A stretch of 64,000 bases of DNA from Meiothermus sp. (GTDB taxonomy: Bacteria; Deinococcota; Deinococci; Deinococcales; Thermaceae), in NCBI RefSeq assembly GCF_026004055.1, contig NZ_BPIJ01000001.1, forward strand, positions 744,001 through 808,000, given 5' to 3'. Below the pieces are notes generated by a model that did not search any database, was not told the origin of the DNA, and was given only the letters and a program-made list of their open reading frames with translations. Position numbers and translations under genes: made by a program. This document shows, one piece after another, positions 1 to 64,000 of this stretch. Each line of letters starts with the position of its first letter. Positions within the stretch are counted from its first letter, which is position 1.

Positions 1-1336
1 GGCTACGCTCGAGGTACTCGCTAATCCGCAAGAGCGTTGCCAGGCGTAGCAAGCGCTTGTTGTCGCCCTCCTGCAGCACCGACCGATACACCCCAGGGCG
101 GGGCTCGCCCTTGCGGTGGTAGCGCACCAACAGCCCCAGCAAGACCTGCTCGCGGTGGGTCAGGCCGGGGATGGCCGCGCTCATGATCAGGTATTCGCCG
201 TGCTTGTGGTGGTCGTAGTAGCCCACGCTCATGCCGATGTCGTGCAGTAGGGCAGCCTCGTCCAGAAGCTGCTCCTCGGCCTGGCCGTAGCCGTGCAGGG
301 GAGCCAGTAGGCGAAAGAGCAGTCGGCAGAAGTGGCGCACCCGAGCAGTGTGGCCAAAGTCCTGGGGGTAGCGGGCAAAGAGGTTGCGCACATAAAAACC
401 CCGCACATCGCTCAAAAGGTGAGGGGCCGGCAAAAACTCGCGGTAAAAGGCCCCCTCCCGTACCCCCTGGCCGGAAATCCACAGGCCCTCGAGCCCGGTC
501 TCGCGCAGTACGGTGCGGTAGACCACTCCCCCGGCCACGATCACATCGGCCCGATCGGCCTGGAGGCCCTCGAGCTGCCGCCGCTGCTCGGTGCTGCGCT
601 GGGCCAACATGGCCACCACCTCCTCGAGTGCCTCCCGCGAAAGGTAGTAGCCGTGAACAAGGTCGAGGGGATAGTTTTGGCGCCGCTGGGCCAGTTTGGC
701 CAGGTTTCGCACCGTGCCGCCCATCGCCACCAGGGGCAGGGGGTGTTTGCGCACCTGGGCCAGGACTCCCTTCATCTCTTTGCGCACAAAGCGCTCGAGG
801 TCTTCGATCTCGCCCTTCTTGGGAGGGTTCGAGCGCAGAAACATCTCGGTGAGCCGCACCGCCCCCAGCGGATAGGCCCGGCCCTCGCGGTAGATTCGGC
901 CTTCCATCTGCGAGAGCTGGGCGCTGCCTCCCCCTAAGTCCATCACCCAGGCGTCTTCAAAGTTAAAAGCGTTGGCTACTGCCAAAACCCCAAAGCGAGC
1001 CTCGTCCTCGCCCGAGAGGACTTGTACCTGGAGGCCTAGCTTTCGTACTTCGCGCATAAACTCCGCGCTATTCTCGGCATCCCGGCTAGCACTCGTAGCA
1101 ATCACCCGTAGTTCGTCTAGGTCGGTGGCCTGGGCAAAATCGGCATAGAGCTTTAGGGCGGAGAGGGCCCGCTGCATCGCGCTTTTACTCAGGCGGCCCT
1201 GGGTAGCAAGCCCCTCGCCTAGCCGCACGGTTTCCCGAATTTCGTCTACCAGCCGGAATTGCTTTCCCGGCTCGTAGACATACACCACCAGCCGCGCCGT
1301 TCCCGACCCCAAGTCCACAATGCCCAGCCGTTGCAC
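1..1336 (-). CDS. ppx: Ppx/GppA-family exopolyphosphatase with C-terminal HD domain (3' end cut by window edge)
   Basis: Translating the minus strand gives an uninterrupted frame running off the left edge. It starts with LGIVDLGSGTARLVVY, the phosphate-binding P-loop of the actin-like ASKHA fold of Ppx/GppA enzymes, followed by RVIATSASRDAEN and VMDLGGGSAQL, both typical of the family. Past residue 300 an HD-type segment follows (LLDEAALLHDIGMSVGYYDHHKHGEYLI) with the metal-binding His-Asp pair. The family hydrolyses polyphosphate or pppGpp in the cytoplasm. An in-frame stop lies about 55 nt upstream and no ATG is available, so the GTG at 1334-1336 is the best start, though a slightly longer start at another codon is possible. 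Family assignment is firm; choosing between exopolyphosphatase and pppGpp phosphatase is not possible from sequence. Confidence 0.88.
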   Translation of the reverse strand, partial: MQRLGIVDLGSGTARLVVYVYEPGKQFRLVDEIRETVRLGEGLATQGRLSKSAMQRALSALKLYADFAQATDLDELRVIATSASRDAENSAEFMREVRKLGLQVQVLSGEDEARFGVLAVANAFNFEDAWVMDLGGGSAQLSQMEGRIYREGRAYPLGAVRLTEMFLRSNPPKKGEIEDLERFVRKEMKGVLAQVRKHPLPLVAMGGTVRNLAKLAQRRQNYPLDLVHGYYLSREALEEVVAMLAQRSTEQRRQLEGLQADRADVIVAGGVVYRTVLRETGLEGLWISGQGVREGAFYREFLPAPHLLSDVRGFYVRNLFARYPQDFGHTARVRHFCRLLFRLLAPLHGYGQAEEQLLDEAALLHDIGMSVGYYDHHKHGEYLIMSAAIPGLTHREQVLLGLLVRYHRKGEPRPGVYRSVLQEGDNKRLLRLATLLRISEYLERS

Positions 1337-1396
1337 CGCCCCATCGTAGGGCTTTAGGGCCAGAGGCTCAAGTTCTGTACGTAGCAGACTTGACCG

Positions 1397-2120
1397 TTAT
1401 ACCGCATAGAGCCCCAAGAACCAGTGGGCAGATAGGGGATGGAAAGAGAAAGCCTCCAGGGCCGCCTTCTTCTCTTTCACATCCCTCCCGTGGGACAGCG
1501 CTAAAAACGCCCGCAGCCCCGAAGCACCTGGGCCCCTATCCCTCGCACCTATTACGCATCTTCTTTCAAGAGCACGCCCCACACCCAGAAGGAAGCGTTC
1601 TCAATCTCCCCTCGCCCCACAAACACCACCTCCGTACCCAGACTGGTCAGGGCGTAGCTCACCGACCGCCGTACCTTCCCCGTGGCCTTGCACCACCCCC
1701 CACTCCAGGCGCTCGGCTTGCTTTGCCCAAAAGCCTGCATCGTCTGGGGCAGGTAGGGGAAAGCCCCTCTCCGGTACGTCCACCCCTCCCCGTCCCGCAC
1801 CCGGCTCCACACCGCCTCGGTTTTTATACCGGATTCAAAAAGATACTCTTCAAAACCAAAAACCCAGAGGCTATCTTTTTGAATCCTAGAGCACACCCCT
1901 CCCTGACGGTCGGCGAAAAAAACGTCTCCCTTCCAAGGGGCGGTATCGCCCTCCGCTACGCGGATAACTTCGGTCGGGTTAGTTCGCCACCATTCGGTGA
2001 CGAATTAACCGAATCTGGTATTACAGGCCGCTTATCCGTCGGAAGACCTCCACCGTCCACTCCAGAAGCGAGTCTGATTCAAAGTCCCCAAACCACCGCC
2101 TACCAAGACGACAGCACCCC
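1397..2120 (-). pseudogene. Broken gene of unknown function, split by a repeat and frameshifted
   Basis: Three coding-looking segments lie in the same direction. About 2025-2120 reads WFGDFESDSLLEWTVEVFRR and then meets a stop at the edge of the 196-bp repeat at 1826-2021. Beyond the repeat, 1825-1552 reads KTEAVWSRVRDGEGWTYRRG through to VFVGRGEIENASFWVWG and stops. A third segment in another frame (1551-1397) ends in HPLSAHWFLGLYAV. All three have high GC in third codon positions, like neighbouring genes. I read this as one gene disrupted by repeat insertion plus a frameshift. The product is not recognised, and the segments could also belong to separate small genes. Confidence 0.4.
1826..2021. 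repeat. Dispersed palindromic repeat, family B, copy 1 (196 bp)
   Basis: The element is bounded by ATACCGGATTC and its near-inverse GAATCTGGTAT. Inside, GGATTCAAAAAGATA and TATCTTTTTGAATCC form a perfect 15-bp stem, and a second palindrome (GGTTAGTTCG...CGAATTAACC) sits at the right end. Related copies are at 9829-11134 (interrupted by an IS) and 28310-28435. No coding capacity; it looks like a MITE-type element. Confidence 0.85.
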
Positions 2121-2158
2121 TATCCAAGGAGCAGTGCTGGGGTGCCGGGGTTTGATTT

Positions 2159-3247
2159 TCAGGGGTAAAGCGCTTTCCCAACCGCCTCGTGAATACCGCT
2201 TTTCTTGTCGTTGAGGAAGCCCCCCTGGAAGCCTCTTTGCAGGGCCACAATCTCGGCCAGGGCCGCCATCGCAATCTCCTCCGGGCTCTCCGCCCCGATG
2301 TCCAGGCCAATGGGATTGCGCAGGCGGGCCATCTGCTCCGGACTGGGCACGAAACCCTCGACTCGCAGGGCCTCGAGGATTTTTTCCAGGCGGTTGCGTG
2401 GCCCCAACATCCCCACATACCGGGCAGGCGACTCCAGAGCAAAACGCAGGGCCTGACGGTCTATGTCAAGGTGGTGGTTCATCACGATGACGTGCTGCCG
2501 GGGGGTGAGATCGATCTTCTGAGCGTACTCATCGTGGGCGGCCTGGATGGTCTGGCAGCCCTCGAAGCCCTGCAACAGCTCGGGGCGGGCATCCACCACC
2601 GTCACCCTGAATCCCAGCACCAGCGCCTGGTTGGCCATGGGTTTGGCGTCGTGGCCGGCCCCGAACAAAACCAGCTCGGGAGTGGGGCTGCTCACATCGA
2701 AAAATACCTCGGCCTCCTGCACATAGCGGGTGGTGGGGCGGGAGGTGCCGCCTTGCATCTGCCGGGCGATGCGTACCACCTGCTCGTGGAGTTCGGGGGG
2801 AGAGATCTGCCCCTCCTGGCCCCCACTGGGCTTCAGCCAGACCCTCCCCTCCCCTCCCGCCAAGACCGTTGCCAGCACCGAGGGCTCCGACTCGGCACTC
2901 TCCTGAAGCCAGCGGTGGAGCATGCTTCCGGCCTCTACCGGCTCTACCCAGACCTCCACCGTGCCGCCGCAGCCGGGCCACCAGGTTTTTTCCTCGTTGT
3001 AGTCGAAGATGGTGCGTTCGGCACGGCCCCGGGCCAGAATTTGCATGGCAATTTCGATCATCTCTTGCTCGAGGCAACCCCCCGAGATCATGCAGGCCGA
3101 ACTGCCGTCCTCCCGCACCAGCATCTTGGCCCCTTCGCGCCGATAAGCCGACCCAATCACCCGCACCACGGTTGCGATAGCGGTTTCCTTGCCCTCGGCC
3201 CAGGCGGCCTCGAGGGCGGCCAGCAGCATAGAGGTTTCGTTTGCCAT
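2159..3247 (-). CDS. xdhC: XdhC/CoxI family molybdenum-hydroxylase maturation factor
   Basis: A 362-residue protein matching XdhC/CoxI factors, which bind molybdenum cofactor and help insert the sulfurated form into xanthine dehydrogenase or CO-dehydrogenase-type enzymes. The N-terminal domain carries GSAYRREGAKMLV, MISGGCLEQE and PGCGGTVEVWVEP, including the conserved Cys residues. The C-terminal half is a Rossmann-type domain beginning LVLFGAGHDAKPMANQALVLG and continuing VVDARPE. ATG start at 3247. It is divergent from the coxSLM operon across 429 bp, consistent with a joint role. The exact partner is inferred from position. Confidence 0.9.
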   Translation of the reverse strand: MANETSMLLAALEAAWAEGKETAIATVVRVIGSAYRREGAKMLVREDGSSACMISGGCLEQEMIEIAMQILARGRAERTIFDYNEEKTWWPGCGGTVEVWVEPVEAGSMLHRWLQESAESEPSVLATVLAGGEGRVWLKPSGGQEGQISPPELHEQVVRIARQMQGGTSRPTTRYVQEAEVFFDVSSPTPELVLFGAGHDAKPMANQALVLGFRVTVVDARPELLQGFEGCQTIQAAHDEYAQKIDLTPRQHVIVMNHHLDIDRQALRFALESPARYVGMLGPRNRLEKILEALRVEGFVPSPEQMARLRNPIGLDIGAESPEEIAMAALAEIVALQRGFQGGFLNDKKSGIHEAVGKALYP

Positions 3248-3348
3248 ATGCGATCTCCAGGTTCTAAGCTACACCGACCGGGCCTATCGCTTTCTGTCAA
3301 CAACACACATTTGTAGGTTTTGCAGCCATTCGCAAAACCGCCGGCATC

Positions 3349-3378
3349 TTGTCAGTCTCATGTTGCAGGCTTTATAGT
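3349..3378 (+). promoter_or_regulatory. Promoter for the cox operon
   Basis: TTGTCA at 3349-3354 and TATAGT at 3373-3378, with an 18-nt spacer, form a good sigma-A-type promoter. It would start transcription near 3385, leaving about 290 nt of leader before coxS. Confidence 0.6.
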
Positions 3379-3384
3379 AGACAA

Positions 3385-3676
3385 AGATTTTCCAGTTTCG
3401 GATACGTGCTTTTGCGCACTTAGTTTTACCTAGAATCGTTTCCGATCTCTATGTACACTTGGCGCTATTTTTCTCACTTCTCTACCCTCCAACCCCGGAG
3501 GAAGCGTGGGTTATGCGCTGGAAAACAGCCCGGATGCCAGCCAAATAGTCCGGTTATGTCCCATTTACTGATAGCGGGGCACAGCTTGCCCGGGTTTCAG
3601 GGTGACGAGGGGCCGCCATCTTTTCTGCTTTTCCCGAGCATCCACAATCAGTTCACCCGTTCACCAAGGAGGAAGC
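3385..3676 (+). promoter_or_regulatory. Long structured 5' leader of coxS
   Basis: There is no credible gene in this stretch. Several short hairpins are visible: CCTCC-AACCCC-GGAGG, CCGGA...TCCGG and GGGGCA-CAGC-TTGCCC. Just before the ribosome binding site lie GGGTGACGAGGGGCCGCC and CCCGAGCATCC. Length, structure and position before a molybdoenzyme operon make a cofactor-sensing leader (for example Moco RNA) possible, but I could not match a known riboswitch consensus with certainty. Confidence 0.35.
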
Positions 3677-4171
3677 ATGGCAGAGAAAGCACACATCAAG
3701 GTAGTGGTCAATGGAGTCGAGCATCACAGCGAGGTCGAGCCTCGGCTTTTGTTGGTGCACTATCTGCGCGAAACCCTGGGCCTGACCGGCACCCACGTCG
3801 GCTGTGATACCAGCCAGTGCGGGGCCTGTACGGTGCACGTAGACGGGCAAGCGGTCAAGTCCTGCACCATGTTTGCGGTTCAAGCCGACGGTAGCAGCAT
3901 CACCACCATCGAGGGTCTGGCTGCGAATGGCAAGCTTCACCCGGTGCAGGAGGGCTTCTGGGAGATGCACGGCCTGCAATGCGGCTTCTGCACCCCCGGC
4001 ATGATTATGGCCGCAGTCGACCTTCTGAACAAAAACCCCCGGCCCAGCGAGGCCGAAATCCGGCATGCCCTCGAGGGCAACCTCTGCCGCTGCACCGGAT
4101 ACCACAACATCGTGCGGGCGGTGCAGTACGCCGCCGACAAGATGGCCAAAGTAGGGGCCGCAGACGATTGA
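3677..4171 (+). CDS. coxS: Molybdenum hydroxylase small [2Fe-2S] subunit (CoxS-like)
   Basis: A 164-residue iron-sulfur subunit. The plant-type [2Fe-2S] site is [16 protein letters not shown] and the C-terminal helical [2Fe-2S] site is QCGFCTPGM plus [15 protein letters not shown]. It passes electrons from the molybdenum subunit to the FAD subunit in the cytoplasm. The ATG at 3677 is preceded by AAGGAGG at ideal spacing, so an in-frame upstream extension to 3602 is rejected. It ends 24 nt before coxL. The order S-L-M is that of form II aerobic CO-dehydrogenase-like operons. Confidence 0.95.
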
Positions 4172-4195
4172 TCCGGATTTCCAAAGGAGCAAATA

Positions 4196-6565
4196 ATGGC
4201 CGATAAGTTCTTTGGTAAAGCCATGAAGCGGGTCGAAGACCCACGGTTCATCACCGGCACCGGCAACTACACCGACGATATGGTGTTGCCCGGCATGGTG
4301 CACGCCGCCATGGTGCGCTCGCCCTATGCCCACGCCCGCATTAAGGGCATCGATGCCTCGAGGGCCCGCGCCCTTCCCGGCGTGCTGGCCGTGATTACCG
4401 GCCAGGAGATGAAAGATGCCGGCATCAATGGCATCCCCACCGGCTGGCTGCACCCTGGCATTAAGACCCCACCCCACTACGCCATCACCTTCGACAAGGC
4501 TCGGCACGTAGGCGATATTGTGGCAGCGGTAATCGCCGAGACCCGCCAGATCGCCGAGGACGCCGCCCAGCTCGTCGAGGTAGACTACGAGCCCTTGCCG
4601 GCAGTCTCGCTGGGCAGCGACGCGCTCAAACCCGGCGCCCCGGCGGTGCACGACGACGTGCCCGACAATGTCTGCTTCACCTGGAGCATTGGCGACAAGG
4701 CTGCCGTAGACGCGGCTTTTGCGAGCGCTTACAAAACCGTCAAGCTCAACCTGCGCAACAACCGCCTAGTGCCCAACGCCATGGAGCCCCGGGCCAGCCT
4801 GGCCCAGTATCACAAGGCCGGCGACGAGTACACCCTCTGGACCACCAGCCAGAACCCCCACATCCACCGACTCCTGATTGCCGCCTTCATTATGGGCATC
4901 CCCGAGCACAAGCTGCGGGTGATTGCGCCGGATGTGGGCGGGGGCTTCGGCTCCAAAATTTACCAGTACCCCGAGGAGATTATCGTCCTGTACGCTGCCA
5001 AGAAGCTAAACCGGCCGGTTAAGTGGACGGCCCGGCGCTCAGAGAGCTTTGTGACCGACTCGCACGGGCGCGACCACGAGACCGTGGCCGAGATGGCGGT
5101 GGATCAAAACGGCAAGATTACCGCCGTGCGGGTGGACACCATCGCCAACATGGGGGCCTACCTGACCACTTTTGCCCCGGCGGTGCCTACCTATCTGTAC
5201 GGCTGCTTGCTGGCCGGCACCTACACCACCCCCCATATCTACTGCCATGTGACCGCCCCCTTTACCCACACCACGCCGGTAGACGCCTACCGGGGGGCCG
5301 GGCGACCCGAGGCCACCTACCTGCTCGAGCGCTTGGTAGACGTGATGGCCCACGAGCTAGGCATGGATCCGGTGGAGTTCCGCCGCAAGAACCTGATTCC
5401 CCCCGAGGCCTTCCCCTACCAGACCCCGGTGGCGCTGCAGTACGACTCCGGCAACTACGAGGCCAACCTGAACAAGGCCCTCGAGATGGTGGGCTACCAG
5501 GCCCTGCGCCAGCAACAAGCGGAGTGGCGCAAGCAAGGCCGCTACATGGGCATCGGGGTGATTACCTTCATCGAGGCTTGCGGGCTGGCCCCCTCGGCCC
5601 TGGTGGGCAGCCTGGGGGCCCAGGCCGGTCAGTGGGAGAGCGCTTTGGTGCGGGTGATGCCGACCGGCAAGGTGGAGGTCTTTACCGGCACCCACAGTCA
5701 CGGTCAGGGTCACGAGACCGCCTTCGCCCAGGTGGTGGCCGACGAGCTGCAGATTCCGGTGGAGGACGTGGTGCTGGTGCACGGTGACACCGGGCGGATG
5801 CCCTACGGCTGGGGCTCGTATGGCTCGCGCTCGGCCCCCACGGGCCTCTCGGCCATTGTGCTGGCCACCCGCAAGATCATCGACAAAGCCAAGAAGATTG
5901 CCGCGCACCTGCTCGAGGCCAGCCCCGACGACATCGTGCACGAAGACGGCAAGTTCATGGTCAAGGGGGTGCCCGACAAGGCCAAAACCTTCTTCGATAT
6001 CGCCCTAATGGCCCACCTGGCCCACAACTACCCCGCCGACCTCGAGCCTGGGTTAGAGGCCACCCACTTCTACGACCCCAAGAACTTCGTCTTCCCCTTT
6101 GGCACCCATATTGCGGTGGTGGAGGTAGACCCCGACACCGGCAAGGTCAAGCTGCTGCGTTACCTCTCGGTGGACGACTGCGGCCCGGTCATCAACCCGC
6201 TCATTGCCGATGGACAAGTACACGGGGGCATCGCCCAGGGGCTGGGCCAGGCCCTGCTGGAAGAAGCCGTCTACGACAAAGAGGGCCAGATTCTCTCGGG
6301 CAACTTCCTCGAGTACACCCTGCCCCGCGCCGACGACATGGTGCAGATCGAACACGACCACACCGTCACGCCCTGCCCGCACAACCCCCTGGGCATCAAG
6401 GGCATCGGCGAGGCCGGCACCATCGCCTCTACCGCCGCAGTAGCCAACGCGGTGATGGATGCCCTGCGGCCCTTTGGCATCGTGCACCTGGACATGCCTT
6501 ATACCCCGGAAAAGGTCTGGCGGGCCATCCACGGCTCCAAACCGCTGGCTCAAGCTGCCGACTAG
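4196..6565 (+). CDS. coxL: Molybdenum hydroxylase large subunit, form II CoxL type
   Basis: A 789-residue molybdopterin-binding catalytic subunit of the xanthine oxidase family. It starts with [18 protein letters not shown] and carries the form II active-site loop AYRGAGR (residues 364-370), whereas proven CO dehydrogenases (form I) have AYXCSFR. The catalytic Glu lies in KGIGEAG (about residue 739). A GGGFGSK motif lies near residue 250. ATG at 4196 follows AAAGGAG. The fold and cofactor are clear. The substrate is not, because form II enzymes include CO-dehydrogenase-like proteins that act on other carbonyl or N-heterocyclic compounds. Confidence 0.93.
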
Positions 6566-6570
6566 GAGGT

Positions 6571-6602
6571 GGAGGTAGGCGGTTCATTTCCTTCCTACCT
6601 CC
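6571..6602 (+). promoter_or_regulatory. Perfect inverted repeat between coxL and coxM
   Basis: GGAGGTAGG (6571-6579) pairs perfectly with CCTACCTCC (6594-6602) across a 14-nt loop. It has no following T run, so it is more likely an RNA stability or processing hairpin than a terminator. Confidence 0.5.
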
Positions 6603-6631
6603 CCCCTATCCCCTTATCCCGGAGGGACTGA

Positions 6632-7489
6632 ATGTACACATCCGAGTTTGCCTACAAAAAAGCCACCAGCATCGCCGAGGCCATAAGCCTGCTCCAACAA
6701 CACCCCGACGCTAAGCTCTTGGCCGGCGGCCACAGCCTGATTCCCACCATGAAGCTGCGGCTGGCCGCTCCGTCGGCCCTGATTGACATCTCCAAGGTGG
6801 CCGAGCTGCGCGGGGTTCGCAAGGAAGGTAATACCCTGGTGATCGGCGCCATGACCACCTACCATGAACTCGAAACCTCCGATTTGCTCAGGCAGTACTG
6901 TCCCCTAATTCCGCAAGCAGTTCAGCACATCGGCGACCCCATGGTACGCGCCAAGGGCACCATCGGCGGCTCGCTGGCCCACGCCGACCCCGCCGCCGAC
7001 CTGCCTGCTTCGATGCTGGCCCTGGACGCTAAAATCAAAATCCAGGGACCAGGAGGAACCAGGGTAGTGGATATTGACCACTTCTTCACCGGGATGTTCT
7101 CTACTGCCATAGGAGATGGCGAAATCCTGACGGAAGTCCACATTCCCATCGGGGGCTCGGCCCACGCACCTGCGCCGGCTCGACGCATGGCCTACGCCAA
7201 GTTTCCTCACCCGGCCAGCCGCTATGCGGTAGTGGGGGTGGCGGTGGTGGTGGACGGCAACAACGTGCGGGCGGCCGTGACGGGCGCGGGTGAGCACGCT
7301 ATGCGCCTGACCAAGCTCGAGCAAGCCCTCTCCGGTAAACCCCTCACGGCAGAAAACATCACAGCAGCCTGCCAGGGGCTGCTGCCCCCGGACAACCTGA
7401 ATCACGACCTGGTGGCCTCCAAGGAATACCGCGCCCATCTGGTGGACGTGATGGCCAAGCGGGCCTTAATGCAGGCGGCTGGATTGTAG
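6632..7489 (+). CDS. coxM: Molybdenum hydroxylase medium FAD subunit (CoxM-like)
   Basis: A 285-residue FAD-binding subunit. It has the family's two FAD motifs, AGGHSLIP (near residue 32) and TIGGSLAHADPAADLP (near residue 110), and the C-terminal CO-dehydrogenase flavoprotein domain. It receives electrons from the iron-sulfur subunit and passes them to an acceptor. The ATG at 6632 is preceded by CGGAGGG. It is the third gene of the S-L-M operon. Confidence 0.94.
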   Translation: MYTSEFAYKKATSIAEAISLLQQHPDAKLLAGGHSLIPTMKLRLAAPSALIDISKVAELRGVRKEGNTLVIGAMTTYHELETSDLLRQYCPLIPQAVQHIGDPMVRAKGTIGGSLAHADPAADLPASMLALDAKIKIQGPGGTRVVDIDHFFTGMFSTAIGDGEILTEVHIPIGGSAHAPAPARRMAYAKFPHPASRYAVVGVAVVVDGNNVRAAVTGAGEHAMRLTKLEQALSGKPLTAENITAACQGLLPPDNLNHDLVASKEYRAHLVDVMAKRALMQAAGL

Positions 7490-7511
7490 CTGTCGTTCAA
7501 AAAGGTTAATT

Positions 7512-7541
7512 GTGAGGGGCTGAGGCAATTAGGCCCCTCAC
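7512..7541 (+). terminator. Weak terminator or attenuator hairpin between coxM and coxD
   Basis: GTGAGGGGC (7512-7520) pairs perfectly with GCCCCTCAC (7533-7541), followed by only three T. It lies between the structural subunits and the accessory genes and could lower their expression. Confidence 0.45.
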
Positions 7542-7555
7542 TTTCGTGAAATGAT

Positions 7556-8461
7556 ATGAATATGTTTCCCACATCCGTCGAGGAGACTCAAAAAGCCCTC
7601 GAGGCCCACCACTACATCGCCGACAAGGGTCTTTCGGTGGCGGTATTTCTGGCCCTCAAGCTCCGCCGCCCCCTCCTGCTCGAAGGGGAGCCGGGGGTGG
7701 GCAAGACCGAGATCGTGAAGGTGCTGGCCCAGATGCTCGGCACCCGCCTGATCCGCTTGCAGTGCTACGAAGGCCTGGACATTAGCAGTGCGGTCTACGA
7801 GTGGGACTACGCCCGCCAGATGATGCAGATCAGGCTGCTGGAAGCCACCGGCGAGCGCGACCAGGACAAAGTGCGGCACGAGGTTTTTAGCCTCGAGTTT
7901 CTGCTCAAGCGACCCTTGTTGCAAGCCCTACAAAGCCAGGACGGCCAGGCCCCGGTGCTCCTGATTGACGAACTCGACCGGGCCGACGAGGAGTTCGAGG
8001 CGTTTTTGCTCGAGTTCCTTTCCGACTGGCAGATTACCGTGCCCGAGGTGGGCACCCTCAAAGCCGAGCAGCCGCCGGTGGTGGTGATTACCTCCAACCG
8101 CACCCGCGAGATTCACGACGCCCTGAAGCGCCGCTGCATGTACTACTGGATCGACTACCCCAGCTTCGACAAGGAGTACAGAATCGTGCGGGAGAAAGTG
8201 CCGGGTGTGCCGGAGAAGCTGGCCCAGCAAGCGGTGGCTTTTGTGCAGGAGCTGCGCAAACAAGACCTCTACAAAGCCCCCGGCGTGGCCGAGACCCTGG
8301 ACTGGGCCTCTTCGCTCCTGGCCCTGGGCCAGACTGAGCTTTCTGGCGAGGTTGTCGAGGAAACCCTGGGGGTGCTGCTCAAGTACCAAGACGATGTGGT
8401 CAAGGCCAAAAACCAGGCCCGCGACCTACTTGCGCGGGCCCAGATGTTCCCCGCCCTATGA
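7556..8461 (+). CDS. coxD: MoxR-type AAA+ ATPase (CoxD-like)
   Basis: A 301-residue AAA+ ATPase. Walker A is GEPGVGKT (about residue 46), Walker B is LLIDELDRAD, and a sensor-1 region VVVITSNRTREIHDALKRR follows. MoxR proteins of this type act with VWA-domain partners; CoxD is needed to mature the active site of CO dehydrogenase. The stop overlaps the start of the next gene by 4 nt (ATGA), so the pair is translationally coupled. The role in maturing CoxSLM is inferred from family and position. Confidence 0.9.
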   Translation: MNMFPTSVEETQKALEAHHYIADKGLSVAVFLALKLRRPLLLEGEPGVGKTEIVKVLAQMLGTRLIRLQCYEGLDISSAVYEWDYARQMMQIRLLEATGERDQDKVRHEVFSLEFLLKRPLLQALQSQDGQAPVLLIDELDRADEEFEAFLLEFLSDWQITVPEVGTLKAEQPPVVVITSNRTREIHDALKRRCMYYWIDYPSFDKEYRIVREKVPGVPEKLAQQAVAFVQELRKQDLYKAPGVAETLDWASSLLALGQTELSGEVVEETLGVLLKYQDDVVKAKNQARDLLARAQMFPAL

Positions 8462-9642
8462 CCGCCCCCACCGAACAACTCCTGGGTCATGTGGTGGGCT
8501 TTGTGCGAAGGCTGCGGGACGAGGGGATTGTGGTTACGCCGGGCCAAACCGCCACTTTTGCCCGGGCCCTGGGCGAGATTTCCATCTTTGACCCGGTGGT
8601 TTTTTTCCACGCTGCCCAAAGCTCCTTGGTTACGCGCCGCGAAGACCAGGCCAAGTTCGCCGAGGTATTCCGCAAGTTCTGGCAAAACCTGGGCTTGGAG
8701 CGTTTTCCCGCCGAGCTACTAAACCAAACCCCCCTTCCCCCCAAAAAAGAAACCAAGGCCCGGCCCGGCGAGGTCGGGCGTGAGCCGCGCTCATCCCAGC
8801 CACCCTCCAAAGAGCCCCAGCCCATCGTAGACCGGGCCCTAACCTTCTCCGAGACCGAGGTCTTGAAGCAAAAGCGTTTCGACCAGATGAGCGAGCAGGA
8901 GCTCGAGGCTGCCCGCAAGCTGCTTTATAACTTTGTCTGGAGCCCCCCCGAGCGTCGCACCCGCCGCTTACAGGCTTCTGGTAAGGAGCAACTCGACCTG
9001 CGCCGTAGTTTTCGCCGTTCGCTCCGGCATCAGGGGGAATTAGTGCTGCTAGAGCAGCGCGCCCGCAAACAAAAGCCCCGGCCCATTGTGGCCCTGGCCG
9101 ACGTCTCGGGCTCCATGGAGCGCTACGCCCGGATGCTCTTGCACTTTCTGCACGCCTTTAGTCTCGAGCAAACCCGGCAGGGGGTGCGTCAGATCGAAAC
9201 CTTTACCTTTGGCACCCGCCTGACCCGCATTACCCGCACCCTCAAGAAGCGCAGTGTGGACGCGGCCCTAAGCGAAGTCGGGCAACAGGTCAAGGACTGG
9301 TCAGGCGGTACCCGTATTGGGGCCTGTCTGCACACCTTCAACCACACCTGGGCCAAGCGGGTCTTGGGCCGAGGCGCTATTGTGCTGGTAATCTCCGACG
9401 GCTGGGATCAGGGCGAGCCAGAACTCCTGGCTTTCGAGATGGAGCGGCTGCAAAAGTCCTGCCACCGCCTGATCTGGCTCAACCCGCTGATCGGCACCCC
9501 CGGCTACCAGCCGCTCACCCGCGGCCTGGTGGCTGCCATGCCTTTCATAGACGACTTTTTGCCCATCCACAACCTCAGCAGCTTAGAGATGCTGGTGGAG
9601 GCTTTGGAAGGGCTGGGGCGCCACCCAAACGCATTGCGCTGA
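8458..9642 (+). CDS. coxE: VWA-domain protein (CoxE-like)
   Basis: A 394-residue protein with a C-terminal von Willebrand factor A domain. The metal-ion-dependent adhesion site reads ADVSGSMERYARM, with later elements TFTFGTRLTRIT, GGTRIGACLHTF and LVISDGWDQGEPELL. The N-terminal 150 residues match the CoxE/YehL-type region. It overlaps coxD by 4 nt. Together the AAA and VWA proteins form a likely maturation pair for the molybdoenzyme. A small palindromic repeat begins 3 nt after the stop. Confidence 0.88.
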   Translation: MTAPTEQLLGHVVGFVRRLRDEGIVVTPGQTATFARALGEISIFDPVVFFHAAQSSLVTRREDQAKFAEVFRKFWQNLGLERFPAELLNQTPLPPKKETKARPGEVGREPRSSQPPSKEPQPIVDRALTFSETEVLKQKRFDQMSEQELEAARKLLYNFVWSPPERRTRRLQASGKEQLDLRRSFRRSLRHQGELVLLEQRARKQKPRPIVALADVSGSMERYARMLLHFLHAFSLEQTRQGVRQIETFTFGTRLTRITRTLKKRSVDAALSEVGQQVKDWSGGTRIGACLHTFNHTWAKRVLGRGAIVLVISDGWDQGEPELLAFEMERLQKSCHRLIWLNPLIGTPGYQPLTRGLVAAMPFIDDFLPIHNLSSLEMLVEALEGLGRHPNALR

Positions 9643-9644
9643 GA

Positions 9645-9733
9645 GCGGTTCCCACGAATACCCCCAACAGCGGTGTGGGCTGTTGGGGGTAAAACACTGG
9701 CCGCCGCGCGAGGGCAGTGTTTGTGAGAACCGC
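9645..9733. repeat. Small palindromic repeat, family C, copy 1 (89 bp, cloverleaf-like)
   Basis: Ends are GCGGTTCCCAC and GTGAGAACCGC. Inside are two further stems: CCCCCAACAG...CTGTTGGGGG (perfect 10 bp) and AAACACTG...CAGTGTTT. The single strand can fold as a three-arm structure. Related copies are at 22747-23175 (interrupted), 25923-26009 and 28149-28233. Confidence 0.8.
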
Positions 9734-9983
9734 GATGAGACGTATCCCGTCTTTACAACGCATGCGGCGCTGCACAATTACCCAACCCGGCGAGGCTCTG
9801 GAAATTTGGCCTTGTGCGCTACAGGGTAATACCGGATTCAAAAAGATAGTCTTCAAAACAAACAACCCTGGGGGCTATCTTTTTGAATCCTAGAGCACAC
9901 CCCTCCCTGACGGTCGGCGAAAAAAACGTCTCCCTTCCAAGGGGCGGTATCGCCCTCCGCTACGCGGATAACTTCTACCAACT

Positions 9984-10631
9984 CTACGACGAGGTGACAC
10001 ATAAAGCCTCTTGAATCCAAGGCCAAAAGCAAAGCCGCTTGACCCTAGTTGGATCAGCCGCAAGCTGGGTGAGGAACTCCTCGGCAGCCAGGCGTTTGTG
10101 TTCCAGCGAAGGGTACACTTTGCCTTCAATGGCCCGCCTGACCTCCTCAAACACCCGCTCGGCAGGATTGAGCTCGGGCGAATAGGCCGGTTGAAGGATA
10201 CGACTCCCCGCTAGCTCGGATAGGCTACGACCCCGATGAACCCCCGCCCCATCCCAAACGTTGATGGCTAACCCCCATTGCTCCAGCACCGGTTTGAGGT
10301 GTTCTTGCTTCAGGCGGGGAATCCAACCCCACCTCAACTGACCGATGGCCGGTATCACCGCCAGCAGCAGGTAGGCATACTGGTATGCCCGCTGTACCGT
10401 TTGAACGACCTTCACCCCCCGAGGCGCCAGCACCCGTCGAACTTGACCCAGCAGTCCCAACCGCAGCTCATCGCTAAACCCAATCCGGCCCAGAGCCTCC
10501 CCCAGGGTCTGACCCCCTCGGTGGAGCTGCTCGGCTATCAGGGCTTTGAGCCCCCCTTTTTCCAGCGCGCTTGCGCTGCCGCATCGGCCTTGGCAGCACT
10601 CGGTCGCGGTACTTTGGGGTGAATCTTCCAT
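9984..10631 (-). CDS. IS630-type transposase, catalytic part (frame B)
   Basis: This frame carries the DDE_3 catalytic core. It includes [15 protein letters not shown] (normally DNAxxH) and [21 protein letters not shown], the signature around the last acidic residue of IS630 transposases. It overlaps frame A (10538-11038), and translation probably enters it by -1 frameshifting at the A5G6 run. Its own start codon at 10631 looks incidental, because the first 30 residues are the frame-A protein read out of frame. The WDGAGVH variant keeps the first catalytic Asp. Probably functional as a fusion with frame A. Confidence 0.8.
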
Positions 10632-11038
10632 CGAGCCATCAGCCCATAGAGGCCTTTATAGCTGTACTGCACCCCAAAGCGTTGTTGCACCCACTGCCGC
10701 GCTTCTTCGTAGGTGCGAAAGCTTCCTTGGGCACTCTCGGCTCGCAGTTCCAGTTGTTGGTCTTGATCCAACCAGGCTCGACTGACCTTGACCCCCCAGC
10801 CCGGTACGCGCTTCAACACCTCCTGCAATCCCCCGGCCCGATACCAAGCCAGCCACCGGTTGAGGGTTTTACGTCCAATCCCCACTTCTTTGGCCGCATC
10901 CTGTGCAGCTTTGCCTCGACGTACCAGCCACATCGCCTGCAGCCGTTTACGTCGTTCCAGGTTCCTCTCCCGTCTATACTGTGCCTCCAGCTCCTCTGCG
11001 CTTTCAGTCCAATCGATTGGGGCAATCCTACGACCCAT
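10538..11038 (-). CDS. IS630-type transposase, DNA-binding part (frame A)
   Basis: A 166-residue N-terminal transposase part with a helix-turn-helix region ([30 protein letters not shown]) and a winged-helix-like segment ending in [17 protein letters not shown]. At 10551-10561 (plus-strand CCCCCCTTTTT) the transcript reads AAAAAGGGGGG. A -1 shift there joins this frame to the catalytic frame. Two-frame organisation with a slippery run is common in IS630 elements. Confidence 0.8.
10551..10561 (-). other. Probable -1 frameshift site of the transposase
   Basis: On the minus strand the run A5G6 is read AAA AAG GGG GGC in frame A and GAA AAA GGG GGG in frame B. The heptamer G-GGG-GGC allows both tRNAs to re-pair after a -1 slip. 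Confidence 0.6.
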
Positions 11039-11138
11039 TCCCCAATCCTACTATAGGTGTCACCTCGAGGGAGATTTGGTATTCGGTCGGGTTAGTTCGT
11101 CACCGAATGGTGACGAACTAACCGAATCTGGTATAAAC

Positions 11139-11171
11139 AACCGCCTACAGCTACCGATGCTGTAGGCGGTT
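11139..11171 (-). terminator. Terminator of the subtilase gene
   Basis: ACCGCCTACAG and CTGTAGGCGGT form a perfect 11-bp stem with a 9-nt loop. It lies just downstream of the subtilase stop on the minus strand and is followed by TGTTTAT. Confidence 0.7.
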
Positions 11172-11185
11172 TGAGGGGGCCAAAA

Positions 11186-12394
11186 TCAGTAGTTGGTAAA
11201 GAGCAGCAGGTTGGGCGAACGCGAGCCGGGGTTGGACACCACCCCCGCAGTGGCATTGCCCACAATGGCATTGCGCACGGTAGCCGGGCTGGCGGTGGGG
11301 TTGCCCTGTAGGTAGAGGGCCGCTACCCCAGCTACGTGCGGCGTGGCCATGGAGGTACCGCTGATGGTGTTGGTGGAGGTATCGCTGCTAATCCAGGCCG
11401 AGGTAATGGCGGAACCGGGGGCAAAGAGATCCAGGCAGCTCCCGTAGTTGGAGTACGAGGCCCGGGCATCGGTAGAGGTGGTCGCTCCCACGGTAATGCC
11501 CGCAGCTACCCGGGCCGGGGAGTAGTTACAGGCGTTGCGGTTGCTGTTGCCCGCAGCCAGGGCAAAGGTAATGCCGGCATTGATGGCGTTGTTGACGGCG
11601 GTGTCGAGGGCGCTCGAGGCCCCCCCACCCAGGCTCATATTGGCCACTGCCGGCTTCCGGGCGTTTTGCCGCACCCAGTCCACCCCGGCAATCACCCCGG
11701 AGTTGGTGCCCGAGCCACTGCAGTTCAAAACCCGCACGGCATACAGGCGCACGCTCTTGGCCACCCCATACACCGCGCCGCCTACCGTTCCGGCCACGTG
11801 GGTACCGTGGCCATTGCAGTCGTTGCCGTTCTGACCATCGCCCACGGCATCGTAGGCCACCGAGGCCCGGCCCCCAAACTCGCTGTGGCTGACCCGGATG
11901 CCGGTGTCGATGATATAGGCGCTAACCCCGCTGCCGGTATTGCTGTAGGTAAAGGTGCTGCTTAGGGGCAAGGCCCGCTGGTCAATGCGATCCAGGCCCC
12001 AGGTTGCGCCCGTCTGGGTGGCGTCAATGCTCATGACCTGGTCGGCCTCGAGGTAGTCCACCCGAGGGTCTTGCCGCAGGGCCGCCAGGTTCTCAGGGGA
12101 CAGGCGGACTGCAAGGCCCTGCAAAGCGGCCGTATAGACCTGTTGCACCTGGGCATCCGCCGCCAAACCCAGGCTTTGCAGTTCACTTTGCAAGCTCACC
12201 CCGCCGCCCAAAGCGGCCTTGAGCCTTTGCAGCGAGGCCAGTACGCCGGCGTCTTCCTTATAGACCACTATGTACTGACCCTGGATGGCGTTGGGGTTAT
12301 CCAGCCCCAACACCGGAGCCAAAGTATCGGTAGCGCGGTTTCCACACGCCGCCAGCAACAGCAACCACAAGACCCATAGCAAACGTAGATACAT
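11186..12394 (-). CDS. Subtilisin-like serine protease (aqualysin/proteinase K type), lipoprotein
   Basis: A 402-residue secreted S8 peptidase. The N-terminus [18 protein letters not shown] is a lipoprotein signal with lipobox LAAC. It is followed by an I9-type propeptide ([11 protein letters not shown] to RVDYLEADQ) and the catalytic domain with Asp in [11 protein letters not shown], His in [10 protein letters not shown] and Ser in [13 protein letters not shown]. It resembles aqualysin I of Thermus but lacks a long C-terminal pro-region. The ATG at 12394 has GGGAGG 9 nt upstream, so the TTG at 12415 is rejected. The C-terminus is followed by a strong terminator. Confidence 0.92.
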
Positions 12395-12492
12395 CGCAGC
12401 GAACCTCCCGAACAACAGTTTGGTTTTGGGCAGTGAACCCGCCGCAAGTATACCTGAGTGAAAAGGGTTGCGCTGAGTTCATAAAGCCTCGA

Positions 12493-14154
12493 TTAAACCT
12501 GAAACACCCCCACCCGCAGGGGCTCGCGCAGCGGGTTCAGGGCGCAAACCTCGAGGCTCCTTATAAGCCGCTCACGGGTCTCGTGGGGGAAGATGACCTC
12601 GTCTACCCAGAGGCGGGCCGCGGCATAGCGCGGATCGAGGGTCTCTTCGTAGCGGCCCTTGATGCGTTCATAGAGCTCGACCAGGTCTTCTTCGGTAGGC
12701 TTGCGCCCCTCGCGCCCTAGCTTGGCCAGCTCAATTTCCATCAGGGTCTTGGCCGCGGCGTTGCCGCTCATAACGGCATACTTGGCCGAAGGCCAGGCGT
12801 AAATGAAGCGCGGGGCATAGGCTTTGCCGGCCATGGCGTAGTTGCCCGCGCCAAACGAGCCGCCGGTAATCAGAGTGATCTTGGGCACCACCGAGTTGGA
12901 AACCGCGTTGACCAGCTTGGCCCCCCGCCGGATGATGCCCTGCTGCTCGGACTCCTTGCCCACCATAAAGCCGGTTACGTCCATCAGGAACAAGAGGGGA
13001 ATAAAGCGCTGATTGACCTCGAGGATAAACCGGGCGGCCTTGTCGGCGGCCTCGGCATAGATGACCCCCCCCACTTCAATTTTTCCGGGCTTCTTGATAA
13101 TCAGGCGCTGGTTGGCCACAATCCCCACCGGAAACCCGCCCAGCCGGGCATAGCCACAAACCAGTGTCTGGCCGTAATCGGCCTTGTACTCGTGAAACTC
13201 CGAGCCATCTACCAACCGGGCAATCACCTCCCGCACGTCGTAGGGACGGGCGCCATCGGGCGAGACCAGCCCGTAGAGGTCTTCGGGGGGGTGCACAGGC
13301 TCCACTTCGTCCTTGCGCTCTGTTGCCCAGGGGGCCAGGGCGGGTGCGGCGTACAGCCCGGCCAAGGTACGAATGCGGGCAATGGCCGAGGGGTCGTCGG
13401 GCTCGTAAAAGTCCACCGTGCCCGAGACCTCGGCGTGCATCCGCGCCCCGCCCAGTTCCTCCGAGCTCACCTCCTGCCCAATGGCCGCCTTGACCAGGGC
13501 GGGCCCGGCCAGGTATAGCCCCGAGCCCTCGGTCATGATCAGCACATCGGTCATTAGGGGCAGGTAGGCTCCTCCGGCCACACAGTTGCCCATGATGGCC
13601 GAGATTTGCGGAATGCCCAGCGCGCTCATGCGGGCATTCAGGTAGAAAATGCGGCCAAAGTCGTCCTGATCGGGGAAAACTTCGTCCTGTAAGGGCAGAA
13701 AGACCCCCGCCGAGTCCACCAGGTAGACCGTGGGGAGGTGGTTCTCGAGGGCAATGGTCTGAGCCCGAATGACCTTTTTTGCGGTGATGGGGAAAAAGGC
13801 CCCCGCTTTCACGGTGGCGTCGTTGGCGATGATCATCCAGTCCCGACCGGCTATCTTGCCAATGGTCGTGACCACCCCTCCGCCGGGCGCACCGCCCCAG
13901 TCGGCATACATCTGCCAGCCGGCATAGCCCAGGATTTCCTCCGCTTCGGTGCCGGGGTCTACCAGCGCCGCAATGCGCTCGCGGGCGGTCAGCCGCCCCC
14001 GGGCGTGCTGACGCTCCACGGCTTTGGCGCCCCCGCCCTGGCGCACCTGCTCGAGCGAGGTGCGAAAATCGGCCATCAGGCGCACCCAGGCGTCCTTGTT
14101 TTGCTTGAAGGGAGAGGATTCCCGCTCCTTGGGGCTGATGTGGCTCTGAATCAT
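12493..14154 (-). CDS. Acyl-CoA carboxylase carboxyltransferase (beta) subunit, methylcrotonyl-CoA type
   Basis: A 553-residue carboxyltransferase with both crotonase-like halves. DSAGVFLPLQDEVFPDQDDFGRIFYLNARMS is the acyl-CoA-binding signature usual in methylcrotonyl-CoA carboxylase beta subunits, and VGIVANQ, LFLMDVTGFMVG and GGSFGAGNYAM mark the biotin-binding half. It transfers CO2 from carboxybiotin to a branched acyl-CoA, here probably in leucine breakdown. No biotin-carboxylase subunit is adjacent, so the partner is elsewhere. ATG at 14154 is preferred over TTG at 14160; no clear Shine-Dalgarno. Propionyl-CoA or other acyl-CoA specificity cannot be excluded. Confidence 0.88.
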   Translation of the reverse strand: MIQSHISPKERESSPFKQNKDAWVRLMADFRTSLEQVRQGGGAKAVERQHARGRLTARERIAALVDPGTEAEEILGYAGWQMYADWGGAPGGGVVTTIGKIAGRDWMIIANDATVKAGAFFPITAKKVIRAQTIALENHLPTVYLVDSAGVFLPLQDEVFPDQDDFGRIFYLNARMSALGIPQISAIMGNCVAGGAYLPLMTDVLIMTEGSGLYLAGPALVKAAIGQEVSSEELGGARMHAEVSGTVDFYEPDDPSAIARIRTLAGLYAAPALAPWATERKDEVEPVHPPEDLYGLVSPDGARPYDVREVIARLVDGSEFHEYKADYGQTLVCGYARLGGFPVGIVANQRLIIKKPGKIEVGGVIYAEAADKAARFILEVNQRFIPLLFLMDVTGFMVGKESEQQGIIRRGAKLVNAVSNSVVPKITLITGGSFGAGNYAMAGKAYAPRFIYAWPSAKYAVMSGNAAAKTLMEIELAKLGREGRKPTEEDLVELYERIKGRYEETLDPRYAAARLWVDEVIFPHETRERLIRSLEVCALNPLREPLRVGVFQV

Positions 14155-14256
14155 GCCCAAAGTCTACCGTTTTTTTGTCGGTAGGTTGTATTTTCGTCAG
14201 GTATTGCGCCATGCACATCTGAGAAGAGCGTCGCCCTTGCCGTATGATTGGCACGT

Positions 14257-15003
14257 ATGCGCAAACGACTGGTAGCCGGAAACTGGAAGATGCACAAAAC
14301 CCCCTCCGAAGCCCGCATGTGGTTTCGGGATTTGATTGTTCGACAGCTCCCCCCTCAGACCGAGCCGGCCCTGCTGGTGCCTTTTACCCATCTGCCCTAC
14401 GCTTCGGAAGTGCTCGAGGGCTACGGGGTGGCGTGGGGTGCCCAGGATGTCTCGGCTCACTCGGAGGGCGCCTATACGGGCGAGGTCTCGGCCCGAATGC
14501 TGGCCGATCTGGCCTGCAAATACACCATCGTGGGGCACTCCGAGCGGCGCAGCTACCATGCCGAGTCCGATGCCCTGGTAGCCGAAAAAGCCAGGCGTCT
14601 GCTGGAGCAGGGCATCATCCCCATCCTTTGTGTGGGGGAACCCCTAGAGGTACGGGAGGCCGAAAACCACGTCGAGTACACCCTCAAGCAACTGGAGGGC
14701 AGCCTCGAGGGGGTCAATCCGCCCTCGCCCGCGCATCTGGTCATTGCCTATGAGCCGGTCTGGGCCATCGGCACCGGCAAGACCGCCACCCCCGAGGACG
14801 CCGAGGCCATGCACCGCGCCATCCGCGGCTGGCTGATGGCCCGCTACGGCTCGAGTTTTGCGGAGGAGTTGCGGATTCTCTATGGGGGCTCGGTCAAGCC
14901 CGACAACGCTGCGGCTCTCTTCGCCCAGCCCAACATCGATGGCGGCCTGGTGGGGGGAGCCAGCCTGAAGCTCGACGATTATCTCCAACTGCTGACCGCC
15001 TGA
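14257..15003 (+). CDS. tpiA: Triosephosphate isomerase
   Basis: A 248-residue TIM-barrel enzyme interconverting dihydroxyacetone phosphate and glyceraldehyde 3-phosphate in glycolysis. It has the substrate Lys in GNWKMHK, the catalytic His in VGHSERR, the catalytic Glu in [14 protein letters not shown] and the phosphate-binding YGGSVKPDN and [10 protein letters not shown]. The ATG at 14257 lies 8 nt after a TATGAT -10 box (14243-14248), suggesting a leaderless mRNA. The next gene follows 11 nt after the stop. Confidence 0.97.
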
Positions 15004-15014
15004 AAGGAGAGACC

Positions 15015-15335
15015 ATGCGTGTTTGGATGGTATTCGTACTGCTTGCTTCCCTTGTGGCCCTGGCCCAGTCCACCGACTCGGTGCAACGAACCTACCGCTG
15101 CGCCGGAGGTGTGCAGGTTCGGGCCGTCTACCACAACCAGTTCGACCGGGTGGGGGTGGTGTTCAACCACCAGACCTACGGCCCCTTGTACCAGGTGGAA
15201 GCGGCTTCGGGGGTCAAGTACTCCGATGGCCGGGCTTCCTGGTGGGTCAAAGGCAGCGGCGTTGCCGAGGAGGCCTTCTTGCTGAGTGAGCGTACCGGGA
15301 AAACGCTGGCCCAGCGCTGTAAGCCCGTGCGTTGA
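15015..15335 (+). CDS. Secreted MliC-like (C-type lysozyme inhibitor fold) protein
   Basis: A 106-residue protein with a signal peptide (MRVWMVFVLLASLVALAQS) and a body resembling the MliC fold: TYRCAGGVQVRAVYHN, then ASGVKYSDGRASWWVKGSGVAEEAFLL and a final Cys. Two Cys, in YRCAGG and AQRCKP, probably form a disulfide. The start is supported by AAAGGAGAG. It shares an operon with tpiA by spacing only. Lysozyme inhibition is a family trait and not shown here. Confidence 0.65.
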   Translation: MRVWMVFVLLASLVALAQSTDSVQRTYRCAGGVQVRAVYHNQFDRVGVVFNHQTYGPLYQVEAASGVKYSDGRASWWVKGSGVAEEAFLLSERTGKTLAQRCKPVR

Positions 15336-15398
15336 GGCAGCAAGGCCAGGTCAAATACTTTAGTCGAGTGCACGTCGCTTGCGGTAGACTCTATACCC

Positions 15399-16523
15399 AT
15401 GGCGCACCTCCACCCCAGAACCCAGCTTTCTAAGGAGAGCATCTTCGCTCAGATGAGCCGCCTGGCCGCCCAGCACGGGGCCATCAACCTGGGGCAGGGG
15501 TTTCCTTCCAATCCCCCGCCGGCATTTTTGCAGGAGGCCGCCCGCCGGGCCATCGGAACGGTAGATCAGTACACCCCGCCCATCGGCCTCCCTCACCTGC
15601 GCGAGGCAGTGGCCGAAGACTTGGGCGTCTCGCCCGAGAATGTGGTTATCACGGCAGGAGGCACCGAGGCGTTGCACGCGCTGGCCGAAGCGCTCTATGG
15701 CCCGGGGGATGAAGTGGTGATGATGGAGCCCTACTTCGACGTTTACATCCCCCAGGCCCGCATGGCCGGAGCCGAGCCGGTCATGGTGCCCATGCGCCTG
15801 ACCGAGCGCTGGGAAGTGGACTTGGCGGCGCTGGAACGGGCCATTACGGTACGAACCCAGGCCCTTTTGCTCACCAACCCCTACAACCCCACCGGCTCGC
15901 TCCTCTCCAGAGCCGAGGCCGAGCAGATTGTGGCCCTGGCCCGCCGACACGACCTCTGGATCATCAGCGACGAGGTCTACGACGAGCTCTACTTTGCCGA
16001 ACCCCCTATTTCTTTGCGTGAGCTGGCCCCCGAGCGGGTCTTTAGCGTGGGCTCGGCGGGCAAGCGGCTCGAGGCCACCGGCTGGCGCATCGGCTGGATT
16101 GTCACCCCGCCCGGCCTGGCCCCGCAGATAGCGGGGATGCGCCAGTGGAGCAGCTTCTGTTCGGCGGCCCCCCTGCAGGCGGCGGTGGCCGAGGCCCTGC
16201 CCATCGCCCGCAGGGAGGGGTTCTACCAAAAGCTCCGGGAAAGCTACAAAAAGCGGCGGGACTTGCTCGAGCAGGGCCTAAAATCTATGGGCCTAAAAAC
16301 CTTCTCCTCTGCCGGCACCTACTTCCTCACCGCCCTACTGCCCAACCTAGACGCCGAAACCCTGGTGCGCGAGGGTAAGGTGGCCATCATTCCCGGTTCG
16401 GCTTTTTACCTTCAGAACCCAGCTCCCAAGGGCCTCTTCCGCTTTGCTTTCTGTAAGACCGAAGCGGAAATTGAGCAGGCTTTGGAGCGGCTCGAGGGTT
16501 ATCTGAAAAAAATGCACTCCTAA
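15399..16523 (+). CDS. Class I/II PLP-dependent aminotransferase (kynurenine/methionine/glutamine type)
   Basis: A 374-residue fold-type I aminotransferase. LGQGFPSNPPP, NPYNPTGSLLS (substrate-binding Asn), ISDEVYDELYF (cofactor-binding Asp and Tyr) and SVGSAGKRLEATGWRIGW (Schiff-base Lys) are clear. The pattern fits the YbdL/KAT subgroup acting on methionine, glutamine or kynurenine. ATG at 15399 follows TAGACT by 8 nt, so it is probably leaderless. Substrate not determinable. Confidence 0.9.
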   Translation: MAHLHPRTQLSKESIFAQMSRLAAQHGAINLGQGFPSNPPPAFLQEAARRAIGTVDQYTPPIGLPHLREAVAEDLGVSPENVVITAGGTEALHALAEALYGPGDEVVMMEPYFDVYIPQARMAGAEPVMVPMRLTERWEVDLAALERAITVRTQALLLTNPYNPTGSLLSRAEAEQIVALARRHDLWIISDEVYDELYFAEPPISLRELAPERVFSVGSAGKRLEATGWRIGWIVTPPGLAPQIAGMRQWSSFCSAAPLQAAVAEALPIARREGFYQKLRESYKKRRDLLEQGLKSMGLKTFSSAGTYFLTALLPNLDAETLVREGKVAIIPGSAFYLQNPAPKGLFRFAFCKTEAEIEQALERLEGYLKKMHS

Positions 16524-16555
16524 ACCATCAATCGCGCCCCGTTCCCAGGCCTGGC

Positions 16556-16896
16556 TTAGCCCCAGCCCAGCGCCTTGCGGGCCTCGGGCGAAAGCCGCGC
16601 GGGGGTCCAGGGCGGATTCCAGACCAGCTCGACCGTGACCGCCTCGACGCCGGGGAGCCCGCCGAGGGCCCGACGCAGGGAGTCGTGCAGGGGGCAGCCG
16701 GCACCAGCGGATGCATAGCCCCCACCAGCACCCCCACGCCAAAGCCCAAGAACAGCAGGTGGCTTGCGGCCAGCAGCACCGGATGGCGCGCAGCGTGCAG
16801 GGCCAGCAACAGCAGGCCCCACAGCAAAAAGCCCGTCGGCAGCCCGAAGCAACCCAGGGGCAGGCTCTTATTTTGGCTGGGGAAGGGGCTCGTCAT
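16556..16896 (-). pseudogene. Deletion-fusion remnant: membrane-protein start joined out of frame to a PaaD/SufT-type (DUF59) tail
   Basis: From ATG 16896 the frame encodes a membrane protein start ([20 protein letters not shown], then [21 protein letters not shown]). Past about 16700 that frame becomes nonsense. The next frame then reads [47 protein letters not shown], the typical C-terminus of PaaD/SufT-like metal-sulfur cluster proteins. This looks like a deletion joining two neighbouring genes of a nitrogen-oxide-type cluster. Neither product would be whole. A sequencing frameshift alone would not explain the missing N-terminus of the DUF59 part. Confidence 0.6.
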
Positions 16897-16930
16897 CGCC
16901 TTCACCCTAGGGTTCACCCAGCTGCGCGGG

Positions 16931-16948
16931 CCATGACCTAAGTCATGG
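16931..16948 (+). promoter_or_regulatory. FNR/DNR-type operator upstream of the DUF2249 operon
   Basis: CCATGAC-CTAA-GTCATGG is a perfect palindrome whose core TGAC-N4-GTCA resembles FNR/DNR-class binding sites. A weak -10 (GGCTAT, 16971-16976) puts the site centre roughly 43 bp upstream of the predicted start, the position of a class II activator. Confidence 0.55.
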
Positions 16949-16995
16949 CGGGCTCGAGGGCCGGCAAGCAGGCTATGGGGTGTAAGGAGGCACCC

Positions 16996-17229
16996 ATGCA
17001 GACCCTGCGAACCCTGGATGTCCGCTCCATCGCCCCCCGCGAACGCCACCCCACCATCTTCAACCTCTTCGACAGCCTCGAGCCCGGCACGGCCTTTGAA
17101 CTGGTCAACGACCACGACCCCAAGCCGCTCTTCTACCAGTTCAGCGCCGAGCGCAGCGGGCGCTTTGCCTGGGAGTATCTCGAGCAAGGCCCCGAGGTCT
17201 GGCGGGTGAGGATCGGCAAGAAGGAGTAG
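16996..17229 (+). CDS. DUF2249 protein
   Basis: A 77-residue protein (TLDVRSIAPRERHPTIFNLFDSL, then FELVNDHDPKPLFYQF and GPEVWRVRIGK) with the features of DUF2249. This family is found beside nitric-oxide and nitrite respiration genes in many bacteria. ATG 16996 follows AAGGAGG. First gene of a tight four-gene set; the next start is 2 nt after its stop. Biochemical function unknown. Confidence 0.8.
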   Translation: MQTLRTLDVRSIAPRERHPTIFNLFDSLEPGTAFELVNDHDPKPLFYQFSAERSGRFAWEYLEQGPEVWRVRIGKKE

Positions 17230-17231
17230 CC

Positions 17232-17603
17232 GTGATCCGGCCCGAGATGCGGGTGAGCGAGCTGCTCGAAGCGCATCCCCAGCTTCTGGAGGTGCTCATC
17301 GAGGCCAGCCCGGCTTTTGCTAAGCTCAAAAACCCCCTGCTGCGCCGTACCATGTCCCGGCTGGTAACCCTGGCCCAGGCCGCGCAGATTGGGGGGCTCG
17401 AGCCCGGCGCGCTGCTCGAGCGGCTCAACCAGGCCCTGGGCCTCGAGGCCACCGGAGAGGAGGCTTCGGTGGGCAACGAGTCGAAATTGGCAACCCCGCC
17501 GCCCGACTGGCTGGCTTCCCCGGTGGGATTTCACCTGGACGTGCGGCCCATCCTGGCCGCGGCGTGCGAGGTGGCGGCGGGGCAGCAGGAAAAAAGGAGC
17601 TAA
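17232..17603 (+). CDS. DUF1858-type protein
   Basis: A 123-residue protein starting MRVSELLEAHPQLLEVLIEASPAFAKLKNPLLRRTMSRLVTLAQAAQIG, which matches DUF1858, often seen with DUF2249 and hybrid-cluster or NO-related proteins. The C-terminal 45 residues are poorly conserved. GTG start at 17232. It sits between DUF2249 and a ferredoxin with almost no spacing. Function unknown. Confidence 0.75.
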   Translation: MIRPEMRVSELLEAHPQLLEVLIEASPAFAKLKNPLLRRTMSRLVTLAQAAQIGGLEPGALLERLNQALGLEATGEEASVGNESKLATPPPDWLASPVGFHLDVRPILAAACEVAAGQQEKRS

Positions 17604-17606
17604 GCC

Positions 17607-17867
17607 ATGCCCCATGTGATTGCTGAGCCATGCATCGGCGTGAAGGACCGCAGTTGCCAGGAGGTTTGCCCGGTAGAGTGCATCTACGATGGGGGCGATC
17701 AGCTTTACATCCACCCCGACGAGTGCATCGACTGCGGGGCCTGTGTGCCGGCTTGCCCGGTTTCGGCCATCTACCCCGAGGAAGACCTGCCCGAGCAGTG
17801 GATGGGCTACATCGAGAAAAACCGCCGGCTCTCCCAGGGCCCCAACTGCCACCGCCTGGGGGAATAG
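17607..17867 (+). CDS. Ferredoxin with two iron-sulfur clusters (7Fe/8Fe type)
   Basis: An 86-residue ferredoxin with Cys in GVKDRSCQEVCPVECIY and IDCGACVPACPVSAIY. The first motif lacks one Cys of a full CxxCxxC, as in seven-iron ([3Fe-4S] plus [4Fe-4S]) Thermus-type ferredoxins. It is a soluble electron carrier, here probably serving the redox genes around it. ATG 17607 lies 3 nt after the previous stop. Confidence 0.92.
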   Translation: MPHVIAEPCIGVKDRSCQEVCPVECIYDGGDQLYIHPDECIDCGACVPACPVSAIYPEEDLPEQWMGYIEKNRRLSQGPNCHRLGE

Positions 17868-17898
17868 GTTCGACTCAACCCGACCTCAAGGAGCTACC

Positions 17899-18348
17899 GT
17901 GTCGTTTTGGCAATTCCTGTTCGTGCGCTCGAGCCTGCTCTACCTGCTCTACGCCGTCCTCACCGGCTCGGCTTTCTACCTCTGGCCCGCGCTGGTGGGC
18001 TACTTCAAGACCACCCACGTCCACGCCGGGCTGGTGGGCTTTTTCCTCTCGATGGTGATGGGCGTGGCCTACTGGATGATGCCACGCCCCGGCCAGATCC
18101 GCCAGGAGCGGCTCGAGGGCCTCACTTACGTGCTGCTCAACGCCGGGTTGCTGCTGCGGCTGGTGCTCGAGCCGCTGATGCTCTACACCGGCAACTCCGG
18201 CCTGCGCCCAGCCCTGGCGGTGAGCGGGCTGTTGCAGGCCGGGGCGGTGGCGGTGTTCGCCTACGCCATGAGCCAGCGGGTTTTCACCAAGGAGCGCCTG
18301 CTCCAGATGGCCGAGGAGCGCAAACGCCGCCAGCAAACATCTTCCTGA
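17899..18348 (+). CDS. Small membrane protein, heme-copper-oxidase subunit I-like
   Basis: A 149-residue protein with about four membrane helices. TTHVHAGLVGFFLSMVMGVAYWMMPR, with His-x-His, resembles a segment of cbb3/NorB-like subunit I proteins, but it is far too short for an oxidase (about 450 residues or more). The C-terminal tail is charged. The GTG at 17899 has AAGGAG upstream. The company of DUF2249, DUF1858 and ferredoxin suggests a role in nitrogen-oxide or low-oxygen metabolism, which is inference. Confidence 0.65.
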   Translation: MSFWQFLFVRSSLLYLLYAVLTGSAFYLWPALVGYFKTTHVHAGLVGFFLSMVMGVAYWMMPRPGQIRQERLEGLTYVLLNAGLLLRLVLEPLMLYTGNSGLRPALAVSGLLQAGAVAVFAYAMSQRVFTKERLLQMAEERKRRQQTSS

Positions 18349-18442
18349 GCCTCGAGTTTGTTTTTCCCCTCCCCGCCAGCGGGGGGTGCTTTGGCGACCC
18401 TCGCATTTCGCATCTTGCGTACGACCCGCGCCCAGCGTCGGG

Positions 18443-19237
18443 CTAGGCCCGCATGCCCAGCGCGGTAAGCGTCACCACCAGCAGCCCGAAGGCCATCTGG
18501 CTCCAGCCCACCACCCTGGCGGGCACCGGGGGCCGGGCGAAGGTGTAGGCCGAGAAGGGCAGCAGCAGCCCCACCGCCAGCACGCCGAGCCAGGGAACCC
18601 AGCCCGCCAGCGCCCCCAGCAGCAGCGCGCCAACCGCGACGACCTCGGCCAGGTAGGCCGTGCGGAAGGAAACGGCGAGCCCCCTGGCCCGCATCACCTG
18701 GGTGCGGGCGTAGTGGATGGCGGCATACGCACGTGCGGCCAGCGTCAGCCACAGGCCCAGCGCCACGGAGGGCTCGAGGCCCCCTGCCAGCCCGATCCCC
18801 GTCGCCACCGAGCCCATCGCGATGGCCCCGGCGAGCTCGGGCAGCAGGTTGCGGCTTTTGTTGTGCGCGTCGAACCAAAGTTGCACGGCGATGAGCGGGA
18901 GGGCGGCAAGCAAGGGCCAGTAAAAGGGTCCCTCGGCCCTCACGAAGGCTAGGAGCAGGCCCAGCCCCCCGACGCTGCCATAGGCCAAGGCGAAGCGCCC
19001 CGCGACGGGTGTGCGGGGGAAGCGCTTGCCCTTGCGCACGTCGGCCAGCCAGAGCTTGAGCGGGTGGCGGGTGAAGAAGGCCGCCAGCGCGAAGACGCCC
19101 AGCCCCAGCCCGGCCCAGCTTGGGGCTACCAGCCAGCCCAGCAGGATGGGCTCGAGGGTAAATCCCCAACCCCCGTGTTCATTGGGCAGGGCCACGGTCT
19201 TGAGCGGAACTTGGACGGTTTTGGGCTGTGCGGTCAT
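18443..19237 (-). CDS. YwiC-like membrane protein
   Basis: A 264-residue integral membrane protein with about eight helices. It begins VALPNEHGGWGFTLEPILLGWLVAPS, the conserved N-terminus of YwiC-like proteins, which accompany nitrate-respiration genes in several phyla. VQLWFDAHNKSRNLLPELAGA is also conserved. The start lies 4 nt after the cupin stop, so it is probably co-transcribed with rrf2 and cupin. Function unknown. Confidence 0.8.
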   Translation of the reverse strand: MTAQPKTVQVPLKTVALPNEHGGWGFTLEPILLGWLVAPSWAGLGLGVFALAAFFTRHPLKLWLADVRKGKRFPRTPVAGRFALAYGSVGGLGLLLAFVRAEGPFYWPLLAALPLIAVQLWFDAHNKSRNLLPELAGAIAMGSVATGIGLAGGLEPSVALGLWLTLAARAYAAIHYARTQVMRARGLAVSFRTAYLAEVVAVGALLLGALAGWVPWLGVLAVGLLLPFSAYTFARPPVPARVVGWSQMAFGLLVVTLTALGMRA

Positions 19238-19241
19238 GGGT

Positions 19242-19586
19242 TCACTCCTTGGGAAGCAAGGTTAGCAGCAGGGTGAGGGGACTTTCGGCCCGGATGGCGT
19301 GAACCAGCCCGGCGGGCAGGTAGGCCCAGGTGCCAGGGCGGGCCTCGAGTTCATCCGCCCCCAGCCTGAGGGTGCCCGTACCGGAGAGAATTTGTACGAT
19401 GGCGGGCCTGCTGGCGGTGTGCTCGGTGAGCTCCTGGCCCGCGTCGAAGGCGAAGATCACCGTGCGGATGCCGCCCTCGTTGTGCAGCACGCGGCTCAAG
19501 ATGCCGTCGGGCTGGACGGTGGCTTCTTGGATTTGGAAACCCGACGGGAGAGAAGTTCGCTCGAGGGCAGCAGGTGATCCAAGCAC
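19242..19586 (-). CDS. Small cupin-domain protein
   Basis: A protein of about 114 residues with a single cupin barrel: [54 protein letters not shown]. It keeps one His of each motif (EHT and VHAI). The start is uncertain because no ATG exists before the domain; GTG at 19586 overlaps the rrf2 3' end by about 90 nt. The location suggests it serves the nitrogen-oxide cluster. Confidence 0.7.
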
Positions 19587-20020
19587 TCCGAGTAGTCCAC
19601 CCCTTGACGAAAGTCGGCTGCCAGGTCGGCTACGCTCACCTGGCTCAGGCTTTGCAGCACGGCATCGCGCACCTTGAGCCAGACCACGCTGCGGGCCCGG
19701 CATCGTTTTTCCTCTGTACAGGCTTTGGGCCAGTTGAGGCTAACACAAGCCAGCGGGGCAATGGGGCCATCCACCGCCCGGATAACGTCGCGCAGGTTGA
19801 TTTCCTCGGGTGGGCGTGGCAAGGCATATCCTCCGCCCTGACCCTTTTTGGAGACCACCAGGTTGTGCCCTACCAGCGCGGCCAGAATCCGTACCAGGTA
19901 GGTATGGCCGACGCCCGTGGCCTGGCTGAGCTCTTCGCTGCCCACAAAGCGCTCAAGCGGCTGGGTGCCCAGGTAGCCCAGGGTCTTGAACGCGTAGATG
20001 TCGGTTTTGGAAAGACGCAT
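19496..20020 (-). CDS. Rrf2-family transcriptional regulator with three Cys (NsrR/IscR-like)
   Basis: A 174-residue winged-helix regulator: [67 protein letters not shown] Cys trio ([17 protein letters not shown], spacing C-X8-C-X5-C) lies where IscR/NsrR ligate an iron-sulfur cluster, so nitric-oxide or redox sensing is likely. It probably controls its own operon (cupin, YwiC) and perhaps the facing DUF2249 operon. The extra C-terminal 25 residues overlap the cupin start. Confidence 0.85.
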
Positions 20021-20061
20021 GGCCTCAATTTAGCCGAAAGCCCCCAAGGGTACCTAGCCGG

Positions 20062-21024
20062 CTACAAAAACCCGCCCGGCGCTTCAGGCACCTCCACGGC
20101 CACACGCACAACGGCGTCACCAGTCTCGCTTTCGGCCAGGGCCAGCGGGCTACCTGGCTGGTAGATGCCACTCCGCCCCTCGAAATATAGGTCGTAGAAG
20201 GCCCCATTCAGCATGGGGTTCAGGCCATAGCGCAGGTTTTCGCGGTTTTGCAGCTTCTTGGCCAGTCCCTCGCGCAACCAGACTTCCCCCTCAATCTCCT
20301 TGGGGTCTTTGCTCCAGGGGCCATTCCAGCGAGCCGCATTGGCCGAGGGTTGCACCACCAGCCAGGCCCCGGCTGCGTCGGCTTGTTCGATCAAGTCATC
20401 GTGAAAGGCATCCAGGCAGATCAGATTGGCAACGGTGCCCAAGCGGGTATGAAGAACCTGTCTTCCCGCCTGACCACCTGACAAAAACGCCCTCCGCTCA
20501 TCGGCGGTTAGGTGAACCTTTGGGATGCGCCCCAGCACGGTGCCTCGAGGCGAAACCACCAGCGACAGGTTGTACGCGCGTCTGCCCATAGGGTGAAGTC
20601 CTTGGGCAGGCTCCCAGTCCATCTGGGGGCTAAAAATGCTACCTGCTACCAGATAGGCCTGGGTCGCCTGGGCTGCCTCTCGAAAGGCTTGTTCGTATAA
20701 GGGCCAGACCTTACCGGCCCGTAGGTAGTACAAAGCAGCAGGGCTCAAGACCCCCATCCGCAAGGCTTCCGGCCAATTTTCCCGCAATAGTTGTAGAGCC
20801 GCTTGTAGGGTGGTTTTGGCCTGGCGCACTGCGGTAGAGGTATCCAGCCAGAACAACAAAGGTAGCGCAAAAGCCTCGGGAAAAGCCACCAGGCGAGGCT
20901 CGTCCTGTGGCAAGCCCTGAACCGCGGCCCGGCTTCGCTCGAGTACATAGCGCTTGAAGGCCTCGGCGCTGGTATAAGGCGCGGTTTGCACCTGGGTTTG
21001 AACCGCGATCAAGTGCACCCGCAT
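20062..21024 (-). CDS. Carbon-nitrogen hydrolase (nitrilase superfamily)
   Basis: A 320-residue nitrilase-fold enzyme with all three catalytic residues: Glu in LVAFPEAFALP, Lys in RIPKVHLTADERR and Cys in NLICLDAFHDD. These cytoplasmic enzymes hydrolyse amides or nitriles. The branch cannot be named: the C-terminal part (PMLNGAFYDLYFEGRSGIYQPG) is distinctive. It ends 41 nt before rrf2 on the same strand. Confidence 0.88.
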   Translation of the reverse strand: MRVHLIAVQTQVQTAPYTSAEAFKRYVLERSRAAVQGLPQDEPRLVAFPEAFALPLLFWLDTSTAVRQAKTTLQAALQLLRENWPEALRMGVLSPAALYYLRAGKVWPLYEQAFREAAQATQAYLVAGSIFSPQMDWEPAQGLHPMGRRAYNLSLVVSPRGTVLGRIPKVHLTADERRAFLSGGQAGRQVLHTRLGTVANLICLDAFHDDLIEQADAAGAWLVVQPSANAARWNGPWSKDPKEIEGEVWLREGLAKKLQNRENLRYGLNPMLNGAFYDLYFEGRSGIYQPGSPLALAESETGDAVVRVAVEVPEAPGGFL

Positions 21025-21060
21025 CTAGCCCCCCACTGGGCATTTCTTCAGTGCTCTACT

Positions 21061-22539
21061 TTACGCCCCTACCAGCTCAAGCAGTGTCCGAACCCCAAAG
21101 CCCGTGCCACCTGCCGGGCCGAGCGCATGGTTTTTTTCAGTATAGGCGGGGCCGGCGATATCCAGGTGTGTCAGGGGTTTATCGGTAAACTCGGCTAAGA
21201 AGAGGGCCGCGGTAATGGCTCCGGCATAGCGGCTTCGCCCATGGGTGTTTTTCAGATCGGCGGTGTTCGACTTGAGGGCCTCGAGGTACTCCTCTTCCAT
21301 GGGCAGGGGCCAGACTTTCTCGCCCGCTCGCTCGGCCGCTTCCTGCACCTCGCGGCCCCAACGCGCGTCGTTGGCGAAAAGCCCGGCTATCTTTTCGCCC
21401 AAGGCAATTACACAAGCCCCGGTCAGGGTAGACAGCTCCACAATAGCGTCCGCACCTTGCCGGTCGGCATGGGTGATGGCGTCGGCCAAGGTCAGACGTC
21501 CTTCGGCATCGGTATTCAGAACCTCGATGGTTTTGCCCGCGAGGCTCGTAAGCACATCGGAGACTCGGTAGGCCGTCCCCGAGATCATGTTCTCGGCAGC
21601 GGCTACATAGGCGCGTACTTCCACCGCAGGTTTTAGCTTGGCGATGGCCCGCATGGCCCCTAGCACCGCCGCTGCCCCGGCCATGTCACACTTCATGGTG
21701 ATCTGGCCCTCGGGGGATTTGAGCGAGTAGCCACCGGTGTCGAAGGTAAGCCCTTTACCGACCATGGCAATCACCCGTTCTGCAGGGCGCTGGGGTTTGT
21801 AGGTCAGTTGGATAAAACGCGGCGGATTGGCCGAACCCTGAGCTACCCCATAAAAAGCCCCCATCCCGGCCTGTTTTATCTGATGTTCGTCCCAGATCTC
21901 TACCTCGAGCCCCAGCTCCCGACCCATCTCACCGGCGCGCCGGGCCAGCTCTGCCGGGGTCAGGACGTTGGGGGGCTCGTTGACCAGATCGCGGGCAAAG
22001 TTGACCGCCTCGGCCACAGTCTCCGCCCGATCTACCGCAGGCCCTGAGGAGCGGGCCAACCACAGGCGCAGTTTTTCGCGTTTGCTGGCCGGGCCGCCGG
22101 TCTTGTACTTGTTCCAGCTATACCCTCCCAGCAAAGCCCCTTCGGCCAGGGCATAGCTGGCTTCCTGCTTGCCAAATTTCTCCGAGAGAAAAGTTTCGCT
22201 AACGGCCTCCTTAAAGCCCAACCGAGCCACTTCTTGCACCAGTTTAGCCCCGGCTTTACGCAGCGTTTCCAGGCTAGCACCCCGCTTTTTGCCCAGCCCG
22301 AACAGCAAAGCGAAGCCGGGGCCCTTCTCGTCGCGGCGAAGTCCTAAAGGAACCAGGAGGGTCTCGCCGAACTCCCCTTTGAAGTGGAGTTCCTCCATGG
22401 TTTTAGAAAGTACTTTGCGGTGTAGAGCGTCCAGCCTTTGCCCTTCCTCGCTCAACTCTCCCCCCCATACCCCCAGTACCGCCAAAGGTACAGGAATCTC
22501 GTCTACCAAGCGCCGCGCAGACTTAAGTGTGAGTTCCAT
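21061..22539 (-). CDS. pepA: Cytosol (leucyl) aminopeptidase, M17 family
   Basis: A 492-residue di-metal aminopeptidase. VGKGLTFDTGGYSLK (metal-binding Lys and Asp), MKCDMAGAAAVLGA and the signature NTDAEGRLTLADAI are present, with the active-site Arg in that motif. It removes N-terminal residues from peptides in the cytoplasm. The ATG at 22539 is 9 nt after a TATAGT -10 box (minus strand), so the longer in-frame start at 22635 is rejected. Confidence 0.95.
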   Translation of the reverse strand: MELTLKSARRLVDEIPVPLAVLGVWGGELSEEGQRLDALHRKVLSKTMEELHFKGEFGETLLVPLGLRRDEKGPGFALLFGLGKKRGASLETLRKAGAKLVQEVARLGFKEAVSETFLSEKFGKQEASYALAEGALLGGYSWNKYKTGGPASKREKLRLWLARSSGPAVDRAETVAEAVNFARDLVNEPPNVLTPAELARRAGEMGRELGLEVEIWDEHQIKQAGMGAFYGVAQGSANPPRFIQLTYKPQRPAERVIAMVGKGLTFDTGGYSLKSPEGQITMKCDMAGAAAVLGAMRAIAKLKPAVEVRAYVAAAENMISGTAYRVSDVLTSLAGKTIEVLNTDAEGRLTLADAITHADRQGADAIVELSTLTGACVIALGEKIAGLFANDARWGREVQEAAERAGEKVWPLPMEEEYLEALKSNTADLKNTHGRSRYAGAITAALFLAEFTDKPLTHLDIAGPAYTEKNHALGPAGGTGFGVRTLLELVGA

Positions 22540-22746
22540 ACTGAGCGAACTATAACACAACTTCTGGGGCAAACTGACCAGAGGGTCAGTGTTGTACCCA
22601 ATACCTCCAAGAACCGGTTGAAATCGAGCGACCATCCCACCGTGTGCTGTCTACACAAACAAAACCCGTACCATCTAACTTGGGGACGAGTGGGTTGAGC
22701 GGGTTATTATTCCCTTTGCCTGACCTTCAACGCGGCGCCCCTCAGA

Positions 22747-23175
22747 GCGGTTCCCACGAATAGTCCCTACAGCGGTTTTTGCTCTAGTGGTCTGGTAACA
22801 AAATACGCAGTATGGGGTTTAGCCTTCAGAACGCGCCGTGTCTCGTAAACCTGGGCCTTCGGTGCCTTGCCTGTACGGTCATGCAAAAAGCACCCCACCC
22901 CGCTTCGCCCCTTCCCTCCCCTACTGCGTAGGGGAGGCCAGGTGGGGTGGCTGACCTGGCCCTTCACGCAGCGGATTGGGGGCCTTGCCTGATACCCTCC
23001 CCCACCCTCCCTACGCGGTAGGGAGGGCGTTTTTAGGCCATCTCGGGGGCCGAAGTGGGATGGAATCTCTACATCGATGTATTCGGTGTGCGGTACAAAA
23101 CTTCGGAAATTTAGTTACCAGACCACTAGGGACTACAATACGAGCCACTGCGCGGGCCCTTTTGGTGGGAACCGC
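22747..23175. repeat. Repeat family C, copy 2, interrupted by a 342-bp element
   Basis: 22747-22785 and 23128-23175 are the two halves of the family C element best seen whole at 25923-26009 (opposite orientation), including GCGGTTCCCAC and GTGGGAACCGC ends. The R element at 22786-23127 was inserted between them. Confidence 0.8.
22786..23127 (+). repeat. 342-bp dispersed element (family R), copy 1
   Basis: Perfect 14-bp terminal inverted repeats AGTGGTCTGGTAAC and GTTACCAGACCACT, flanked by TA on each side (CTAGTGG and CCACTAG). Internal palindromes include CCTCCCCTACTGCGTAGGGGAGG (as two arms) and CCCTCCCTAC-GCG-GTAGGGAGGG followed by CGTTTTTA. No protein is shared with a known transposase, so it looks like a MITE. 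Confidence 0.92.
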
Positions 23176-23276
23176 GATCAGGCTGGCAATTATCGCGCTC
23201 TTCACAAGAGCGCTCTAGCCGACCCTTCTCATGCCCCTCTGTCGTGGGGTTACCCCAATGGGCTAAGATGGTTCGG

Positions 23277-24212
23277 ATGAAGGTACCGCGAGGCATCCAA
23301 CTTTTTCGCAAACTAGGTTTTTTTCTCAACCAGGCCGCTTTAGGGGGCAGTGCGGCCCTCGAGGGGGTCATGATGAAAGCCGCCGATGCCTGGGCGCTGG
23401 CGGTTCGGCTACCCAGCGGTCAGATTCACGTGGAGCGGCATGAAGAAGTGGCCCTCACCAAAAAATACCCCTGGGCCCGGCTACCCCTCATCCGCGGCGT
23501 GGTGGCGCTGTGGGATGCCCTGAGCATCTCCTACAAATCGCTCTCGCGCAGCGGCGAATTGGCCGGCGAAGAAGAAGAAAAAATTTCCGGGGCGGCCATG
23601 TACGGCACCCTGGCGGTTTCGCTGGTGATTGGGCTGGCTCTTTTTGTCTGGCTACCGGCCCGGTTAGCAGGCTTGCTGGTAGACGAGGAGCGGTTCCGAT
23701 TTTTATTTTATGTGGTGGCAGGTTTGTTCGAGACCACCATCCTGATTGGCTATCTAGTTTTTATTGGCCGCATGAAGGATATGCAGCGCTTCTTCATGTA
23801 CCACGGGGCCGAGCACAAGACCATTACCGCCTACGAGAAGGGCCTCGAGCTCACCGTAGAAAACGTGCGAATCCAACCGTCTTATCACCCCCGCTGTGGT
23901 ACAAGCTTCATTGCTTTTACCGCGGTGATAGGGGTCTTCATCTACAGCTTTTTCCCTCCCCTCACGGTGGCCTGGTACTGGATCTTTCCTCGATTGCTGA
24001 TGATTCCGGTGGTGGCGGCGGTCTCGTTTGAGGTGCTGCGTTACTCCGCCGCTCACCACGACCCGATCTCGAGGTTCTTCCGCTGGCTGGGCTTCAAGTT
24101 TCAGATGCTCACCGTGCGCGAGCCCACCGACGACATGATCGAGGTGGCCATCGAAAGCACCAAAGCTGCTCTGGCCGAAAAGCCTGCGGAAAAGCCGGTG
24201 GCAGTAGCCTAG
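23277..24212 (+). CDS. YqhQ-like DUF1385 membrane protein
   Basis: A 311-residue membrane protein of the DUF1385/YqhQ family: GGSAALEGVMMKAADAWALAVR, YPWARLPLIRGVVALWDAL, MYHGAEHKTITAYEKG and YHPRCGTSFIAF are the conserved blocks. Four or five helices lie between residues 105 and 250. The ATG at 23277 is 7 nt after TAAGAT, so it is probably leaderless; an in-frame ATG at 23244 lies upstream of that -10 box. Function unknown. Confidence 0.9.
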   Translation: MKVPRGIQLFRKLGFFLNQAALGGSAALEGVMMKAADAWALAVRLPSGQIHVERHEEVALTKKYPWARLPLIRGVVALWDALSISYKSLSRSGELAGEEEEKISGAAMYGTLAVSLVIGLALFVWLPARLAGLLVDEERFRFLFYVVAGLFETTILIGYLVFIGRMKDMQRFFMYHGAEHKTITAYEKGLELTVENVRIQPSYHPRCGTSFIAFTAVIGVFIYSFFPPLTVAWYWIFPRLLMIPVVAAVSFEVLRYSAAHHDPISRFFRWLGFKFQMLTVREPTDDMIEVAIESTKAALAEKPAEKPVAVA

Positions 24213-24285
24213 TGGGTGTACCACCAGCCCGTTGGGGTTGTAAACTGTGCACTTGGCGACCCCAGGGTCGAACTCGAGGTGTGTT

Positions 24286-25500
24286 GTGGCAGAAATTTTA
24301 GAACGCGAAGGCTATAAGGTAAAAATCAAGGTAGAAGTCCCCGCCAATCAGGTCGAGCAAGCCTACCAGTCGGTGCTAAACAGCTATGCCCGACAGGTCA
24401 AGCTGCCCGGCTTCCGCCCCGGCAAGGCCCCGGCCAAGGTGATCGAGGCCAAAATAGGCAAGGAATCGCTGCTCGAGGAAGTTAAGGAAGCCTTGCGCGA
24501 CGAGACCTTTCCCAAGGCCGCACGGGAACTTTCGTTACTACCGGTTGGCGCGCGGGTACTCGAGGAAAACCTCACCTTTGGGCAGCCCTTCGTGTATACC
24601 GTCGAGGTGGAAAACTACCCCGAGGTCAAGCTGCCCGACTGGAAAAGCTTCAAGCTCGAGGTAGAAACCCCCGAGGTCACCGATGAAGTCCTGAACCGGG
24701 CCCTAGACGAGCTACGCACCCGCTATGGCGAAATGGTGGCGGTAGACCGCGAAGTCCAGGCGCAAGACCACGTCTTTATCGAAACTGAAGACGGCGGGCG
24801 GTTCCCGGTGGTGATGGAGAACGCCCAGCCGCACGTGCGCGAAGCCCTATTGGGCAAAAAGGCCGGCGACGAGGTGGTGGTGCCCGTCAAAGACGGCGAA
24901 ACCGTGATACGCGAGGTTAAGACTAAAATTCTGGAAGTCAAGGCCCTGCAACTGCCCGAACTCGACGATGAGTTCGCCAAAACGGCAGGCGAAGACAACC
25001 TGGAAGCACTCATCAACAAAGTGCGCGAGAGCCTCAAAGCCCAGTTTGAGCGTGAAACCCGCAATGCCAAAGCCAATCAACTCCTCGACAAACTCGCCGA
25101 GGCCATCGAAGTAGAGATTCCGCCCACCATGCAAGCCCGGGAGGAGCAAAGCCTGCTGCAAAGCCTGGCCGATGACCTCAGAGAACAGAATCTGGAGCTG
25201 CGGGACTACCTGGCCGAGCTCGAGAAAAACGGCAAGCTCGAGGAGTTCAAACAAAACCTTAGTGAAAGCGCTACCCGGCGCCTACGCCGCTCCCTGGCCG
25301 TAGAAGCCCTGGCCGAAGAACTCAAAACACAACTGAGCCAAGAAGAGTTCGACGAGTTCTTGACCGAAGTAGCCCGCTCCTACCGAACCACCCCCGCCCG
25401 CCTGCAAAGCGAGCTTGGCCAGGATGCCATCGCTCGCATGCGCATCCAGCGCCTGCACGACAAAGCCCTATTTGAAGCACTGGCTCAGCTCGAGGGCTAA
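24286..25500 (+). CDS. tig: Trigger factor (ribosome-bound chaperone, peptidyl-prolyl isomerase)
   Basis: A 404-residue trigger factor. The ribosome-binding signature is LPGFRPGKAP, followed by a PPIase (FKBP-like) domain around residues 145-235 and the C-terminal helical chaperone domain (LLDKLAEAIEVEIPPTMQAREEQ). It binds nascent chains at the ribosome exit. GTG at 24286, giving AEILEREGYKVKIKVEVP, matches the family start; the upstream in-frame ATG at 24247 would add 13 unrelated residues. It normally precedes clpP-clpX, which follow here after a repeat block. Confidence 0.96.
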   Translation: MAEILEREGYKVKIKVEVPANQVEQAYQSVLNSYARQVKLPGFRPGKAPAKVIEAKIGKESLLEEVKEALRDETFPKAARELSLLPVGARVLEENLTFGQPFVYTVEVENYPEVKLPDWKSFKLEVETPEVTDEVLNRALDELRTRYGEMVAVDREVQAQDHVFIETEDGGRFPVVMENAQPHVREALLGKKAGDEVVVPVKDGETVIREVKTKILEVKALQLPELDDEFAKTAGEDNLEALINKVRESLKAQFERETRNAKANQLLDKLAEAIEVEIPPTMQAREEQSLLQSLADDLREQNLELRDYLAELEKNGKLEEFKQNLSESATRRLRRSLAVEALAEELKTQLSQEEFDEFLTEVARSYRTTPARLQSELGQDAIARMRIQRLHDKALFEALAQLEG

Positions 25501-25521
25501 AAACCTACCTTCACCGGCTTT

Positions 25522-25858
25522 GGTGGTCTGGTAACAAAATACGCAGCATGGGGTTTAGCCTTCAGAACGCGCCGTGTCTCGTAAACCTGGGCCTTCGGTG
25601 CCTTGCCTGTACGGTCATGCAAAAAGCACCCCAACCCGTTTCCTTCCTCCCCTACTGCGTAGGGGAGGCCAGGTGGGGTGGCTGACCTGGCCCTTCACGC
25701 AGCGGATTGCGGGCCTTGCCTGATACCCTCCCCCACCCTCCCTACGCGGTAGGGAGGGCGTTTTTAGGCCATCTCGGGGGCCGAAGTGGGATGGAATCTC
25801 TACATCGATGTATTCGGTGTGCGGTACAAAACTTCGGAAATTTAGTTACCAGACCATT
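25522..25858 (+). repeat. 342-bp-class element (family R), copy 2 (337 bp)
   Basis: Nearly identical to copy 1, with slightly degraded ends (GGTGGTCTGG and CCAGACCATT) and a 5-bp internal deletion near the CACCCC tract. It lies between tig and clpP, with its terminator-like hairpin facing clpP. Confidence 0.9.
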
Positions 25859-25863
25859 TAGAA

Positions 25864-26140
25864 CGCTCTTCACATGTTTTGAGCCCCACTCGACTTCGAG
25901 AAAGCTTTGTTCTGAACTCATCGCGGTTACCACCAAAAGGGCCCACGCGGTGGCTCGTATTGTAGTCTCTACAGCAAAAACCGCTGTAGGGACTATTCGT
26001 GGGAACCGCTCTCAGCAGTGGCGGCCCGGACACTCGAAACCCAAGCACCCCTAGGCCGGGCCCGGCCCACGCTTGGGCGCGTAACCTGCGTCTGCGCCTA
26101 TGCGCATGTTTTCGTGGGCGGCCACGGCTGTGAAGAGCGC
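25864..26140. repeat. Composite palindromic element (family D/E) with family C copy 3 nested inside
   Basis: The outer ends are CGCTCTTCACA and TGTGAAGAGCGC. Inside are family C copy 3 (25923-26009) and a D core (26018-26125) bounded by GTGGCGGCC and GGGCGGCCAC, which contains the AGCACCCCTAGGCCGGGC palindrome. Similar cores are at 28041-28288 and 56389-56592. No coding content. Confidence 0.7.
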
Positions 26141-26265
26141 AATCGGCAAACAACTACCAGTTGCCAAACACAAGATTCAACTCGGAGTTGGCTCCTTCTG
26201 CCTGAAATACCTTTATGTGCGCCAGCGCCCTCTTGACCTGGCATTCAGGCTTAGAATAAACCGGT

Positions 26266-26853
26266 ATGATAGTTCCCTACGTCATCGAACAAACTGCCCG
26301 TGGTGAGCGGGTCTACGATATCTATAGCCGCCTGCTCAAGGATCGCATTATTTTCCTGGGTACCCCCATAGATGCCCAGGTGGCCAATACCGTTGTGGCC
26401 CAGATCCTCTTCCTGGCTGCCCAGAACCCCAACCAGGAAATTCGCATGTACATCAACTCACCGGGGGGCGATGTGGACGCCGGCCTGGCCATTTACGACA
26501 CCATGCAGTTTGTGACGGCCCCGGTTTCGACCATCTGCGTGGGGCTGGCTGCCTCTATGGGTGCGGTCTTGCTTGCGGCAGGTGCCCCCGGCAAGCGCTA
26601 TGCCTTGCCGCACTCTAAGGTTATGATTCACCAACCCTGGGCCAGGGGACTGGGTGGACAGGCTACCGATATCGCCATCCAAGCCGAGCAAATCCTCAAG
26701 ACCCGCAAGGTGCTCAACGCCATCCTTGCCCGTCACACCAATCAGCTTTTGGAGAAGGTCGAGCGCGATACCGAGCGAGACTACTACCTCTCTGCCGAAG
26801 AAGCCGCCAGCTACGGGCTGGTAGACCAGGTGGTCAGCCGTGAAACGCAGTAA
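26266..26853 (+). CDS. clpP: ATP-dependent Clp protease proteolytic subunit
   Basis: A 195-residue ClpP. The catalytic Ser lies in [14 protein letters not shown] and His in SKVMIHQPW; the glycine-rich segment [20 protein letters not shown] is conserved. It forms the tetradecameric protease chamber fed by ClpX. ATG 26266 is 8 nt after TAGAAT (26252-26257), so it has its own, probably leaderless, promoter. It overlaps clpX by 14 nt. Confidence 0.97.
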
Positions 26854-28036
26854 GCCAGCATGTAGCTTCTGTGGGCGCAAGCACCCAGAGGTGGCCCACC
26901 TCATTGAGTCGCCGCTGGGAGAGGTCTTCATCTGCAATGATTGCGTGGAGCGGGCCAACGAGCTACTGGAAGCCGAGCCCAAGCAAAGCTTTGCCGGGCC
27001 CAGCCGCCTACCCAAACCCGCCGAAATTAAGAGTTTCCTCGACCAGTATGTGATCGGGCAAGAACTACCCAAGAAAACCCTTTCCGTGGCCGTTTATAAC
27101 CACTATAAGCGCCTGTTGCATCCGGAGGCCGAGGTACAGAAGTCCAATGTGCTCTTAATTGGCCCCACTGGAACCGGCAAAACACTGCTGGCCGAGACCT
27201 TGGCCCGGATGCTGGATGTGCCGTTTGCCATTGCCGATGCCACCACACTGACCGAGGCCGGCTATGTGGGCGAGGATGTAGAGAACGTGCTGTTGCGGCT
27301 TTTGCAAGCAGCCGATTTTGATGTTCAAGCAGCCGAAAAAGGCATTATCTACATCGACGAAATTGACAAGATTGCCCGCAAATCGGAAAACCCCAGCCTA
27401 ACCCGAGATGTCTCGGGGGAAGGGGTACAGCAGGCCCTGCTCAAGATCGTGGAAGGCACCATCGCCAATGTCCCTCCGCAGGGCGGGCGCAAGCATCCCC
27501 ATCAGGAGTTTATCCCCCTCAATACCAAGAACATCTTGTTCATTCTGGGGGGGGCTTTTGACGGCCTCGAGCGCATTGTGCTCTCGAGGGTAGACCAAAA
27601 CCCCATCGGCTTCACCCGTCCCAAGAAAACTGAAGAGAAACCCGAGCCCATCCCCGAAGACCTCGTGCGCTATGGCTTAATCCCCGAGTTTGTGGGACGA
27701 ATGCCGGTGATGGTGCAGCTCGAGGCCCTGGACGAAGAAGCCCTGGTGCGCATCCTGACCGAGCCCAAGAACGCTCTCATCCGGCAGTACCAAGAACTGC
27801 TGCGCATGGAAGGCATCGAACTACGCTTTACCCCGGGCGCACTGCGCGAAATTGCCCGCCGAGCCCTCAAGCGGGGCACGGGCGCACGCGGTTTGCGGGC
27901 GGTAATCGAAAAAGCCATGGTCGAGCTGATGTTCGAGCTGCCCGGATCGGGCGTAACCGAGGTAGTCTTCGACCTGCCCCACCTCGACAAGCCCCTAAAG
28001 GCCCTCGAGGAAGCCCGGCTGCGCCAGGCCTCCTAG
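26840..28036 (+). CDS. clpX: ClpX, AAA+ unfoldase subunit of ClpXP
   Basis: A 398-residue ClpX. The N-terminal zinc-binding domain is [17 protein letters not shown]...FICNDCV (four Cys), Walker A is GPTGTGKT, Walker B is [13 protein letters not shown], and the IGF-type loop region and C-terminal [15 protein letters not shown] follow. GTG start at 26840, inside the end of clpP, so translation is coupled. It unfolds tagged substrates, including tmRNA-tagged peptides, for ClpP. Confidence 0.97.
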
Positions 28037-28040
28037 GGCA

Positions 28041-28288
28041 TTCTTCAAAAACATCGAGCCATCCGGGATGTGGCCGCCTGGAAACTCGAAACCCAAGCAC
28101 CCGTGGGCCGGGCCCGGCCCACGCTTGGGAGTGTCACATGCGTCTGGAGCGGTTCCCACGAATACCCCCAACAGCGGTGTGTGCGGGTGGGGGTAAAACA
28201 CGAGCTGCCGCGAGGGCAGTGTTTGTTGAAACGTGATGGGCCCAGACGCATGCTGGTTTTCGTTGGCGGCTGCGTCTATGAAGAGCGC
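28041..28288. repeat. Composite palindromic element (family D/E) with family C copy 4 nested inside
   Basis: A core starts GTGGCCGCC at 28070 and contains a perfect 22-bp palindrome centred in GTGGGCCGGGCCCGGCCCAC. It is split at its inner ATGCGTCTGG / CCAGACGCAT arms by family C copy 4 (28149-28233). The right outer end is ATGAAGAGCGC. Confidence 0.7.
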
Positions 28289-28309
28289 GATATGGGTATC
28301 GCGCGACTG

Positions 28310-28435
28310 ATACCGGATTCAAAAAGATACTCTTCAAAACCAAAAACCCAGAGGCTATCTTTTTGAATCCTAGAGCACTCCCTTCGGTCGGGTTAGTTCG
28401 TCACCATTCGGTGACGAACTAATCGAATCTGGTAT
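28310..28435. repeat. Repeat family B, copy 3 (126 bp, short form)
   Basis: Same ends (ATACCGGATTC, GAATCTGGTAT) and same 15-bp hairpin as copy 1, but lacking about 70 bp in the middle. The right palindrome reads GTTAGTTCGTCACC...GGTGACGAACTAA. Confidence 0.85.
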
Positions 28436-28617
28436 GAGAAATCCCTCGCTACCAACGCATACCCGTCACACCTCCCACCCAAAGGGTTCATCAGGCGGCT
28501 TCTGCGGCCCAGATTTGCTTGCCTTGGTAGGCCTCGAGTGCTACCCTACTAGAGGCAGTTTTGCCACCTTGTAAGGCCCAGAACATAGGGTTCAAGGCGC
28601 AAGGTATAGGAGGCACC

Positions 28618-28674
28618 GTGGAAGATCACAGTTCTAGTCGAAGGTTTTGCCCGGTGTGCTCCCACACCGAGTAA
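28618..28674 (+). CDS. Short upstream ORF in the mgtE leader
   Basis: An 18-codon ORF starting GTG, preceded by TAGGAGG at good spacing, encoding VEDHSSSRRFCPVCSHTE. Its end overlaps a perfect 7-bp hairpin (CGGTGTG-CTCC-CACACCG, 28652-28669). It could be a regulatory leader peptide for mgtE. Translation is not proven. Confidence 0.35.
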   Translation: MEDHSSSRRFCPVCSHTE

Positions 28675-28701
28675 TCCTCGACAAACCGTGTACCCTGCGG
28701 A

Positions 28702-28744
28702 GCTTCCTTCCAAGATTCGGCCTAAGCCGAAAACCGAAGGAGGC
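28702..28744 (+). promoter_or_regulatory. Hairpin covering the mgtE Shine-Dalgarno
   Basis: GCTTCCTTC (28702-28710) can pair with GAAGGAGGC (28736-28744), nine pairs with one G-U, enclosing an inner stem TTCGGC-CTAA-GCCGAA. The right arm is the mgtE ribosome binding site, so this fold would block translation. Confidence 0.5.
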
Positions 28745-28749
28745 CGCAC

Positions 28750-30111
28750 ATGTACGAGACCCAAACCCTGGCCGGGCTGGAGGCGCTGCAAAGGGCGCTC
28801 GAGGAGAGCGATGCCTTCAAGGTCAAAGCAGCACTGGAAGAGCTGTATCCGGCGCAGATTCTGGAGCACTGGTCGACGTTTGCCCCCGAACACCGCCTGC
28901 CCATCCTGACCCTGCTCTCCCCCTCCGACGCTGCCGAGGTCTTCAGCCACCTCGAGGAAACCGAACAAGCCGAGCTGTTGGAGGCTTTGCCCCCTTGGCG
29001 GGTCAAGGAGCTTTTGGAAGAGCTTTCGCTCGACGACCTGGCCGACACCATCAATGCCGTCGAGGAGGAAAACCCGGCCCAGGCCGAGGCCCTCTTGCGC
29101 CAGCTCGACCCCGAGACCCGCGCCGAGGTCGAAGAACTGACCGAGTACGACGAGGACGAGGCCGGGGGCATCATGACCTCGGAGTACATCGCGGTGCGGG
29201 ACTCCATGCGGGTCGAGGAGGTGTTCCGCTTTCTGCGCCGCGAGGCCCCCGACGCCGAGCAGATTTACGTGATTTATGTGGTAGATGCCGAGGAGCATTT
29301 GCAAGGGGTGCTTACGCTGCGCGACCTGATTGTGGCCGATCCCAAGACCCGGGTTGCGGAGATTATGAACCCGGATGTCATCTATGTGCGTGACGACACC
29401 GACCAGGAAGAGGTAGCCCGCTTGATGGCCGACTACAACTTCACCGTGTTGCCGGTGGTGGACGAAGACAAAAAACTGGTGGGCATCGTCACCATCGACG
29501 ACGTGGTAGATGTAATCCAGGAGGAAGCCACCGAAGACATCTACCGCCTGGGTGCGGTGGAGTCGCCCGAGCTGGTCTACAGCAAGTCGAGCGTCTGGGA
29601 GCTTTGGAGTGCGAGGGTGCGCTGGCTGATTATTCTGATCGTGACCGGTAGCATCACCAGCACCATTCTGCAGGGTTTCGAGTCGGTGCTCGAGGCCGTG
29701 ACCGCCCTGGCCTTTTATGTGCCAGTGTTGGTAGGCACCGGCGGCAACACCGGCAATCAGTCCAGTACGCTAATTGTCCGGGCTCTGGCCACCCGCGATG
29801 TGGCCCTCTCGGACTGGCTGCGCATTTTGCGCAAGGAGTTTGGGGTTGGCACGCTTCTGGGCCTAACCCTGGCCAGCCTCTTAACCATCAAGGTACTGAT
29901 CGATGGCCAGGTTCAACTCCTGGGGGTGGTGGGGATCTCGCTGGGCCTGGTGGTGCTGTTGGCCAACGTGGTAGGGGCCATGCTCCCCCTGCTCCTGCGC
30001 CGGCTGAAGCTCGACCCGGCCCTAATTTCCAATCCCCTCATCGCCACCGTCACCGACGTTACTGGCTTGGTGGTCTATCTGAGCGTGGCCCGCTGGTTGT
30101 TGAGCTTGTAA
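28750..30111 (+). CDS. mgtE: MgtE-family magnesium channel
   Basis: A 453-residue MgtE. It has the N-terminal superhelical domain (residues 1-130, with YDEDEAGGIMTSEYIAV leading into CBS domains at about 135-255), the plug helix, and five transmembrane helices with the selectivity region VPVLVGTGGNTGNQSSTLIVRALA. Cytoplasmic acidic residues sense Mg2+. The start follows GAAGGAGG. A structured leader precedes it and a pyrophosphatase-like gene follows after 10 nt. Confidence 0.95.
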   Translation: MYETQTLAGLEALQRALEESDAFKVKAALEELYPAQILEHWSTFAPEHRLPILTLLSPSDAAEVFSHLEETEQAELLEALPPWRVKELLEELSLDDLADTINAVEEENPAQAEALLRQLDPETRAEVEELTEYDEDEAGGIMTSEYIAVRDSMRVEEVFRFLRREAPDAEQIYVIYVVDAEEHLQGVLTLRDLIVADPKTRVAEIMNPDVIYVRDDTDQEEVARLMADYNFTVLPVVDEDKKLVGIVTIDDVVDVIQEEATEDIYRLGAVESPELVYSKSSVWELWSARVRWLIILIVTGSITSTILQGFESVLEAVTALAFYVPVLVGTGGNTGNQSSTLIVRALATRDVALSDWLRILRKEFGVGTLLGLTLASLLTIKVLIDGQVQLLGVVGISLGLVVLLANVVGAMLPLLLRRLKLDPALISNPLIATVTDVTGLVVYLSVARWLLSL

Positions 30112-30121
30112 GGGAGCATCA

Positions 30122-30580
30122 ATGGCTAAAGCAGCCGGGATTAAGAACCAGACCATGAGGCTTGCGATGGTAGTGGAGTGGAGCCTGGGCAGTCCCCTGC
30201 GTTTTGACTGGGACGGACACAAGCTGGTGCCCCGCGACCCCCCCTGGCGGGCGGAATGGGGCCTCCCCCCCGTGAACTACGGCCAGATTCCAGGGTATTT
30301 CAACCCTGCCGACAAAGCCGAACTGGACGCTATCTGGGCCAGCCGAGAACCCATTGAAGTGGGAACATGGCTCGAGGGCGCGGTACTGGGCATGATCTGG
30401 CTGCCTGATGGCGATCACAAAATCATCCTGGGGGAACCCGACCACCTGCAAAACCTGGATTTGGACGGACTTTGGGCCTGGTTTGAGTGCCGCGGGCCCC
30501 GCCTGGTAGCGCCCCAGGAAGCCACCATCTTCATCCGTTCGCTGCCAAGGCTCAAGGATGCTCGAGCGCCAGGGCATTAA
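30122..30580 (+). CDS. Divergent inorganic-pyrophosphatase-like protein
   Basis: A 152-residue protein whose central part aligns by eye with family I soluble pyrophosphatases: MVVEWSLGSPLRFDW (for VIEVPRGSxxKYEY), VNYGQIPGYF (for xxYGFIPxT) and GMIWLPDGDHKIILG (for the DEx..DAK segment). The usual GDPLD metal-binding segment reads KAELD, losing one Asp. It is shorter than typical (about 175). Co-transcribed with mgtE. It may be a changed or weak Mg-dependent hydrolase. Confidence 0.55.
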   Translation: MAKAAGIKNQTMRLAMVVEWSLGSPLRFDWDGHKLVPRDPPWRAEWGLPPVNYGQIPGYFNPADKAELDAIWASREPIEVGTWLEGAVLGMIWLPDGDHKIILGEPDHLQNLDLDGLWAWFECRGPRLVAPQEATIFIRSLPRLKDARAPGH

Positions 30581-31112
30581 ACAAGTCAAAGAGCAGCAAC
30601 CAGGCCCCCTGAAGGGCAATGGCCCACCCCGCCCCCTGGCTCCGGGCATCGGGCTGTAAAGCCAGGAAAACGCCCCCCGCGATGTAGAGGACATCGAGCA
30701 CCGCGTTGATATAAAGCAGGTCGCGCAGGCTCGCCTGGTCGGGCTCGGGGCCTAGTAGCCCCACCAGGGCAATCCCAGAGTTGACCGCCGCCCAGACCGA
30801 GCTGGTCAACCAGAACGAGCGCTGCCAGGGGTCATCGCTCAGGAGCCCGGCGGTGGAGCCCGCCAGCGTCCAGGGCACGCTCCAGGCCAGCAGCCTGGCC
30901 GAGATGGCCAGCCCCCGAAAGCCCTCCGGGGCCGGGCCCAAGAGCAGCCGCTCCCAGGAGGGGCGCTCGACCTGGCTGGGCTTTTGGGGTTGCTCGGCCC
31001 AAAGGAGTGGTTCAGCCGCTATAGCAGGCCCTACCGAGAACCGAGGGTGGGGTTGGGCCAGACCCAGCGTACTCCAGAGCACTAGCAGCCAAAGCCATAA
31101 ACCTCGCTTCAT
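30552..31112 (-). CDS. Membrane protein of unknown function with signal peptide
   Basis: A 186-residue protein with an N-terminal signal sequence (LWLWLLVLWSTLGLAQ) and about four later hydrophobic helices (FWLTSSVWAAVNSGIALVGLLG, LLYINAVLDVLYIAGGVFLAL, WAIALQGAWLLLFDLFNAL). Not recognised. It starts 18 nt after the glcD stop and overlaps the pyrophosphatase-like gene tail to tail by 29 nt. Confidence 0.75.
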   Translation of the reverse strand: MKRGLWLWLLVLWSTLGLAQPHPRFSVGPAIAAEPLLWAEQPQKPSQVERPSWERLLLGPAPEGFRGLAISARLLAWSVPWTLAGSTAGLLSDDPWQRSFWLTSSVWAAVNSGIALVGLLGPEPDQASLRDLLYINAVLDVLYIAGGVFLALQPDARSQGAGWAIALQGAWLLLFDLFNALALEHP

Positions 31113-31130
31113 TCCTTTCAGCTTCCAAGC

Positions 31131-32558
31131 TCAGTGCGGCCGCGAATTGGTTTCGGGCAACACTTTTCCAGGGTTCAGGCGGTTCTGCGGATCAAAAGCG
31201 GCCTTGACCGCCCACAAAGCCCCCAGGGTCTCCGGATCCACCGCCTCGCTCATGAAGTCGCGCTTCATGAGGCCGATGCCATGCTCTCCAGAGAGCACCC
31301 CGCCGTGCCGCAGGGCCACCCGGGCAATCTCGTGCAAAAGCTCCCAGACCTTCTCCTCAGACTCTACCTTGGGGTCGTAAAGCACGTTGGGGTGCAGGTT
31401 ACCGTCGCCAATATGGCCAAACTGCACCACCCGCAGGCCGTACTGCCGGCCCAGCGACTCGATGGCCCGCACCACCTCGGGCAGGCTCGAGCGGGGCACC
31501 GCAATATCTTCGTTCATGCGCTTGGGCTTGATGGCCCCAATGGCCGGCGATATGGAGCGCCGGGCCTTCCATAAAGCCTCGCTCTCGGCGTCGTCCCGCG
31601 CCATGCGCACCGTAGCGCCGTGCTTTTGACAGGCTTCGGCCACCCAGGCCAGCTCTTCTTGCACGATGAGCGGGTCATCGCCATCGGTATCCACCAGCAA
31701 AATGGCGCCCGCCTGGCGGGGCAGACCCAGCTTCAGGTAGTCTTCCACGGCGTTGATGCAGCCGCTGTCCATGAACTCGAGCTTGCTCGGCACCGCCCCC
31801 GCCGCAATTGACTCAGAGACAGCCTCGGCAGCCTGCCCCACCTCGCTAAAGATGGCCATCAGGGTGCGGGTATAGCGGGGGATGGGCTCCAGGCGCAGCT
31901 TGGCTTCGGTGATGAGCCCCAGCGTGCCCTCGGAACCCACCAGCAGGCCCACTAAGTCGAAGGCCTCACGTCGCAAACGGTGCACCTGCCCGGCAAAGTC
32001 CACGAACTCGAGTTCCACCACATAGTCGCCGGTCACGCCCTTCTTGAAGCACATCGGCCCCCCGGCGTTTTCAGCCAGGTTGCCCCCAATGGTGCTGGTG
32101 CGAAAGGAGGCCGGGTCGGGGGGGTACCAGAGCCCGTAGGGCCTGGCCTGCTCGCTGATCTGCAGCGTGACCACCCCCGGCTGCGCCGTGGCCAGGCGGG
32201 CCTGGGGGTCAATCTGCAGGCCGGTCATGCGGGTAAAGGACACCACGATGGACTCCTGGATCGGCACGGCCCCACCCGAAAGGCCACTGGCCGCACCCCG
32301 GGCCACCAGGGGCAGACCCACCCGGTTGGCAAACCGCACCACCTCCACCACGTCGGTAGTGGAGGTCGGCAGCACCACCAAGGCCGGGGTCATGCCCATA
32401 GCAATCCCGTCGTAGCAGTAGTTGCGCCGCTGGGCTCGCTCGAGCAAAACCTTCTCCCGGCCCAGCCGGGCTTGTAACTCCTCTGCGGTCTGGGCAGGCT
32501 CGGCAGACTCCGGGCGGGGCAAAGGCTTGAGGGGCTTTTTGCCAAGGTTCAGGGTCAC
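31131..32558 (-). CDS. glcD: FAD-linked oxidase, GlcD-like (glycolate/D-lactate oxidase subunit)
   Basis: A 475-residue PCMH-type FAD enzyme. The FAD motif [18 protein letters not shown] and [11 protein letters not shown] are clear, and the C-terminal FAD-oxidase domain has [13 protein letters not shown] and [15 protein letters not shown]. It oxidises a 2-hydroxy acid such as glycolate or D-lactate. GTG start at 32558. No glcE or glcF genes are next to it, so it may act alone as a D-lactate-type dehydrogenase. Confidence 0.88.
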
Positions 32559-32600
32559 GACCCCAGCTTATCAGAGCCGCTTACCTTACACTCCGTAACT

Positions 32601-33098
32601 CTACGGACAGTTATCAATCACCGGGATGCCGGGAAAAACCAGCCGGGCCGAGCTGCCGTTGGTGGCGTAAACGGTTAGCTCGAGGCGGGTAGCCCCAATC
32701 TGGCGGGGCTGGGGCACCGGGGTCACCACAATGCTCTGCGGTGATACGCTCAAGGGCGCCGTCCCCTGGCTCAAGACCCAGTTTACGCTGATGCGGTTGT
32801 TCTGGTTCAGGTAGCCGCCGGTGTCTTTGCTCATGCTAAGGGTATGGGTGGCCTGGCCGGTGGCCTCACCCACTAGTCGCGAGTCCCAGCGGGCGATGCG
32901 GGCAAAGTCGTTGTAGCGGAAGCTGTAGGTCAGGGTGGTTATTTTGTTGTCGCAGATGTACGAGCGCCCATTGGCATCGCGGAAGTTGCTCTCGTAGCGC
33001 AGGTCGGAAATCAGCAGGGTATCGGCGGGGTTGGTGCCGATGGGAATGCAACCCACAAAAACCAGCAGTAGAGCAGGTGCCCATAGGAGTCGTTTCAT
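32601..33098 (-). CDS. Putative lipoprotein of unknown function
   Basis: A 165-residue protein with a lipoprotein signal (MKRLLWAPALLLVFVGC, lipobox VFVGC). The rest is beta-rich (TTLTYSFRYNDFARIARWD, RLELTVYATNGSSARLVFPGIPVIDNCP). The ATG at 33098 begins exactly at the signal peptide; upstream in-frame residues are not signal-like. Not recognised. Confidence 0.7.
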   Translation of the reverse strand: MKRLLWAPALLLVFVGCIPIGTNPADTLLISDLRYESNFRDANGRSYICDNKITTLTYSFRYNDFARIARWDSRLVGEATGQATHTLSMSKDTGGYLNQNNRISVNWVLSQGTAPLSVSPQSIVVTPVPQPRQIGATRLELTVYATNGSSARLVFPGIPVIDNCP

Positions 33099-33272
33099 AA
33101 GCGCATTGTGGGATGGGAGAAACATATTTACGTAAGCAACACATGAACGAGTGTTTAGTTTGGTGGCCCAAATAACAAAGCCTAAAGGTCTGCTAAAGAT
33201 ACAGAGAACGGCTGTGATAGCAGTACAAAGGTCATCGAATAAACCCGTCATTCCATAGGAGGCGTTAGCCGA

Positions 33273-33335
33273 CGAGGAATCTGGAACGGCGCAAGGCTTG
33301 TGAAGGTGGGGGACGGCAGGGCAGCAGATTCCTCG
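33273..33335. repeat. Inverted repeat with 11-bp arms
   Basis: CGAGGAATCTG (33273-33283) and CAGATTCCTCG (33325-33335) are perfect inverted arms around 41 nt. It may be a small RNA hairpin or a leftover of a small repeat element; no partner copy is in this window. Confidence 0.5.
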
Positions 33336-33404
33336 CGGTGAGATTGACCCTTCTGACTGGGTTTTGTGCCTTTCGCACGACCGTTTTGAGTAAACTGGCC
33401 GGGT

Positions 33405-33863
33405 ATGAACTACTGGCTGCTCAAGTCAGAACCCGACGTATTCAGCATAGGCGACCTGAAAAAACAAAAAACCTCCATCTGGGACGGGGTACGCAACTAC
33501 CAGGCCCGCAATTTCCTGAAGGCCATGCAGGTAGGAGACCTGGCTTTTTTCTACCATTCCAGCACCGAACCCCCGGGCATCGTGGGGCTGTGCCGGGTCT
33601 TGGAAACCAATCTGGCCGATCCCAGCCAGTTTGACCCAAAGTCGCCCTACTTTGATGCCCGCAGCACCCCGGAAAGTCCACGCTGGTGGACGGTGCGGGT
33701 GGGGTTTGTGGAGAAGTACCGGCATATGCTCACCCTCGAGCTATTGCGGCAACAGTTCAGCCCCGACGAACTGATATTGCTTCGCCGGGGCAGTCGGTTG
33801 TCGGTGATGCCGCTGGCTACCGATGTAGCCGAGCGAATTATTGCGTTGACAGCGTCCCGATAA
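33405..33863 (+). CDS. EVE-domain protein
   Basis: A 152-residue EVE-domain protein: MNYWLLKSEPDVFSIGDLKKQK, WDGVRNYQARNFLKAMQVGDLAFFYHSSTEPPGIVGLCRV. EVE domains have a PUA-like fold that recognises modified bases in nucleic acid. ATG 33405 lies 8 nt after TAAACT, so it is probably leaderless. It overlaps pilC tail to tail by 26 nt. Confidence 0.92.
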   Translation: MNYWLLKSEPDVFSIGDLKKQKTSIWDGVRNYQARNFLKAMQVGDLAFFYHSSTEPPGIVGLCRVLETNLADPSQFDPKSPYFDARSTPESPRWWTVRVGFVEKYRHMLTLELLRQQFSPDELILLRRGSRLSVMPLATDVAERIIALTASR

Positions 33864-35058
33864 TCTTGAACAGCGGCAGGAACATCCCGGCCACAATCAC
33901 GCCCACAATAAAGCCCAGGAAGATGATCATGAGGGGTTCGATGGCGGCAGTGAGGGCGCTCACGGCCTCGTCTACCTCCCGCTCGTAGAAGTCGGCAATT
34001 TTGGTGAGCATGGTATCGAGCGCGCCGGTCTCTTCCCCGATGGCAATCATCGAACTCACCATGGGAGGGAACACCTGCGGGTGAGCCTGGATGGTGGTGT
34101 AAACCGGTTCACCGGCCTGGATGGCGATTTTGGTCTGCTCGAGGATATCCTCCACAATGGCATTCCCGGCGGTGCCCTTGGTGATGTCCAGGGCCTCCAC
34201 GATGTTCACCCCGCTCGAGATGAGCAGGCCGAAGGTGCGCGAAAAGCGGGCCAGCGCGCTTTTCTTCATCAGGTTGCCAAACACCGGTAGCTTGAGTTTG
34301 ATCTGGTCTATCTGGTGCCGCCCCTTATCGGTTCGGTAGTAGGCCCGGTAGGCAAAAAACAGGGCCACCACAATCAGCACGATAAAAATAGTGCCCTGGC
34401 GCAAAAAGTCCGAGATACCCATCAGGGCGCGGGTCAAAAGCGGCAGCTCGGAGCCCAGCCCGGTCAGAATCTGGGCAAACTGCGGCACAATGCCGGTCAG
34501 GAGGAAGTACGTCACGCCCACCGCAAACACAAACACGATGACCGGGTAGGTCAGGGCCGAGCGAATCTTGCCGATCAGGGCCAGCTCGTTTTCCAGGAAG
34601 GTGGCCAGCCTGTCCAGAATGGCATCCAGCGTCCCCGAGGTTTCGCCCGCCCGTACCAGGTTGATGTACAGGCGGCTGAAGAGCTTATGCTTGCTCAGGG
34701 CTTCGCTGAAGTTAGCCCCGCCCTCCACCTCGGTACGGATTTCTTTGAGGATGCTCTGGAACTTTTTCTTTTCGGTCTGCTTCTCCAGAATGGCCAGGGC
34801 CTGCACAATGGGCAAGCCGGCATTCAGCATGGTGGCCAGCTGGCGGCTGAAGATGGCCAGATCCTTGAGGCCGGGCTGGGGATCCATACCGGGCAGCTTG
34901 ATCTCGGCCTGTAAACCTTTGCCGGGCTCCTTGATTTCGGCTATAAACAAGCCTTTTTCGCGCAGGTTACGGGCCGCCGTGCGCATGTCGTCGGCTTCGA
35001 TCACGGCGTTAATCAACCGCCCCTGCCGATCCCTGGCCTTGTATTGATAGGTTGGCAT
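33838..35058 (-). CDS. pilC: Type IV pilus / type II secretion inner-membrane platform protein
   Basis: A 406-residue PilC/GspF protein. Two repeated T2SF domains are visible (FSRQLATMLNAGLPIVQALAILEKQ and FSRTFGLLISSGVNIVEALDI), with the conserved MVSSMIAIGEETGALDTMLTKIADFYEREVDEAV and a C-terminal helix. In Thermus relatives this protein is needed for pili and DNA uptake. The ATG at 35058 is 9 nt after TATACT, so it is probably leaderless; the longer in-frame start at 35133 is rejected. Confidence 0.95.
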   Translation of the reverse strand: MPTYQYKARDRQGRLINAVIEADDMRTAARNLREKGLFIAEIKEPGKGLQAEIKLPGMDPQPGLKDLAIFSRQLATMLNAGLPIVQALAILEKQTEKKKFQSILKEIRTEVEGGANFSEALSKHKLFSRLYINLVRAGETSGTLDAILDRLATFLENELALIGKIRSALTYPVIVFVFAVGVTYFLLTGIVPQFAQILTGLGSELPLLTRALMGISDFLRQGTIFIVLIVVALFFAYRAYYRTDKGRHQIDQIKLKLPVFGNLMKKSALARFSRTFGLLISSGVNIVEALDITKGTAGNAIVEDILEQTKIAIQAGEPVYTTIQAHPQVFPPMVSSMIAIGEETGALDTMLTKIADFYEREVDEAVSALTAAIEPLMIIFLGFIVGVIVAGMFLPLFKIIGTLSTQ

Positions 35059-35121
35059 ACTCGCTCTAGTATAGCCTCGGGAAGTTAGGAGGGTGGTGAA
35101 AAAACCACAGCTCTCATTTGT

Positions 35122-35646
35122 ATGGACACCCAAACCCTTAAAGCCCAGATTCTGGCGGTACTGTTCGCTGCCGGGAAGCCTTTATCCCTGAGCGACCTGA
35201 GCCCCCTGGGAAGCGAAGAAGCCCTCACGCGGGCCATTGTGGCCCTCGAGCACGACCTGGCCAGCGGCCAGTCGGGGGTGCAGCTCGAGCGCGTGGCAGG
35301 GGGCTGGCGGCTGGTGGTACACCCCTTGCACCTGACAGCCGTCGAGCAGGTATTACGCCCTACCCCCCCGCGCCTCTCCAAGGCAGCGCTGGAGGTACTG
35401 GCCCTGGTGGCCTACCAGCAACCCCTCACCCGGGCCGAGCTAGAAGCCTTGCGGGGCCGGAGCGTGGAGGGTGTTCTGGAAGGGCTGTTGGAGCGCCAGC
35501 TGGTTCAGGTGGTAGGCGAAAAGGAGGTGGTGGGACGGCCTAAACTGTTCGGAACCACCGACCGGTTTTTGGAAGTGTTTGGCCTGGAAAGCTTAGCCGA
35601 CTTGCCTCCTTTGGGCGAAGGCCCAGTATTGCTTTTACGCAGTTAG
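35122..35646 (+). CDS. scpB: Segregation and condensation protein B
   Basis: A 174-residue ScpB with two winged-helix domains: ILAVLFAAGKPLSLSDLSPL and LSKAALEVLALVAYQQPLTRAELEALRGRSVEGVLEGLLERQLV, ending in FGTTDRFLEVFGLESLADLPPL. It forms the condensin complex with SMC and ScpA. No scpA is adjacent. A family R element begins 8 nt after the stop and may terminate its transcript. Confidence 0.94.
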   Translation: MDTQTLKAQILAVLFAAGKPLSLSDLSPLGSEEALTRAIVALEHDLASGQSGVQLERVAGGWRLVVHPLHLTAVEQVLRPTPPRLSKAALEVLALVAYQQPLTRAELEALRGRSVEGVLEGLLERQLVQVVGEKEVVGRPKLFGTTDRFLEVFGLESLADLPPLGEGPVLLLRS

Positions 35647-35653
35647 GCACCTA

Positions 35654-35995
35654 AGTGCTCTGGTAACAAAATACGCAGTATGGGGTTTAGCCTTCAGAAC
35701 GCGCTGTGTCTCGTAAACCTGGGCCTTCGGTGCCTTGCCTGTACGGTCATGCAAAAAGCACCCCACCCCGCTTCGTCCCTTCCCTCCCCTACTGCGTAGG
35801 GGAGGCCAGGTGGGGTGGCTGACCTGGCCCTTCACCCAGCGGATTGGGGGCCTTGCCTGATACCCTCCCCCACCCTCCCTACGCGGTAGGGAGGGCGTTT
35901 TTAGGCCATCTCGGGGGCCGAAGTGGGATGGAATCTCTACATCGATGTATTCGGTGTGGAGTAAATAGCTTTGGAAATTTAGTTACCAGACCACT
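35654..35995 (+). repeat. 342-bp element (family R), copy 3
   Basis: Full-length copy between scpB and the ComB-like gene. Left end AGTGCTCTGG has one change. Its 3' part carries the variant GGAGTAAATAGCTTTGG also found in copy 4. Confidence 0.92.
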
Positions 35996-36075
35996 AAGCC
36001 GATTTGGCCTTTAGCTGCTCTTCGTTATAATGCCGCAGGACAGGCGCGTGGCGCTTTAAAGGAGGCCTTTACTTC

Positions 36076-36810
36076 GTGGCGATTCGGGTAGACTTAGTTC
36101 CCAAACCCCCTTATCCCCAACCGGTGCTTCTGGTGGATGTTTTTTACGGCAGTGCGGTGGGTCTGTTGTTGGCTGCTGGAGCCCAGGAAGTCTGGGTAAC
36201 CAAAAGTGTACGAGCCGCCCGGATTTTGGCCGATGGGGGCGGCTTACTGCTGGGCGAGGAAGAGGGGCTACCGCCCGAAGGGTTCCACCACGGCCTCTCG
36301 CTGCAAACCCTGAGCAAACAGCGTTTTGAGGGACAAAGCTGTGTGGTACTGGCCAAGCCCCTGGCCGAGTCGCTCGAGCAGCTCCCCCTGCAAAGCCTAC
36401 TGGCCTACTTCCGCAACGCCCGGCAGGCCATACAGGCTGCGGTGAACAAGCAGATAGACACGGTGGTCGCAGCTACCCAGGCCAAACTCGAGCCCAGCCT
36501 GGCCAACACTGTCGCGGCAGGCTTCCTGGCCAAGCGTCTGCATCAGGCCCTGGGACAGCCGGGCCGCTTGGAGGAAGGGGCCCGGCTCGCAACGGCTCTG
36601 CTCAAGTCCTTCCCCGACCCCCAGGAAGCGCTGGTGCAATCCGATCTGGGCCAGCAACTCTACCGCACAGGCCGCAGCGAAGACCTGGCCCTGGCCAGCC
36701 TGGTCAGCGTGGAGACGCTGGTGCCAAAGCTCGCCGAGGTACGGATACTCGGGGCTCAGCAATACGGCCTCAGCAAGGATCGCTTTGGTTTTTGTTTTCG
36801 GGTGGGATAA
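36076..36810 (+). CDS. ComB-like (2-phosphosulfolactate phosphatase family) protein
   Basis: A 244-residue protein resembling ComB: VLLVDVFYGSAVGLLLAAGAQEVWVTKSVRAA, LLLGEEEGLPPEGFHHGLSLQTLSKQRFEGQSCVVLA. The family normally has VIDVLRASTT at the first motif, so the active site is altered here. GTG start at 36076 has AAAGGAGG 12 nt upstream. No other coenzyme M genes are near. The activity is doubtful. Confidence 0.6.
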   Translation: MAIRVDLVPKPPYPQPVLLVDVFYGSAVGLLLAAGAQEVWVTKSVRAARILADGGGLLLGEEEGLPPEGFHHGLSLQTLSKQRFEGQSCVVLAKPLAESLEQLPLQSLLAYFRNARQAIQAAVNKQIDTVVAATQAKLEPSLANTVAAGFLAKRLHQALGQPGRLEEGARLATALLKSFPDPQEALVQSDLGQQLYRTGRSEDLALASLVSVETLVPKLAEVRILGAQQYGLSKDRFGFCFRVG

Positions 36811-36812
36811 GC

Positions 36813-37547
36813 ATGCTGCGCGTGGAGATTCTGGGAACACCGGTGGATCTGGTGAACTTAGAGCAAACCCTGGCCTGGATGGAGGAAATAATTGCCCGGC
36901 CCCTGCCCCACTGCGCCCAAATCATCACCACCAACCCCGAGGCGGTGGTACGAGCCCAGACCGACCCCGCCCTCAAACAAGCCTTGCATGAGAGTGAGCT
37001 CGTCACCGCCGATGGGGTGGGCATCGTCTGGGCCGTAAACCGACTCACCGGCCACAAGCTGGCCGACCGCGTGCCGGGGTCGGAAATCCTTCCGGCCGCT
37101 TTTGCCAGGTTTGGCCCCCGACTGCGGGTCTACTTTCTGGGAGCCGCACCAGGGGTGGCCGAACGGGCGGCCCAGAACGCCCAAGCACGCTGGGGTATCC
37201 AGGTTTGTGGCGTTCGGGATGGCTATTTTCGGGATGAAGAGGCGGTTGTTGCAGCCATCCATCAAGCCCGGCCCGATCTGCTGGTGGTGGGAATGGGCGA
37301 GCGCCAGGATACCTTCATTCACCGCCACAAAGCCCGGCTGGGCGCCAAGGTAGCCATCGGGGTGGGCGGCATGATCGATGTGCTGGCCGGCGAAGTCAGA
37401 CGGGCACCGCGCTGGGCGCAAAAACTCAAAATCGAGTGGCTGGTGCGAATAGCCGCCGACCGCAAGCGCTGGGGCCGGTTTCCCAGGCTACTTCAGTTCG
37501 TGCGCCTGGTGCTGGCGAGCCCTCGAGAGCAGCAAATAGCCAACTGA
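36813..37547 (+). CDS. WecG/TagA/CpsF-family glycosyltransferase
   Basis: A 244-residue glycosyltransferase (GT26). QIITTNPEAVVRAQTDPALKQALHESELVTADGVGIVWAVNRL is the family signature, and GAAPGVAERAAQNAQARWG and LLVVGMGERQDTFI follow. It adds ManNAc(A)-type sugars to lipid-linked intermediates of surface polymers at the membrane. The ATG at 36813 is 2 nt after the previous stop, so the two genes are coupled. Confidence 0.9.
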   Translation: MLRVEILGTPVDLVNLEQTLAWMEEIIARPLPHCAQIITTNPEAVVRAQTDPALKQALHESELVTADGVGIVWAVNRLTGHKLADRVPGSEILPAAFARFGPRLRVYFLGAAPGVAERAAQNAQARWGIQVCGVRDGYFRDEEAVVAAIHQARPDLLVVGMGERQDTFIHRHKARLGAKVAIGVGGMIDVLAGEVRRAPRWAQKLKIEWLVRIAADRKRWGRFPRLLQFVRLVLASPREQQIAN

Positions 37548-37572
37548 TGAGGGCCAGCATGTACACGCGTTC

Positions 37573-38640
37573 CTATCGCCCCTGCCCTGGAAACCTAAAC
37601 AGGCTACCGGGCGGGTCATAGGGCCCGGCTACAAACTCGCCCATGCCCTTCGCCTGCACAGTTTGGCCTTGCCAGGTTCCGCTGCCTGCCACGGGGCCTT
37701 CCCAGTAGGCCACCTGGGTCGAGGCGGTCAGGAGTTCCTGGTCTTTTCGCAAGGGCTCGAGGCGGAGGCTCAGGCCCTCAGCGGCGACCTGCCAGGAAAG
37801 GTTGTAGACCCGCCCACTGGGCGAGATCCAGCTTTCCAGAGGGGTCATCTGGAGATTGCCCAGCTCGCGAATCTGCCCGTTGGGTAGCGTGGCACTTCCA
37901 GCAAGTTGAACCACCTCCTCCTTGGCATTCTTGACCCGGTAGAGCATCAGGTCGGTGCCATCGGAGAGGTGCAGCCCAAACCAGTCCCAGAGCGCCCCCA
38001 GGCCGGTCGTATTCCCCTGGGTTCCAATCTGGTCGCCCCACTGGTGATCCATCCAGGCCTCGCCCTGCACCGGCCTGCCTGCAATCACGCCCTCGAGGGC
38101 CATGCGGGTAAAAGAAACATAGTACATACGCCCGGTTTCGGCGGTGCCCGAGTACCCCGGCGGATGCACCACCGCAGGCTTGAGGGGGGTCAGGCGCACC
38201 TGAATGGGGCCTGCCGAGAGCTGGTAGCTATTACCCATCTGCACCAGCTTCCAGTCGCCCTGCTCGATGCGTAAGGGGGGGTAGGCCACCAGGCTGTCGC
38301 CGCGCGGGCGGTCGGTGCGGAAGTCGAAGCGCTCTTCGAATAGTTTCTGGTTGGTGCGAAGGTCGGTCAGGGCAATGTGCGAGGCGTGGTAGGGGCCGGG
38401 GAAAAAAATAGCGGGATTGATAAAGCCTACCTGCCAGTTTTGCGGCGCGTAGGCCTTGAACAAAGCCCAATGAAAGGCCAGCCCCTCCTCGGGCAGGTAG
38501 CCCGAGACGTACCACCACTCCAGGGGCGCGTTGTTGGGCCCCCAGTTGTCCGCGCTGGGCGGGCGGCTGGGGTCTACCGGCTGTAAGCTGGGCAAGCATC
38601 CGGCAAGAAGCAGCAGCAGGGCCATCGGCCATCGGCGCAT
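37573..38640 (-). CDS. CrtC/AttH-like lipocalin-fold lipoprotein
   Basis: A 355-residue lipoprotein (MRRWPMALLLLLAGC, lipobox LAGC). Blocks NAPLEWWYVSGYLPEEG, YYVSFTRMALEGVIAGRPVQGEAWMDHQWGDQ and LMLYRVKNAKEE match the CrtC-like/predicted secreted hydrolase family of tandem lipocalin-like domains. No carotenoid genes are nearby, so carotenoid hydration is not implied. Divergent from tatD. Confidence 0.82.
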   Translation of the reverse strand: MRRWPMALLLLLAGCLPSLQPVDPSRPPSADNWGPNNAPLEWWYVSGYLPEEGLAFHWALFKAYAPQNWQVGFINPAIFFPGPYHASHIALTDLRTNQKLFEERFDFRTDRPRGDSLVAYPPLRIEQGDWKLVQMGNSYQLSAGPIQVRLTPLKPAVVHPPGYSGTAETGRMYYVSFTRMALEGVIAGRPVQGEAWMDHQWGDQIGTQGNTTGLGALWDWFGLHLSDGTDLMLYRVKNAKEEVVQLAGSATLPNGQIRELGNLQMTPLESWISPSGRVYNLSWQVAAEGLSLRLEPLRKDQELLTASTQVAYWEGPVAGSGTWQGQTVQAKGMGEFVAGPYDPPGSLFRFPGQGR

Positions 38641-38712
38641 ACCGCCAGTGTATGCAGGTCAGAAGCCCTTTGGCTGTAGCCCAGGACGTAAACTGAGCGG
38701 CGAGAGTTTGCC

Positions 38713-39474
38713 ATGACCGACACCCACTGCCATCTCGATTTCATGGAGCCCGAGGAAACCCAGGCCGCTATTGAAGCCTCGAGGGATTTCAAGGCCATCC
38801 TGACCATCGGCACCAACCCCGTCCGCAACCGCAAGGCCCTGGCCCTGGCCGAAGCCCACCCCCACATCTGGGCGGCGGTGGGCCTGCACCCCACCGAGGC
38901 CGGGCTTTTGTCACCGGAGCTCGAGGCCGACCTGCACCACCTGGCCCAGCATCCCAGGGTTCGCGCCATCGGCGAGACCGGGCTGGACTTCTACTGGACG
39001 CCCGAGACCCGGCAGGCCCAGTACCAAGCCCTGGACTTCCAGCACCGCCTAGCCCAGACACTGGGGCTGCCGCTCATCTTTCACGTCCGCAGCAAGGAGG
39101 GGGGTCAGGCCGAGACCGAAATAGCCGACTGGCTCCAGCTCAATAAACCTGCGAAGTTCGTGCTACATGCCTTTGGAGGACACCCAAAGTTGCTGGAGGT
39201 GGGGCTCCTACTGGGAGCCTATTTTGGCTTTGCCGGGCCGCTAACCTACAAGAAGAACGCCGCTTTGCGTGAGGCTGCCCGAGAGATTCCCCTGAACCGC
39301 CTGCTCATCGAAACCGACGCCCCTTTTCTGCCCCCCGAACCCCACCGAGGTAAGCGCAACCACCCGGCTTTAGCCCGCTTGACCCTGGCTAAGCTGGCCG
39401 AAATTCTCGGCATGGAGTTTGAAGCGATGGAAAAAATTACCGATCACAACGCCCAGGTCTGTTTTGGGTTTTGA
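38713..39474 (+). CDS. tatD: TatD-family metal-dependent deoxyribonuclease
   Basis: A 253-residue TIM-barrel hydrolase. Metal ligands are THCHLD, GETGLDFYW, HVRSKEGG, HAFGGHP and ETDAPFLPPEPHRGKRNHPAL. TatD enzymes cut DNA 3' ends or remove D-aminoacyl groups, depending on branch. ATG 38713 begins with TDTHCHLD as in the family. Confidence 0.94.
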   Translation: MTDTHCHLDFMEPEETQAAIEASRDFKAILTIGTNPVRNRKALALAEAHPHIWAAVGLHPTEAGLLSPELEADLHHLAQHPRVRAIGETGLDFYWTPETRQAQYQALDFQHRLAQTLGLPLIFHVRSKEGGQAETEIADWLQLNKPAKFVLHAFGGHPKLLEVGLLLGAYFGFAGPLTYKKNAALREAAREIPLNRLLIETDAPFLPPEPHRGKRNHPALARLTLAKLAEILGMEFEAMEKITDHNAQVCFGF

Positions 39475-39531
39475 TTGTGTCGGGCGGCCCAACGGTGGTC
39501 AGCGCACCCCCGAGGCCTGTAAACTAGCACC

Positions 39532-39966
39532 ATGCCGGAAGTAGTCTCCGAACTCTTCATCCCCAAACCCCCATCAGAAGTCTATGCGGCCGCCCGCGAC
39601 CTGGCCGGGCTCAAGCCCTATCTCAAGGATGTAGAAACCCTCGAGGTACTAGAAGACCACGGCAGCACCTCGCGTACCCGGTTTGTGGCGGTTGCCATGG
39701 GCAAAAAGGTGCACTGGATTGAGGACGAGCGCTGGTACGACGCCGAGCTTCGCAACGAGTTCGACAGCAAAGAGGGCGACTTCGAGGTCTATCGGGGCTC
39801 CTGGACATTTTTGCCCGAAGGCGAGGGTACCAAGGCCGTGCTCAGGCTCGAGTACGAACTCAACATTCCCATCTTTGGTGGCCTGCTGCAAAAACTGGTC
39901 AAAAAACTCATGCAGGAAAACATAGACGACCTGCTGCGCGGCCTCAAAGAGCGCTGCACCGCTTAG
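39532..39966 (+). CDS. SRPBCC (START-like) domain protein, cyclase/RatA type
   Basis: A 144-residue protein of the polyketide-cyclase/RatA branch of the SRPBCC fold: VVSELFIPKPPSEVYAAARDLAGLKPYLKDVETLEVLEDH, WTFLPEGEGTKAVLRLEYELNIPIFGGLLQKLVKKLMQENIDDLLRGLKERC. It has a hydrophobic pocket for a ligand. ATG 39532 is 6 nt after TAAACT, probably leaderless. Role unknown. Confidence 0.88.
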   Translation: MPEVVSELFIPKPPSEVYAAARDLAGLKPYLKDVETLEVLEDHGSTSRTRFVAVAMGKKVHWIEDERWYDAELRNEFDSKEGDFEVYRGSWTFLPEGEGTKAVLRLEYELNIPIFGGLLQKLVKKLMQENIDDLLRGLKERCTA

Positions 39967-39973
39967 GTTGTGC

Positions 39974-39979
39974 TACACT
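39974..39979 (+). promoter_or_regulatory. -10 box of the cysS leader
   Basis: TACACT, 6 nt before the ATG of the short leader ORF. No convincing -35 hexamer, which is common for leaderless promoters in this window. Confidence 0.45.
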
Positions 39980-39985
39980 AAAGCC

Positions 39986-40009
39986 ATGCTTTTTGCTCCG
40001 CGATGTTAA
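39986..40009 (+). CDS. Seven-codon leader ORF before cysS (MLFAPRC)
   Basis: ATG to TAA encodes MLFAPRC, ending in a single Cys codon. It begins 6 nt after a -10 box, so it would sit at the 5' end of the cysS transcript. A terminator follows 13 nt later. A Cys-sensing leader peptide is plausible but unproven, since one Cys codon is weak evidence. Confidence 0.4.
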   Translation: MLFAPRC

Positions 40010-40021
40010 GGACGTAATTCT

Positions 40022-40064
40022 GCCGGGGTCATGGTGTGCTTTGGGCCTCCATCCCGGCTTTTTT
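40022..40064 (+). terminator. Intrinsic terminator in the cysS leader
   Basis: GCCGGG (40022-40027) pairs with CCCGGC (40053-40058), extended by ATGG/CCAT past a small bulge and followed by six T (40059-40064). It could act as an attenuator or simply end the upstream SRPBCC transcript. A perfect 13-bp pairing (TTTTTGCTCCGCG, 39990-40002, with CGCGGAGCAAAAA, 40081-40093) encloses it. Confidence 0.65.
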
Positions 40065-40176
40065 CATAGCCCGCCGCAGCCGCGCGGAGCAAAAAATCGC
40101 CTTCGCTGCCCCCGGCACAGGCAACTCGACAACCCCACCCACACAAATAGTTTGCCAGCCCTAACGGAGCCTCACC

Positions 40177-41622
<1,446 letters not shown>

Positions 41623-41631
41623 CCTGGAAGC

Positions 41632-42900
41632 CTATGGCGTCAGGCGGTGGCGGTCTCGAGGGAAGGCCCGCGCATAACGCACGTTGGGCAGGCCCACCAG
41701 CTTCTGGGTGAGGCGCTCGGCCCCAATGGCAAAACCGCCGTGGGGGGGCATTCCGTACTTGAAGACCTCGAGGTAGCCAGCAAAATGGGCGGGGTCGTGG
41801 CCTTTTTTCTTGAGCTGCTCGACCAGCACTTCGTACTGGTGCACGCGCTGCCCGCCGGAGGTGATTTCCAGCCCCCTAAACAGCAAATCGAAGCCCCGGG
41901 TAGAGCCTTGGCCCTCGGGGTACGCGTAAAAAGGCCTGGCCGCTTCGGGATACTTGGTAATGAAGAGGAAGTCCACACCCCACTTTTCTTGGGCCCAGGC
42001 CCCCAAGGCTCGCTCGGCTTCCTCGTTGAAGTCGGCCCCCACCGGCATGCCTAGCTCTTCACGCAGGATGCGGCGGGCCTCGGCGTGCTCGAGGCGGGGC
42101 ATCTCGGCCACATTGGGCCACTCTACCTCGAGCAAGGCGCACTCGCCGGCGGCGCTGTGCCGGGCTTCCTCCAGCATGGCGCGCAAAAGCTCTTCCTCGA
42201 GGTCGATCACATCGTTTTCGGACTCGATAAAGCCCATCTCCACGTCGAGCGAAAGGTATTCGTTGAGGTGACGGCTGGTTGCGTGTTGCTCGGCCCGAAA
42301 AACCGGGGCAACCTCGTAAACCCGCTCAAAAACCCCCACCATAATCTGCTTGTAAAGCTGGGGGGACTGGGCGAGGTAGGCCCGGTGCTCGAAGTAGTCG
42401 ATACCAAACAGGTTGCTGCCCCCTTCGGCCCCTGCCGAGACAATCTTGGGGGTGAAAATTTCGGTAAAACCCTGGCTGTCCAGGTACTGGCGAAACCCCC
42501 GCACCAGGGCCGCTTGTATTTTCAGGGGGGCGCGGGCTTTCTCTCCCCGCAGGCTCACATAGCGATACTCTAGGAGCGTCTCGGGGTTCACCCGCCATTC
42601 TTCCTTGGGAATCTCGATGGGGCTGGGCTCGGCCGCTTTAGCGTAGAACTCGAGGTCCTGGGCTATCACCTCATAGCCCCCTGGGGCTTTGGGGTTGGCC
42701 ACCACCTGCCCCACCACCCGCATCGAAGACTCGGCCAGCGGTAACTCAAAGCGTTTGTCCACCACCACCTGCACAATACCGCTCCGGTCACGCAAAAGGG
42801 CAAACTGAATTCCCCCAAGGTCGCGCTTCCAGTGCAAAAAACCCTGGAGGCTAACGGTCTGGCCCACATACTGGGCAATTTGGCTGGCAAGGGCTCTCAT
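41632..42900 (-). CDS. aspS: Aspartyl-tRNA synthetase, archaeal (nondiscriminating) type
   Basis: A 422-residue class IIb synthetase lacking the bacterial GAD insertion; bacterial AspRS has about 580 residues. Motif 2 region VYEVAPVFRAEQHATSRHLNEYLSLDVEMGF and motif 3 GGFAIGAERLTQKLVGLPNVRYARAFPRD are clear. Thermus has such an enzyme (AspRS2), which charges both tRNA-Asp and tRNA-Asn; Asn-tRNA is then made by GatCAB. It is convergent with cysS and lies beside an asparaginase. Confidence 0.92.
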   Translation of the reverse strand: MRALASQIAQYVGQTVSLQGFLHWKRDLGGIQFALLRDRSGIVQVVVDKRFELPLAESSMRVVGQVVANPKAPGGYEVIAQDLEFYAKAAEPSPIEIPKEEWRVNPETLLEYRYVSLRGEKARAPLKIQAALVRGFRQYLDSQGFTEIFTPKIVSAGAEGGSNLFGIDYFEHRAYLAQSPQLYKQIMVGVFERVYEVAPVFRAEQHATSRHLNEYLSLDVEMGFIESENDVIDLEEELLRAMLEEARHSAAGECALLEVEWPNVAEMPRLEHAEARRILREELGMPVGADFNEEAERALGAWAQEKWGVDFLFITKYPEAARPFYAYPEGQGSTRGFDLLFRGLEITSGGQRVHQYEVLVEQLKKKGHDPAHFAGYLEVFKYGMPPHGGFAIGAERLTQKLVGLPNVRYARAFPRDRHRLTP

Positions 42901-42935
42901 GGTTTCTCCTAACGCTGGGCGGAACCGGGCTAGGC

Positions 42936-42966
42936 AAAAACCCCCGATACCATGGGGTATCGGGGG
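42936..42966 (-). terminator. Terminator upstream of aspS (minus strand)
   Basis: CCCCCGATACC (42941-42951) and GGTATCGGGGG (42956-42966) form a perfect 11-bp stem with a 4-nt loop, followed by five T on the minus strand. It is 36 nt before the aspS start, so it either ends the upstream remnant gene or attenuates aspS. Confidence 0.75.
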
Positions 42967-43082
42967 TCGAACGCTCGCCCCCTCAATAATTGTTGTCCGT
43001 CCAAAACATCCCGACCTGCATATTACGTGCCAAATCTCACTTGGTCAAGCCGGTTGGCTGGCGGGGATCAAACGACCCCACT

Positions 43083-43268
43083 TCAAACCCCACAGCCCCA
43101 CTCGAGCACTTTTACAAACTGCCGGCCATTCCAGCGCCAGACCGTGCTGCCCCAGTCCTCGTGTACTCAGCCTTCGGTAATGATTTCCATTTTGCCGTTG
43201 CCGTCCAGGTCGAGGATGGCCCCAATGTAGATGGTTATCTTTGCGAAGCCGGTATCATGGCCAATGAC
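43083..43268 (-). pseudogene. Remnant of a gene with an FG-GAP/VCBS-like repeat
   Basis: On the minus strand a frame reads TIYIGAILDLDGNGKMEIITEG, then an in-frame TGA (43167-43169), then VHEDWGSTVWRWNGRQFVKVLEWGCGV and a stop. The DLDGNGKMEI block and the WRWNG...LEWGCG tail are typical of secreted proteins with calcium-binding DxDGxG repeats. The N-terminal part is gone. Short, so confidence is modest. Confidence 0.5.
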
Positions 43269-43294
43269 TTACCACCTGCGATAGTCTATTCGCA

Positions 43295-44290
43295 ATGAAT
43301 GCTTACACTTATGCCTACCGTGGGGGCCTCATCGAGAATCGGCACAGGGTTTCGTTGGCCATTATGGGCCCTCGAGGAAACCTGCTGGCCTATAGCGGCA
43401 ACCCTTACCTGACCGCCCCCATGCGCTCCTCGGCCAAGCCCTTCCAGGCCCTGGCCCTCTACCTGAGCGGGGCCATCACACGCTTTGGCATCACCCCTGC
43501 CGAGGTGGCCCTGACCTGTGCCTCCCACGACGGTATGGAACAGCATGTGACCATGGCCGCCAACTATCTGCACAAGATTGGGCTGGACGCCGGTTATCTG
43601 GTCTGCGGAGCCCACCTACCCTTCGACCCCGCCTCGCGTAAAGCCTTGCAGCAGTCGGGCCAGCCCGCTACCGTACTGCACAACAACTGCTCGGGCAAGC
43701 ACACCGGTATGTTGGCTGCCGCCCTGGCCCTGGGGGCCGACCCCAGGGGCTACGAGCAACCCGACCACCCGGTACAACAACTCAACCTGCAAACCCTGCG
43801 CGACCTCTCGGGTCACCACCACATCCCTTATGGGGTGGATGGTTGCAGCGTGCCCACCTTTGTGCTGCCCCTGGCCCCTGCCGCCCGTATGTTTGCCCTG
43901 CTGGCAGAGCCCCGGGTTGCGCCCCCAAAGTATCAGGAAGGGCTCGAGGCCATCTTTCAGGCCATGCGGCAGCACCCCGACCTGGTGGCAGGCCCCCATA
44001 GCATAGATACCGTACTGATGCAACAAATACCCCAACTGGTCGCCAAGCGAGGCGCCGATGGCTACTACGGCATGGCCCTACGAAACACCCGCTGGGGCAG
44101 CATTGGGGTAGCGCTCAAAGTAGAAAGTGGTTCCAACGAGGCCCGGGAGCCCATGGTTGTCCGACTGCTGGAGGAACTGGGCCTCCTGTCGCCGGAAGTG
44201 CCGTTGGAGTGGCGACGGCCCCTCCTTCGGAATGTTCGGAAGCTCGAGGTAGGCCATCTAGAGGCCCGGCTCGAGCTAACCTGGGTCTAA
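43295..44290 (+). CDS. L-asparaginase II family protein
   Basis: A 331-residue protein of the asparaginase II family (PF06089 type). APMRSSAKPFQALALYLSGA, LTCASHDGMEQHV, HNNCSGKHTGMLAAALALG and YGVDGCSVPTFVLPL are the conserved blocks. It hydrolyses asparagine to aspartate and ammonia. ATG 43295 is 7 nt after TAGTCT, probably leaderless. It stands divergent from the nondiscriminating AspRS. Confidence 0.9.
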   Translation: MNAYTYAYRGGLIENRHRVSLAIMGPRGNLLAYSGNPYLTAPMRSSAKPFQALALYLSGAITRFGITPAEVALTCASHDGMEQHVTMAANYLHKIGLDAGYLVCGAHLPFDPASRKALQQSGQPATVLHNNCSGKHTGMLAAALALGADPRGYEQPDHPVQQLNLQTLRDLSGHHHIPYGVDGCSVPTFVLPLAPAARMFALLAEPRVAPPKYQEGLEAIFQAMRQHPDLVAGPHSIDTVLMQQIPQLVAKRGADGYYGMALRNTRWGSIGVALKVESGSNEAREPMVVRLLEELGLLSPEVPLEWRRPLLRNVRKLEVGHLEARLELTWV

Positions 44291-44295
44291 GTCTT

Positions 44296-44413
44296 AGAGC
44301 TCTTCACAAATATTGAGCCATCGGGAACCAAGAATCTTTTGTCCTGGACAGCGTTTGTTCTTTTCAGGACAAAGCTTTCTCGAAGTCGAATGGCCCCTAT
44401 GCGAAGAGTGCTC
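44296..44413. repeat. Palindromic element related to family D/E (118 bp)
   Basis: Starts AGAGCTCTTCACAAA and ends GCGAAGAGTGCTC, with TTGTCCTGGAC and GACTTCGAGAAAGCTTTG-type sequences also seen near 25864-25915 and 56363-56388. Lies between the asparaginase and trmJ. Confidence 0.55.
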
Positions 44414-44464
44414 TACTGCCGGCATGGCTCGACGCATCGGGCCGTAGCCATTAGGCTAGAGCCG

Positions 44465-45238
44465 ATGAATTGGCTCCATAACCTCCGCGTGGCGCTGGTG
44501 GGTAGCCAGGAACCCATGAACGTGGGAGCTGCTGCCCGGGCCATGCAAAACTTTGGCATCTCGGACTTGTGGCTGGTAGCCCCCGAACCCCGGGTACAAA
44601 CAGACCTGGCCCTGCACCCCGGGGGCTCGATGGCCTATCGCCTGGCGGTACACGCCGAGGAGATTCTGGACAACCTAAAGGTGGTGCAAAGCCTTCCCCA
44701 AGCGGTGGCCGACGCCCGGCTGGTAGTAGGAACCACCGTGCGCGAACGGGAAATTTACACCGGGCCGGTGGTAGATCCTAAAACCATGGCCCATCGGGTG
44801 ACCGAGGTAGCGCCGCAAGGCAAGGTGGTGCTGGTCTTTGGGCGCGAGACCTCGGGCCTGACCACCGACGAAATCGACCTTTCGCAGCTTATCGTGCGCA
44901 TCCCCACCGCGCCCAAGCAGCCCAGCCTGAACCTGGCCCAGGCAGTCTTGCTGCTGTGTTACGAGGTTTTCTGCGCGGCCCAGAACCCGCCCCCGCCCAG
45001 CCCCGACCCCCTGGCCTCCCAGGAGGCCCTTCAGCAGCTTTTCGACGACCTACGCGAGTATATCCTGCGGATCGGCTTCACCGACGAAAAGCGTCTCCCC
45101 TACGCAGTCCGGCGCTTCCGCCGGCTCTTGCACAAAGCCCGCCTCACGCCGGGCGAGGTGCAGTTTCTAAGGGGCTTCTTGCACCAAAGCCGCTGGTATG
45201 CCCAGCACGGGCAAAGCAAAACCAACCCGGAGTCTTGA
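44465..45238 (+). CDS. trmJ: tRNA (cytidine/uridine-2'-O-)-methyltransferase TrmJ-like
   Basis: A 257-residue SPOUT methyltransferase. VALVGSQEPMNVGAAARAMQNFGI, VLVFGRETSGLTTDEI and PSLNLAQAVLLLCYE are the three family motifs forming the trefoil knot; the C-terminal helices match TrmJ. It 2'-O-methylates tRNA position 32 in the family. The ATG at 44465 is 7 nt after TAGGCT, so the in-frame ATG at 44339, inside a repeat, is rejected. Confidence 0.9.
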   Translation: MNWLHNLRVALVGSQEPMNVGAAARAMQNFGISDLWLVAPEPRVQTDLALHPGGSMAYRLAVHAEEILDNLKVVQSLPQAVADARLVVGTTVREREIYTGPVVDPKTMAHRVTEVAPQGKVVLVFGRETSGLTTDEIDLSQLIVRIPTAPKQPSLNLAQAVLLLCYEVFCAAQNPPPPSPDPLASQEALQQLFDDLREYILRIGFTDEKRLPYAVRRFRRLLHKARLTPGEVQFLRGFLHQSRWYAQHGQSKTNPES

Positions 45239-45256
45239 TCCTGCTATCTTTGGGCT

Positions 45257-46846
45257 ATGGAGCCTGTTCCCAGCTTATACCGCCTGATCAAGCTGTACCG
45301 GCTGTTTTTGCCGCTGGCGATTGTGCTCGTGGTAGTGCTTTTTGAGCTTTCCCTCGAGCCCTACCAGGGCCAGCCGGTGGCTTTCTGGCTACGCATGGGC
45401 TTTTACGGCCTGGTGGGGCCTTTGGTCACTTGGATGACCCTGGAGTGGATTGCCCAGCAGGTACAAGACCGCGAGTGGGCCCAGCGCGCCCTGGAGGCGG
45501 CCAACCGGCGGCTGGAGGCCATCGGCAACATTCTCAAACGTGCCTCGGCAGCCGACAACCTCGAGCAGGCCCTGGCCTCGGTAGTGCAGGAAGTAGCCCA
45601 AGTGCTGGGCATGGAGGCCGCACTGACCCTGGAGGGGGTGCGGGCCACCTCTCCAGGCTTCAAGGCGGGGCCAGAGCCACTTTTCGAGCTTCCTTTACCG
45701 GGTATGGCAGGGAAGCTCGAGGTGGTCTTGCCCCGGCCCCTGACAGAAGAGGAGCAGGGGTTTTTGCAGGTGCTGGTAGCCGAGGTAGCCGGGGCGCTGG
45801 ACTCGGTGCGGGCCCGCAGTCGCGACCTGCTCACCCTCTACGAAGTCGACCAGGCTCTGCGGGCCGAGGCTAACCTAGGCCGGCTGCTTGAACGCCTGCT
45901 GGAGCGCATCCTGGTCTGGGCCGGGGCCAGCGGAGGCGGGGTGCTGCTATTGGGCGAAGAAGGTTTTCTACAGCCGCAGGTGATGCAGAACCTCCACCTA
46001 GCCCCCTACGCCTTTATCCCCGAGGGATGCTGGAAAGAAGCCCTGGAAGCGCCGGTCTTCGTGCAGGACAACCTGCTGGCAGTACCGCTGCGGGAACAGA
46101 GCGCCATCGGCCTGCTGCTGGTGCAGGGCGAAGCCGAAAACCTGCGCCAAAAGCTGCCCTTTCTACGCTTTCTGGCTGCCCAGGTAGCGTTGGCCGTGCG
46201 CAATGCCCAGGCCTACCTGCGGGCCGAGGAGCTGGCCCTTACCGAAGAACGCAACCGCATCGCTCGTGAAATCCACGATGGCATTGCTCAGGCCCTGGCC
46301 TTTATGGCCCTCAAACTCGACCTGGCCGAACGGCTGCTGCAAACCGACCTCAAACGCGCTATCGAAGAACTCCAGCAGGTCAAGGAGACCCTTCGGGGCC
46401 AGATACGAGAGGTACGGCGCAGCATTTTCGCCTTGCGGCCCATTGATCTGGAGCGCTATGGCTTCCTCGAGTCGGTGCGGCGCTATGCCAGCGCTTTTGC
46501 CGAACAGGCCGGCTTCCGCGTGCGCCTCAGCCTGCCGGAAAAAATCGAGCTCTCGCAGGCCTCTGAACTGGTATTTTTCCGGGTTTTGCAAGAGGCCCTG
46601 ACCAATGCTGCCAAACATGGTAGGCCGGGGCTGGTGCAGGTCAAGCTAACCGCGTTGGGTGAGCGGGGTGGGGTGCTGGAGATAAGCGACAACGGAAAAG
46701 GCTTCAAGGCCGGAGGCTCAGCCAATGGCATGGGTGGCTTTGGTCTGACCCAGATGCGCGAACGGGTTGAGGCTCGGGGTGGGCGCTTTGTGGTTGAATC
46801 GGCAGAGAACCAGGGCACCACGGTACGGGCCGAATTGCCGTTCTAA
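45257..46846 (+). CDS. Membrane sensor histidine kinase (HisKA_3/NarL type), no adjacent response regulator
   Basis: A 529-residue kinase. Two N-terminal helices (LYRLFLPLAIVLVVVLFELSL and LRMGFYGLVGPLVTWMTLEW) are followed by a coiled region, two GAF-like segments (about 90-190 and 195-325), a HisKA_3 domain with phospho-acceptor His in RNRIAREIHDGIAQALAFMALKL, and an HATPase with ALTNAAKHG and DNGKGF. Starts 6 nt after TATCTT (leaderless). Its regulator would be NarL/FixJ-like, but the next gene is unrelated and on the other strand. Confidence 0.92.
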   Translation: MEPVPSLYRLIKLYRLFLPLAIVLVVVLFELSLEPYQGQPVAFWLRMGFYGLVGPLVTWMTLEWIAQQVQDREWAQRALEAANRRLEAIGNILKRASAADNLEQALASVVQEVAQVLGMEAALTLEGVRATSPGFKAGPEPLFELPLPGMAGKLEVVLPRPLTEEEQGFLQVLVAEVAGALDSVRARSRDLLTLYEVDQALRAEANLGRLLERLLERILVWAGASGGGVLLLGEEGFLQPQVMQNLHLAPYAFIPEGCWKEALEAPVFVQDNLLAVPLREQSAIGLLLVQGEAENLRQKLPFLRFLAAQVALAVRNAQAYLRAEELALTEERNRIAREIHDGIAQALAFMALKLDLAERLLQTDLKRAIEELQQVKETLRGQIREVRRSIFALRPIDLERYGFLESVRRYASAFAEQAGFRVRLSLPEKIELSQASELVFFRVLQEALTNAAKHGRPGLVQVKLTALGERGGVLEISDNGKGFKAGGSANGMGGFGLTQMRERVEARGGRFVVESAENQGTTVRAELPF

Positions 46847-46877
46847 CGATCTTTGCCGCCAAACCGTGGGAACACCT

Positions 46878-47747
46878 TTATCTGGACATGGCCCTAGGCA
46901 GACAGCGGGAGGCCAGGCTCCGGCCTTGCGGCGGCACAACCAACCGATACTCGGCCTGCATATCCACCACCCGGCCCGTAAGTCGGATTAGAATCAGCAT
47001 CTCAGAATTGCGGGCTTTTTGCCAGTTCTCGAGGCTGCTCGCATATAGGGCCGATTCACCGGGCAACAATAGGCGAATCCGTCCATTTTGCACGGCTCCC
47101 ACATGAAACGCCGCCGGTCTGGCGAAGTCGGGGATTTTGTCGTAGGGGGCCTTGAGGTTGGCCTCGGCCCAGACCCGGCTGGCCACCGCATAAACGGTTC
47201 CAGGGGGGTCGCTCACCCGCAACTCGTGTAAGCAACGCCGGGCCGCCGGATCTTCATCGAGGAGCTTGGCCAGGTAGGGTGGGGCGTCGCTGCGGTCGAT
47301 CAGGGCTTTACGCACCAGGTACATGTAGCCCAGGTAGGGATTAACCGGATTTGTCGCGGTGCCCAGCCTGAATACCGTCGGGCCAATGGTAAGGACGGGG
47401 TTGGCCCAACCCTCCACCTTGACCACCGTGCCCACCCCCAGATCCACCTGGGCCAGGTTGATGAACAAGTCGTCGAAAACCGCATAGGAGATCTCGTTCT
47501 GGCTGACCATCCGCAGGTACAGGGCGTTCGCAGTTTGGGGGAACCTGACCTCGAGCAAATACCGCCCCAAAATGCCGGTTTCGTTGAAGCGCACCCCTTT
47601 GGGCTCCAAGAGGCCCCGCAAGGCGCTTACCCGCAACAAAGCAGGTTGTTGCACCCCTCCCACCGCCCAGGGCACCGAGCCCACCTCGCTTTGCGCCAGC
47701 GATAAAACCAACCCCAACATCCCTCCCCACACCAGGCTCTTTTTCAT
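46878..47747 (-). CDS. Secreted protein of unknown function
   Basis: A 289-residue protein with signal peptide MKKSLVWGGMLGLVLSLAQS. The rest is not recognised: NEISYAVFDDLFINLAQVDLG, VVKVEGWANPVLTIGPTVFRLG, RLTGRVVDMQAEYRLVVPPQG. Two Cys in the middle and end (RRCLHEL, SRCLPRA) may form a disulfide. The ATG at 47747 has GGGGGAG upstream. Confidence 0.7.
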   Translation of the reverse strand: MKKSLVWGGMLGLVLSLAQSEVGSVPWAVGGVQQPALLRVSALRGLLEPKGVRFNETGILGRYLLEVRFPQTANALYLRMVSQNEISYAVFDDLFINLAQVDLGVGTVVKVEGWANPVLTIGPTVFRLGTATNPVNPYLGYMYLVRKALIDRSDAPPYLAKLLDEDPAARRCLHELRVSDPPGTVYAVASRVWAEANLKAPYDKIPDFARPAAFHVGAVQNGRIRLLLPGESALYASSLENWQKARNSEMLILIRLTGRVVDMQAEYRLVVPPQGRSLASRCLPRAMSR

Positions 47748-47922
47748 CTGTGGCTCCCCCGCTGCCGCACCCCTTCGCACCATGGGCCCCTGCAATCCGC
47801 CGACCGGTCTTGTTTATATGTTCCCCCACAGCCAAAATCGCTAGCCAGCACCGTTGTTCTACCACGTTCAGCCTTGGACTTTGGGCCTTTAGCCCTCATG
47901 ACTGGCGCGCTTGGCTCAGCAG

Positions 47923-49266
47923 CTACACCTCTATGGCCCTTCCCCATTCCGCCAAAAAAGCCGTTTTGCCCCGTTCGCGCAGGGCCTGGCCCAGGCTTTG
48001 CAGTTTGTCCACTTCGCCGTGTATCAGAGCTATGCGCTTCTCGCTATCCAGCCAGTCCAGCAGTTCGTCGCGGCCCGCATGGCCGGAAAATCCCCCCAGG
48101 GTATGAGTCTTGGCCCGCACCCGCACGGTTTCGCCAAACATCCGCACGGTTTCGGCGTTGTGGATGAGTAGCTCACCCAGGCCACCCCTGGGCTGGTAGC
48201 CGGTGATGATGACCGCATTTTTCGCATCAGGCAGACCTAAGCGTAGGTGGTGCAAGATGCGCCCGCCCGAGAGCATCCCGTTACCGGCAATTATGATCAG
48301 GGGCCCCTTCATCAGGTTCAGGGCCTTGGACTCCTCCACGCTTTGGGTGTAGTCGAGGCGTTTGGGCCGGAAAGGGTCAAGCCCCTGTGAATAAAGGTGC
48401 TGCACTTCGGTGCTGAAGAAGTCCCGCACTTTGGGATAGATCTCGCTAATTTTGGAGGCCATGGGCGAGTCCACAAATACCGGGACGATGGGAATGGCCT
48501 CCCGCTGCTCGAGCTCGCGGAGATAAAACAGAATCTCCTGGGTGCGCTCGAGGGCAAACGAAGGAATGAACACCTTACCCTCCTGGCTCAGTACCTCGCT
48601 CAGTATCTCGGCAAACTCTTCCAGGGTGGCGGCAAAAGGGCGGTGAGAGCGGTCGCCGTAGGTTCCTTCGCAGAGCATCAGGTCTACCTGGGCAGGGTAG
48701 TCGGGGTCGGTGAGCACATCCTTGCGCCGGTGCCCCAGGTCACCGCTAAAAATTACGGATTTACCGCCGGCCTCGAGCTGAATGAAGGCACTGCCCGGCA
48801 GGTGCCCCGCATCACGCAAACGATAGCGAAAGGGCCCCAGACTTTGGGTCTGGTAGTAGGTAACCTCCTCCAAACGGGTATAAAGCTCTTCCAGGTCTTT
48901 TTCATCCCAGAGTAGTGGAGGAGCCTGGCGGCCTTTGCGCTCCAGACGCTCGCGCTCTTCTTGCATTAGCTTTAGCGAGTCCTCCAGGATTACCGGCAGA
49001 ATCAGCCGGGTGGGCTCGGTCACGTACACCCGGCCCCGATAACCCTGCCGCACCAGCAAGGGCAGGCGCCCAATGTGGTCGTTGTGGGCATGGGAAATCA
49101 GCACTGCATCAATGCGCTGGGCGTCAAAACCAAAAGGCTCCTGGTTACGTTCTTCGTCGGTTCCCTGGTAAGCTCCGCAATCGAGCAGCAACCGAAAATC
49201 CTGATGTTCAACCAAATGACAGCTGCCGGTCACCGTCTGGGCCGCCCCAAAAGGAGTTATGCGCAT
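47923..49266 (-). CDS. Metallo-beta-lactamase/beta-CASP ribonuclease (CPSF type)
   Basis: A 447-residue beta-CASP nuclease. Zinc motifs SHAHNDHIGRLP, DAGHLPGSAF and FSGDLG precede the CASP block (FIPSFALERTQEILFYL, FVDSPMASKISEIY, GNGMLSGGRILHHL) and the RMM motif ends with HTLGGFSGHAGRDEL and LIHGEVDK. It resembles Thermus TTHA0252, an RNA endonuclease. ATG 49266 is 6 nt after TACAGT, probably leaderless, so the in-frame start at 49362 is rejected. Confidence 0.93.
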   Translation of the reverse strand: MRITPFGAAQTVTGSCHLVEHQDFRLLLDCGAYQGTDEERNQEPFGFDAQRIDAVLISHAHNDHIGRLPLLVRQGYRGRVYVTEPTRLILPVILEDSLKLMQEERERLERKGRQAPPLLWDEKDLEELYTRLEEVTYYQTQSLGPFRYRLRDAGHLPGSAFIQLEAGGKSVIFSGDLGHRRKDVLTDPDYPAQVDLMLCEGTYGDRSHRPFAATLEEFAEILSEVLSQEGKVFIPSFALERTQEILFYLRELEQREAIPIVPVFVDSPMASKISEIYPKVRDFFSTEVQHLYSQGLDPFRPKRLDYTQSVEESKALNLMKGPLIIIAGNGMLSGGRILHHLRLGLPDAKNAVIITGYQPRGGLGELLIHNAETVRMFGETVRVRAKTHTLGGFSGHAGRDELLDWLDSEKRIALIHGEVDKLQSLGQALRERGKTAFLAEWGRAIEV

Positions 49267-49440
49267 GCTTGTACTGTACCAAACCCCCGGTACAGGGATA
49301 CCGATCCACTGGGCTGATGCTTTTGCCTTTTTGACGGCCTTTGTTCGGCTTGACAGCCCCACGCGCGTGGTGTAACCTGACGACTTGGACGAGGTTCGAC
49401 CCCTCTATCCAAAGCTGCCATCGGAAAGAAAACAAGCCGG

Positions 49441-49516
<76 letters not shown>

Positions 49517-49520
49517 ACAA

Positions 49521-49606
<86 letters not shown>

Positions 49607-49684
49607 AAGCGCCATAAAGGCGCGCCGATAGCGAATAGTTGATCCCGGTATCAGCTATAGTATTGGTGGCGTGAGGCGCCATGC

Positions 49685-49760
49685 GCGGGAATAGCTCAGT
49701 TGGTAGAGCATCTGCTTCCCAAGCAGAGGGTCGCGGGTTCGAGTCCCGTTTCCCGCTCCA
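49685..49760 (+). tRNA. tRNA-Gly (anticodon CCC)
   Basis: 76 nt with encoded CCA, acceptor GCGGGAA/TTCCCGC (the sequence reads TTTCCCGCTCCA), anticodon loop TTCCCAA, T-arm GTTCGAGTC. Confidence 0.97.
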
Positions 49761-49789
49761 TAAGCGCTCTTTGCGCGAATACCTCCGGT

Positions 49790-49865
49790 GCTCGGGTAGC
49801 TCAGCTGGTAGAGCACACCCTTGGTAAGGGTGAGGTCGTCGGTTCAAGCCCGATCCCGAGCTCCA
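49790..49865 (+). tRNA. tRNA-Thr (anticodon GGT)
   Basis: 76 nt with encoded CCA, acceptor GCTCGGG/CCCGAGC, anticodon loop TTGGTAA, T-arm GTTCAAGCC. Completes a Thr-Tyr-Gly-Thr array before tuf, the order also known in E. coli. Confidence 0.98.
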
Positions 49866-49869
49866 AACC

Positions 49870-49901
49870 CACACCGCCCGTCGACCGCTGCGGGCGGTGT
49901 G
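49870..49901 (+). promoter_or_regulatory. Strong hairpin between tRNA-Thr and tuf
   Basis: CACACCGCCCG and CGGGCGGTGTG form a perfect 11-bp stem with a 10-nt loop and no T run. It may mark RNA processing between the tRNAs and tuf mRNA. Confidence 0.55.
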
Positions 49902-49939
49902 TTCCTGAAAAACCTAGCGGAAGCCAAAGGAGGCAGAAA

Positions 49940-51157
<1,218 letters not shown>

Positions 51158-51180
51158 CGTGCTAAACTATTAGCTTGCTG

Positions 51181-51213
51181 GCCCGGTCAGGCTTTGCTAG
51201 GTCTGACTGGGCC
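51181..51213 (+). promoter_or_regulatory. Hairpin between tuf and rpmG
   Basis: GCCCGGTCAG and CTGACTGGGC pair (one G-U) around a 12-nt loop with no T run. TAAACT lies just upstream (51162-51167) and may be a -10 box for rpmG. The tRNA-Trp often found here in other bacteria is absent. Confidence 0.45.
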
Positions 51214-51235
51214 GAAGGCTGAAAGAGGAAACAAC

Positions 51236-51400
51236 ATGGCGAGCGAAGTACGAATCAAGCTGCTCTTGGAATGCACCGGGTGCAAACGCCGCAACTATGC
51301 GACGGAAAAAAACCGCCGCAACACCACGGCCAAGCTCGAGCTCAAGAAGTACTGCCCCTGGTGCAACAAGCACCTACCGCATAAGGAAGTAAAGGTTTAA
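51236..51400 (+). CDS. rpmG: Ribosomal protein L33
   Basis: A 54-residue L33 with both zinc-ribbon Cys pairs intact (CTGCKRRNY and CPWCNKH). ATG 51236 follows AAGAGGAAAC; an in-frame start 14 codons upstream is rejected because it falls in the hairpin. The next gene, secE, starts 10 nt after the stop. Confidence 0.96.
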
Positions 51401-51410
51401 GGCGGTTTGT

Positions 51411-51629
51411 ATGGCCCAAGAGCAAAACGCTGCCCCTAGGCGCCCCCTCGGTGCCCGGATTGTCAATTACTTCCGCGAGGCCCGGGCCGAGCTTTCCCGC
51501 GTAACCTGGCCTACCCGCCAAGAAGTCATCGAGTCCACTCAGGTAATCCTGGTGTTTGCGGTGGTGGCGATGGTGGTACTGGGCCTAATTGACACCATCT
51601 TCCGCTTCATCACAGTACGCCTACCCTGA
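51411..51629 (+). CDS. secE: Preprotein translocase subunit SecE
   Basis: A 72-residue SecE with a conserved cytoplasmic amphipathic stretch (NYFREARAELSRVTWPTRQEVIESTQVI) and one transmembrane helix (VILVFAVVAMVVLGLIDTIFRF). It clamps SecY in the translocon. Next gene nusG starts 16 nt later. Confidence 0.96.
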   Translation: MAQEQNAAPRRPLGARIVNYFREARAELSRVTWPTRQEVIESTQVILVFAVVAMVVLGLIDTIFRFITVRLP

Positions 51630-51645
51630 GGTTCTGGTGTGAGCT

Positions 51646-52203
51646 ATGAGCATTGAATGGTACGCCGTCCACACCTATGTAGGCTACGAGGACAAGGTCA
51701 AACAGAACCTCGAGCAACGGGTGAAGGCCCTCGGCATGCAGGACAAGATCTACCAGGTCTTGATCCCCACCGAGGAGGTCGTGGAGCACCGCGAGGGGGG
51801 CAAGAAAGAAGTAGTGCGCCGCAAGCTCTACCCCGGATACATCTATGTATTGGTGGATCTGGGCGATACCCCGGGCGAGGTCAACGAGGCCTGGGAAGTG
51901 GTGCGCAACACCCCCGGTGTAACCGGCTTTGTAGGGACTGCGACCCACCCGGTACCCCTAACCCCCGACGAGGTGCAGCACTTGCTGGAAATTGCCGGCT
52001 TAGCCGGAAAGAAAGAAGCCCCCAAGCCCCAGGTCACCTTCAAGGAAGGGGACGTGGTGCGGGTGGTCTCCGGCCCCTTTGCCGACTTTACTGGTGTGGT
52101 GGGTGAGGTCAACCTCGAGCGCCAGAAGGTCAAGGTGCTGGTTTCCATCTTTGGGCGCGAAACCCCGGTGGAGCTGGAGTTTTCGCAGGTGGTTCGAGCA
52201 TAG
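51646..52203 (+). CDS. nusG: Transcription antitermination/termination factor NusG
   Basis: A 185-residue NusG. The NGN domain starts [31 protein letters not shown] and has [10 protein letters not shown] and [12 protein letters not shown]; the C-terminal KOW domain is [20 protein letters not shown]. It binds RNA polymerase and links it with Rho or the ribosome. Confidence 0.97.
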
Positions 52204-52317
52204 GCTAAAAGCCAAAGGCCCATTCAGCCTGAGGCTTGTAGCGCAAGGCGATAACACCACGAAGTTCGTGGGAGCCGAACCCCGCAGTCTGCGGGATCTA
52301 TAAGGAGGAAACACCAA
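52204..52317 (+). promoter_or_regulatory. Structured leader between nusG and rplK
   Basis: Two hairpins are visible: CCACGAA-G-TTCGTGG and CCCGCAG-T-CTGCGGG, ending near ATAAGGAGGAAAC. This is where L1 binds to repress the L11-L1 operon in other bacteria. A similar role here is an inference. Confidence 0.4.
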
Positions 52318-52752
52318 ATGAAAAAGATAAATGCTGTGGTCAAGTTGCAGCTTCCGGCAGGCAAGGCCACGCCCGCGCCTCCGGTAGGCCCGGCCCTGGG
52401 TCAACACGGGGCCAACATCATGGAGTTCGTGAAGCAGTTCAATGCCGCGACCGCCAACATGGGCGACGCCATTGTTCCTGTTGAAATCACCATCTTTTCG
52501 GATCGCTCCTTCTCTTTCATCACCAAAACCCCCCCGGCCTCCTACCTGATCCGTAAGGCCGCCGGCATCGAAAAGGGTTCGGGCAAAGCCGGGCGGGAAA
52601 AAGTGGGTAAGCTTACCTGGGAGCAGTGTCTCCAGATTGCCAAGCAAAAAATGGCCGACATGAACGCCAACGATGTCGAAGCCGCCGCTCGTCAAATTGC
52701 GGGCTCGGCCAGGGCCATGGGTGTAGAAGTAACGGGGGTGCCCCATGCCTAA
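52318..52752 (+). CDS. rplK: Ribosomal protein L11
   Basis: A 144-residue L11: [39 protein letters not shown] is the N-terminal domain with the thiostrepton-region prolines, and [16 protein letters not shown] is the RNA-binding start of the C-terminal domain. ATG follows AAGGAGG. It overlaps rplA by 8 nt. Confidence 0.98.
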
Positions 52753-53446
52753 GCACGGGAAACGCTATCGTGCCTTGTTGGAAAAAGTAGATCTAAACAA
52801 GGTCTACTCGATTGAAGAAGCTGCTGCCCTGATTCCTCAGATCAAGAGTGCCAAATTCGACGAAACCGTCGAGGTGCACGTCAAACTGGGGATCGACGCC
52901 AAAAAGTCTGACCAGAACGTGCGCTCTACCGTAGCCCTCCCCCACGGCACGGGCCGCAGCGTGCGGGTACTGGCCATTGCCAAGGGCGATAAGATTGCCG
53001 AAGCCCGCGAGGCGGGGGCCGATATCGCCGCAGGCGAAGAGATCATTCAGGAAATCCTGGATGGTCGCTCCGACTTCGATGCGGTGGTAGCTACCCCTGA
53101 CGTGATGGGGGCGGTGGGCTCCAAGCTAGGTCGTATCCTGGGGCCCAAAGGCATGTTGCCCAACCCCAAGGCCGGTACGGTGGGCTTCAACATTGGCGAG
53201 ATGGTGCGCGAGATCAAGGCCGGGCGTATCGAGTTCCGCAACGACAAAACCGGGGTGGTGCATGGCCCTGTGGGCAAAGCCAGCTTTGCCCCCGAGAAAA
53301 TCGCCGAGAATGTGCGGGCTTTCATCAAAGCCGTGGAGGGGGCCAAGCCCGATAGCGCCAAAGGCACCTATCTGCGCTCGATCTACCTCTCCACTACCAT
53401 GGGGCCCAGCATCAAGGTAAGCACCAGCGCTGGCCAGCAGTCTTGA
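52745..53446 (+). CDS. rplA: Ribosomal protein L1
   Basis: A 233-residue L1 with the conserved blocks [79 protein letters not shown] and [18 protein letters not shown]. It binds 23S rRNA and the operon mRNA in other bacteria. rplJ and rplL do not follow; repeat elements and a protease on the other strand do. Confidence 0.98.
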
Positions 53447-53475
53447 GAGTTTAACACCCGTTTTTTTGCTGTGTG

Positions 53476-53635
53476 GATGCAAAAACCACCCCATCCCGCT
53501 TCGCCCCCTCCCTACCCTACGTGGTAGGGAGGGGTTTTTACACCATCCCTTTCAAGGGCCAAAGTAGTATGGAATCTCTACAAGATGTATTCGGTGTGGA
53601 GTAAATAGCTTTGGAAATTTAGTTACCAGAGCACT
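53476..53635 (+). repeat. Partial family R element (right half)
   Basis: It corresponds to the 3' half of the 342-bp element from GGATGCAAAAA onward, diverged and shortened, ending GTTACCAGAGCACT. It directly abuts full copy 4, giving a tandem arrangement with shared CACTAAGTG at the joint. Confidence 0.75.
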
Positions 53636-53636
53636 A

Positions 53637-53978
53637 AGTGGTCTGGTAACAAAATACGCAGTATGGGGTTTAGCCTTCAGAACGCGCCGTGTCTCGTAAA
53701 CCTGGGCCTTCGGTGTCTTGCCTGTACGGTCATGCAAAAAGCACCCCACCCCGCTTCGTCCCTTTCCTCCCCTACTGCGTAGGGGAGGCCAGGTGGGGTG
53801 GCTGACCTGGCCCTTCACCCAGCGGATTGGGGGCCTTGCCTGATACCCTCCCCCACCCTCCCTACGCGGTAGGGAGGGCGTTTTTAGGCCATCTCGGGGG
53901 CCGAAGTGGGATGGAATCTCTACATCGATGTATTCGGTGTGGAGTAAATAGCTTTGGAAATTTAGTTACCAGAGCACT
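53637..53978 (+). repeat. 342-bp element (family R), copy 4
   Basis: Full-length, with ends AGTGGTCTGGTAAC and GTTACCAGAGCACT. Its right end provides the stop codon (TAG, complement 53977-53979) of the subtilase gene on the minus strand. Confidence 0.92.
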
Positions 53979-55914
53979 AAGGCCCTACCCGCAGGGTGCC
54001 CAGGTCGAGGGTGTTTCGGCCACTTACCTGCAGTTCTCGCTCGAGCCTAGGCTCTCCAAGGTCACAAAGGCTGTTACCCGAGTCGTCGCGGCAGACCGTC
54101 ATGGTGTAGCGGCCAGGCACCAGGTAGGTCTCAAAAAGCCCGCTCAATAGGGGTATTCGCCTTGAACTCGGGCCCTGGAAGCTCACCAGGAAATCGCCTT
54201 TGGGCAATGTCCAGGCAAAGGCACTGGGCAGATTGAGCAGACCATAGCCAAAGGCATCGTCACGGCCTAGGGGCCCCAGGTCGGTAAGATTGGATCGAAT
54301 AAGAGCCCAGGCCTGGGCCGCATCGGAGGCTTTGCCCGCGGATAGCACCATGGCCAGCGCTGCCGCTACCTGGGGAGTGGCCTGCGAAGTGCCCATGTAA
54401 AAGGTGTAGTTGGGCGAGTTGGTATCGTAGTTCCAGGTAGTCGAAAGAATCCCACCATCGGTTTGCGAAGTGTTGCCCCCAGGAGCTGCAATGTCCACCT
54501 CGCTGTTTTGTTGACTGTAATAAGCTACCTGGTTATTTCGGTCGGTAGCGGCTACCGAGATGGCTCCGGGGCAGGCTGCCGGGTAGACCATTGCACCAGG
54601 CATACGGCTCTGGAAATTGCCCGCAGCTGCCACCACCAGCACCCCCTGGGCCACCGCATCGGCAACCGCTTCGCACATCAGGTTCGAATAGCTGGTCGAG
54701 CCCAATGAAAGATTAATGACTTGAGCAGGCTGGGGGTTTTGCAGGGTCTGGCCAGCCTTTTGCACCGGAATGCCGGCAGCATAGCGAACCGCCAGGGCCA
54801 CATCCTCGAAGGTGCCGTTGCCCGAGGAGTCCAGCACCCGCAAGGGCAATACCTTGATGGGGGCGTTGTAAGCCATCCCAACAATGCCCGAATCGGTACA
54901 GATGGGGCAGGCGGGCGTAAAGGCTCCACTGTTAGCGGTAATGATGCCGGTTACATGGGTACCGTGGCTGCCGGTGGTGCGAGAGAGCAGGTCGCAGGGG
55001 TCGGTGGGGTCGGGGTCGCCGGGGCTTCCGGGGGCCGGGTCGCCGCAGGGGTCGTAGGGCTGGTCGGGGTCGGCTGGGGGTACAGCGTCGCCCACAAAGT
55101 CGTAGGCACCCTCGCCCGGTAGCCAAAGCCGCCCGGCCAGGTCGGGGTGGTCGTAGCGTACCCCGGTGTCCACCACCGCCACGGTGATGGGGTTGCTGTA
55201 GGTTTGCAGGTAGGTAAAGCGGGCCCCCGTGTTGCGCAGATACCATTGTCGGGGGTAGAACTGGTCGGTGGGTTCGCCTTGGGCCTGTACCGTTCCGTTG
55301 ATCTCGGCCCACTCCACGTTGGGGTCGAGGCGCAGACGCTGAAGCAGGGCCTGGGGGTTGGCGGACTGCAGCTTGGTCAGGCGGCTGATCGGGTCGTGGG
55401 ACAGCACCCGGCTTGCCTGGGGCAAGGCCACGCTGCGCAGGTCACGCCGATACTTGACCAGAATTTCGCTGGGCTTTGTGCTGGCTTTGCCGGGAAGCTC
55501 GGAACGCAGCCCCGAGGCGCTCATCTGAACCAGGTTTGCGCTGGAAGCCTGCCCACCCTCGGCCACAACCCCCACCACCCGTACCAGGGGCAATCGCACT
55601 GCTAAGGTAGCCTCGAGGTCACCGTTGATTTGCAGACTGGCACTGTACTCTGACTGGCTGGCCACTTCACCCCCGAAGTCGGCTTTGAGTTGCACCACCG
55701 CAGGGCCTACCCCACTCTGCGGGCTGGCGGTGAGCCAACTGCTAAGGGGGTCAATCCGCCAGGCCATATTAGAGCCCACCCGCAGCGGTAGGCTGGCCTC
55801 GAGACCCTCCATCACCACTTCACTAGGTAGGGAGTTGGACGGCGTAGGCATCCAGGCATTCTGCGAGGCGCAACCTGCTAATAGAACCAATGCCAGCAAA
55901 GCGTAAGGGCGCAT
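53977..55914 (-). CDS. Subtilisin-like serine protease, lipoprotein, with N-terminal extension
   Basis: A 645-residue S8 protease with lipoprotein signal MRPYALLALVLLAGC. Residues 30-150 hold a beta-rich domain of unknown type, then a proregion-like stretch (PSEILVKYRRDLRSV) and the catalytic domain: Asp in ITVAVVDTGVRYDHPDLAGR, His in TTGSHGTHVTGII, Ser in YTFYMGTSQATPQVAA. A Pro/Asp/Gly/Cys-rich loop (near residues 285-310) interrupts the catalytic domain. A short C-terminal domain (GRYTMTVCRDDSGNSLCD) follows. The stop lies in a repeat, so the native C-terminus may be altered. Confidence 0.92.
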   Translation of the reverse strand: MRPYALLALVLLAGCASQNAWMPTPSNSLPSEVVMEGLEASLPLRVGSNMAWRIDPLSSWLTASPQSGVGPAVVQLKADFGGEVASQSEYSASLQINGDLEATLAVRLPLVRVVGVVAEGGQASSANLVQMSASGLRSELPGKASTKPSEILVKYRRDLRSVALPQASRVLSHDPISRLTKLQSANPQALLQRLRLDPNVEWAEINGTVQAQGEPTDQFYPRQWYLRNTGARFTYLQTYSNPITVAVVDTGVRYDHPDLAGRLWLPGEGAYDFVGDAVPPADPDQPYDPCGDPAPGSPGDPDPTDPCDLLSRTTGSHGTHVTGIITANSGAFTPACPICTDSGIVGMAYNAPIKVLPLRVLDSSGNGTFEDVALAVRYAAGIPVQKAGQTLQNPQPAQVINLSLGSTSYSNLMCEAVADAVAQGVLVVAAAGNFQSRMPGAMVYPAACPGAISVAATDRNNQVAYYSQQNSEVDIAAPGGNTSQTDGGILSTTWNYDTNSPNYTFYMGTSQATPQVAAALAMVLSAGKASDAAQAWALIRSNLTDLGPLGRDDAFGYGLLNLPSAFAWTLPKGDFLVSFQGPSSRRIPLLSGLFETYLVPGRYTMTVCRDDSGNSLCDLGEPRLERELQVSGRNTLDLGTLRVGP

Positions 55915-56020
55915 CCCTTCAACACTAACCGCCCTGTAGGCAAAGTCAAGCCGATTCTGACCATTTCCAAGAAAGACTAAAGGGTGAGGCTGAATGTGGA
56001 GAGTTGAGCATCAGTAGCTT

Positions 56021-56362
56021 AGTGGTCTGGTAACAAAATATGCAGTATGGGGTTTAGCCTTCAGAACGCGCCGTGTCTCGTAAACCTGGGCCTTCGGTGC
56101 CTTGCCTGTACGGTCATGCAAAAAGCACCCCACCCCGCTTCGCCCCTTCCCTCCCCTACTGCGTAGGGGAGGCCAGGTGGGGTGGCTGACCTGGCCCTTC
56201 ACCCAGCGGATTGGGGGCCTTGCCTGATACCCTCCCCCACCCTCCCTACGCGGTAGGGAGGGCGTTTTTAGGCCATCTCGGGGGCCGAAGTGGGATGGAA
56301 TCTCTACATCGATGTATTCGGTGTGCGGTACAAAACTTCGGAAATTTAGTTATCAGACCACT
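56021..56362 (+). repeat. 342-bp element (family R), copy 5
   Basis: Full-length, ends AGTGGTCTGGTAAC and GTTATCAGACCACT, flanked by CTT and AAG. Located between two minus-strand genes. Confidence 0.92.
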
Positions 56363-56388
56363 AAGAATCTTTTGCCCTGGACAAAACA

Positions 56389-56592
56389 GTGGCCGCCGGG
56401 AAACTCGAAACCCAAGCACCCGTGGCCCACCCCCCAGTGCGTAACATGCGTCTGCCAGGGAATGGCTTATGCCACAGCCACAACGTGGCTAACCTGGCCC
56501 AGACGCAACGCAGACAAGTGTGCCTCACCTCGGTGAGGCACGTCTGCTTGTCCCTTCTCGTTTTCGTGGGCGGCCACGTCTGTGAAGAGCGC
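56389..56592. repeat. Composite palindromic element (family D/E), long form
   Basis: Core ends GTGGCCGCCGGGAAAC and GTTTTCGTGGGCGGCCAC, outer end TGTGAAGAGCGC. Inner arms GCGTCTG / CAGACGC enclose a segment with CCACAGCC and CAACGTGGCT. A second stem GCCTCACC-TC-GGTGAGGC follows. This is a variant of the cores at 26018 and 28070 with a different insert. Confidence 0.7.
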
Positions 56593-56620
56593 TGTATGGT
56601 CAATGGTTCATAGTCGATAG

Positions 56621-58882
56621 CTAGGGTGAGCCCTGAATCATGCGCTGAAATTGTCTTCGCTCGAGGTATCGCTCCAGTAGAAACAACGCCATCGCCAGCG
56701 CGGTGAGCGGCCACTGGAGAGGGAGGGCTTTGCGGCCCTTTAGCTTTTGCAGCTCGGCAGTATCGCCCAAAAGGCGGCCCCCGCTGGCCTCCGACAGCCT
56801 GCGCAGGTTTTCCCGACCGTCTTCAAGACGCCACTCGGGCAAGGCGGGCAGCTCCAGCCGGAGCCGCGGCTGTTCATTTTCAAGAATCACCGCCTGGCCC
56901 ACTGTGTCCCTGGGCAGCCGGGCCTCGTAGCGCAGGGGCCCGGTGGGGGCCAGGCTTTGTTCCAGACCCCCGGCCCGCACACTGGGCCGCTCGAACTGAC
57001 CCTCCAGTAGCACCCGCAGCGCGTCGGGTTCGCGGATGGCCTGTACCCGGGGCCTTGCCGGGGTCTGCGAAAGCCAGCGCACCACCTCGGCCACGAGCGC
57101 AGAGACGCCTGCCCAGCCCTGCCAGGAGCGCGAGAGATCGGTGGCCAAGGCGGCCACCCGGCCCCGCCCGCTCTCCCCTACCGCCAGCACGGTGCCCTCA
57201 CCCGAGCTGAGCAGGGTCTGGGCCCAGGGTTTGGTTTTGGCCGGAAGGATGACCGAGAGGGCCGGAGGGTTGGCGTTGCGGGTGATGGGATGGGGACGCA
57301 CCGAGACCGGAAAGCTGCCCTCGAGAGCCTCTCGCTTGAAGGCTCGCTGGGCTTCTTCGAGGAAAAATCGGGGCAAGTCCTGGGGGCTGGGCACGTCCCA
57401 GAAGGTGCCCCCGCCCGCCTGGGCCAGCTCGCGCAGGAACTGGCGGTCGGCATCGGCTCCGATGGCCACCGTGCTGGTCTTGATTTTTGGGCTGGCGTCG
57501 CGGGCCGCATCGTACAAGCTCGGGGTGACATCGGCCGCTAGGCCGTCGGTTAGGGCTATCACCTGTTTGGAGTCGGTGGGTACATTTTCCAGGGCATCCA
57601 GGGCCTCGAGGTAGGCCCGGCTGATACGGGTTCCACCTCCGGCCGAGGTAGAAAGCAGCAGGCTTTCGGCCTCCTTGCGGCCCTGTTCGGTCATGGGGCG
57701 CGGGCGAAAGAGCCAACGGGGGCGGTCGGAGAAGACCACCACCCCGATATAGTCCTGTGGCCGGGCCGAGCGGATAAGCTCGAGCGAACCCACCACCGCC
57801 AGGCCCAGCTTGTCAGCCTCGAGCATGCTGCCCGAAACATCCAGCACCAGCACAATCCCCACCCCGCCCGGCTCTTCCACCGGCTCTAGCGGCAGGCTCT
57901 CGGCCAGGCTGCTGCGCTCCCAACCGCCAAAAAACAGCCCCCTGGGGGTGGCCGTCCACAAGAGGCTGCCGCCCTGCTGCAAAAAGCTTTGCAGTGCGTC
58001 CAGTTCGGCCGCCGACAAGTCCCGCGCCCCCACCCCCAGGGCCACCACCTCGGCGCGGATGGGCAGGGTAATCTCTTTGCGCTCCTCCACTGCAAAACCC
58101 TGGGCCTTGAGGTAGCGGGCCAGGGCTGCATCTCCCAAGACCCAGACCCGGCTGGTATCGGCAGGGCTCAGCTCGAGGCGGGTCTGCTCCACCCCCAAAG
58201 CACTCTCCACCCGCGCCGTCAGGGAAGCAGGCCCGTCCAGGCGGAAGCGATACCCCATGCTGCGGCGCCCTGGCGCTAGCTGCAATTCGCGCTCGAGCCG
58301 CCCCGCCGGGCCATCCAGGGTCAGCTTAGCCCTGACGCTGGCCGTGGCCTCCAGTACCGCCCGTACCTCGATGGTCTCGCCCTTGGCGGGCAGCGCCGGG
58401 GCCAGCAGCGATAACGAAAGGTTGGGGCTGGGGGGCTGGTAGAAGCTGTAGATGGGAACCCCGATGGGTTCGGCCTGATCCTGAAACAACCCATCCGAGA
58501 CCAACACTATCCGGTCGGGCCGCAGTTCCCGGGCCTTTCGAAGGGCCTCTTGCAGCCGGGTGCCCTCGCCTAGGTCGAGGCGGCGGGCCGTGGGGTTCGC
58601 TACCTGAGTAGCGCCACTGGCAAAGGCCACATACTGCGCACCGGGCAGGTTCAGCGCCGGTGCAACCTTCCAGACGGCCTCTCGTGCCGAAGGGCTCTGG
58701 TCGAGCAAGACCACCGTTCGCATCGGCTGTACAGGAATACCGGGCCCCCAGAAGGCCAGCAGCAGGAGGATAATAATGGCACCCCTCAATCCGAACAGCA
58801 CAGGCTTATTATCGAAGGATTGGGGTGAGTTGAATGCGAACAGCGCCGCAGATGCGTTATTTTTTTGGCTGTACTTTACCAT
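56621..58882 (-). CDS. VWA-domain membrane protein with GATase-like segments
   Basis: A 753-residue protein. One helix (GLRAGI-like FGLRGAIIILLLLAFWGPGIP) follows the N-terminus and one is at the C-terminus (LPLQWPLTALAMALFLLERYL). The VWA domain is near residue 355 with MIDAS motif VLVLDVSGSMLEADKLG and GGGTRISRAYLEALDAL, then TDGLAADVT. A glutamine-amidotransferase-like fold surrounds it, as in YegL/BatA-like exported proteins. The ATG at 58882 is chosen because the 56 in-frame residues upstream are repeat sequence. Function unknown. Confidence 0.85.
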   Translation of the reverse strand: MVKYSQKNNASAALFAFNSPQSFDNKPVLFGLRGAIIILLLLAFWGPGIPVQPMRTVVLLDQSPSAREAVWKVAPALNLPGAQYVAFASGATQVANPTARRLDLGEGTRLQEALRKARELRPDRIVLVSDGLFQDQAEPIGVPIYSFYQPPSPNLSLSLLAPALPAKGETIEVRAVLEATASVRAKLTLDGPAGRLERELQLAPGRRSMGYRFRLDGPASLTARVESALGVEQTRLELSPADTSRVWVLGDAALARYLKAQGFAVEERKEITLPIRAEVVALGVGARDLSAAELDALQSFLQQGGSLLWTATPRGLFFGGWERSSLAESLPLEPVEEPGGVGIVLVLDVSGSMLEADKLGLAVVGSLELIRSARPQDYIGVVVFSDRPRWLFRPRPMTEQGRKEAESLLLSTSAGGGTRISRAYLEALDALENVPTDSKQVIALTDGLAADVTPSLYDAARDASPKIKTSTVAIGADADRQFLRELAQAGGGTFWDVPSPQDLPRFFLEEAQRAFKREALEGSFPVSVRPHPITRNANPPALSVILPAKTKPWAQTLLSSGEGTVLAVGESGRGRVAALATDLSRSWQGWAGVSALVAEVVRWLSQTPARPRVQAIREPDALRVLLEGQFERPSVRAGGLEQSLAPTGPLRYEARLPRDTVGQAVILENEQPRLRLELPALPEWRLEDGRENLRRLSEASGGRLLGDTAELQKLKGRKALPLQWPLTALAMALFLLERYLERRQFQRMIQGSP

Positions 58883-58898
58883 GCGGCGCAACCTACTT

Positions 58899-59240
58899 AG
58901 TGGTCTGGTAACTAAATTTCCGAAGTTATGTACCGCACACCGAATACATCGATGTAGAGATTCCATCCCACTTCGGCCCCCGAGATGGCCTAAAAACGCC
59001 CTCCCTACCGCGTAGGGAGGGTGGGGGAGGGTATCAGGCAAGGCCCCCAATCCGCTGCGTGAAGGGCCAGGTCAGCCACCCCACCTGGCCTCCCCTACGC
59101 AGTAGGGGAGGGAAGGGGCGAAGCGGGGTGGGGTGCTTTTTGCATGACCGTACAGGCAAGGCACCGAAGGCCCAGGTTTACGAGACACGGCGCGTTCTGA
59201 AGGCTAAACCCCATACTGCGTATTTTGTTACCAGTCCACT
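58899..59240 (-). repeat. 342-bp element (family R), copy 6, inverted orientation
   Basis: Full-length copy in reverse, ends flanked by CTT and TAG. It ends 17 bp upstream of the VWA gene start. Its terminator-like hairpin therefore faces that gene. Confidence 0.92.
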
Positions 59241-59321
59241 TAGTTCGTCGCAACCGATAGAAATCCTTGCTTGAAGCCAGATGCAACAAAAACCCGCCCT
59301 GCGCTTGGCAAGGCGGAGCAT

Positions 59322-59678
59322 TGGTGGAGGCGAGGGGAATTGAACCCCTGTCCAAAGACCCATCCGGCAGACTTCTACGTGTGTAGTTGGTGGTTAGTCG
59401 TCATTCGGGCTTACGCCACCAACAGCGGGCCCGAACCAAGCCCCGTGTGTGTCTTCGCTCTTGGCTACGGAGCCTTGCCTCGAGCTAGCCGACTTTAGGT
59501 CGTTCGTTCAGCACGCCATCGGCTGGGCTTCTGAAGAACGTCGCTGACTTAAGCAGCGAGGGCGTAGCTGTTGCTACGAACGTTGCCAGTTATGGCTTTG
59601 CCCATTTTTACGAGGCCATGGGCTACCTCGACACGCCGTACTGCCTTCAAGAGTCCCTGTCGAAACCGGAACGCCCCC
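59322..59678 (-). ncRNA. ssrA: tmRNA (SsrA)
   Basis: A 357-nt one-piece tmRNA. The 5' end GGGGGCG pairs with CGCCTCC before the CCA end; GGTTTCGACAGGG and GGTTCAATTCCCC (T-arm) are characteristic. The tag frame is complement 59549-59587, encoding GNVRSNSYALAA then TAA. With SmpB it rescues stalled ribosomes and marks peptides for ClpXP, whose genes are also in the window. Confidence 0.97.
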
Positions 59679-59729
59679 AGGCAAATAGCTATTGTAGCAG
59701 GTTTTGGGCGGCTTGGGTAGGCTAGAGCC

Positions 59730-60131
59730 ATGAGCAAGATAGACCCCACCCGGCTACAGCGCGAAACCTTGGTCAGAACCCTAGGCATCCACATTCTGGA
59801 GGCATCGCCGCAGAAAGTGGTGGCCGAAATGGAAGTAACCCCCAAGCTACACCAGCCCTTTGGCTATCTGCACGGTGGGGCCTCGGTAGCGCTGGCCGAG
59901 ACCGTGGCCAGCATTGGGGCCTATCTGGCGGCGCCCGAGGGCTATACCAGCTTTGGCATGGAAATTAATGCCAACCACCTCCGCTCGGTGCAGTCGGGCA
60001 AGGTGACGGCCACCGCTACCCCCTTGCACGCCGGACGCACCACCGCCGTATGGGGCATCGAGATCCGCGACGAGCAAGGACGGCTGGTGTGTATCTCGCG
60101 CTGCACCCTGGCCATTACTCCCGAGCGTTGA
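59730..60131 (+). CDS. Hotdog-fold thioesterase (PaaI/MenI type)
   Basis: A 133-residue hotdog thioesterase: HQPFGYLHGGASVALAETVASIGA carries the catalytic region of the PaaI/YdiI branch (the Glu in ALAETVAS), followed by GMEINANHLRSVQSGKVTATATPLHAGRTTAVWGIEI. It hydrolyses acyl-CoA thioesters, such as DHNA-CoA of menaquinone synthesis or phenylacetyl-CoA derivatives. ATG 59730 lies 6 nt after TAGGCT. The aro leader promoter begins 4 nt after its stop. Confidence 0.9.
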   Translation: MSKIDPTRLQRETLVRTLGIHILEASPQKVVAEMEVTPKLHQPFGYLHGGASVALAETVASIGAYLAAPEGYTSFGMEINANHLRSVQSGKVTATATPLHAGRTTAVWGIEIRDEQGRLVCISRCTLAITPER

Positions 60132-60134
60132 GGG

Positions 60135-60164
60135 TTGACAGACGGGAGGGAACACCTTTACACT
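60135..60164 (+). promoter_or_regulatory. Promoter of the aro leader
   Basis: TTGACA (60135-60140) and TACACT (60159-60164) with an 18-nt spacer. The -35 matches the consensus exactly. It is the best promoter seen in the window. Confidence 0.8.
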
Positions 60165-60173
60165 CGCTAGCAT

Positions 60174-60260
60174 ATGCAGACCTCGAGGGGTTTCGCAAGC
60201 CAGAGTGCCCGCTTTTTTGGGTATTTTTATTGGCCTGGCGTCCCCGTGAGGCTGGCATAG
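60174..60260 (+). CDS. Aromatic-rich leader peptide of the aroF-tyrA region (28 codons)
   Basis: ATG at 60174, 9 nt after the -10 box, runs to TAG at 60258-60260. The middle of the peptide reads RFFGYFYWPGV (codons TTT TTT GGG TAT TTT TAT TGG), an unusual cluster of Phe, Tyr and Trp. It is followed by a terminator and then DAHP synthase. The layout is that of a transcription-attenuation leader in which ribosomes stall when aromatic tRNAs are uncharged. Expression is not shown. Confidence 0.8.
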   Translation: MQTSRGFASQSARFFGYFYWPGVPVRLA

Positions 60261-60292
60261 TGATTTGAGCACGCATCCATGCTTCCGGGGAC
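60240..60292 (+). promoter_or_regulatory. Predicted antiterminator pairing
   Basis: GTCCCCG (60240-60246, within the leader peptide codons) is perfectly complementary to CGGGGAC (60286-60292), which overlaps the 5' arm of the terminator. The two folds are mutually exclusive. Confidence 0.65.
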
Positions 60293-60313
60293 AGAAACCC
60301 CGGAAGTTTTTTT
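60282..60313 (+). terminator. Attenuator terminator before aroF
   Basis: CTTCCGGGG (60282-60290) and CCCCGGAAG (60298-60306) form a perfect 9-bp stem with a 7-nt loop, followed by seven T (60307-60313). It lies 19 nt upstream of the aroF start. Confidence 0.9.
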
Positions 60314-60332
60314 GCGTGGAAGGAGTCAGGCG

Positions 60333-61370
60333 ATGCTGATCATTTTGAAACATGGCGCAGGTTCGGCAGAGATCGAGTCGGTGGTGCAGGAAGTACAGCG
60401 GGTCGGCTACCGGGCGCATGTGTCCGAGGGCGAGCACACCACCCTGATTGGGGCCATTGGTAAAGGCCCCACTCCAGAGCTAATCGAACATTTCCGGGCG
60501 CTTTCTGCTGTGCAGGACGTAATTCCCATTTCCAAGCCCTATAAACTGGCCTCGCTCGAGGTCTCCCCCAAACCCACCGTGTTGCGCTTTCCTACCGGCG
60601 CTACCGGCGGGGGCGAGGTGATGATTGCAGCGGGGCCCTGCGGGGTGGAAAGCCTGGAGCAGACCCTTACGGCGGCCCGCTATGTCAAAAAGCACGGCGC
60701 GCAGATGCTGCGGGGCGGCGCCTTCAAACCCCGCACCTCGCCTTATAGCTTCCAGGGCATGGGCCAGGAAGGGCTCGAGATACTGGCCCAGGCCCGCCGC
60801 GAGACCGGCCTTCCCATCGTGACCGAGGTGGTCTCGCCCGAACAGGTAGACCTGGTAGCGGCCTACGCCGATGTGCTGCAAATCGGAGCCCGCAACGCGC
60901 AAAATTTCGCCCTGCTGCAAGCGGCAGGGCAGTCGGGCCGGGCTGTACTGCTCAAGCGGGGCATGAGCATGACCCTGGAGGAGTTCTTGATGTCGGCGGA
61001 GTATGTGCTGGCCCAGGGCAATATGAAGGTAATTCTAGTAGAACGGGGTATCCGCACCTTCGAAAAGTCCACCCGCTTCACCCTGGATGTCTCGGCGGTA
61101 CCGGTGCTCAAGAGCTGGACGCACCTCCCGGTCTGGATAGACCCCTCGCACGCCGCCGGCAAGCGCGACTGGGTGGCGGCGCTGGCCTTGGCGGGCCTGG
61201 CCGCCGGGGCGGATGGCCTGATTGTGGAGACCCACCCCGAACCTGAAAAGGCCCAGTCAGACGCCGCTCAGCAGCTAACCGAGGCCCAGTTTGCCGATAT
61301 GATGGGCAAGGTCAAGGCCCTCCTGCCCGCACTGGGCCGCAGGCTGGCCCGGGAACTCGAGCCCGCTTGA
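60333..61370 (+). CDS. aroF: 3-deoxy-D-arabino-heptulosonate 7-phosphate synthase (type I beta)
   Basis: A 345-residue DAHP synthase, the first enzyme of the shikimate pathway, joining phosphoenolpyruvate and erythrose 4-phosphate. An N-terminal ferredoxin-like regulatory domain (residues 1-70) precedes the barrel: AAGPCGVES, GGAFKPRTSPYSFQG, VTEVVSPEQVD, QIGARNAQNFALL, LLKRGMSMTLEE and WIDPSHAAGKRD (metal and substrate motifs). The ATG at 60333 follows GGAAGGAG; the in-frame ATG at 60279 falls in the terminator. tyrA follows after 77 nt. Confidence 0.95.
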   Translation: MLIILKHGAGSAEIESVVQEVQRVGYRAHVSEGEHTTLIGAIGKGPTPELIEHFRALSAVQDVIPISKPYKLASLEVSPKPTVLRFPTGATGGGEVMIAAGPCGVESLEQTLTAARYVKKHGAQMLRGGAFKPRTSPYSFQGMGQEGLEILAQARRETGLPIVTEVVSPEQVDLVAAYADVLQIGARNAQNFALLQAAGQSGRAVLLKRGMSMTLEEFLMSAEYVLAQGNMKVILVERGIRTFEKSTRFTLDVSAVPVLKSWTHLPVWIDPSHAAGKRDWVAALALAGLAAGADGLIVETHPEPEKAQSDAAQQLTEAQFADMMGKVKALLPALGRRLARELEPA

Positions 61371-61447
61371 GCCGTTGCCAAAAGCGGTTTGACCATAGCC
61401 TGCAGCCCTTTGACCCAGCTTGCGACCCGTGACCTGAGACTTCATGT

Positions 61448-62530
61448 ATGATGAAGCCCCTCTTTAGCAAAGTCGGCATTTTTGGGATTGGCCTCCTGGG
61501 CGGCAGTGTGGCCCTGGGCCTGCGCGAGCGCTTTCTGGCCGAGGAGATTCACGCCTACGACCCCGACCCAGGGGCGCTCGAGGATGCCCTGGCCCTGCAG
61601 GTAGTGGACAGGGTACACACCTCGCTGGGTGACTGGATTGGGGCGCTAGACCTGGGGGTGCTGGCCGCTCCGGTAGGGGTGCTGGTGAACGAAGGCCAGA
61701 AACTCGCGCGGTTCGCCAGCAGCCATACGGTCTGGATGGATGTGGGCAGCGTCAAACGCCCGGTAGTGGAGGCCCTCACGGGGCTGTTGCCCAACTTTGT
61801 GGGCTCACACCCCATGGCGGGCAGCGAGAAAGCCGGTGTCGAGGCCGCCCATGCGGGTTTGCTCCAGAATGCGGTCTGGGTTATTACCCCCACCTCGAGC
61901 ACACCCACCCACGCCCTAAACACCGTCCGGACGCTGGTACAGAACCTGGGTGCCTATCCCCTCGAGGTTGCACCTACACTGCACGACCGACTGGTAGCCC
62001 GTATCTCGCATCTCCCCTATCTGCTGGCGGTGGGCCTGAACCGGCTGGTAGCCCAAGACCCCCACCAAGACCTGCTGATGTTTTTGGCCGCCGGAGGCTT
62101 TCGGGATCTGACCCGGGTGGCCTCGGGCTCCCCCCGCATGAGCCGCGATATGGTGGTGACCAACAAAGAGGCCCTGCGCGAAGCCATCGAAGACCTGCGG
62201 GCGGTGATGCTGGAGCTCGAAAACCTGCTCGAGGCCCCCGAAGAGCTGCTCGAGGTAGCCCAGGAAGCCAAGCGCACCCGCGATTCGCTGCCCATCGTCA
62301 AGCGTAGCTTGTTACCGGTCATGAACGAGCTGGTGGTGCAGGTGCCCGACAAGCCGGGTCAGATTGCCGCGGTTTCTACCGCACTGGGCAACGCCGGGGT
62401 GAACATCAAAAACTTCGAGGTGCTGGCCATCCGCGACGAGGGCGGGGCCATTCGGATGGGCTTTGCCACCCCCGAGGAGCGCGAGCAGGCCCGGCAAATT
62501 CTGGAGGGCATCGGCTACCGGGTGCGCTGA
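61448..62530 (+). CDS. tyrA: Prephenate dehydrogenase with C-terminal ACT domain
   Basis: A 360-residue TyrA. NAD-binding VGIFGIGLLGGSVALGLRERF, then WMDVGSVKRPVV, GSHPMAGSEKAGVEAA (active-site His) and ISHLPYLLAVGLN are conserved. Residues 290-360 form an ACT domain (LVVQVPDKPGQIAAVSTALGNAGVNIKNFEVLAI), which usually binds tyrosine or another regulator. It makes 4-hydroxyphenylpyruvate for tyrosine. Two adjacent ATGs (61448 or 61451) are possible starts. Probably transcribed with aroF and so under the leader attenuator. Confidence 0.95.
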   Translation: MMKPLFSKVGIFGIGLLGGSVALGLRERFLAEEIHAYDPDPGALEDALALQVVDRVHTSLGDWIGALDLGVLAAPVGVLVNEGQKLARFASSHTVWMDVGSVKRPVVEALTGLLPNFVGSHPMAGSEKAGVEAAHAGLLQNAVWVITPTSSTPTHALNTVRTLVQNLGAYPLEVAPTLHDRLVARISHLPYLLAVGLNRLVAQDPHQDLLMFLAAGGFRDLTRVASGSPRMSRDMVVTNKEALREAIEDLRAVMLELENLLEAPEELLEVAQEAKRTRDSLPIVKRSLLPVMNELVVQVPDKPGQIAAVSTALGNAGVNIKNFEVLAIRDEGGAIRMGFATPEEREQARQILEGIGYRVR

Positions 62531-63024
62531 GCTTCGCGCTGAACCGCACGCCCCAGATCCAGCAGCATCCACACCACGTACAGCCCCAAACCCAGCAGCA
62601 GCACCCAGATACCCAGGCCCTGTTTCTGAGCCTGGCCCGCTGCCACCCGGTACACCTCGTACTGAAGCTGGCCGAAGAGCAACAAGGTGATGAACGAGAG
62701 TCCGGCCATCCGATGGTCAAGGTGTTGCAGTACCTTTTCTTGTTTATTCAAAGGGAGGGCTTCAAAGATGGCTTTATGCGGAAGGTTAAGGAAATCGCGG
62801 TTCTTGAGCGCCAGGTGTAGAAGAAAATAAGTGAGCAAAACCACCAAACTGGCCGCCAAAGGGAGAAGCCAAAAGGTGCTTTTTGGATCCCAACGGGTTA
62901 CCGCACCACCCAGGCCAAAATGCCCCGGAATATGTTCGGGTAGAGAAGCATAAAGCAAAGCTGCAAATCCCCACAAAATCACCAACCCCGCCCAGACCAC
63001 AGCCCAGTAGGAGAAAGGCTTCAT
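62515..63024 (-). CDS. DUF1648 membrane protein
   Basis: A 169-residue membrane protein with four helices. The first part (WAGLVILWGFAALLYASLPEHIPGHFGLGGAVTRWDPKSTFWLLPLAASLVVLLTYFLL) matches DUF1648, also found in SdpI-type proteins. It overlaps tyrA tail to tail by 16 nt. Function unknown. Confidence 0.8.
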   Translation of the reverse strand: MKPFSYWAVVWAGLVILWGFAALLYASLPEHIPGHFGLGGAVTRWDPKSTFWLLPLAASLVVLLTYFLLHLALKNRDFLNLPHKAIFEALPLNKQEKVLQHLDHRMAGLSFITLLLFGQLQYEVYRVAAGQAQKQGLGIWVLLLGLGLYVVWMLLDLGRAVQREAQRTR

Positions 63025-63040
63025 GGCCTCAAGATAGCAC

Positions 63041-63850
63041 TCATGGTGGTGTCAAATGATGTATCACCAGTTCGGCGGGGCAGGCCACCCGTATGGGAGC
63101 GGTGGACAAACCCAGACCCCTCGAGATAAACGCCGGAACGGGGTGGTCTACCCAGCCGGCGGCAAACTGCTGGCCGTAGACCGAAGAAGTAAAGGCTGGG
63201 CCGTACCAGGGCAGCACCACCTGCCCCCCGTGGGTGTGGCCGCACAGAGTAAGGTCTACGGACTTGGGCACCTGATACAGATAGTCCGGGTTGTGGCAGA
63301 TGAGCAAGCAGGCCGAAGCACCGGTGTGACCAGCCAAAGCCTGTTCCACATCGGGTTCGCCGTGCCACCAGTCTTCCACACCGGCCAGATACAGGTCTTC
63401 CCGGAGTTGAACCCCCCGGTTGTGTAAAAAGCCAACGCCCAATTGGGTGAGGTGGTGCTCTAGTTCCACAGGCGGTAGCATCGGCACCCGGGGCGGGTTT
63501 GCCTTGGAGCGCGATAAACCCCTTTGCGCGGGGTACTTGGGCCGGTAGCCACTAAAGCGGTAATCGTGGTTGCCCCAGACCGCCCAGGTGCCCAAAGGGG
63601 CTTTTAGTTGGGCAAGTTCGGATAGGGTGGGCAAGACCAAGGGCTTTTGATCCGAATCGGTGAGGTCGCCGGTAATCACGATCAGGTCGGGCTTTTGGGC
63701 CAAAGTGGCCTCCACCCAACGCCGCACCGAGCCCTGGCGGATGAAAAATCCGATGTGCAGGTCGGAGAGGTGCGCTATTCGCAAAGGGCGCTGCAAACCC
63801 CGCAAGGGCCGCTGGTAGTGCTGAATGGTAAAAGTGTAACCGAAGATCAC
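63041..63850 (-). CDS. Calcineurin-like metallophosphoesterase (YkuE/YaeI type)
   Basis: A 269-residue phosphoesterase. Metal motifs are IAHLSDLHIG, VITGDLTDSD, VWGNHDYRF, CLLICHNPDYL and LTLCGHTHGGQVVLP, all complete. GTG start at 63850. No twin-arginine signal is seen, unlike YkuE. The C-terminus AFISRGLGLSTAPIRVACPAELVIHHL closely resembles the partial gene upstream on the same strand, so the two are tandem paralogs. Confidence 0.9.
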   Translation of the reverse strand: MIFGYTFTIQHYQRPLRGLQRPLRIAHLSDLHIGFFIRQGSVRRWVEATLAQKPDLIVITGDLTDSDQKPLVLPTLSELAQLKAPLGTWAVWGNHDYRFSGYRPKYPAQRGLSRSKANPPRVPMLPPVELEHHLTQLGVGFLHNRGVQLREDLYLAGVEDWWHGEPDVEQALAGHTGASACLLICHNPDYLYQVPKSVDLTLCGHTHGGQVVLPWYGPAFTSSVYGQQFAAGWVDHPVPAFISRGLGLSTAPIRVACPAELVIHHLTPP

Positions 63851-63905
63851 CAGGCCATACTACCGTGCTTGTCGCGTATTGAGGAACCCAAAAGCACCCT
63901 CGTCG

Positions 63906-64000
63906 TCAGCCTTCAGGCACAAAGTCAAACACCACCAGCTCGGCCGGCGCGCTAATCCGCAGGGGCAACACCGTGGTGCCCAGGCCGCGCGAGACAAAGC
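63906..64000 (-). CDS. Metallophosphoesterase, C-terminal end only (cut by window edge)
   Basis: The last 30 codons are visible, reading FVSRGLGTTVLPLRISAPAELVVFDF before a TGA stop. They match the C-terminus of the neighbouring metallophosphoesterase. The rest lies beyond the window. Confidence 0.75.
   Translation of the reverse strand, partial: FVSRGLGTTVLPLRISAPAELVVFDFVPEG

Follow-up and report, generated by a model that had tools for sequence, protein, structure and literature searches.

A short upstream reading frame with a CGA-TGT codon pair and an adjacent terminator form a candidate Cys-tRNA-sensing leader of cysS in Meiothermus

Results

In the window, by which we mean the whole 64,000-nucleotide stretch of Meiothermus sp. 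DNA that was analysed, a 210-nt leader separates a small gene (39532–39966) from cysS, which shares 89–91% identity with its counterparts in Meiothermus taiwanensis and M. hypogaeus. The small gene matched no NCBIfam family; at the loci of both Meiothermus and Calidithermus it keeps its place immediately 5′ of cysS. Downstream, a gene for a non-discriminating aspartate--tRNA(Asn) ligase (41632–42900, minus strand) is convergent with cysS. The features of the leader are listed in Table 1. An earlier reading, made from the letters alone and called the sequence-only reading here, had noticed a −10 box 6 nt before an ATG, a seven-codon ORF with Cys as its last codon and, after it, a GC hairpin with six T. 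All three are present as described: the box reads TACACT, the ORF (uORF) can be read directly and the stem of the hairpin begins 12 nt past its stop codon. The 112 nt between the terminator and cysS (40065–40176) are not conserved, the corresponding stretch measuring 42–154 nt in relatives.

Table 1. Features of the cysS leader, with positions in the window.
Feature	Position	Strand	Basis or remark
Extended −10 promoter element TGC-TACACT	39971–39979	+	TG 39971–39972, TACACT 39974–39979
uORF MLFAPRC-stop (ATG CTT TTT GCT CCG CGA TGT TAA)	39986–40009	+	conserved in phylum
5′ arm of the 13-bp perfect inverted repeat (TTTTTGCTCCGCG), within the uORF	39990–40002	+	this genome only
CGA-TGT (Arg-Cys) codon pair, proposed cysteine sensor	40001–40006	+	codon conservation in uORFs
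Spacer from uORF stop to terminator stem, 12 nt	40010–40021	+	constant spacing in relatives
Intrinsic terminator	40022–40064	+	sequence, terminator scan, inner-helix covariation
3′ arm of the 13-bp repeat (CGCGGAGCAAAAA), beyond the terminator in a variable region	40083–40095	+	sequence
Shine-Dalgarno-like GGAG of cysS	40166–40169	+	sequence
cysS, cysteine--tRNA ligase, 481 aa	40177–41622	+	TIGR00435, 480 bits, cut-off 340

A consensus scan with a compulsory −35 element gave no match in the leader. The motif TGNTANNNT is found at an equal distance from the start in most related leaders, and a −10 box about 6 nt ahead of the start codon recurs throughout them. As the extended −10 element ends only 6 nt before the uORF ATG, the mRNA is probably leaderless, a word that stands throughout for a prediction from sequence. 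Judged by this spacing, the transcription start would most likely fall at or adjacent to the A of the uORF ATG.

cysS was found in 106 of 111 Deinococcota genomes, with no leader of Deinococcus itself among them, and 60 upstream stretches were extracted beyond the family loci. The comparison set comprised the 74 cysS upstream regions of non-Thermus Deinococcota; a uORF was called where TANNNT was followed, after a gap of 5–9 nt, by an ATG or GTG opening a frame of at most 40 codons. A predicted leaderless short ORF containing Cys was present in 63 of the 74 regions (dinucleotide shuffles: mean 4.2, maximum 8), one with Arg-Cys or Cys-Cys in 61 (mean 0.75, maximum 5) and an in-frame CGA-TGT in 53 (mean 0.03, maximum 1); the genomes are related and the counts are therefore not independent events, yet uORF lengths and nearly all other residues differ. 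By group, an Arg-Cys or Cys-Cys uORF occurs in 15 of 18 Meiothermus regions and in both regions each of g2 and g3 (Calidithermus); by family it occurs in 10/10 regions of f4, 26/34 of f5, 3/4 of f2 and 3/4 of f3. All four f3 uORFs contain Cys, that of L134 as two separate codons. A tally over the upstream regions places the uORF in 25 of 30 genera. Among 62 cysS upstream regions from other phyla, which served as outgroups, two had a Cys uORF, one had Arg-Cys or Cys-Cys and none had CGA-TGT, counts no higher than in their own shuffles.

Within the phylum the uORF is missing in g5 and in Thermus (15 of 15 examined: L111–L118, L171–L175, L178 and L179). There a TATAAT-like box lies a few nt ahead of the start codon of cysS itself, and the gene appears leaderless. 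Three Meiothermus genomes (L102, L103 and L104) have lost the Arg-Cys uORF, L103 retaining MASPRQC. Because the Cys uORF recurs at the same place across the phylum, the local sequence is more than chance. The sequence-only reading had proposed a cysteine-responsive leader of cysS and had named homologous leaders without the ORF or its Cys codon as evidence that would count against it. On comparison, the 61 regions of 74 that keep Arg-Cys or Cys-Cys point the other way, and the phylum-wide recurrence of such uORFs lends the proposal support.

Conservation reaches down to the choice of codons. Downstream of an extended −10 element and a start codon, CGATGT stands in frame in 51 of 51 cases, with CGA at any position from codon 5 to codon 34. 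The Arg codon preceding Cys is CGA in 50 of 52 uORFs (AGA once, CGG once), versus 4 of 119 for Arg codons elsewhere in them (Fisher p 8e-36, the genomes not being independent); it is therefore the codon that is kept, not merely the residue. The preference holds in peptides with several Arg residues, such as MKRPARRC, MRPARRCRR and MRSLRPGRRCRARRRR, and the Cys codon is TGT in all 52 Arg-Cys uORFs. Totals for the pair differ slightly between analyses owing to differing filters. As for general codon use in the window, CGA accounts for 8% of 998 Arg codons and TGT for 29 of 85 Cys codons. The pair CGA-TGT is seen a single time among 14,129 codons.

The uORFs of f2 and f3 have no CGA ahead of Cys and mostly carry two to four Cys codons in a row (for example LCCRP, LCCCCT and LCCCPRVRVA); such runs are also seen in a few f5 uORFs, and the uORF of the window has a single Cys. 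That TGT-TGT runs take the place of CGA-TGT in f2 and f3 points to Cys as the signal. These runs also fit the idea that CGA might stand in for additional Cys codons. CGA is read through an inosine-adenine wobble pair. It was translated slowly when put in the his leader (PMC4046918). We infer that the ribosome responds more sharply to the next tRNA while CGA occupies the P site. The objection, raised in the sequence-only reading itself, that one Cys codon is weak is countered by the conserved pair.

The outer stem of the terminator pairs GCCGGG (40022–40027) with CCCGGC (40053–40058) and is followed by six T (40059–40064); the inner helices are ATGG/CCAT and GC(Y)/(G)GC. A terminator scan detects the hairpin. 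With 0.9 such sites expected by chance per 1.1 kb the scan alone is not decisive; conservation is. The outer helix is invariant and hence uninformative for covariation. The inner helices covary (4 pairs, 6 cells), to an extent that none of 500 shuffles reached, and sliding the partner lowers the score. Each of the 20 f1 leaders that have a Cys uORF carries a terminator, versus about 4 in shuffles, and in L102, L103 and L104, where the uORF is eroded or lost, the terminator is altered or gone as judged by eye. The distance from uORF to hairpin is nearly fixed: of the 19 Meiothermus, g2 and g3 leaders, 17 have 12 nt between stop codon and stem and two have 13 nt. In the same leaders uORF length varies by whole codons, with 76–80 nt from the start to the end of the T-tract. 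A second ORF inside the hairpin (ATG GTG TGC, MVC...) was also considered. It was discarded because its start or Cys codon is altered in L091, L095 and L101; its bases follow the stem.

In the other families the picture differs. Only 1 of 10 f4 and 1 of 26 f5 leaders with a uORF have an intrinsic terminator, so terminator occlusion cannot be the general mechanism there. Ribosome stalling hardly alters the computed access of the cysS start in f4 and f5 either, and Rho as their output route is a guess. For the Meiothermus leader, too, the computed accessibility of the cysS start is essentially unchanged by stalling; a Shine-Dalgarno sequence sequestered by the fold and released by a stalled ribosome was rejected on this count. 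The fold of the leader as a whole is not unusually stable (z −0.07).

We propose that the leader is a transcription attenuator of cysS that senses Cys-tRNA and in which the ribosome blocks the terminator directly, a reading to which we assign a probability of roughly 60%. That the leader senses cysteine appears well supported by the comparison of genomes, which also bears out its putative parts: the uORF with its codon pair and reading frame, the constant spacing and the terminator. To complete the scheme, initiation would be leaderless, and a ribosome stalled at the Cys codon would occlude the terminator directly, in place of an antiterminator. RNA polymerase would begin at the uORF ATG or directly beside it, and a 70S ribosome would load straight onto the nascent 5′ end and arrive, beside the stop codon, at the slow pair of CGA (a rare Arg codon) and UGU (Cys) that ends the uORF. 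With ample Cys-tRNA the ribosome would be done and released before RNA polymerase reached the U-tract; the hairpin would form and transcription would stop near 40064. With scarce Cys-tRNA the ribosome would wait, its P site on CGA, its A site on UGU and its front about 5 nt from the stem base; the hairpin would be blocked and polymerase would read through to cysS, which would replenish charged tRNA-Cys.

The toeprint distance of a ribosome is about 16 nt. By this arithmetic about 5 nt would remain between leading edge and stem while CGA is in the P site, and about 2 nt once the ribosome is at the stop codon. Given a single Cys codon, and a ribosome that is even nearer the hairpin when at the stop codon, the switch would have to rest on dwell time and not on position. 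Ribosomes in E. coli almost completely repress a terminator that lies a few nt past a stop codon, and full termination returns only at a distance of more than 27 nt (PMC4824070). This spacing effect and the 12-nt gap lead us to prefer the reading in which the time spent on the uORF, set by Cys-tRNA, would decide whether the hairpin folds.

Classical attenuation, in which the choice between terminator and antiterminator hairpins falls to a segment exposed or masked by a stalled ribosome, would make use of the same terminator, itself backed by covariation. The segment could act for example through pairing of the pyrimidines at the end of the spacer with the GGGG of the stem, or through the 13-bp arms, and a 6-bp hairpin of the type GATCCC-gcc-GGGGTC is possible in 5 of the 19 leaders. 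However, a search of all upstream-to-hairpin pairings gave none between the hairpin and either uORF or spacer that was common to more than 7 of the 19, which leaves a conserved antiterminator without support; moreover, with 36 nt ahead of the stem and a ribosome on top, hardly any RNA would be free. We therefore regard this explanation as unlikely. Copies of the palindrome CTCGAG are found in the uORF and in or next to the terminator arms of L134, L136 and L137 (f3) and of L131 and L132 (f2). Because these repeats in uORF and terminator could pair either way, alternative pairing is possible, and the f2 and f3 lineages may possess a true antiterminator.

The 13-bp arms had been put forward as a perfect long-range pairing that encloses the terminator. 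The pairing is present and perfect, and it is longer than in all 500 local shuffles (longest 11), in a window that contains 8 perfect inverted repeats of such length. But the arms were found in one genome only, being absent from the cysS leaders of relatives, and the proposed occlusion does not need them; as a conserved switch they were rejected. In this species they may or may not be of importance. The other suggestion made for them, that they are the inverted repeats of a small element, did not hold up in a DNA search, which gave no other copy in the genome.

A different cause of stalling would be the nascent peptide, an Arg-Cys end arresting termination at the stop codon in response to free cysteine. 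TnaC provides an analogous arrest that responds to tryptophan, and Arg-Cys right before the stop is invariant in those Meiothermus, g2 and g3 uORFs that retain the pair. Yet many f4, f5, f2 and f3 uORFs have further codons after Cys (MRSLRPGRRCRARRRR, MRPLRPQTARCRPAQPATFRPAF and MKPSALCCCPRVRVA), the residues upstream of Arg-Cys vary freely and the Arg codon is conserved beyond the residue alone, all of which makes peptide arrest improbable.

We give little credence to the idea that CGATGT is kept for the AUG that overlaps it in another frame, whether for re-initiation or for a second ORF coupled to cysS. The exceptions AGA-TGT, CAA-TGT and CGG-TGT do retain NTG-T as well, and in the related f4 leaders L121, L122 and L123 an ORF of 20 codons stops 8 nt before cysS, at the Shine-Dalgarno sequence; coupling is possible in these three only. 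Otherwise the second ORF is erratic, running from 3 to more than 60 codons, differing between sister species and lacking a common end, and f2 and f3 are without the CGATGT string; with neither length nor end conserved, it was rejected. Finally, a plain terminator of the upstream gene next to a meaningless short ORF is barely conceivable: that gene does end 8 nt before the −10 box, but frame, codons and spacing are conserved over 25 genera.

Discussion

Set beside the attenuators of trp, his and leu, the cysS leader likewise places, ahead of the gene, a short ORF that includes a codon for the amino acid under control and, in this clade, a terminator between ORF and gene (f4 and f5 being mostly without). 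It has no mutually exclusive antiterminator hairpin, as no pairing is shared. By its sequence it would thus work like an attenuator, and membership of the classical class fails on the antiterminator.

A comparable arrangement is uORFC-8-2, described for Rhodobacterales only, in which a short Cys-codon ORF and an intrinsic terminator precede cysS and ribosome-mediated attenuation is proposed; two tandem Cys codons, mainly UGC and usually at positions 14–15, lie inside the first of two stems (PMC8632094). The Meiothermus leader likewise combines a short Cys-codon ORF with an intrinsic terminator upstream of cysS. It differs in having one UGU after CGA, in being predicted leaderless and in its single hairpin past the uORF; tandem Cys codons in the first of two stems are not matched by the leaders of the Meiothermus clade. 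Mycobacterial leaderless polycysteine sORFs upstream of cysteine genes were reportedly described by Canestrari in 2020, with ribosome pausing as the signal; they are reported to have runs of Cys codons, to control access to the ribosome-binding site and to act at several loci as one group. Common to both is a short ORF with Cys, leaderless by prediction in our case, upstream of a cysteine gene. Unlike the mycobacterial sORFs, the Meiothermus leader has one Cys codon, a terminator, unchanged Shine-Dalgarno access and one locus.

Candidate cys leader peptides of Actinobacteria contain runs of Cys codons and stand upstream of cys operons, with no terminators (PMC1262725). The present leader resembles them as a candidate Cys leader peptide, but precedes cysS and has a terminator. 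The likeness to actinobacteria drawn in the sequence-only reading thus stands in principle and not in detail, since those leaders have tandem Cys codons and the mycobacterial ones no terminator. As in pyrBI and in tR2 constructs (PMC4824070), a nearby upstream ribosome would prevent folding of the hairpin; the signal is UTP in pyrBI and experimental design in the constructs, whereas Cys-tRNA supply is proposed here. Rfam gave no match, whether at the gathering score or with the E-value limit relaxed to 1, and the T-box covariance model was unmatched.

The cysS leader would then be a form of ribosome-mediated attenuation that differs from the known Rhodobacterales and mycobacterial leaders, which use tandem Cys codons. 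In the literature searched, outside which lay most subscription papers, no such leader is described for Deinococcota, and the comparison suggests how cysS is likely to be regulated in this phylum, where that literature gave no such regulation. Across the Deinococcota families compared, a synonymous codon, CGA, is under selection before the sensing codon; this implies that sensing may rest on a codon pair rather than on a codon run. More tentatively, and with odds somewhat against it, one could envisage a phylum-wide attenuator in which a single CGA-UGU pair would replace the run of control codons, steric occlusion would replace the antiterminator and CGA in the P site would cause hypersensitivity to the next tRNA. 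At about 80 nt and without an antiterminator, the leader would rank among the simplest transcription attenuators proposed, and it would offer a clean test case for occlusion of a terminator by the ribosome and for P-site wobble effects in vivo.

The leader seems to belong to cysS alone. In this genome the leader pattern with the GCTANANT box matched cysS and one further site in apparent coding DNA only. The matches inspected as candidates for other genes with the same leader (L180, L186 and L190) lie apparently within coding DNA, the remaining TGYTGY matches in the genome showed no in-frame Cys run of a leader, and cysK itself is probably leaderless. Over the 111 genomes, matches outside cysS were near the level of the reversed-pattern control. 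With pattern matches essentially limited to cysS, we regard the leader as private to this gene, unlike the mycobacterial set.
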